IMG/VR virus record: IMGVR_UViG_3300035703_000414
Span: 1-23,285 of that record
Reading direction: 5' to 3' (one strand)
DNA length: 23,285 nucleotides
Origin: a virus
Positions within the stretch are counted from its first letter, which is position 1. Every line of letters starts with the position of its first letter. The translations under genes and the position numbers were made by a program. Under the pieces are notes generated by a model. The model was not told the origin of the DNA, did not search any database, and worked only from the letters and a program-made list of their open reading frames with translations. Below are positions 1 through 23,285 of this stretch, one piece after another.

Positions 1-101
1 TATGTTTTACCATCAGGACCAGTTGCCTTGATAGTCTTTTTGTCGGCCGAGTTGACAGCTTGACCAGCATATGCTTCAGTGAATTCATTAAACTTTTTCA
101 T
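1..101 (-). CDS. N-terminus of a late protein with a capsid-targeting-like leader (partial)
   Basis: Only the first 33 codons are in the window; the gene runs off the left edge. The ATG at 99-101 follows AGGA at a suitable distance and starts 4 bases after the endolysin stop, so it belongs to the same late operon. The first residues read MKKFNEFTEA, the same pattern (Met, basic, x, aromatic, acidic or polar, then Glu-Ala) as the T4 internal-head-protein targeting peptide and as three other proteins in this window. The next residues are polar and rich in Lys, Ala and Gly. No function can be assigned from so short a fragment; head packaging is an inference from the leader alone. Confidence 0.7.
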   Translation of the reverse strand, partial: MKKFNEFTEAYAGQAVNSADKKTIKATGPDGKT

Positions 102-105
102 GTGA

Positions 106-978
106 TTATCCTAGAAGTTTCTTAAGTGTTGCAGGGCCTGCTATACCATCAGCAGTAAGTTTATTTTTAGCTTGCCAATCTTTCACGGCACGCTTTGCTC
201 TTAAATCATATGTACCATCAACTGTGAGACCAAGTTTTGCTTGAACCGCTTTCACTGTGTCACCAGTTGATCCAACATTCAATGATGTAGTCAGATCAAT
301 ATTTGATGTAGAAACAGATTTAATGACAGGCGCAACAGGAACCTTACCACCAAGAATGGCAAGTGCTGCTTCATACCGTTTCTTACGATCTGCAAGACCA
401 ATGTCGCCGCCATTGATGATCTTTGTCATCTTCACAATATCACCAGTATCAGCAACGGCATTCAGTTTATTTCTATTCCAGAACCAGCAAGCCGATTCGA
501 TAGCACCCTTTTCTGTTGCAACATATACTGCAGCCTCTTCCGCTGTCATACCGATGCTCTTACCAAAGTTGGTGTAGTTCTCACGACCAGTCAATTGCTT
601 TAGACCACGACCACGGAACAACCAACCATCACCCGGTTTTACGTTACCCATCTTGGATACACGAAACTCATCCATGTAAACATAGTTGGCAATCATTTCA
701 GGTTTTCTTGCATATTCTTTAGCATTACGTTTTGGCGCAGGCCCGAAGTACCGACCGAATGTCTTTAGCAATTGTGCTTCAGAATAGTTCAGGTTTTCTT
801 CAAGGGCGGTAAAGTTAGTTGATTCGTGTGCACACTGTGCTACAAATCCTGCAATACGATTTGGTGTATTGATTTCATACTTGGGAAAAATCTCCAACAT
901 GGCCTTATGCCACATTGCAACCTTTTTATTGGTTGGAATCATTGCCGCTAGATGTTCTTCTTTAAATTCAAATGTCAT
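106..978 (-). CDS. Endolysin: GH19 chitinase-like lysozyme with C-terminal peptidoglycan-binding domain
   Basis: A 290-residue muralytic enzyme expected to cleave the glycan strands of host peptidoglycan at lysis. Residues about 10-215 resemble the GH19 fold used by many phage endolysins: the helix with AHES carries the likely catalytic Glu52, and the later GWLFRGRGLKQLTG stretch is typical of GH19 proteins. Residues about 232-290 (GSTGDTVKAVQ ... VDGTYD ... DGIAGPATLKKLL) form a PG_binding_1 repeat. There is no signal peptide, so export would need a holin, which is not seen here. A longer reading frame extends 39 codons upstream, but ATG 976-978 is preceded by GGGGAAG at a good distance and overlaps the upstream gene by only 11 bases, so it is chosen as the start. 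It lies in the late operon, which fits its role. Confidence 0.9.
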   Translation of the reverse strand: MTFEFKEEHLAAMIPTNKKVAMWHKAMLEIFPKYEINTPNRIAGFVAQCAHESTNFTALEENLNYSEAQLLKTFGRYFGPAPKRNAKEYARKPEMIANYVYMDEFRVSKMGNVKPGDGWLFRGRGLKQLTGRENYTNFGKSIGMTAEEAAVYVATEKGAIESACWFWNRNKLNAVADTGDIVKMTKIINGGDIGLADRKKRYEAALAILGGKVPVAPVIKSVSTSNIDLTTSLNVGSTGDTVKAVQAKLGLTVDGTYDLRAKRAVKDWQAKNKLTADGIAGPATLKKLLG

Positions 979-1420
979 AATCTTCCCCATACATTTTCTT
1001 ATATCGTTTAGTGTAAATTGATTCTTTTGTTTTTGCTGTTGCATCACCAGGAGCCTTAGCATATGCTGAAGGATCATCCCAATGCTTTTCCGCACCTTTT
1101 TTAAAGTGTGAAGCTCTGGCAGAGTCAGTTGATTTTACGCCAGTCTTATAGTTTTTTGAAATGTCTGCTTCTCTTAGATCTTTATCAGCGCCATAATATG
1201 TGCCTTTTCCTTTTGTGATATAAGAGTTAACCCTTGCCATTCCCCATTGTTGTGGTGTTGTGCCAGGACGATGTCCTGTGCGCCATGCTGCCATTCCTCG
1301 GTTATATACTTTTCTTAGTATTCCAATGGAAACACCTGATGCAGCAGCTTTTTTAGCCAGACCTGATTCTTCTTCATCAAGTTCAGTAGCTTCTAAAATG
1401 ATCTGTTTAAATGTTTTCAT
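968..1420 (-). CDS. DUF5824-like late protein with capsid-targeting-like N-terminus
   Basis: A 150-residue protein. Residues about 30-85 (GILRKVYNRGMAAWRTGHR, then TTPQQW, ARVNSYITKGKG and a YYGADKDL-like end) match the DUF5824 pattern found in many tailed-phage proteins whose role is not established. It begins MKTFKQIILEATELDEEE, which resembles the T4 capsid-targeting peptide (cleavage after a Glu followed by Ala), so it may be packaged and trimmed in the prohead. The C-terminal third is Lys-rich and polar. It starts 9 bases after the stop of the large multidomain gene and overlaps the endolysin start by 11 bases, so it is cotranscribed with both. A diverged copy of its central motif appears to lie inside the large neighbour (its residues about 410-460). 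Confidence 0.8.
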   Translation of the reverse strand: MKTFKQIILEATELDEEESGLAKKAAASGVSIGILRKVYNRGMAAWRTGHRPGTTPQQWGMARVNSYITKGKGTYYGADKDLREADISKNYKTGVKSTDSARASHFKKGAEKHWDDPSAYAKAPGDATAKTKESIYTKRYKKMYGEDYDI

Positions 1421-1429
1421 GATTGTCTC

Positions 1430-4237
1430 TTAATATTGAACTGTTTTATTTGGTGATGTAAAATTCTTTTTACGCATAATGGTTTTAAAAGTGACTTCCA
1501 CTTCACCTTTTTTACGATCAATAATAACAGGCATATTCAATGATTTTTGTATGTCCTTGATAACTACTTCAAGACCAACATTAGATTTAATCTTTGCTCC
1601 AGCATTGGCATATACTTTACGGAAGAAGTCTTTCAATTCTTTGACATTGATACATGGTGTATTACGTTCATCTGACATACGATCACCGAAGTGCTTTGTA
1701 AATTCAATATCAATGCCGTATTTTGACAATAGTTCATCGGCAAATTTTTCAAGTTCACGAATGTCTGCTTGAGTAATAAGGGCACATTGTGTTTCTTCAG
1801 TCAACATGGCTTCAAATGCTTCATTCACAGACTGATTAGGAGTATCTTTTTTGTACTTCTTTGTTAACTTATCGGTACCCATATCTCCAGCACCATGTTC
1901 TTCTTTCATGGTTTGTACTTTAATCCATTCGCGGGCTGCATTGCTTTCAGGTTTTGTTTTAGACCATCCAGCAATTTTACGATATGTCGACAATACAGCA
2001 CTTTCATAATTAGAACCTTCTGAGTTATCAATAATAAACATCTTTTGACGGAAGAAATTTTGGAACTTACCAATATTCTTTTGTACATCTTTCCACATCG
2101 ATTCTACTTCAGCATCTGGAAGTGAACGTGATCTCATTCTATTTCTAGTAAGAGCAGTATCAAGGTCTGTGTTCACAAAGATCATTGCAACTTCATACCC
2201 AATGGAGCGAAGTTTATCGGCTTGTTTTTCAATCTTTGCATAATCTTTACCTGTACCATCAATAACCAGACCAAGACGACCAGCAACTGCCAATTCCAAT
2301 TTCTTACCAGTGGTGATCTTTGCTTGTTCTCTTGTCTGTTGACCTAATGTTGAATAGATGTCTTCTGGTGTTGGTTTAAGATTAACTTTAACCAAAGCTC
2401 TTTCAAAAACATCATCTGAATTTATTACTTTAAAACCAAGTGATGATAATGCAGTCTTGCCTACAATAAATGATTTACCTGATCCAGGACCACCGGCAAG
2501 AAATACTGCTTTAAAGATTGATGGATCATTTACACCTTCAATTTTTAATGTTGCTGGATAACCTTCATCTCCCGGCTTTTTAGGTGGTAAACCTTTTTTA
2601 CGGCGAGCATTAATATTTGCCCATAGTCCAGCAGATTCATATGCAGGTCCACCAGCTCGTGTATGCTTCTTTTCACCGGCATATTTCTTCATCATCTTTT
2701 TATAGATGCCTTTTTCAATACCACTTACATCGGCCGGTGTTGTTTTATCTAAACTATCGACATCACCATCTTGATCAAGATCACGATGTGTCAATCCATG
2801 TACTAATTGATGCTTAAGAGGAAGACCTGGATTTAGAAGATGTGGTAATTTTGTTGTCGCTTCAGCAACAAAGTTATTTACTTTATTAAATGCATGTTGT
2901 TCATCTGTTAAATGAGAACCATGTTGTTCTGAAAGTCCTTCATTATATACTGATAGGATAACATCAAAATCAATGTTTGCATGTTCTGCCTTTTTCAAGA
3001 GTGCAGACATACTTTTCTGTTCTTGTAGTTTAACTGATTCAAACGCCTCGTCAATTAATTCAAGTAGTTCAAGATCAGATTCTACTTCTTCATTTACATG
3101 TCGATTAAATTTAAAACGACGATCAAACTTTACATTTTTATCTTTTGTAAAAAGTTCATGGAATCTTTTCTTTGGTTTTGTATCAGTCATTGATGCTTCC
3201 ATAAATGATTCAAAGGATTCATTTACTTTAACAGCATCAACATTACCATGTGTTGCATGTTGAAAGCGAATCATTTCAGCTTTTCTTACTGAAGGAAGTA
3301 ATCTCATTGCAATTTTTCCAATTGCCTTTTTACGCTTTTCAACCTGTTTATCAATTTGGATCTTTTCACTTGGTGATAAATCATGATAGTTAGCACCACG
3401 TTCACCAGCAACTCTATTACGAATTAGTTCAATTGCTCTCTTACGTGCTCTCATAACCAATTTTTTATTATCAGCCATTCTCTTGGCTGCTCTCATTCTT
3501 CCTGCTTTAAGCTTTGGCTCAAGTCTACGAAGTGTCTGCGCTCTTTTGAGTCTTTGTGCAATAGTCAATACTGCTTCATCTAATTCAAGACCTTCGGCAA
3601 TGCGCATTCCAGCACGAACAAGTTTATAAACATCCTCGGCATGTGCTTGTAACTTTTTAGGAAGACCTTTTGTAAATGCTGCCTGATCGCCTTGGAGCGC
3701 CAATGCTCTCATCTTTGATGCAGACATACCTGTTACATCATCAGCATCTGGATCACGTTCACCAGCCGATACTACTTGAATTGAATCAAACTTATATACA
3801 TTACCATTATACTTTGACAATAGTGCCTGAAATTCATTGATTCTATCTTGACCAGCAACAAGGATAATATTGTCATACTGGTCTTGAAGTTGTTTCATAA
3901 TATCAATAATTGTTTTTGATGGCGAACTTTTAATAATCCCACCAAACGCAGTTTTGGCAAGACGTAATTTGTCATCATATGAAAGTGGATTCTTTTTTGG
4001 ATCTTGAGTATGTGAAAGAAATACCATAGGATCAGCTTTAGACTTACGAGATAATTCTAAAACCTTATTGACAAGCTTCTCATGTCCAACTGTAATTGGA
4101 TTCATGCGACCCCACGCAATAACGGCAGTTTTACCGGAAGCTTCTTTTAATGTGGGATTGATTTCAATAGTATTCTTAACTAATTCTTTATTTGCTTTAT
4201 CAGTCTTCTTAGAAGACTTATTTTTATCTAGTTTCAT
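1430..4237 (-). CDS. Large multidomain late protein: nucleotidyltransferase, basic helical region, DUF5824-like segment, EF-hand, P-loop kinase, C-terminal nuclease-like domain
   Basis: A 935-residue protein from ATG 4235-4237 (GGAG 5 bases upstream; an ATG at 4252 lacks a good site). In order: residues 38-215, a cytidylyltransferase/NMN adenylyltransferase-like domain (GRMNPITVGHE, the HxGH-type motif, and TGMSASKMR in place of the usual ISSTxxR); 220-330, a very basic helical stretch; 338-350, a capsid-targeting-like segment NESFESFMEAS; about 405-460, a degenerate copy of the DUF5824 motif; 484-497, an EF-hand-like loop DLDQDGDVDSLD; 538-560, LWANINARRKKG ... KPGDEGYP; 570-750, a P-loop kinase with GGPGSGKS (Lys588) and VIDGTGKDY; 803-815, a second targeting-like segment; 820-935, a domain with FTKHFGDRM and a TIMRKKNF end, like phage RelE/EndoU-type nuclease-like domains. 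The separate domains are common in T4-like marine phages. The enzymatic activities, and possible processing into pieces, are inferred. Confidence 0.85.
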   Translation of the reverse strand: MKLDKNKSSKKTDKANKELVKNTIEINPTLKEASGKTAVIAWGRMNPITVGHEKLVNKVLELSRKSKADPMVFLSHTQDPKKNPLSYDDKLRLAKTAFGGIIKSSPSKTIIDIMKQLQDQYDNIILVAGQDRINEFQALLSKYNGNVYKFDSIQVVSAGERDPDADDVTGMSASKMRALALQGDQAAFTKGLPKKLQAHAEDVYKLVRAGMRIAEGLELDEAVLTIAQRLKRAQTLRRLEPKLKAGRMRAAKRMADNKKLVMRARKRAIELIRNRVAGERGANYHDLSPSEKIQIDKQVEKRKKAIGKIAMRLLPSVRKAEMIRFQHATHGNVDAVKVNESFESFMEASMTDTKPKKRFHELFTKDKNVKFDRRFKFNRHVNEEVESDLELLELIDEAFESVKLQEQKSMSALLKKAEHANIDFDVILSVYNEGLSEQHGSHLTDEQHAFNKVNNFVAEATTKLPHLLNPGLPLKHQLVHGLTHRDLDQDGDVDSLDKTTPADVSGIEKGIYKKMMKKYAGEKKHTRAGGPAYESAGLWANINARRKKGLPPKKPGDEGYPATLKIEGVNDPSIFKAVFLAGGPGSGKSFIVGKTALSSLGFKVINSDDVFERALVKVNLKPTPEDIYSTLGQQTREQAKITTGKKLELAVAGRLGLVIDGTGKDYAKIEKQADKLRSIGYEVAMIFVNTDLDTALTRNRMRSRSLPDAEVESMWKDVQKNIGKFQNFFRQKMFIIDNSEGSNYESAVLSTYRKIAGWSKTKPESNAAREWIKVQTMKEEHGAGDMGTDKLTKKYKKDTPNQSVNEAFEAMLTEETQCALITQADIRELEKFADELLSKYGIDIEFTKHFGDRMSDERNTPCINVKELKDFFRKVYANAGAKIKSNVGLEVVIKDIQKSLNMPVIIDRKKGEVEVTFKTIMRKKNFTSPNKTVQY

Positions 4238-4282
4238 TTTATCTCCAATCATAGGTTTGCCGTAGCCTTACTACATTAATAG

Positions 4283-4290
4283 TATTTATA
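4283..4290 (-). promoter_or_regulatory. T4-type late promoter TATAAATA
   Basis: Exact late octamer on the minus strand, directly after the terminator of the DUF1127 gene and about 45 bases before the start of the 935-aa gene. No -35 is present. It should drive the large multidomain gene, the DUF5824 gene, the endolysin and the partial gene at the left edge. Confidence 0.88.
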
Positions 4291-4317
4291 TAAAAGAAAA
4301 GCGGGCATAAAGCCCGC
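4291..4317 (-). terminator. Rho-independent terminator after DUF1127
   Basis: GCGGGC, loop TTTAT, GCCCGC, then TTTTCTTTT on the minus strand. On the plus strand the same stem is followed by CTTTTT, so it may also stop opposing transcription. Confidence 0.9.
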
Positions 4318-4326
4318 CTTTTTCGA

Positions 4327-4348
4327 TCCAATACAGATTTATTGGATT
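4327..4348. repeat. Inverted repeat ATCCAATA/TATTGGAT after DUF1127
   Basis: Eight pairs around a 6-base loop, overlapping the DUF1127 stop codon and preceding the terminator. The same stem sequence occurs in the Hsp20 leader at 16162-16190. Confidence 0.6.
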
Positions 4349-4574
4349 ATTTTTCACCAAGAGTTCTAATATGTTCCTTGGCAATCATTTCAATATCATA
4401 ACGTGAAAGACCAATGTCGCGTAGATCACGATCTGATAGTGAGTCAAGTTCCTTAATGGTCTTTTTAATCATTTTGGCCTTATCTCTACGTTTTTGAAGT
4501 TCCAAAAAGTATGTTTGAAATAGACTGTAAAACTTTGAAAACCCTGTTTGCGATAGTGTAAGTGCGATAGTCAT
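4347..4574 (-). CDS. DUF1127 family small protein
   Basis: A 75-residue protein whose C-terminal half (TIKELDSLSDRDLRDIGLSR, then YDIEMIAKEH) is a clear DUF1127 (YjiS-like) domain. This family is abundant in Alphaproteobacteria and Gammaproteobacteria, where small members have been linked to RNA binding and to phosphate and carbon metabolism. The N-terminal half is amphipathic and Lys/Arg-rich in its middle. The start at 4572-4574 has AGAGG 6 bases upstream. The gene lies behind a 110-base gap containing a hairpin and a near-late-promoter TGATAAATA, and is closed by a strong terminator at 4291-4317. A host-type regulator on a phage suggests capture from the host and manipulation of host RNA or metabolism; this is inference. 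Confidence 0.88.
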   Translation of the reverse strand: MTIALTLSQTGFSKFYSLFQTYFLELQKRRDKAKMIKKTIKELDSLSDRDLRDIGLSRYDIEMIAKEHIRTLGEK

Positions 4575-4597
4575 GTTTAACCTCTGTGATATGTGTC

Positions 4598-4616
4598 AGT
4601 TGTCCCATTGACAACT
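4598..4616. other. Hairpin in the DUF1127 leader
   Basis: AGTTGTC, 5-base loop, GACAACT. It lies in the 110-base gap between the structural gene stop and the DUF1127 start. A late-promoter-like TGATAAATA (one base off at the first position) lies at 4622-4630 on the minus strand. No T tract follows the stem. The rest of the gap shows nothing else. Confidence 0.5.
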
Positions 4617-4684
4617 ATCTATATTTATCACATTTTTTGACTATGAGCATTGACATTATGGTATACCAGGTATCACAATAATAG

Positions 4685-5992
4685 TTAGGTGATTTCTTCC
4701 CAAGCCATTGAAGCAAGTGCATCGTTGCCGTTAGCAGCACCTGTAGCAGCCAATGTAATGATGATACCTTTATTGCTTGCCGCAAATGGATCTCTCTCAA
4801 GTTGATAAGAAAATAGTTGATCTCTGCTTAGGTTAATGGCAGCTGCTCCAGATCCTGCACCAACGTTAACATACCCAACTTGTGCATCACGTCCGCCAGT
4901 AATTGCAGTGGCTGTTATATCATATTCAATGGATGAATCATCACTGGCCGAAACAAATGATGCATCAGTGAGTGTTCCACCGATGATGATTTTATAACGA
5001 TAACTTGTGTTGTTTGTTACGCCGAAGAATTCAACATCTTTCAATATAGCCAAAGCATCTTTAAATGAATCTTTTAGTCTGATTGACATAATAGGTGTAA
5101 AAGTACCTGTAGTAGGTATGTCTTTTGGTGTAGAAAGTGGAATACCTACGCCTCTTGATCTGCCTTCTAGAGTGTAGCCACCTTCAGAAATAACAGTAGA
5201 ACAAATCTGCTTCATCTTGGATGCAGAAGCCGATGTACCAGTGTTTTCAATTTCATATCGAATTGGAAGTATAGCCGTAGTCATATATGTTGTAGTATTA
5301 ATGTTGTCGTTGTGGAAGATATGTGCTGTATACATCAATCCGTCAACCACAAAACCGCATCGAACATCGCCGACACCAAGCCATTCAATGTCAATCCAAA
5401 ATATGTTTGCTTTCGTTATGTCTAATGAACCACGATCTGAGTGTGCTGCTTGAGTAGATAAACCATTGCCGTCAAATTTATCAATATTCCAACTTGACTG
5501 TGGAATTCTTGTTTCTACAACAGAACCTGTAACGTAGCTTCGAAGGACAAGCCAATTACTCGTTCCGTCATTTTCAAAGAATACACCATTTTCAGTACTG
5601 AAATAACCAACTCGTTGACGAACATTTGCTTTTTGCTCATTGAAGACGAACGTATTCATGATTAATAAAGACTTACCCGGCTGATATGCAAATACTCTCT
5701 TTGATTCACGATAGCACTTATCACCAGAAGCAGTGCCAACATTCATATCAACAACGGACTGATTCACTTGGTGCACAGTATTTGCAGTACCACTTGTACT
5801 CGTTGCAAATTTATCATTAATCTGATACCGATGATATGAATCAAATAGTGTAAGTGGATTTGAAACTCGTATGCGACCAAACGCATCTGTTGCAGTTCCA
5901 GTTGAAGTCAATCTACTACTCAGCATATTGACTTCAAAAATAGTTTTGCTATCTGCAAGATATTTTGTAGTATCTGTTCTAAATTGTGCCAT
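4685..5992 (-). CDS. Virion structural protein (T4-like marine phage type)
   Basis: A 435-residue protein with the beta-rich, Gly/Ser/Thr/Asn-rich composition of phage particle proteins. The stretch FGRIRVSNPLTLFDSYHRY near residues 40-60 is characteristic of a structural protein family seen in cyanophage and pelagiphage T4-like genomes, whose exact place in the particle (fibre, decoration or neck) I cannot tell. ATG 5990-5992 shares one base with the stop of the preceding gene (TAATG), which suggests translational coupling; a TTG four codons upstream is in frame but AAAGG lies only one base before it. The C-terminus (SNKGIIITLAATGA ... ALASMAWEEIT) is compact and hydrophobic. It belongs to the late operon from the promoter at 8021-8028. 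Confidence 0.75.
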   Translation of the reverse strand: MAQFRTDTTKYLADSKTIFEVNMLSSRLTSTGTATDAFGRIRVSNPLTLFDSYHRYQINDKFATSTSGTANTVHQVNQSVVDMNVGTASGDKCYRESKRVFAYQPGKSLLIMNTFVFNEQKANVRQRVGYFSTENGVFFENDGTSNWLVLRSYVTGSVVETRIPQSSWNIDKFDGNGLSTQAAHSDRGSLDITKANIFWIDIEWLGVGDVRCGFVVDGLMYTAHIFHNDNINTTTYMTTAILPIRYEIENTGTSASASKMKQICSTVISEGGYTLEGRSRGVGIPLSTPKDIPTTGTFTPIMSIRLKDSFKDALAILKDVEFFGVTNNTSYRYKIIIGGTLTDASFVSASDDSSIEYDITATAITGGRDAQVGYVNVGAGSGAAAINLSRDQLFSYQLERDPFAASNKGIIITLAATGAANGNDALASMAWEEIT

Positions 5993-7221
5993 TATCTTTG
6001 CCAACCTTTAATTGTGTCTGATGAAAAGTTTGCATGAGAAAATTGAAGTCTGTCAATTAACTTAACTGCGCCCTTTCCAATATGATCAATTGCTACAAAA
6101 CCTTCTTGTTCAGTGACTTTATAGCCATCTGGAGTGCGAAGGAATGTACCAATCTGTTTTGCTTTATCTAGTTTGCGGACAATGATAAGTTTGGCATCTG
6201 TGATATAGTTATATAGATCAAATAATGCTACAATTTGTGTTTTATCAGTATTTGCAAAGTATTTCATTAACTCTTTTCGTTTGAGTTCAACCTTACTTTT
6301 ACCAGCTTCGGTTTTAAGTTTGTCTGCTTCTTTTTTATAATAAGCAGTGATGTAATCAACAAGATCGTCAACAAATTTATTAGTATCATTGATACGTTGT
6401 CCTTCTCTAACTTTGGAATTAATAAATGTTTTTACACGAAGAAGCAACTCATCGTTATTTGATATTCCTTCAAATGTAGTTCTTTTTAATTTTGAAAAAA
6501 TCTTACCAGCAGCGGATAAGAGTTGAGTCACTTGTTCTGTTTCAGTCTCTGTCATATTGGCAGAACCTGAAATGTCACGATACATGGCATCTACCGACCA
6601 GACGTTTCTCGACTTTTTGAGATGAGTTGCAATCTCCTCTCCAAAACTTGCCGACATTGTTTCAAAAGATTCTCCTCGATATGTAGTGTGCCAGACCACA
6701 CCGATTCTGGAGGCAAGGATTTGTTTAGCAAGAAGGCTGTTTTTTGGTACCGCGTAAACAATCGTGTTAGGATGAAAAGTAATATACGATTCTCCATCAA
6801 TCTTAACTTCTTTAATATCACTTTTTGCATATAGAAAATCACCTTGTATGACGCCTTTGATGCCAAGTTCTGGTAAGTATTCAAGGGCTAGTTTTAATTT
6901 TGTATTTAAATCACCAGATGTATCAGCATCAATATCAGCATCAGTCTTATATATCTTTGGGTTCTTATTAAAGATACCTTTTTTAGCAACAAAGAACTTA
7001 TCATCCGATGGATCAATACCAGCAAAAATAGCAGGAGCGCCGTCCCATTTAATGGTCACATTGACTTTATTGGTAGTTTTACCGGCCAACATATCACGAA
7101 GCGATTGAAGGAAATTAATTGCTTCACGTGTACCTTCAACACCACCATTCAGAATATTATCTTCCAAATGTTCCATGTGTGTATTTTTGGCTTCAGTAAG
7201 AAATGAATTAAAGCGAATCAT
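5992..7221 (-). CDS. DUF6267 protein: ligase-like nucleotidyltransferase with capsid-targeting-like N-terminus
   Basis: A 409-residue protein. Elements resembling the covalent nucleotidyltransferase motifs of DNA/RNA ligases are visible in order: motif I KWDGAPAIFAG with candidate lysine Lys58, a motif III-like VIQGDFLYA at 124-132, motif IV-like EGFVAIDH at 373-380 and motif V-like AVKLIDR around Lys387. This matches phage proteins grouped as DUF6267. Nucleic acid ligation or end adenylation is therefore likely but not proven; the long insert between motifs III and IV (about 190-340, Lys/Glu-rich helices) is unlike classical ligases. The protein begins MIRFNSFLTEAKN, again like the T4 capsid-targeting peptide. 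Its ATG overlaps the preceding stop (ATGA) with AAAGG upstream, and its own stop overlaps the next start, so three late genes are coupled. Confidence 0.75.
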   Translation of the reverse strand: MIRFNSFLTEAKNTHMEHLEDNILNGGVEGTREAINFLQSLRDMLAGKTTNKVNVTIKWDGAPAIFAGIDPSDDKFFVAKKGIFNKNPKIYKTDADIDADTSGDLNTKLKLALEYLPELGIKGVIQGDFLYAKSDIKEVKIDGESYITFHPNTIVYAVPKNSLLAKQILASRIGVVWHTTYRGESFETMSASFGEEIATHLKKSRNVWSVDAMYRDISGSANMTETETEQVTQLLSAAGKIFSKLKRTTFEGISNNDELLLRVKTFINSKVREGQRINDTNKFVDDLVDYITAYYKKEADKLKTEAGKSKVELKRKELMKYFANTDKTQIVALFDLYNYITDAKLIIVRKLDKAKQIGTFLRTPDGYKVTEQEGFVAIDHIGKGAVKLIDRLQFSHANFSSDTIKGWQR

Positions 7222-7997
7222 AATTTGACCTTTGGTTTGATCGTACCGCTAGTAACGTGATATAGAAAAATTTCATTTTGTTTAATTGATTTTATAGCCG
7301 CAATATCACCTACTTTAGCATATTTACTATTATTGATAAAGATAACTTCATGTTTACTAAAATAGTTATCATAAGCGCTTTTTGCAAATTTTTGTTCAAT
7401 GGCATTAAATTCAGCTGGAGCTTTTTGTTTCATGAGTTTTAAATCATTTGGTGCTATTTCAGTAGCAGATCCTCTTACCTCAAGTTTCATTCTCAATTTA
7501 TTTAGTTCAGTTTTAAATTCATCTAATGCAATGGTACCACCAAGTTTAAAGTCATAAGCCATGTTATCGGTACTTACAGATACTGCTTTTACTTCATAAC
7601 CCTTACCGCCGACCATTATATCTAGGCCAGCAGATGCACCTCCACCCAATTTTGCATTATTAATTAGAAAATACAGTGTTACTTCACCCGGCCCAATTCC
7701 TTTGAGATTGTAGTTGTGAAGTTTTTTAAAGTTTTCCATATCCTGATTTTTTAATGTAGCAATAAGTGTATTTAGTTTTTCCATATTAACACCATCAATT
7801 GTTTTTGAGATGTCAAATTTTGGAAAGAAATGCATATTAAACAAATATTGAATTTCTTTTTTATGTATCAGAGTGGTAAATTCTGATGGTTTTAAATTGA
7901 ATGACGAAACTTTGAGAGCATTATTAATAAACTCCATGTTCAAATCCGCCATAGTAATCTCCGATTCTTCTTTTATAAACTCTCTAAATCGTTTCAT
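7218..7997 (-). CDS. PD-(D/E)XK nuclease-like late protein with capsid-targeting N-terminus
   Basis: A 259-residue protein. Residues 103-140 contain GPGEVTLYFLINNAKLGGG followed by GLDIMVGGKGYEVKAV; Glu105, Asp126 and Glu135-x-Lys137 are arranged as in PD-(D/E)XK nucleases. I infer a metal-dependent DNA endonuclease or a relative that has kept the fold. The rest is Lys-rich and helical. It begins MKRFREFIKEESE, the closest match in the window to the T4 internal-protein targeting peptide (which I recall as MKTYQEFIAE, cut after Glu10). The start at 7995-7997 is chosen because AAGGGG lies about 6 bases upstream; the open frame extends 51 more codons but crosses the late promoter and terminator. 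It is the first gene after the late promoter at 8021-8028. Confidence 0.72.
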   Translation of the reverse strand: MKRFREFIKEESEITMADLNMEFINNALKVSSFNLKPSEFTTLIHKKEIQYLFNMHFFPKFDISKTIDGVNMEKLNTLIATLKNQDMENFKKLHNYNLKGIGPGEVTLYFLINNAKLGGGASAGLDIMVGGKGYEVKAVSVSTDNMAYDFKLGGTIALDEFKTELNKLRMKLEVRGSATEIAPNDLKLMKQKAPAEFNAIEQKFAKSAYDNYFSKHEVIFINNSKYAKVGDIAAIKSIKQNEIFLYHVTSGTIKPKVKL

Positions 7998-8020
7998 AGG
8001 CATCCCCTTAAACTTTAGAG

Positions 8021-8028
8021 TATTTATA
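8021..8028 (-). promoter_or_regulatory. T4-type late promoter TATAAATA
   Basis: An exact match to the T4 late promoter octamer on the minus strand, with no -35 box, as expected for late promoters read by the gp55/gp33-modified polymerase. It lies between the upstream terminator and the AAGGGG site of the nuclease-like gene, leaving a leader of roughly 15-20 bases. It should drive the nuclease-like, DUF6267 and structural genes. Confidence 0.85.
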
Positions 8029-8030
8029 TA

Positions 8031-8054
8031 AAAAAAAGAGCCCGAAGGCTCTTT
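8031..8054 (-). terminator. Rho-independent terminator after the tiny-gene cluster
   Basis: On the minus strand AGAGCC, loop TTCG, GGCTCT is followed by a run of T. The stem begins within the stop codon of the 88-aa gene (8053). It separates the early tiny genes from the late promoter at 8021-8028. Confidence 0.9.
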
Positions 8055-8319
8055 AAGTTTTTGCATTTTCACCAATGAGGATATAATCCTTGTCACCGGT
8101 AAATATTTCTGTAAAGATTTCAAAGTATTTATTTGTATGGGTAATGCCATTCAAAACCAAATAATATTGGAACTCATCCTTCAGTAGATCTTCATCCATA
8201 GATCGAATGTCAAAACCAAAACTTTCAAAATCCCATTCCATGGCTTCAGCAATTGTGCACCCATAGTCTTTCATCATACCAAGAATGCGCAGAATAAAGG
8301 TATCTAATGGATCATTCAT
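8053..8319 (-). CDS. Hypothetical acidic 88-aa protein
   Basis: I do not recognise this family. The protein is acidic and rich in aromatic residues (MNDPLDTFILRILGMMKDYG; later DFESFGFDIRSMDEDLL and IFTEIFTGDKDYILIGE), looks soluble and helical, and has no membrane segment. ATG 8317-8319 has GGAG about 7 bases upstream; the open frame continues 40 codons further but that part belongs to the 59-aa gene in another frame. It overlaps that gene by 8 bases and is last in the early tiny-gene run, ending at a strong terminator. Its size and position suggest an early host-takeover or anti-defence role, which is inference only. Confidence 0.72.
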   Translation of the reverse strand: MNDPLDTFILRILGMMKDYGCTIAEAMEWDFESFGFDIRSMDEDLLKDEFQYYLVLNGITHTNKYFEIFTEIFTGDKDYILIGENAKT

Positions 8320-8491
8320 ATTCAACTCCACAATCACAGTCTGCAATATATTCAGACCAAACAGAATCATATGCGATGTCGACATTTGCCAACCAATGGC
8401 CAACAAATTCAGGATTGAGAACCAACCAACAACCAACAATCAGTTGTGCCATGGCAATTGTAATCACAATATCACGTACAATCTTAATCAT
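8312..8491 (-). CDS. Hypothetical 59-aa protein with a hydrophobic N-terminus
   Basis: A small ORF starting MIKIVRDIVITIAMAQLIVG, a hydrophobic stretch long enough for a membrane helix, followed by an acidic, Trp/Tyr-rich tail ending with Cys-Asp-Cys. The start at 8489-8491 overlaps the stop of the upstream 42-aa gene (ATGA) and its own stop lies 8 bases inside the next gene, so it is coupled to both. There is no strong ribosome-binding site of its own. Topology could be a single inner-membrane helix with a short acidic domain. I do not recognise a family. Confidence 0.6.
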   Translation of the reverse strand: MIKIVRDIVITIAMAQLIVGCWLVLNPEFVGHWLANVDIAYDSVWSEYIADCDCGVEYE

Positions 8492-8616
8492 TCAAAGATC
8501 ACTTTCATAAATGCGACAAAGTAGGGGAAAAGAAAGATAAAGGTAAACAAGGTTGCAACTCCAGCAACATCTTCAACAATATCCCAGAAGGTGACAGTTT
8601 CAAGATAGTTCATCAT
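8488..8616 (-). CDS. Small 42-aa membrane protein
   Basis: A 42-residue ORF beginning MMNYLETVTFWDIVEDVAGV and continuing with a dense hydrophobic stretch (ATLFTFIFLFPYFVAFMKV) that should span the membrane once. The start at 8614-8616 follows AAGGAG about 8 bases upstream, in the same initiation block (AACTGACCATGATGAAC) as the 78-aa gene, which supports real translation. Its stop overlaps the next start (ATGA). Function unknown; single-pass early phage proteins of this size include superinfection-exclusion and lysis-control proteins, but nothing here decides. Confidence 0.65.
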   Translation of the reverse strand: MMNYLETVTFWDIVEDVAGVATLFTFIFLFPYFVAFMKVIFE

Positions 8617-8628
8617 GGTCAGTTCTCC

Positions 8629-8865
8629 TTAATTAAGGTTCAGAGCGTCAGCAAGTTCTTTCCAGGTGAAGCCAACATTACTCTCAGCATATTTACGAGC
8701 AGAGTCAAAGTCAACAAATGGACCGGCAGATGTGAAGTCATTCATCAAGCCACCCTGAGGCATAAACACCATCCAATGGCGTTTCTGGTTCTTTGCGATA
8801 GTGACTGGTTTCAGTGAGTTGATAGCCTCATGTACGTTGTCGGTGATCTTCATAAAGTTCATCAT
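8629..8865 (-). CDS. Hypothetical 78-aa early protein
   Basis: The start is set at ATG 8863-8865, 8 bases after GGAGG; an in-frame ATG at 8878-8880 overlaps that site and is rejected. The protein is basic in the middle (KNQKRHWMVFMPQGGLMNDF) and ends with a helix (FDSARKYAESNVGFTWKELA). The pattern of a short beta-rich region followed by DSARKYAE-type helix is common in small phage proteins but I cannot name a family. It is expressed from the strong early promoter at 8894-8922 and its stop codon forms part of the ribosome-binding site of the next gene (TAAGGAG). Confidence 0.75.
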   Translation of the reverse strand: MMNFMKITDNVHEAINSLKPVTIAKNQKRHWMVFMPQGGLMNDFTSAGPFVDFDSARKYAESNVGFTWKELADALNLN

Positions 8866-8938
8866 GGTCAGTTCCTCCATTGGTTACATTTACTTTATAA
8901 ACCAAACAAAAACCATTGTCAACAACAAAATGTAATTA
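8862..8938 (-). repeat. Promoter-leader cassette, copy A
   Basis: About 75 bases that closely match 9083-9158. Shared blocks on the minus strand: CATTTTGTTGTTGACA (with the -35), a -10 TATAAA at the same 17-base spacing, then ATGTAACCAATG, AGGAACTGACCATG. The two copies differ mainly in the promoter spacer. Each cassette begins at the stop of one tiny gene and ends at the start codon of the next, so gene and promoter move as a unit. Confidence 0.8.
8894..8922 (-). promoter_or_regulatory. Sigma70-type early promoter (copy A)
   Basis: TTGACA at 8922-8917 and TATAAA at 8899-8894 on the minus strand, 17 bases apart. It drives the 78-aa gene and the small genes after it. Confidence 0.85.
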
Positions 8939-9085
8939 TTTAGACCAATTATCGCACATGTTGAGCAAAGCGTAATAGGTGCCACATTTGATCTTCTGTT
9001 TTGTTTTTTTGTGGATGCCGATCCAACCATTGCAGTTATACATAGTCCATTCAGATTCAAGTTGCTTTACACGTTCCAGAGTCAT
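8936..9085 (-). CDS. Hypothetical 49-aa early protein
   Basis: A 49-residue ORF with MTLERVKQLESEW at the N-terminus and a Trp/Lys/Cys-rich body (WIGIHKKTKQKIKCGTYYAL). Three Cys are present but not in a CxxC pair. ATG 9083-9085 is preceded by AAGGAACTGACC, the same initiation block as the neighbouring tiny genes, and by a duplicated promoter-leader cassette, which supports expression. Its stop lies inside the next cassette. Family unknown. Confidence 0.68.
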   Translation of the reverse strand: MTLERVKQLESEWTMYNCNGWIGIHKKTKQKIKCGTYYALLNMCDNWSK

Positions 9086-9158
9086 GGTCAGTTCCTTCAT
9101 TGGTTACATTATTTTTATAACATAACTAGAACACGATGTCAACAACAAAATGCAGTTA
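9083..9158 (-). repeat. Promoter-leader cassette, copy B
   Basis: Partner of the cassette at 8862-8938, with the same order: stop of an upstream tiny gene, CATTTTGTTGTTGACA, TATAAA, ATGTAACCAATG, AAGGAACTGACCATG. A shorter related block (AGTTCTCC against AGTTCCTCC, with GGTCA and CATCAT) also precedes the 42-aa gene at 8605-8625. Confidence 0.8.
9114..9142 (-). promoter_or_regulatory. Sigma70-type early promoter (copy B)
   Basis: TTGACA at 9142-9137 and TATAAA at 9119-9114 on the minus strand with a 17-base spacer. It drives the 49-aa gene. Confidence 0.85.
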
Positions 9159-9323
9159 TTCCGCATATTGTTGATAAACTTCCTGAACAAACGAATATGG
9201 GGCACCAGATAGACGCATTGCATTGAACAACATACGATCCTCATCTGGTTCTGTGACCCCCAGTTCAAGCATCTTTGCTTCCTCAATAGCTTCACGGATC
9301 TGTTCAAGTAGTGTGGTTACCAT
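9156..9323 (-). CDS. Hypothetical 55-aa early protein
   Basis: A 55-residue acidic, helical ORF (MVTTLLEQIREAIEEAKMLE ... APYSFVQEVYQQYAE) with the look of two helices joined by a GVTEPDEDR turn. ATG 9321-9323 has AAAAGGA about 6 bases upstream and the promoter at 9353-9380 lies just before it. It is the first of the tiny early genes and its stop abuts promoter cassette B. I do not recognise a family; an acidic two-helix protein expressed early could bind a host protein, but that is speculation. Confidence 0.7.
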   Translation of the reverse strand: MVTTLLEQIREAIEEAKMLELGVTEPDEDRMLFNAMRLSGAPYSFVQEVYQQYAE

Positions 9324-9352
9324 AGTATGTCCTTTTCATTATCATATAGATC

Positions 9353-9380
9353 AATATAAATTATTTCTTACATATGTCAA
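9353..9380 (-). promoter_or_regulatory. Sigma70-type early promoter for the tiny-gene run
   Basis: TTGACA at 9380-9375 and TATATT at 9358-9353 on the minus strand, 16 bases apart. The -35 overlaps the palindrome ACATATGT. It lies back to back with the plus-strand late promoter at 9399-9406. Confidence 0.75.
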
Positions 9381-9398
9381 TACCCAAGTTGCATTTTG

Positions 9399-9406
9399 TA
9401 TAAATA
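9399..9406 (+). promoter_or_regulatory. Plus-strand T4-type late promoter TATAAATA
   Basis: An exact late-promoter octamer, and the only one seen on the plus strand in an intergenic region. No plus-strand ORF follows it, but a structured segment and a plus-strand terminator do. Confidence 0.6.
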
Positions 9407-9411
9407 GTACT

Positions 9412-9561
9412 GTGGGTGCGTAGAGTACGTGAAACAACGTAAGAGGCAAGTGTGCAGTATATCACAACAGGAAAAGTCAGGGTCGCATTTCGAATGCCGG
9501 TGGGGTTCCGCCTGACACTCGTACCAAGCTAGGAAAGGTCATCAGAAATGGTGACCTTTTT
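9412..9561 (+). ncRNA. Candidate structured small RNA on the plus strand
   Basis: About 145-150 bases between a plus-strand late promoter and a plus-strand terminator, in a gap with no credible ORF on either strand. Visible helices: TACGT (9426-9430)/ACGTA (9437-9441) closing GAAACA; an outer helix GTCAGG (9476-9481)/CCTGAC (9511-9516) that encloses GCATT (9485-9489)/AATGC (9493-9497) and CGG (9498-9500)/CCG (9508-9510), a three-way junction; and the terminator stem. It is locally more GC-rich than its surroundings. It is not a tRNA. The family is unknown to me; the existence of the RNA is inferred from signals and structure only. Confidence 0.5.
9534..9561 (+). terminator. Rho-independent terminator of the candidate RNA
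   Basis: AAAGGTCA (9534-9541)/TGACCTTT (9552-9559) with a 10-base loop, and five T at 9557-9561. On the minus strand the same stem is followed by only three T, so it reads better on the plus strand, though weak bidirectional use after the 66-aa gene is possible. Confidence 0.65.
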
Positions 9562-9761
9562 CAGTTAAGTACAATATCAGATGGTAGGTCATATTTGTAA
9601 CAAAAGAATGATGGCGTGAATCCATTGAATCCACAACCAAGATTCAGCGATCGGACAAGTTTACGAGCACTCTCATTATCCTTTCTGGTTGCTACCACAT
9701 GATTTGTACCACGTTCTACTACCTCGTGAATACCTCCAGTTTCTTTAACACTATAACTCAC
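9561..9761 (-). CDS. Small conserved phage protein of 66 aa (GTG start)
   Basis: A 66-residue protein: a short beta region (VKETGGIHEVVERGTNHVVA) that looks like a trait-carrying hairpin repeat, then a helix (DNESARKLVRSLN) and the ending GCGFNGFTPSFFCYKY. The LN-x-G-x-GF-x-G-x-TP-x-FF pattern occurs in small proteins of many tailed phages, whose function is not known. The start is a GTG whose last bases overlap the gp41 stop (GTGA), with GGAGG about 6 bases upstream, so it is translated with the helicase. It is the last gene of the polymerase-recombinase-helicase operon. Confidence 0.75.
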   Translation of the reverse strand: MSYSVKETGGIHEVVERGTNHVVATRKDNESARKLVRSLNLGCGFNGFTPSFFCYKYDLPSDIVLN

Positions 9762-11191
9762 TTGAACCCTCCAAAACTTGGTTTCTTTTTCTTGAGGCCG
9801 AATAACTCACCGGTCGATGGATCAATGGCCTGAACATCATCATAGTTTTGTAGATCCATAACTGGTTTATCCTCGGATTGTTTCTTATCGTTCATCAGAC
9901 CCTTTTGTGCAGTTTCTTCAACATTGTATATGCGCATTTTTGATCTGTCAACTCCAACAACAAATCTCTTGTAAGCGTTAATATCGCCCCAACGATTTTT
10001 AAGTTGTTTGATCATAATTTGACCTAACTGTTCCAACTCTTCAGTCGAGATAAGACCAAACATAAAGTCTGCCGTTGCTGGTAGACCAAACGATTCTGAA
10101 GTATCAGTCAAGTCCATATCAGAATTACCAAACCCTGAACGAGTAGTCTGAGTTGCCGAAACAACCGGAACATTGAATTCAACGGCAAGACCTCGTAGTT
10201 CCTCGGCAATTGCTTTAATCATTGTGTACGAATTGACATTTGCACCATGACGAAGTCTTGAACTCATACAGATATTTAGGTAATCAATATAGATAATATC
10301 TGGTTTGAAATTACGTTTCAACCTTAGATCATTCAACAGATGTCTAAAATGAGCAGAACCGGCAGACGCAGTTGGGTATTCTTTAATAATAAGTTTACCT
10401 GTGGTCTTACCTTTCATACGTTCAATCTTTTTCACGTATACATCTTTTGGTAGCATACGAAGATCATCAAGTGATACATCAAGAAGATTGGCATCAATTC
10501 GTTCAGCAATCCGCTCTTCAGCCATTTCCAATGTAATATAAAGAACATTGAGTCCATCCATGAGATTAGATGCAGCACAGTGACACATAAACAAAGATTT
10601 ACCAACACCAGTACCGGCAAGTGCAATGATCAAAGCCTTTCGTGATACACCGCCCTTTGTAATCTTGTTCAATAAGTCAATATCGAATGGAATTTTGTCT
10701 TCTTTTTTATGATAGAAGTCAAATCGTTCATCAGAATTTTCAATAAAGTCGTGACCGATATTGCTATCAAATGAAATACCAAGAGCAGTTGATAGCAATT
10801 CAGGAATCGAACCTTTATCGGCAGTTTTATGCTGACCATCCAAGATTAGAATTGACTCACGTACTGCATTATATACTGCCTTATCCTGACAGAATTTTTC
10901 AGTCTTATCAATAAGCCATTGTATATCAGTCTTTTCATCATATATGAGATTATTGACTAGCTTATTTACATCGGCAAATTGTTGTTGATTCAAATCAGTG
11001 AGTTCACCAATGGAAATATTCAATGCTTCTTTGGTAGGCAATCCATTATATTGATCTACGTATTTGAGAATTGATTTGAAAACAATCTGTTCACTTTTAT
11101 CATGAAAGTAATCCGGCTTAATAAATGGGATTGTTTTTCTGGCATATTCATCATTGCTTATAAGTCCGGCTAGAATTGTTTGTTCGATCAT
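9758..11191 (-). CDS. 41: Replicative DNA helicase, T4 gp41 (DnaB family)
   Basis: A 477-residue hexameric helicase that unwinds DNA ahead of the phage polymerase and works with the primase. An N-terminal helical domain covers about residues 1-160. The RecA-like motor follows: Walker A GTGVGKS at 193-199, the LYITLEMAEERIAERIDANL region near 225, a Walker B-like stretch IIYIDYLNI, and SATQTTRSG around the sensor position. Residue order and length match T4 gp41 (475). The C-terminus (GLKKKKPSFGGFK) is basic. ATG 11189-11191 has GAGG upstream. It follows UvsX after a 53-base gap holding a stable hairpin, the same neighbourhood as in other T4-like phages. No intein or intron interrupts it. Confidence 0.95.
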   Translation of the reverse strand: MIEQTILAGLISNDEYARKTIPFIKPDYFHDKSEQIVFKSILKYVDQYNGLPTKEALNISIGELTDLNQQQFADVNKLVNNLIYDEKTDIQWLIDKTEKFCQDKAVYNAVRESILILDGQHKTADKGSIPELLSTALGISFDSNIGHDFIENSDERFDFYHKKEDKIPFDIDLLNKITKGGVSRKALIIALAGTGVGKSLFMCHCAASNLMDGLNVLYITLEMAEERIAERIDANLLDVSLDDLRMLPKDVYVKKIERMKGKTTGKLIIKEYPTASAGSAHFRHLLNDLRLKRNFKPDIIYIDYLNICMSSRLRHGANVNSYTMIKAIAEELRGLAVEFNVPVVSATQTTRSGFGNSDMDLTDTSESFGLPATADFMFGLISTEELEQLGQIMIKQLKNRWGDINAYKRFVVGVDRSKMRIYNVEETAQKGLMNDKKQSEDKPVMDLQNYDDVQAIDPSTGELFGLKKKKPSFGGFK

Positions 11192-11212
11192 ATGTACCTC
11201 ATATAGTATTGT

Positions 11213-11234
11213 GGGCGGAGAAAAACCTCCGCCC
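11213..11234 (-). other. Intercistronic hairpin between uvsX and gene 41
   Basis: GGGCGGAG, loop GTTTTT, CTCCGCCC on the minus strand: eight GC-rich pairs. No T tract follows, so it is not a typical terminator. It may be a processing or stability element that sets the relative levels of UvsX and gp41. Confidence 0.7.
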
Positions 11235-11244
11235 TATAGAATAA

Positions 11245-12327
11245 TTATTCAATATCTTCGTCAAGATCTTCCAAATCATCAATGACATCAACTGCTGTAG
11301 TAAAATGAGCCTTTGTCGACATAGTGTACCGATCTTGAATATGTTTTGCAAAATCAGTCTTCTCAAACATTTTAATCCAAAACTCACTATTGTCAACAAT
11401 ATCCTTTGCACGAAGCATCTTATCCGACAAGATCTCACCTGTGGATGGATCCATAGGTTCATACCAACCAACTTTTGGTTTCCGTAGATAACCACCTTCT
11501 TCGGCTACATCCATCAGACCAGACCATTTAGAGATACCACCTTCAAATGTTACAGTAATTGGAATCTTAGATTTTTCACGAACATGACGAGACTTTTCAA
11601 TGTTAATAACGAAGTGATAACCTTTGATCTCAGTACCGTCCTTCTCTTGTTGACGACCAATAATCCAAATAGCATCTGCAGAGTAATAAGCACCAGTACC
11701 ACCAGATACAATATCCTTAGGATACAAGCCAATCTCTTTATAGGTATGGTTAACGGCGATCAGAGGAATATCTTTCATATTCAAATGTGGAGTTACCATA
11801 CGGAACAATGATTTCATCTGTTTAGCACGAGTCATATCAGCAACTGATTTCTCATTCATAGCATCTTCGACTTCTTTCTTTGAAGCCAAGTTACCAATAG
11901 AGTCAATTACAATACAGACACGATCTTTTTTCTCAATACCATCCAACTGTTTCATAATGTCAAACTTCAACTGTTCAATATCGGTAATAGGTGTATGAAC
12001 AACTTGTGACATATTGATACCAAATGACTCAAAGTATGCTTGAGGAGTACCAAATTCCGAGTCATAGAATAGGATAACAGCCTCTGGATATTTCTTTTGA
12101 TATGCAGCAGCCATTAGTAATGCAAATGCCGATTTAAAGTGTTTGGAAGGACCAGCCAACATAAGTAGACCAGGTACCAAACCACCATCAACATGACCAG
12201 ACAAAGCAACGTTCACCATGGGTACTGGTGTTGGACACATTTCTTTTTTGCCATATACCTTCGATTCAGTAATTATGGCCGATTGTTTAATTGTACTATT
12301 TTTCAATAGTTTATCAATAAGCGACAT
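11245..12327 (-). CDS. uvsX: UvsX recombinase (RecA/Rad51 family)
   Basis: A 360-residue strand-exchange protein that coats single-stranded DNA and drives recombination-dependent replication and repair. Walker A is GPSKHFKS at 59-66, the form typical of T4-like UvsX; VILFYDSEFGTP near 90 and VCIVIDSIGNL near 140 give the catalytic Glu region and Walker B. The tail is strongly acidic (VIDDLEDLDEDIE), as in T4 UvsX. ATG 12325-12327 is chosen because AAGGG lies about 7 bases upstream and it begins right after the preceding stop (TAATATG); the frame extends 19 codons further into the upstream gene. It lies between the gp43 and gp41 genes. Confidence 0.95.
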   Translation of the reverse strand: MSLIDKLLKNSTIKQSAIITESKVYGKKEMCPTPVPMVNVALSGHVDGGLVPGLLMLAGPSKHFKSAFALLMAAAYQKKYPEAVILFYDSEFGTPQAYFESFGINMSQVVHTPITDIEQLKFDIMKQLDGIEKKDRVCIVIDSIGNLASKKEVEDAMNEKSVADMTRAKQMKSLFRMVTPHLNMKDIPLIAVNHTYKEIGLYPKDIVSGGTGAYYSADAIWIIGRQQEKDGTEIKGYHFVINIEKSRHVREKSKIPITVTFEGGISKWSGLMDVAEEGGYLRKPKVGWYEPMDPSTGEILSDKMLRAKDIVDNSEFWIKMFEKTDFAKHIQDRYTMSTKAHFTTAVDVIDDLEDLDEDIE

Positions 12328-12328
12328 A

Positions 12329-12595
12329 TTATTTCCCTTTATAGAGTTCAAGTAATTTATTTTCAAATTCAGATATTTTCTCATCCCGGTTGGGCCAATA
12401 AATGTAATCTTTATCTGGATTTTCTTTTAGGTGTTTTAACAATGGTAGTATAGATGAATATACACCATCTAATCGACTTTGTAAACCATTAATTTGTTCC
12501 ATATATTCAGTAATAATGGTTTCAGTATTTTGTACTGATTCTAATTCAGATTCAGATACAGCTGTAAAGCCAAAATCAAAAAGTTCTTTTTTCAA
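12329..12595 (-). CDS. Small conserved T4-like phage protein of 88 aa (TTG start)
   Basis: An 88-residue protein with DFGFTAVSESELESVQ near its start, a coiled-coil-like helix (ITEYMEQINGLQSRLDGVYS) and the ending LKENPDKDYIYWPNRDEKI. The NPDKDYIYWPNR motif is conserved in small proteins next to uvsX or gene 43 in T4-like phages of cyanobacteria and related hosts; its role is unknown. The start appears to be TTG at 12593-12595, overlapping the gp43 stop as TTGA, with AGAGGA about 9 bases upstream. No in-frame ATG gives the conserved N-terminus. The gene is coupled to polymerase and recombinase. Confidence 0.78.
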   Translation of the reverse strand: MKKELFDFGFTAVSESELESVQNTETIITEYMEQINGLQSRLDGVYSSILPLLKHLKENPDKDYIYWPNRDEKISEFENKLLELYKGK

Positions 12596-15114
12596 TTAAA
12601 GAAGTCCTCTAATGTTGAGATATGTTCTACACGCCACTTGATAGCATCAGAAACAATCTTCAGTGGTTCCTTGAATGTTTTTTCAAATTGTAGATCATAG
12701 TCAATATAGTCATGTAACCCTAGTTCCTTGGGAAGAAAACTTGGAAAGGCCACAACATTCTCTGACAATGGGTTTGGCATCTTAAGATAACAGAACTTGA
12801 CTTTGTTTCCATCTTGAATTGGTTCATATAGTTTGTCAAGTTTTTTAGTCTTAATGATATGATTAAATAGAATTGCACCACGTACGTGAATAGGTGTTCC
12901 TTTAGCATATAAAGATCCAACTGATTCATATTTTTTGATGTCATGGATACCACGAGGGAATGATACATTTTCTGGTTCAAGTTTTTTGAAAACCTCTTTG
13001 AAGTCTTCGACAAACTTAATTAGATCCTTTTCAGTACCAGTCAGCATAATCTTATATGCTTGTTTGAACTTGTCCCGAACTACCTGTGGTGTGGATGATT
13101 TGACTGCTTCAATGCCCATGATCTTAAGTTTGGGTTCGGCATATTGCACACCTTCGTTGTTGTGTACATTGATTATATATCGCTTTTTAGCGGTCCAAAT
13201 TGCTCTATCAGCAATTGCTTCACGTTTCATTACCATACGATTGTCAAATGCATTCATCATTGTAAACATTTCAGCATATGACTTTTCAAGAACTGGTTCA
13301 AGTTTCTGTGCACAAGCCTTATCAAGAAATGCAACAGGATTATCAGGTTTTACTTCATTGACCAATGCACTCATGTTGACATACAGTGAGTCAGTATCCA
13401 TTGCAATGACATAATCATTATCAGTTTTCAAGATCTTATTCAAGGCACCATTCATTGCCTTTTCAGCCCAACGAATAGCCAATTGACCAGATAGTGTAAC
13501 ACCTTCAGCAATTCTAAGATCATAATAGCGGAAGTGTTGATTACCCATAGCACCATACAATGAGTTCAATAGAAGTTTTACGGCCTGCTGTGTATTATCC
13601 AATTGGTTAATTTCACGTTTAAGTTCAGGCGATTTATTTTTTTCATACTCTTGTTTTAATTTAAGCATGTTCTTTTTGATGGTCTTTCGTTCTTCATACA
13701 GAGCCACAATAATCTCTGGAATACAACCCTGTTTATCTTTTCTATACATTGAACCATTGGCCGCAACAGCAACATTTCGTTCACGTACTTGTGGTGGCAA
13801 TGGATCATATTTGGCATCCAAATAATAGTCGACACCGTGTGGTGCAAAATCATTTGTATCACTCAGAAGAGTTTCAGGACTCATGTTGTATTGTACAATC
13901 AGATTTGGATAGAGTGAGTTCAAGTCAAAACTTACAACCCAATCATGCATACCAACTGCCACATCTTTAACATAACCACCTGGGTATTCACCACGTTCTT
14001 TGTGAACCGCCTGTGGAATTACAATGTTCTTTTGTTTCAGATGTCGATAAATGATACTGTCCCAGATAGCAGTGGTTCCAAGAGTATCGCCATAGTTAAC
14101 ACCGCCTTTATATGCCATAATACAGGCAAGTTCAATCAGCCGCATTTCCTGATCAATCCGATCTACCAGATCAACGTCACGAATGTTATAGTCAATGAAC
14201 TTTTGATAATCTTCTTTGTATAGACTATGAAGCGAACCATGTTCAGCATATGAAAGTTTTCGTTCACCAAGAACAACATATGCAATATGATCAAGTGCAT
14301 AAGATTCCTGTGTTCCATATGTATGACCAAATTTTTGGAATAGATCAATATAGTCTAACTGACCAATACCATACAGTTCATAAGCATCTAGGGATTTACC
14401 TTTGACACCGATCTGGCGATACTGAACAACTTTCCAAGGTGATAATCGTTTCATATTATCTTCGCCAAGGACTTTTTTGATACGATTTGCCATGTATGGA
14501 ATATCAAAGAGTCTAACATTCCAACCAGTAATAATATCAGGTGAGTGTGTTTCCCAAAAAGCAAGAAACAAAGTCAATAACTCTACTTCGTCTTTACAAC
14601 GATGATACTGAATCAGATAACCTTCAGGCAATACCTTACATTTGGTAGTATCATATACACCCATACCCCATACGTGATACATTTTGCTTTTGGAAGATTT
14701 ATATGCAATTGAAATTACTGGATAGTTTGCATGTTCTGGGTGAGGGAATCCATCATCAGATGCAACCTCAATATCAATGTTACCGATATTAATATAGTTC
14801 ATATTGAACTTAATATCGCCTGGAAACTTTTTGGCAAGAAATTGAGCAACATAATTTGAGTTGCCAAATATTTTAAAATTTTGAACACCATCATACATTT
14901 TAACAAATTCAGATGCTTCCGACATAGAGTCAAACTCTATTGGATCAACCAGAGTTCCATCCAATGCATAAGTGCTTTTATTTGATTTGACGTTGGATTT
15001 TACATAGAGTGTTGGTGAGAACTTTACGCGTTCCTGAATAATAGCACCACTGTCATTGTATCCACGATACAAGATTTGATTTCCATAGCGATGTGCTGAC
15101 GTATAAAAACTCAT
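12592..15114 (-). CDS. 43: DNA polymerase, T4 gp43 (family B with 3'-5' exonuclease)
   Basis: An 840-residue replicative polymerase (T4 gp43 has 898). The proofreading exonuclease keeps its residues: Exo I DIE with Asp114 and Glu116, Exo II NVRLFDIPY with Asp204, Exo III YNIRDVD with Asp313. Polymerase motifs follow: motif A SFDLNSLYPN around 395-404, motif B KLLLNSLYG at 513-521 and motif C DTDS at 573-576. The C-terminus ends shortly after HISTLEDFFN, like the clamp-binding tail of T4 gp43. ATG 15112-15114 has TAGGAGG just upstream. It is the first gene after the early promoter at 15145-15173. In T4, RegA (gene upstream here) and gp43 itself repress translation of this message; the leader shows no clear operator hairpin. 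Confidence 0.97.
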   Translation of the reverse strand: MSFYTSAHRYGNQILYRGYNDSGAIIQERVKFSPTLYVKSNVKSNKSTYALDGTLVDPIEFDSMSEASEFVKMYDGVQNFKIFGNSNYVAQFLAKKFPGDIKFNMNYINIGNIDIEVASDDGFPHPEHANYPVISIAYKSSKSKMYHVWGMGVYDTTKCKVLPEGYLIQYHRCKDEVELLTLFLAFWETHSPDIITGWNVRLFDIPYMANRIKKVLGEDNMKRLSPWKVVQYRQIGVKGKSLDAYELYGIGQLDYIDLFQKFGHTYGTQESYALDHIAYVVLGERKLSYAEHGSLHSLYKEDYQKFIDYNIRDVDLVDRIDQEMRLIELACIMAYKGGVNYGDTLGTTAIWDSIIYRHLKQKNIVIPQAVHKERGEYPGGYVKDVAVGMHDWVVSFDLNSLYPNLIVQYNMSPETLLSDTNDFAPHGVDYYLDAKYDPLPPQVRERNVAVAANGSMYRKDKQGCIPEIIVALYEERKTIKKNMLKLKQEYEKNKSPELKREINQLDNTQQAVKLLLNSLYGAMGNQHFRYYDLRIAEGVTLSGQLAIRWAEKAMNGALNKILKTDNDYVIAMDTDSLYVNMSALVNEVKPDNPVAFLDKACAQKLEPVLEKSYAEMFTMMNAFDNRMVMKREAIADRAIWTAKKRYIINVHNNEGVQYAEPKLKIMGIEAVKSSTPQVVRDKFKQAYKIMLTGTEKDLIKFVEDFKEVFKKLEPENVSFPRGIHDIKKYESVGSLYAKGTPIHVRGAILFNHIIKTKKLDKLYEPIQDGNKVKFCYLKMPNPLSENVVAFPSFLPKELGLHDYIDYDLQFEKTFKEPLKIVSDAIKWRVEHISTLEDFFN

Positions 15115-15144
15115 ATAGCCTCCTAATCATAGTAATGTTAGTAC

Positions 15145-15173
15145 AATATATCATACATTTCAAAAAATGTCAA
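15145..15173 (-). promoter_or_regulatory. Sigma70-type early promoter for gene 43
   Basis: TTGACA at 15173-15168 and TATATT at 15150-15145 on the minus strand, 17 bases apart. A short inverted repeat ACATTT/AAATGT (15155-15170) covers the -35 and spacer, a possible operator. Confidence 0.85.
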
Positions 15174-15175
15174 CT

Positions 15176-15196
15176 AAAAAGAGCGCCTGAGCGCTC
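15176..15196 (-). terminator. Rho-independent terminator before gene 43
   Basis: GAGCGC, loop TCAG, GCGCTC followed by TTTTT on the minus strand. It ends the small-ORF unit upstream of the polymerase and lies directly beside the polymerase promoter. Confidence 0.9.
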
Positions 15197-15208
15197 TAAT
15201 TTAATGTA

Positions 15209-15271
15209 TTACTTGCCGCCTTTTTTCTTTTCGTGCGGTGATCGAAATACTGTATGATCTGGATCTATCAT
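15209..15271 (-). CDS. Possible 20-aa peptide
   Basis: A very short ORF starting ATG at 15269-15271, 2 bases after the stop of the 82-aa gene, and ending just before the terminator. The peptide is charged: MIDPDHTVFRSP then a Lys-rich end. There is no strong ribosome-binding site, so translation would depend on coupling to the gene before it. It fills the space between the previous stop and the terminator exactly, the main reason to list it. Confidence 0.4.
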   Translation of the reverse strand: MIDPDHTVFRSPHEKKKGGK

Positions 15272-15273
15272 GC

Positions 15274-15522
15274 TTATTCTGTCTTTGAATCTTTGTTCAT
15301 AACAAACATATAAAGCTTTTCAGCATTTTGTCTAATATCATCTGGTGAAAGTGCTTTTGGAATATATTTGTCCCATGCTTCCAATGCTTTTTCAGCATTT
15401 TCTTTATATAGTTCAACAGCATGCCAAGCCAATTGTGACTGGGTGTCATAATGTTTGTCAGCCATTTCTTTAGCCATTACCAAAACATCATAACGCAACT
15501 CGTATGGGTTTTTATTGCTCAT
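15274..15522 (-). CDS. Conserved 82-aa protein of T4-like phages
   Basis: An 82-residue soluble helical protein. The beginning NPYELRYDVLVMAKEMADKH followed by a helix with AWHAVELYKENAEKALEAW resembles a small protein that sits beside gene 43 in T4-like phages of cyanobacteria and pelagibacteria; its function is not known. The start at 15520-15522 overlaps the stop of the 21-aa ORF (ATGA). The amphipathic helices with regular Ala/Leu spacing suggest a helical bundle or partner-binding protein. No enzyme motif is visible. Confidence 0.75.
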   Translation of the reverse strand: MSNKNPYELRYDVLVMAKEMADKHYDTQSQLAWHAVELYKENAEKALEAWDKYIPKALSPDDIRQNAEKLYMFVMNKDSKTE

Positions 15523-15584
15523 TTTGTAGTTTCCTTCTCTTTTTGAGTAGGAGCGTCCTCACCATAGTATGGTATATGTGACAT
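15519..15584 (-). CDS. Possible 21-aa peptide with a strong ribosome-binding site
   Basis: ATG 15582-15584 follows AGGAGAACTAA, and the stop overlaps the next start (ATGA). The peptide begins MSHIPYYGEDAPT and ends with a Lys/Glu-rich tail. A strong site in front of so short a frame suggests either a real micropeptide or a leader peptide that delivers ribosomes to the 82-aa gene. Confidence 0.6.
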   Translation of the reverse strand: MSHIPYYGEDAPTQKEKETTK

Positions 15585-15610
15585 TTAGTTCTCCTGTGAT
15601 GTGTGTGGTG

Positions 15611-15632
15611 GAGGGCTGACCGAAGCCCTCCG
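15611..15632 (-). other. Stable hairpin in the Hsp20 to 21-aa ORF gap
   Basis: GGAGGGCT, loop TCGGTC, AGCCCTCC on the minus strand: eight mostly GC pairs, with a weaker CGGGT/ACCCG stem just upstream of it. No T tract follows. It lies about 25 bases before the ribosome-binding site of the 21-aa ORF. The 83-base gap (15585-15667) holds nothing else. Confidence 0.65.
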
Positions 15633-15667
15633 CGGGTTTATTACGTAACCACCCGAATAGTTAACTA

Positions 15668-16135
15668 TTATTCTTGAAGAAACACTTCTGCTTTTTGATC
15701 TTTATGACCAATTTCAATTTTGTGTTCCTTCTTATATTCAGGAATATTATTTCTAAGTCTAATTAAGAGCATACCATTCTGAATATCTGCTTCCAATACC
15801 TCTACTGTATCGGCAAGAGTAAATTTGCGTTCAAAATTTCTTGATGAAATACCTTTATGTAAATATACGTTTTCATCTTTTTCACTTGGTTTACCAGTGA
15901 TTGTAAGACTATCACCCTTTGTTACAATTTCAATATCATCTTTTGAAAACCCAGCAATGGCAATTTCAATAAGATAATGTTCTTCACCTTGTTTGATAAT
16001 ATTATATGGTGGATAGTTTTGGATCGTGCCGACTGTCAATTGTTTGTTGTATAGTTTTGATAGCGGTCCATCAAATCCGATAAAAAATGGATCACCAAAA
16101 CCATTTGAATAATTTGTAATTCTACGTTCAGTCAT
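15668..16135 (-). CDS. Small heat-shock protein Hsp20 (alpha-crystallin family)
   Basis: A 155-residue ATP-independent chaperone that would hold unfolding proteins, as IbpA does. Residues about 45-145 form the alpha-crystallin domain (YPPYNIIKQGEEHYLIEIAI through SRNFERKFTLADTVE, then the GMLLIRLRNNIPE end with the conserved Leu-x-Ile/Leu-type G-x-L strand). The C-terminal extension is short (KKEHKIEIGHK). Hsp20 genes are typical of marine T4-like phages and usually found near the replication cluster. ATG 16133-16135 is selected because AGGAG stands 7 bases upstream. It has its own early/late promoter pair and a hairpin in its leader. Assembly of phage particles or protection of replication proteins are plausible roles. 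Confidence 0.93.
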   Translation of the reverse strand: MTERRITNYSNGFGDPFFIGFDGPLSKLYNKQLTVGTIQNYPPYNIIKQGEEHYLIEIAIAGFSKDDIEIVTKGDSLTITGKPSEKDENVYLHKGISSRNFERKFTLADTVEVLEADIQNGMLLIRLRNNIPEYKKEHKIEIGHKDQKAEVFLQE

Positions 16136-16161
16136 ATATTTTCTCCTATAAAGCAAGAATG

Positions 16162-16190
16162 TTATTGGATCCCCTAAGGCAATCCAATAA
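16162..16190 (-). other. Leader hairpin upstream of the Hsp20 gene
   Basis: TTATTGGAT (16182-16190 on the minus strand), an 11-base loop, ATCCAATAA. It lies between the promoters and the ribosome-binding site of Hsp20. A related stem, ATCCAATA/TATTGGAT, occurs at 4327-4348 after the DUF1127 gene. Confidence 0.6.
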
Positions 16191-16198
16191 TATTTATA
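16191..16198 (-). promoter_or_regulatory. T4-type late promoter TATAAATA for Hsp20
   Basis: Exact late octamer on the minus strand, also serving as the -10 of the sigma70-type promoter below it, so Hsp20 could be read both early and late. Confidence 0.8.
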
Positions 16199-16220
16199 TC
16201 ACAATTTAATAAATTGTCAA
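16193..16220 (-). promoter_or_regulatory. Sigma70-type promoter overlapping the late promoter
   Basis: TTGACA at 16220-16215 and TATAAA at 16198-16193 on the minus strand, 16 bases apart. The spacer holds the inverted repeat ACAATTT/AAATTGT. It begins directly after the RegA stop. Confidence 0.7.
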
Positions 16221-16616
16221 TTATTTCTTTTTGCCAATTGAATATTTTGCAATCAATTCCCACTCATTTTTTTCATTATGTGCTAATATTTTAATATGTG
16301 AGATTTCCGCAATTGGATCTTCTACTATTTCAGGATTGACTACTGAAACTAGACCCCACTCTTCTAAAAGATTTACGATTGTATTTCTACGACCTTTATC
16401 TTCATCGTCGAAATTATTTAGTTTACCATCAAGCATAAACAGTTCTTTAAAATGAACAATATAATATTTGCCCTGTTTATGTAATATATGACATGATTGG
16501 TATAACTTTTTATCCTTACGAGATGCAATACCAATACGCGTTAGAGTTTCTTTTACTTTCAAAAACGTTTCTGCATTTGGTAATGTAATCTCCACCAACG
16601 TATCTATTAAACTCAT
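16221..16616 (-). CDS. regA: RegA translational repressor
   Basis: A 131-residue RNA-binding protein that blocks translation initiation on early phage messages. The stretch FLKVKETLTRIGIASRKDKK followed by LYQSCHILHKQGKYYIVHFKE is nearly the T4 RegA sequence, and EEWGLVSV near residue 88 matches the T4 C-terminal helix. It has about 9 more residues than T4 RegA at the C-terminus (ending AKYSIGKKK). The start ATG overlaps the gp62 stop (ATGA), with AAGGTGG upstream. It is placed after gp62, as in T4. Its targets in this window probably include the early clamp-loader and polymerase messages, but no recognisable site was located. Confidence 0.95.
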   Translation of the reverse strand: MSLIDTLVEITLPNAETFLKVKETLTRIGIASRKDKKLYQSCHILHKQGKYYIVHFKELFMLDGKLNNFDDEDKGRRNTIVNLLEEWGLVSVVNPEIVEDPIAEISHIKILAHNEKNEWELIAKYSIGKKK

Positions 16617-17011
16617 TTTTTATTGCCACCTTTGTCTAGTTCTTTTTTTATTATTGTTATTTGTTCTTTAGACAACAAAGATAGATACTCGCGACCTATT
16701 TTAGAATTACATTGATAGTATTCACATATAATGTCTAAATCATCATTGTTTTCGTCTTTAACCCATTTAGCCCAACGTTTGTTAGGTCTAACAATATTTA
16801 TGAGAAACTCATACTGGGCACGTTTAGGTAGATGATATTGAACATTAATTTCATTGGCAATTAAAGCAGTGTCTTTAAAATACGATAGTGCTTTATTTAC
16901 AATCCAAGGATTATAATCTTTTTCGGCAAGTGCATCATTTTCAGTATCACGCATCATATTCTTTTTTGATGTCGTGATTGAGTTGACATAATCAAAAGGA
17001 CTTACTGACAT
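16613..17011 (-). CDS. 62: Clamp loader small subunit, gp62
   Basis: A 132-residue protein that joins four gp44 subunits to load the gp45 clamp on primed DNA. It has the short form seen in T4-like phages of cyanobacteria and alphaproteobacteria (T4 gp62 has 187): SPFDYVNSIT near the start, YNPWIVNKALSYFKDT, then YEFLINIVRPNKRWAKWVK around 70-85 and ICEYYQCNSKIGREYLSLLS. Sequence is fast-evolving, so identification rests on this pattern plus the place between gp44 and RegA. AAGGATTAATC precedes ATG 17009-17011, 2 bases after the stop of the zinc-ribbon gene. Confidence 0.88.
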   Translation of the reverse strand: MSVSPFDYVNSITTSKKNMMRDTENDALAEKDYNPWIVNKALSYFKDTALIANEINVQYHLPKRAQYEFLINIVRPNKRWAKWVKDENNDDLDIICEYYQCNSKIGREYLSLLSKEQITIIKKELDKGGNKK

Positions 17012-17013
17012 GA

Positions 17014-17211
17014 TTAATCCTTTTTTGGATTGTTAACACCGACTTCTAACTCATTTGCACAACCACTACAAATCAGAACTCGACTAAATTCCTTTTTACC
17101 GGAATTATCATAAGCATATTTAATGTCAGCACCACCATCTGTAATGGCACTGGCACATAAAAAACATACAGCTGGAGTATCAGGTTTGAAAAACTTTGAA
17201 AGCCATTGCAT
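17014..17211 (-). CDS. Small zinc-ribbon-like protein between gp44 and gp62
   Basis: A 65-residue protein with two CxxC pairs: CFLC at about residues 16-19 and CSGC at about 48-51, separated by 28 residues that include ADIKYAYDNSGKKEF. That is the layout of a treble-clef or ribbon zinc site. ATG 17209-17211 is taken as the start; a TTG five codons upstream lies inside gp44. It overlaps nothing important and the gp44 stop lies 1 base before it (TAATATG). I know of no T4 counterpart at this place. Role unknown: it may bind DNA or a partner in the clamp-loader operon. Confidence 0.75.
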   Translation of the reverse strand: MQWLSKFFKPDTPAVCFLCASAITDGGADIKYAYDNSGKKEFSRVLICSGCANELEVGVNNPKKD

Positions 17212-17212
17212 A

Positions 17213-18154
17213 TTATTTCCAATCAAGTTCTGACATTAATACTGACAATGCAGCAACACGATTGATCTCACTATTAGCAACAAAGGCTTCCTTATATTGA
17301 TATTCAGCCAAGGTAATAATAGCACCTGCAATACTGACAGTGGATTTGATTTTAGTTGGTAGAATATCATATAGTGCTTGATATAGAACAGCAGAATCCA
17401 TATCAATGTTTTCACCAACCCACTTACGCATTTCAGTAAAGTTTTTGTTCTTCAAATGATCAAGCAATACTGACATATTATCAAGGTTTGAACTGGCAAG
17501 AATACCAGAGTCAATTTTACCTGTTGCCGAATAGCGTTGCAATTCATTCAGAACACGGCGCCAATCAGGAAAATGTTTTTGAATGACTTCAGCAACAGCT
17601 TTTTGTTCATATGGAACATTTTCACCTGCAAGGATTTCACAGGTTCGTTTAAAGAATTGTGCTGCCATTTTAGGGCGGTCGCCCTTGGCAATATTAAACT
17701 CGACTACTGAACATCGTGAATGCAATGGTTCAATGATACGATTTTTAAAGTTACATGTAAGAATAAAACCACAGTTATTGGAAAACTCTTCCATAAAGTT
17801 ACGAAGTGCTGGTTGTGTCGAGTTTGGATTTAGATAATCAGCCTCGTCGAGAATGACATATTTACGACCACCAGTAAATGAGATAGACGAAGCAAAGTTA
17901 GCAATCTCTACACGAAGAGTATCAATATTACCATTCATCGAACTGTTGATAGTGATATAATCACACCCAAGTTCATTTAACATTGCCTTAGCAACAGTGG
18001 TCTTACCAACACCGGCACGACCAGTTAGCAATAGATTTGGAACATTTTTTTGATCAACAAATTGTTGAAATGTTTTCTTTAGATCATCTGGTAGGATAGT
18101 TTCAGCAATTGTCTTAGGGCGATATTTTTCTACCCACAAAAAGTCTTCATTCAT
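17213..18154 (-). CDS. 44: Clamp loader large subunit, gp44 (AAA+ ATPase)
   Basis: A 313-residue AAA+ protein that, with gp62, opens and loads the gp45 clamp using ATP. Features: FLWVEKYRPKTI at 5-16, the standard start of clamp loaders; Walker A GRAGVGKT at 45-52; Walker B ILDEAD at 101-106; and the arginine finger SRC at 146-148. The C-terminal collar domain follows. ATG 18152-18154 is preferred because AAAGGTG is about 8 bases upstream; an ATG at 18169 lies before that site and would leave almost no leader. It is the first gene after the consensus promoter at 18178-18206. Confidence 0.96.
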   Translation of the reverse strand: MNEDFLWVEKYRPKTIAETILPDDLKKTFQQFVDQKNVPNLLLTGRAGVGKTTVAKAMLNELGCDYITINSSMNGNIDTLRVEIANFASSISFTGGRKYVILDEADYLNPNSTQPALRNFMEEFSNNCGFILTCNFKNRIIEPLHSRCSVVEFNIAKGDRPKMAAQFFKRTCEILAGENVPYEQKAVAEVIQKHFPDWRRVLNELQRYSATGKIDSGILASSNLDNMSVLLDHLKNKNFTEMRKWVGENIDMDSAVLYQALYDILPTKIKSTVSIAGAIITLAEYQYKEAFVANSEINRVAALSVLMSELDWK

Positions 18155-18177
18155 AGCATCACCTTTCATAATATATC

Positions 18178-18206
18178 ATTATATAATAAGGAGAGGATCC
18201 TGTCAA
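18178..18206 (-). promoter_or_regulatory. Consensus sigma70-type promoter for gene 44
   Basis: TTGACA at 18206-18201 and TATAAT at 18183-18178 on the minus strand with a 17-base spacer: the full consensus. Its -35 lies in the loop of a 9-bp hairpin (18188-18216). The message would start about 16-18 bases before the gp44 ATG. Confidence 0.92.
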
Positions 18207-18216
18207 CCCTCTCCTT
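18188..18216 (-). terminator. Hairpin overlapping the gene 44 promoter
   Basis: AAGGAGAGG (18208-18216 on the minus strand) pairs with CCTCTCCTT (18188-18196), nine pairs around an 11-base loop. It lies 9 bases after the stop of the 66-aa gene, where a terminator is expected, but the T tract is weak (TTATTAT). The loop contains the -35 of the next promoter, so terminator and promoter share the same bases. Confidence 0.6.
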
Positions 18217-18224
18217 TTGCTTTA

Positions 18225-18425
18225 TCACTCAGCAGGCACTTCTTCTGTTACTTTTGGTGCTGGTTCATTTGTACTTAGAAATGCTGTCAAACGTTGACGA
18301 AGAATTCCGACGGCTGCCATTTCTTCGCCACGAATTGCACCGCGCGCGGATGCAACATCAATTACTTGCACTGCTAGTTGAATGTCATTAATTGTAAGAC
18401 CCATGTCTTGTGTTTGTTCTGTCAT
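18225..18425 (-). CDS. Conserved 66-aa protein between gp45 and gp44
   Basis: A 66-residue protein: DMGLTINDIQLAVQVIDVAS, then ARGAIRGEEMAAVGILRQRL and a Pro/Glu-rich tail. The pattern IxVxDxxxxRGAxRGEEMxxVGxLRxRL is found in small proteins next to the clamp genes of T4-like marine phages; function unknown. It is likely two helices with a short flexible acidic tail. ATG 18423-18425 overlaps nothing: GGAG about 7 bases upstream lies at the end of the gp45 gene. It is the last gene of the operon that starts at 23194. Confidence 0.78.
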   Translation of the reverse strand: MTEQTQDMGLTINDIQLAVQVIDVASARGAIRGEEMAAVGILRQRLTAFLSTNEPAPKVTEEVPAE

Positions 18426-18426
18426 A

Positions 18427-19086
18427 TTATGCTCCAAATTTGCTATGTTTTTCAATTGCAATCCAATACTGAATGGTATCAGATTTAAAATGTGCCATAC
18501 CTTTAGATGATAGAGACACAGTGTAATCTTTTTGCATCAATTTCATATTCTCGACCTTAATGATCATATCAAAATGTGCATCAGAGTCACCAACAATCAC
18601 ATCAAATACGTCTGCTGTTGGATTCTTACTGTTACCAGCGGCAAGGCGAACAACATTACCATCACCAGTAAATGTAATTTCAGCCAATTGAAGAACAGAA
18701 GCGGCTCGCAATACCTTTTGAATATCATCCCATTTTATAGTAACAGTAACTTCTGGATCTGGGATAACAATATCGCGATCTGGTGGTTGAATGATCATTG
18801 ATTCAGCCGCGTATGTATAGTTAACACGACTCTTACCGGACGTAATTGCAAACTTAGTATCTTGAAAATCAATCATTGGTGCATCAAAAAGCGATAGCGT
18901 TGCAATGAATCGAGATAGATCATATACGGCAGCATTTTTATCAATTGTTTCAGCAATCGTAGCTGCAGCCATTATAGTTTTTTGAGGTGAGATAGTCCGA
19001 AGAGTAGTCCCAGGTTTAAAAACAATACTTGGGTTAATTGACGAAAAGTTTTTAAGCACATTAAGAGTATTGTCACTGAATTTCAT
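18427..19086 (-). CDS. 45: Sliding clamp, gp45
   Basis: A 219-residue processivity clamp (T4 has 228), forming a trimeric ring that tethers gp43 and, in T4, also activates late transcription. It begins MKFSDNTLNVLKNFSSINPS, closely resembling T4 gp45 (LLKNFATINS). The later stretches IAETIDKNAAVYDLSRFIAT and FDMIIKVENMKLMQKDYTVS match the T4 domains. The first base of the operon gap to the glycosyltransferase is 1 base, with AAAGGAATG upstream of ATG 19084-19086. Because T4 late promoters need the clamp, its presence fits the TATAAATA promoters in this window. Confidence 0.94.
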   Translation of the reverse strand: MKFSDNTLNVLKNFSSINPSIVFKPGTTLRTISPQKTIMAAATIAETIDKNAAVYDLSRFIATLSLFDAPMIDFQDTKFAITSGKSRVNYTYAAESMIIQPPDRDIVIPDPEVTVTIKWDDIQKVLRAASVLQLAEITFTGDGNVVRLAAGNSKNPTADVFDVIVGDSDAHFDMIIKVENMKLMQKDYTVSLSSKGMAHFKSDTIQYWIAIEKHSKFGA

Positions 19087-19087
19087 A

Positions 19088-20029
19088 TTATTTCATTCCT
19101 TTAAGCTTGTTAATTGCACGTCTTTGATTACGGTTCAATTTAGGACCATCACCATTTACATTATCATTATCTGTTGATTTTGTCAACCAATTCTTTTCAT
19201 TTGACTCATTTGATGCTGTTGGTGATGCTTGAATTGCAGCCATAGCAGCAAGACTACCAGAGAATACATATGAACCAACATGTTCCAATTGCATCCATGG
19301 GCACATCCAAATTTTCAATCCAGCATTACGAGCATAATAACTGAACATATAATCTTCTGACAAATAACGACGAGTCTCTGGTTCAATCACACAATCAAAG
19401 AATGCTGTAATTTCTCGAGTACCATCAAAATGCTCGGTGCGAATATGGTCTGGAAGATATTTAAGTTCTGGATAAGCCTCAGCATATTTCAAAAATGTAT
19501 CGCGATGAATCATCATAAAGCCAGTACCACCTTCACGGATTTCTACTGGTTCATCAATACGGAATTCTTTAACATCTGCTGCTGGATTAAATACAAAATC
19601 ACCAACAAAATTTTGTAATTGGAATGGATTTTTATCAGCATAACCTTGATCAACAGCCATTTTGATCTTTTCCCATGAAATGGCTTTCTTTGGATAAGGC
19701 CCTGTAACAATATCCATACCTTTTTCAGGGTTAGTTAGATACATTAGTGTAAATACGTCTTTATAATTGAATCCAATATCAGAATCAATAAAGAGCATGT
19801 GAGTATATCCTGATCGAATAAACTCATCGGCGCAATAGTTACGGGCCCGAGTAATAAGAGATTCATTAAACAAATAATAAAATCGAACCTCGATGCCATA
19901 TTTTGCGCAGGCCATAGCCAAGTCATTAGTTGATTTGGTATACATACCTGCACATTGTCCGCCATACATTGGCGTAGCAATAAATAGTTTTTTATCTTTC
20001 AAATCATTTACTGTAATATTAAGTTCCAC
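19088..20029 (-). CDS. GT-A glycosyltransferase-like protein (GTG start)
   Basis: A 313-residue protein. KLFIATPMYGGQCAGMYTKS at 14-33 starts a Rossmann-like nucleotide-binding region, and the acidic motif MLFIDSDIGF at 78-87 is the DxD of GT-A glycosyltransferases (Asp82-Ser-Asp84). A later GGTGFMMIHRDTF and LSEDYMFSYYARNAG fit the acceptor and conserved Glu-Asp helix. So it probably transfers a sugar from a nucleotide-sugar donor; the acceptor (DNA, particle protein or host polymer) is not shown. The only suitable start is GTG 20027-20029 with AGAGAG upstream. Residues after about 265 are polar and low in complexity. It sits 1 base from gp45 and in the operon that also carries two nucleotide-sugar enzymes. 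Confidence 0.72.
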   Translation of the reverse strand: MELNITVNDLKDKKLFIATPMYGGQCAGMYTKSTNDLAMACAKYGIEVRFYYLFNESLITRARNYCADEFIRSGYTHMLFIDSDIGFNYKDVFTLMYLTNPEKGMDIVTGPYPKKAISWEKIKMAVDQGYADKNPFQLQNFVGDFVFNPAADVKEFRIDEPVEIREGGTGFMMIHRDTFLKYAEAYPELKYLPDHIRTEHFDGTREITAFFDCVIEPETRRYLSEDYMFSYYARNAGLKIWMCPWMQLEHVGSYVFSGSLAAMAAIQASPTASNESNEKNWLTKSTDNDNVNGDGPKLNRNQRRAINKLKGMK

Positions 20030-20044
20030 GTTTCATACTCTCTT

Positions 20045-20485
20045 TCATTCATCAATAGTAGGATTGTTAACCATATTGCGACCGTCAAGTTGGGTTTTCA
20101 TCCATTTGGCACATTCTTTAGCCGAAAGTGCATTGGGATCAGGTGGTGGCATACGATCATCTTCACCGACTCCTCGAATAACCGATGCAGACAACATCAT
20201 TGCCGATGCCATAATCATACATACCTGATGTAGACCTGACCCATCTTTACCATCATCAAAATCTTGTCGACGTTCAAAATCATCAAGATGTCGTCTTAAA
20301 CTGTCAATCATTTGCTGCCAAGGCAAACCTTTTTCCCAATTGCGATGAGCATATTTAGTAGCACCATATTCTAGTGATGTAGCACCTGCCGCAATTGCTT
20401 CAAGTGGGACCTGTCTAAAATATGGAACACCCAATGCCTCACGCAAAGCACCAGTTGAAGCAGCATTGTATTTTGACCCTGTCAT
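20045..20485 (-). CDS. dATP/dGTP diphosphohydrolase-like protein (DUF5664)
   Basis: A 146-residue protein. Residues about 38-100 (LEYGATKYAHRNWEKGLPW, then SLRRHLDDFERRQDFDD and GLHQVCMIMASAMM) match the DUF5664 / dATP-dGTP diphosphohydrolase N-terminal pattern, an all-alpha MazG-related fold that hydrolyses deoxynucleotides. Such enzymes in phages adjust nucleotide pools, sometimes to favour a modified base. The C-terminal 40 residues are polar and unknown. ATG overlaps the DexA stop (ATGA). The acidic residues expected for metal binding (E/D in ERRQDFDDGKDGSGL) are present. Substrate is inferred from the family. Confidence 0.75.
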   Translation of the reverse strand: MTGSKYNAASTGALREALGVPYFRQVPLEAIAAGATSLEYGATKYAHRNWEKGLPWQQMIDSLRRHLDDFERRQDFDDGKDGSGLHQVCMIMASAMMLSASVIRGVGEDDRMPPPDPNALSAKECAKWMKTQLDGRNMVNNPTIDE

Positions 20486-21132
20486 CTATTTATCATCTCC
20501 ATATCATTCTCTGCCCGACAAATTGCCTGTAAACGCAAAATATCTGCGGCAATATCAAATCTACTATCATGTTTAATGAATGTTTTATCCCAGTATTGTT
20601 TATCTGATACTGGAATAAAACCATTTACGTCCGGAAAATTTAATTTTGCATCAATATAAGTACGTGTATCTCGTACAAGCCATGGTTGCAAATACTGACT
20701 AATAACATCAAACTTACCAACAACTGTTGCCCATCTTTGTAGAATAAGAGGATCAAATGTGTTTGCTCGACTCCACCAATAAGTGATTTTGGTGTTGTTA
20801 CTCATAAAACTTAGATAACCAATAAAGTTTTCAATAAATTTTTCAACACGAATGTCCGAACTACTTGGCTTCAAGACCTTTTTTGCAGACTCGGATTGTG
20901 ACAACCACCAATCTATATCACGTTGGGTATATCTTGCACCAAATTCTTTGACTTGACTTACTACATCAAGTTTATCTTTTTGAGCATTCAACACCAATTC
21001 TTCAAGAGAATATGGATTGCTACTTGTAAACCTATCCCAATCAAAGACCATATAAGAACAGTCTAGGATTGGAATATGAAATACATCTTGACCCATTGTT
21101 TCAAAGTCAAAAATGAAATGTTGTTTAGACAT
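20482..21132 (-). CDS. dexA: DexA-like 3'-5' exonuclease (DEDDh)
   Basis: A 216-residue exonuclease of the DnaQ superfamily. FIFDFETMG gives Asp9 and Glu11, ANTFDPLIL gives Asp127, and HDSRFD at 188-193 gives His188 and Asp193, the full DEDDh set. Length and order match T4 DexA (227), exonuclease A, which trims single-stranded DNA; DexA is dispensable in T4. ATG 21130-21132 overlaps the upstream stop by one base (TAATG). It sits in a nucleotide-metabolism operon between a MazG-like protein and a dNTP diphosphohydrolase-like protein. Confidence 0.85.
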   Translation of the reverse strand: MSKQHFIFDFETMGQDVFHIPILDCSYMVFDWDRFTSSNPYSLEELVLNAQKDKLDVVSQVKEFGARYTQRDIDWWLSQSESAKKVLKPSSSDIRVEKFIENFIGYLSFMSNNTKITYWWSRANTFDPLILQRWATVVGKFDVISQYLQPWLVRDTRTYIDAKLNFPDVNGFIPVSDKQYWDKTFIKHDSRFDIAADILRLQAICRAENDMEMINR

Positions 21133-21506
21133 TATTTACTCCGAGTAAGAAAAGGTGCAAGTTCTGGTTCTTTCCAACCTTCGGGCTTGAGAATTTTACC
21201 ATCTTCTGCGCGGCGCCGCACTGCGCCAGTTTCTGGGTCAATCTTAGCAAAGTTGGTTTTCATCACTTCATTCCAAGCGCCTTCGGCATCATAACCCATT
21301 GCATGGGCAGTACCAATAGTAACAACAAGAATATCAATCAAAGCATCAAGGATTTCAACTTCATCTTTTGCTTTTACGGCATCACGAAGTTCTTTGTATT
21401 CTTCTTTGATCAAACTCAAATACAGTTTGGACAACTTTTTATTCGGCGCATCAGTTTGACCTGTAGCAACCATAAATTTCAATGAGTCTTTAAATACGTT
21501 AGTCAT
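21132..21506 (-). CDS. MazG-like nucleotide pyrophosphohydrolase
   Basis: A 124-residue all-alpha NTP pyrophosphohydrolase. The core LIKEEYKELRDAV ... DEVEILDALIDILVVTIGTA carries the EExxE and the DAxxD-type acidic residues that bind magnesium. The tail NFAKIDPETGAVRRRAEDGK and KPEGWKEP is typical of phage MazG-like proteins. It would split nucleoside triphosphates to monophosphates, possibly ppGpp-related or damaged or non-canonical nucleotides. AGGATGATAT precedes ATG 21504-21506, with 3 bases between it and the upstream gene. Confidence 0.85.
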   Translation of the reverse strand: MTNVFKDSLKFMVATGQTDAPNKKLSKLYLSLIKEEYKELRDAVKAKDEVEILDALIDILVVTIGTAHAMGYDAEGAWNEVMKTNFAKIDPETGAVRRRAEDGKILKPEGWKEPELAPFLTRSK

Positions 21507-21509
21507 ATA

Positions 21510-22346
21510 TCATCCTTTATATGTAATATTTTGCATTTTTTCACGATCGTCCAAATCATAACCTGAACGATAATTGTTGTTTGCATTAATCACTTCACGA
21601 AGAACACTAAAGTCTTCTGCAAAGTTTAGAAATGCGGCAGTATCTTTTGGAAAACAGGCGCCACCAAATCCACGTTTACCATCAAATCCTGGCACTGATG
21701 TATGTGATGTGCCAATTCGAGGATCGGCCGTTACAGCATTGATCACGGAATTATAGTTGGAGCCATGTTTTTCTATAATATCATAAAACTGATTCATCCA
21801 CAATACTTTAGTAGCAAGGAATGAGTTAATGCCATACTTAACAAAACTGGCTTCTTCAGCGGTCATGTTATAGACAGGGCAAGGTTTACAAGTGCTGTAT
21901 TTCTTATAGAGTTCATGCAGTATATTGCATGCCTTAGGTTGACCACCAAATACGTGCAGATTTGGATTTACAAAGTCTTCATTTGCGGCTTTTTCGGTAA
22001 GAAACTCTGGGTTATAGATTACTCTATCACCATTTGGCCCAGATGTCAATGTCTTAATTACGTCGGGGGTTACAGTTGACTTAATAACAATGAGTCCACC
22101 GCCACCATAGTCTTTAATAAAGTTTACCGCATTACTGACGAATGTTGAATTAATACTTCCATCAGGATTCATTGGTGTTGGGACGCAGATAAAAACTGCC
22201 TCTAGATCCAGATTATACAGTCTATCAATACCAACATTATATTTTGGATCAATAATGATCTTTTCCAAATTTGGATTACTAAATCCATAGTCAACAGCTT
22301 TACCAACAAACCCATGCCCAACAATAGCAATTTTCTTTTTTATCAT
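21510..22346 (-). CDS. UDP-glucose/GDP-mannose dehydrogenase-like protein, short form
   Basis: A 278-residue NAD-dependent sugar-nucleotide dehydrogenase relative. GHGFVG at 10-15 is the dinucleotide-binding turn; the catalytic residues are present (Glu114 in YNPEFLTEKAA, Lys170 in FVKYGINSF, Cys231 in GFGGACFPKDT). Ordinary UDP-glucose 6-dehydrogenases have about 430 residues; here the C-terminal UDP-binding domain is missing. The next gene starts 3 bases after the stop, so it is not a truncation by a local frameshift. Phage short forms like this one occur, and the sugar may be bound differently. It overlaps the upstream epimerase gene (ATGA). Product would be a UDP-uronic acid if the substrate is UDP-glucose. 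Confidence 0.82.
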   Translation of the reverse strand: MIKKKIAIVGHGFVGKAVDYGFSNPNLEKIIIDPKYNVGIDRLYNLDLEAVFICVPTPMNPDGSINSTFVSNAVNFIKDYGGGGLIVIKSTVTPDVIKTLTSGPNGDRVIYNPEFLTEKAANEDFVNPNLHVFGGQPKACNILHELYKKYSTCKPCPVYNMTAEEASFVKYGINSFLATKVLWMNQFYDIIEKHGSNYNSVINAVTADPRIGTSHTSVPGFDGKRGFGGACFPKDTAAFLNFAEDFSVLREVINANNNYRSGYDLDDREKMQNITYKG

Positions 22347-23194
22347 ACCATATTCTTCCTAATCTCTGCAATCCAATCTTTCAGTTCACGCTTTGGTTCC
22401 CAACCAAGTTCTCTTGTTTTAGTATCAATCACAGGTGCAGACATCCTATTACCTTTACGTTCAGGTAATTTTGCTATAAGACCACCAAACAACTTGGCAA
22501 TTTCTAGGATACTGTATGCTTTTGGATTACCAATTCCATATTCATCACCATGACCATTTTTTCCAATCAGAATCAATGCATCAATAATATCATCCACATG
22601 AGTAAAATTACGCTCTTGTGTACCTGGCGCCACAACAGGCAATAGTTGTTTTTGTTTCATCAACTCTGCATATTTAGCGATCAGTGTGGCATACTTTCCA
22701 GTGGAAATTTCTCGAGGTCCATATACGTTATAGAAATATGTGATGGCATAGTCAATGTCATTCCATTCACAATACTGTTTTACAAACTCAGTATTGGATG
22801 CCTTCGACCACTGATATGGACTTACTACATCAACCTCTGCAAATTTGGTTGAACTGCCAGCATAGATAAGTTTTGCACCAGTCTTCTTTACGAATTTTAA
22901 TACTTCATATGTACCGATCTTGTTATACTTCCAGACCAATTCCATATCATCAAACGATTGTTCTACACGGGAGTATTCACCTAGATGGAATACATAATCG
23001 AACGAATTATGCGGAAAGATGGATAAAATATCTTCAGTCGATCCATATCTATATCGGACACCCTCGACTTCATTGGCCTCAGAACCAGTAAAGTAGTTGT
23101 CCAATGATACCACTTCATTTGTGGGATCGGAAGCCAATCTCTCGCAGAGATGACTTCCGATAAATCCGGCACCGCCGGTAATAAGATATTTCAT
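22343..23194 (-). CDS. NAD-dependent epimerase/dehydratase (extended SDR)
   Basis: A 283-residue sugar-nucleotide epimerase or dehydratase. GGAGFIGSH at 7-15 binds NAD, Ser114 or Ser115 in YAGSSTKFAE and Tyr127-x-x-x-Lys131 in SPYQWSK are the catalytic set, and NVYGPRE follows. Which sugar nucleotide it acts on cannot be decided; the nearby dehydrogenase suggests a UDP-hexose or UDP-uronic acid. ATG 23192-23194 with AAGGA at 7 bases is selected; the frame extends 20 codons upstream into the promoter. It is the first gene of the long early operon. Confidence 0.85.
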   Translation of the reverse strand: MKYLITGGAGFIGSHLCERLASDPTNEVVSLDNYFTGSEANEVEGVRYRYGSTEDILSIFPHNSFDYVFHLGEYSRVEQSFDDMELVWKYNKIGTYEVLKFVKKTGAKLIYAGSSTKFAEVDVVSPYQWSKASNTEFVKQYCEWNDIDYAITYFYNVYGPREISTGKYATLIAKYAELMKQKQLLPVVAPGTQERNFTHVDDIIDALILIGKNGHGDEYGIGNPKAYSILEIAKLFGGLIAKLPERKGNRMSAPVIDTKTRELGWEPKRELKDWIAEIRKNMV

Positions 23195-23221
23195 ATTCAA
23201 ATCCTTGTTTCTATATAGATC

Positions 23222-23250
23222 AATATATACCATACTAAAAGAAATGTCAA
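23222..23250 (-). promoter_or_regulatory. Sigma70-type early promoter for the nucleotide-sugar/clamp operon
   Basis: TTGACA at 23250-23245 and TATATT at 23227-23222 on the minus strand, 17 bases apart. The -35 is one arm of the 13-bp inverted repeat at 23238-23271. Confidence 0.85.
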
Positions 23251-23271
23251 CCAAAAAATTGACATTTCTTT
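23238..23271. repeat. 13-bp perfect inverted repeat covering the -35 box
   Basis: AAAGAAATGTCAA (23238-23250), 8-base spacer, TTGACATTTCTTT (23259-23271). It contains a TTGACA on each strand. It could be an operator, a divergent promoter pair (the plus-strand -10 would fall at the window edge) or the AT-rich stem of a terminator for the gene upstream. Confidence 0.75.
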
Positions 23272-23285
23272 ATTATTTAGATTTT

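Follow-up and report, generated by a model that had tools for sequence, protein, structure and literature searches.

The window analyzed here is the whole stretch of 23,285 nucleotides of the viral record IMGVR_UViG_3300035703_000414. Four proteins encoded on its minus strand (three complete and one truncated by the window edge) share an N-terminal leader of 9–10 residues. The putative PD-(D/E)XK-like nuclease P0006 (259 aa, 7218..7997) begins with MKRFREFIKE/E (slashes mark predicted cleavage); the leader, residues 1–10 (7968..7997) with a predicted cut after Glu10, is gone in homologues that begin at the body. P0001, a predicted ligase-like nucleotidyltransferase (409 aa, DUF6267, PF19782, 5992..7221), begins with MIRFNSFLTE/A (residues 1–10, 7192..7221), and P0002 (150 aa, DUF5824, PF19141, 968..1420) with MKTFKQIILE/A (residues 1–10, 1391..1420). 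The gene cut by the window edge, P0007 (3..101), encodes a first 33 aa that start with MKKFNEFTE/AYAGQ, a 9-residue leader resembling the start of T4 IPI, and a homologue was not found among the related loci compared. All N-termini quoted in the preliminary description (MKRFREFIKEE from 7997, MIRFNSFLTEA from 7221, MKTFKQIILEA from 1420, and MKKFNEFTEA from 101, all on the minus strand) are present in the sequence. Three of the leaders match the capsid-targeting sequence (CTS) of T4 at residues 4, 7, 8, and 10, and the P0007 leader is one residue shorter. When all in-frame ATG codons with at least 60 aa behind them were scanned with the pattern M-[polar/charged]-x-[FYL]-x-x-[hydrophobic]-[hydrophobic]-x-E, the only hits in the window were the three complete leaders.

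The leader genes are arranged in two operons, each headed by a late promoter on the minus strand. The promoter TATAAATA at 8021-8028 heads the nuclease-like/ligase-like operon immediately after a terminator-like hairpin, and a second copy at 4283-4290 heads the gene of the 940-aa protein P0003, DUF5824, a lysozyme, and the partial gene P0007. The claim that all leader genes lie behind exact late promoters is thus true per operon and fails gene by gene. The window contains four copies of TATAAATA, which is not above chance (mean 2.4), so the weight is carried by the position of the promoters, which stand 31–38 nt upstream of a start in a placement that recurs in relatives (for most leader-bearing operons, 29–47 nt upstream of their first gene). 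When all leader genes are pooled, TATAAATA is not more frequent than at the remaining long ORFs of these loci, of which many are possibly late too. The informative contrast is that between the first genes of leader operons and replication genes, and here TATAAATA was found close upstream of the first gene in 26 out of 38 leader-bearing slots versus 2 out of 129 replication genes.

The conservation of the leader was assessed in DUF6267 relatives gathered by homology. Throughout these 80 relatives it is conserved only at M1, F/L4, F/Y7, L/I8, and E10, the last of which is invariant (80/80). In T4 IPIII, targeting was shown to depend on residues 4 and 7 and processing on residues 8 and 10 (PMC9026906); the conservation coincides exactly with the four residues identified by T4 genetics, which argues against convergence. 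The leader was located at gene starts in 120 out of 125 IMG/VR viral matches (6/41 for a permuted pattern), and a stricter pattern applied to nine pooled sequences (seven related phages or contigs together with T4 and the window) gave 24 matches near gene starts and none at internal Met codons, of which there were ~5,600 (Fisher p = 2e-10). In T4 itself the pattern picks out IPII and IPIII only. A chance match was excluded by the T4, internal Met, reversed, and permuted controls. At least 18 unrelated families bear the leader. Murein hydrolases are among the IMG/VR leader proteins, and the leader therefore does not imply a role on nucleic acids. Among cytoplasmic proteins, including replication proteins, the leader was not found on the polymerase, UvsX, gp41, gp44, gp45, gp32, RegA, NrdA, or the others checked in the five related genomes G001–G005, and the tail proteins that were checked likewise lack it.

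The predicted cut site equals the one predicted for the major capsid protein (FLSE/A, SLLGE/A, and ILTE/A in relatives, FLTE/A in T4), and at the sequence level the form [L/I/F]-x-E of the leader site resembles the capsid protein's own site. A T4-type prohead protease gp21 and core protein gp22 are encoded by the near relative G001 and by G002–G004; the window stops short of the head genes. The leader behaves as a removable module: AlphaFold gives residues 1–15 as disordered in both P0001 and P0006, and certain homologues begin exactly at the body without a leader. A canonical leader match is absent from phiM12 and HTVC008M; phiM12 retains the NMNAT-like gene without a canonical leader, and HTVC008M carries shorter or longer leader variants (MYNDLLVE/D and MLSFTGYSNLSE/A).

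Within DUF6267, residues K58, D60, G61, E373, G374, and K387 are invariant (48 sequences), comprising a KxDG lysine motif and its partner motifs. A comparison of the structural model with solved structures (VIA-align) returned ligases in all of the first 24 ranks with RNA ligases first (Z 9.0, rmsd 3.5, 180 residues), the best matches being the nick-sealing RNA ligases Naegleria gruberi RNA ligase, T4 Rnl2, and Rnl1. Foldseek alone gave no significant match, and a profile search identified no relative among solved structures. The model thus supports an RNA-ligase fold and a predicted ligase-like nucleotidyltransferase, in agreement with the "ligase-like" label that P0001 had been given. DUF6267 keeps the KxDG lysine motif and the EG.V and VKL motifs in common with RNA ligases, but differs from the solved ligases in lacking a sequence match and in carrying a long helical insertion and the putative packaging leader. 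For P0006, the residues D126, E135, and K137 are invariant (14 sequences) and correspond to a D...(D/E)xK-type active site. The top six structural matches (VIA-align) are restriction enzymes (ThaI, Eco15I, HinP1I, DpnI, and PvuII, Z 4.6 to 3.1). Foldseek alone gave no significant match to P0006, a profile search against solved structures gave a single irrelevant weak match (alcohol dehydrogenase, E 1.3), and PADLOC gave no match. The earlier assignment of P0006 as a PD-(D/E)XK-like nuclease finds some support in the invariant D...ExK and in best structural matches that are all restriction enzymes, but with Z at or below 4.6 it is a weaker call than the ligase call. The first-gene slot of the operon is occupied by many unrelated nuclease-like families, among which only L052 was matched by PADLOC (as a type II restriction enzyme).

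P0003 (1430..4252, minus strand; 940 aa, 935 if the next ATG is the start) combines an NMNAT/cytidylyltransferase-like domain, a P-loop kinase (PNK/zeta-like), and a C-terminal domain. Pfam and PHROGs recognize CTP_transf_like and AAA_33/zeta kinase only, and the first domain belongs to the phrog_395 and phrog_3041 family. Three predicted sites lie on the minus strand within the gene: a prohead-protease site preceding the NMNAT-like domain (INPTLKE/A, 4139..4162), an internal CTS-like site behind the NMNAT-like part (SFESFME/A, 3194..3217), and another preceding the C-terminal domain (AFEAMLTE/E, 1793..1819). Internal CTS-like sites at the domain borders match the leaders of the same domains encoded separately; where the C-terminal domain is a separate gene (L145), it has the leader MLRFKQFVVE/A at the border equivalent to AFEAMLTE/E. 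Because of this match with the leaders of stand-alone domains, P0003 looks, by sequence comparison, like a packaged polyprotein that would be cut by the prohead protease. One motif test, which was too strict, missed the window's own kinase border (TLKIE/G). The DUF5824 domain of P0002 is mostly fused to the NMNAT-like protein in relatives.

Proteins with this leader have been detected in virions of related phages. NMNAT/cytidylyltransferase was reported in virions of the cyanophages S-CREM2, S-SZBM1, and S-SCSM1 (PMC10665884, PMC9146016, PMC9602691), and all three of the virion-detected NMNAT-like proteins examined (3/3) carry the leader. In the published S-CREM2 mass spectrometry, five out of six gene-start leaders are on proteins detected in virions versus 52 out of 221 proteins overall; two further pattern matches in this phage lie away from identified gene starts, one of them within nrdA. 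On published lists, five out of eight leader genes defined by stricter patterns were detected across three phages (p = 0.006). In S-SZBM1 the leader-bearing protein _140 is listed as detected and its leaderless neighbours _141 (a relative without leader) and _142 are not. Small leader-bearing proteins that these lists do not include are S-SZBM1_191 and _192, S-SCSM1_30, and S-CREM2 gp175 (55 aa). In the relevant passages, the three papers do not give a targeting peptide or head-entry route, and looking in the literature for capsid targeting in cyanophages turned up just a T4 review. In S-CREM2 the leader is also present on a SAM lyase, which belongs to a known class of anti-restriction enzymes. 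Neither the polyprotein with its internal sites nor the published virion mass spectrometry relevant to the idea was noticed in the preliminary description.

The internal proteins of T4 are among the closest known systems. The leaders of T4 IPI, IPII, and IPIII (MKTYQEFIAE/A, MKTFKEFT...) compare with M..F..[FY][LI].E here, and the T4 proteins are products of late genes, cut after Glu by gp21 and located in heads; the genes described here are late as well and the same cut is predicted. The T4 proteins are small basic inhibitors (Ip1-3 block GmrSD type IV restriction enzymes), whereas the putative cargo here resembles enzymes (a ligase fold, a kinase, and NMNAT-like and nuclease-like proteins), one of its members is a predicted polyprotein of 940 aa that has internal sites, and its genes stand in one conserved operon adjoining the replication genes. 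The T4 Alt ADP-ribosyltransferase is likewise a head-packaged enzyme that is processed by gp21 and delivered with the DNA, as is predicted here, but it is an unrelated enzyme and its leader (MELITELFDE) is shorter and falls outside the four-residue pattern. The NMNAT/cytidylyltransferase of cyanophage virions is of the same family as the first domain of P0003 (phrog_395, phrog_3041). P0003 is also similar to the polyvalent proteins of phages and conjugative elements (PMC5512222), which are large, multidomain, and late-encoded and have been proposed to undergo processing, packaging, and injection; their hallmark domains (ART, PBECR, metallopeptidase, MuF) were not found in P0003 by Pfam or PHROGs, and the proposed processor of P0003, unlike that of polyvalent proteins, is a prohead protease of the T4 type that would act at CTS-like sites.

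Three other explanations of the leader were weighed. The tagged proteins might be packaged and cut but serve head assembly as part of the prohead core, as T4 IPIII partly does, rather than act as enzymes in the next cell. T4 IPIII mutants show poor head assembly (PMC9026906) and small and low-complexity proteins occur among the tagged set, but catalytic motifs persist in the bodies, where DUF6267 shows no variation in KxDG and its partners and the nuclease-like protein none in D...ExK, and a first-gene slot filled by many unrelated nuclease-like families fits enzymes under diversifying use and not scaffolding, so that a purely structural role appears unlikely. Still less probable is co-purification with virions of what would be ordinary cytoplasmic enzymes of the late phase, on which the leader would be an inherited decoration. 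Contamination is raised by the authors of two of the virion studies, and the cyanophage authors themselves caution about it for CsCl-purified particles, but in the published lists detection tracks the leader across unrelated proteins (5/6 against 52/221 overall in S-CREM2) and separates S-SZBM1_140 from leaderless _141 and _142.

The least credible of the three, by a small step, is an N-terminal helix common to late proteins for some other purpose (tail or membrane docking, translation start) with a likeness to T4 that is due to convergence. The tag is short and its cleavage in marine phages is so far a prediction, but the conserved residues are exactly the four known from T4 genetics, the leader site equals the capsid protein cut site, proteins listed as detected in virions bear the leader, and the tail proteins that were checked do not.

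The reading of the leader as a T4-type CTS, as the preliminary description proposed, is borne out by the residue pattern, modularity, late promoters, absence from cytoplasmic proteins, match to the capsid cleavage site, and published virion mass spectrometry of relatives. Taken as a whole, T4-type CTS leaders that direct packaging, gp21 cutting, and probable ejection of an enzyme set are the explanation in which we have good confidence. Packaging and cleavage are very likely, with cleavage in this phage predicted from its sequence, and we infer delivery into the next cell and a role in counter-defence or repair. Late in infection the nuclease-like, DUF6267, DUF5824, and P0007 proteins, and probably also the 940-aa NMNAT-kinase protein, would be made, and leader residues 4 and 7 would bind the prohead core such that the proteins become enclosed in the prohead. 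A T4-type gp21 would then cleave [L/I/F]-x-E motifs following their Glu, which would remove the leaders and split P0003 at its internal sites, leaving the enzymes free in the head alongside the DNA, with which they would probably be ejected into the next cell. Nuclease, kinase, ligase, and NMNAT-like nucleotidyltransferase may together form a cutting, end-healing, and sealing set that is active ahead of phage gene expression. A broader proposal is offered tentatively: marine T4-like phages might carry a head-borne, processed cut-heal-seal set, consisting of a fast-changing nuclease slot, a conserved RNA/DNA-ligase-like protein, and polyprotein-derived kinase, phosphatase, and NMNAT-like enzymes, that enters the cell together with the genome and, ahead of any phage gene expression, either attacks host or rival DNA or repairs the damage that defences inflict on phage DNA and host tRNA.

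The virion proteomes reported for marine T4-like phages repeatedly contain unknown proteins, kinases, and NMNAT-like enzymes whose route of entry has lacked an explanation. A label of ten residues whose mechanism is known from T4 would account for their entry and would allow head-borne proteins to be predicted from sequence in any T4-like phage. The label highlights a conserved operon with a changing nuclease-like first gene and an RNA-ligase-like second gene, together with a polyprotein that is probably cut by the prohead protease, and it marks the SAM lyase of S-CREM2 as predicted packaged cargo. Which cargo a phage delivers in the first minute of infection would thereby become a directly testable question.

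The leader genes of the window, an IMG/VR contig of 23,285 bases from a T4-like phage, form an operon to the left of a minus-strand replication block (DNA polymerase B, UvsX, gp41 helicase, gp44, gp62, gp45, RegA, and Hsp20). The common start pattern described earlier for four minus-strand proteins was present at all four N-termini: the nuclease-like P0006 (7997-7218, MKRFREFIKEE), which has no match in Pfam or PHROG, the ligase-like DUF6267 protein P0001 (7221-5992, MIRFNSFLTEA; PF19782, E 5e-115), the DUF5824 protein P0002 (1420-968, MKTFKQIILEA; PF19141, E 8e-20), and P0007 (MKKFNEFTEA), which is truncated by the window edge. Among these genes lie a virion structural protein gene (phrog_1645), a DUF1127 gene, and the gene of a 940-aa protein. 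The DUF1127 product (4347-4574, PF06568) is a small protein within the phage late region. At the far end (21510-23254), inspection of the translation revealed UDP-glucose dehydrogenase-like and NAD-dependent epimerase-like genes, which appear sugar-nucleotide-like.

The leader was compared with the T4 capsid-targeting sequence (CTS), in which IPIII genetics assigned targeting to residues 4 and 7 and processing to residues 8 and 10 of the ten-residue peptide (PMC9026906). Eighty DUF6267 relatives were gathered by homology without using the leader as a criterion. Position 10 is Glu in 80/80, position 4 is F/L, position 8 is L/I, and position 7 is F/Y in all but two (V, L), with free variation at positions 2, 3, 5, 6, and 9. 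The conserved residues are thus exactly the T4 determinants, which bears out the proposed match to the T4 internal-protein targeting peptide. Both AlphaFold models (P0006 and DUF6267) show the leader as disordered (residues 1-15, pLDDT <50). Some P0006 relatives are leaderless and begin at the body, as does the DUF6267 homologue S-SZBM1_141, which starts MAKNTHLEHLED compared with FLTE/AKNTHMEHLED in the window (slashes mark predicted cuts). The major capsid protein of the same phages has a cut site similar to the predicted one (FLSE/A in the near relative G001, SLLGE/A in G004, LLME/T in G002 and G003, ILTE/A in S-SZBM1, and FLTE/A in T4). It is very likely that the leader functions as a CTS.

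When every ATG that opens a frame of at least 60 aa was scanned, only the three complete leader genes of the window matched. With a stricter pattern, nine pooled sequences gave 24 matches near gene starts against 0 at ~5,600 internal Met codons (p = 2e-10), and the T4 control gave two genes, IPII and IPIII, both encoding internal head proteins. A DNA pattern for the phenylalanine-type leader occurred at 13 places in five complete phages (0 for the reversed control). In IMG/VR the leader pattern had at least 125 matches; among those listed, 120/125 were gene starts and none was internal to a long frame. Permuting the same letters gave a pattern with 41 matches across the whole collection (6/41 gene starts). 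Separately, T4 gene 61.1 (L164:18966-19130, minus strand) encodes a 54-aa protein without known function whose start, MKTFKEFIKED, fits the capsid-targeting pattern; gp61.1 may be an unrecognised internal head protein.

Of 38 leader-bearing genes in the first operon position, upstream of DUF6267, 26 have the late-promoter sequence TATAAATA no more than 120 nt from their start (29-47 nt in listed cases); before replication genes it occurs in 2/129 cases. The preliminary description placed every leader gene behind an exact late promoter; two such promoters do serve the tagged genes of the window, although not one per gene. At 8021-8056 and 4283-4325 (minus strand), each promoter comes immediately after a hairpin that is rich in G+C and carries a T run, an arrangement in which a terminator and a late promoter seem to adjoin directly at the operon borders.

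The search for further leader genes was extended to the whole S-CREM2 genome (any start codon), one of three cyanophages, with S-SZBM1 and S-SCSM1, for which published passages give virion proteins by mass spectrometry. Five of its eight leader-like matches are exact starts of proteins reported as detected (PMC10665884): gp6 (MKDFDSFLEE), gp13 (MKDLHSFLTE), the APH-like kinase gp14 (KRFDAFLTE, GTG start), gp136 (MQTFSMFFSE), and the NMNAT-like gp154 (MKNFSSFLTE). The 55-aa gp175, with a leader at its gene start, is absent from the detections reported there; one further match lies inside nrdA and one is not at an annotated start. The virion-detected gp6 (L184:338-1582) is a SAM lyase (PF23780, E 2e-19). 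The S-CREM2 virion protein gp12 (L184:4205-6814), annotated as Cas9-like, carries LRFASFMAE/A near residues 17-25; the N-terminal extension in front of it perhaps reflects a wrongly chosen start. Detected NMNAT-like proteins start MRFRQFIIE/A in S-SZBM1 (S-SZBM1_140, PMC9146016) and MKSFLQFLKE/A in S-SCSM1 (PMC9602691), while the leaderless DUF6267 protein S-SZBM1_141 and its neighbour _142 are not among the reported S-SZBM1 detections (PMC9146016). The detected neighbour of the S-SCSM1 gene, SSCSM1_90, belongs to phrog_1462, a family whose relative in L086 is leader-bearing and lies in the operon. Contamination is named as an alternative for such detections in passages of two of the virion studies; with the stricter patterns, 5/8 leader genes of the three phages are among the reported detections (p = 0.006). 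A literature search for CTS together with cyanophages returned only a T4 review.

In related loci totalling ~2.1 Mb, this leader occurs on at least 18 families without mutual sequence similarity, including HAD phosphatase (phrog_415, polynucleotide kinase), HD phosphohydrolase, P-loop kinase, ParB-like nuclease, and many unknowns. As for cytoplasmic proteins, a check of replication and transcription proteins in five related genomes (G001-G005) found none with the leader. The gene preceding DUF6267 belongs to more than 10 unrelated groups over 78 loci, with a canonical leader in 38 and a D...(E/S)xK signature in several groups; for one group, PADLOC gives a match to its type II restriction enzyme model (REase_II, E 1e-10). 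This gene is swapped from phage to phage (L013-L092), with DUF6267 conserved behind it. Small DUF6321/'RRKSFCARMSG' proteins are repeatedly leader-bearing in different phages (L272:12225-12509, L103:10981, L162:22629-23126).

In the 940-aa protein (1430-4252, minus strand), a cytidylyltransferase/NMNAT-like domain is joined to a zeta/polynucleotide-kinase type of P-loop kinase and to a C-terminal domain. In 11/11 fused homologues a [hydrophobic]-x-E motif lies at the border before the C-terminal domain (background 0.31, p = 2e-6), as in VNEAFEAMLTE/ETQC in the window and VNEAFENFLNE/EEDD in L014. Where the C-terminal domain is encoded on its own, in L145, it starts MLRFKQFVVE/AETC, and the stand-alone kinase of L131 starts MKSFKSYIKE/T; the kinase border of the fused L014 protein reads FKSFKQYIEE/GVNDP. 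DUF5824 is mostly fused behind an NMNAT-like part with a CTS-like site at the border, and is a separate gene with a canonical leader in the window and G001. Such borders would be expected in a polyprotein that the prohead protease processes, which makes the 940-aa protein a candidate for one.

The AlphaFold models of DUF6267 and P0006 both reached pLDDT 87. For DUF6267, the ligase-like assignment holds at the level of the predicted fold: RNA ligases gave the best alignments, led by that of Naegleria gruberi (Z 9.0 over 180 residues, rmsd 3.5) ahead of T. brucei REL1, T4 Rnl2, and T4 Rnl1, rows 1-24 are all ligases, and K58, D60, G61, E373, G374, and K387 are invariant. The proposed PD-(D/E)XK-like nuclease is consistent with invariant D126, E135, and K137 in P0006, although its modelled fold gave weaker matches (top six all restriction enzymes, Z 4.6 to 3.1).

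The best-supported account is that the leader proteins would be packaged into the head through the CTS, cut by the prohead protease gp21, and probably delivered with the DNA. Cleavage after Glu is very likely and delivery likely; a purpose in nucleic-acid repair or counter-defence is a tentative suggestion. The leader alone gives no indication of purpose, since murein hydrolases occur among the leader proteins of IMG/VR. By analogy with the three internal proteins of T4, which once delivered inhibit GmrSD restriction enzymes (PMC12373910), an early role of the packaged leader proteins is plausible.
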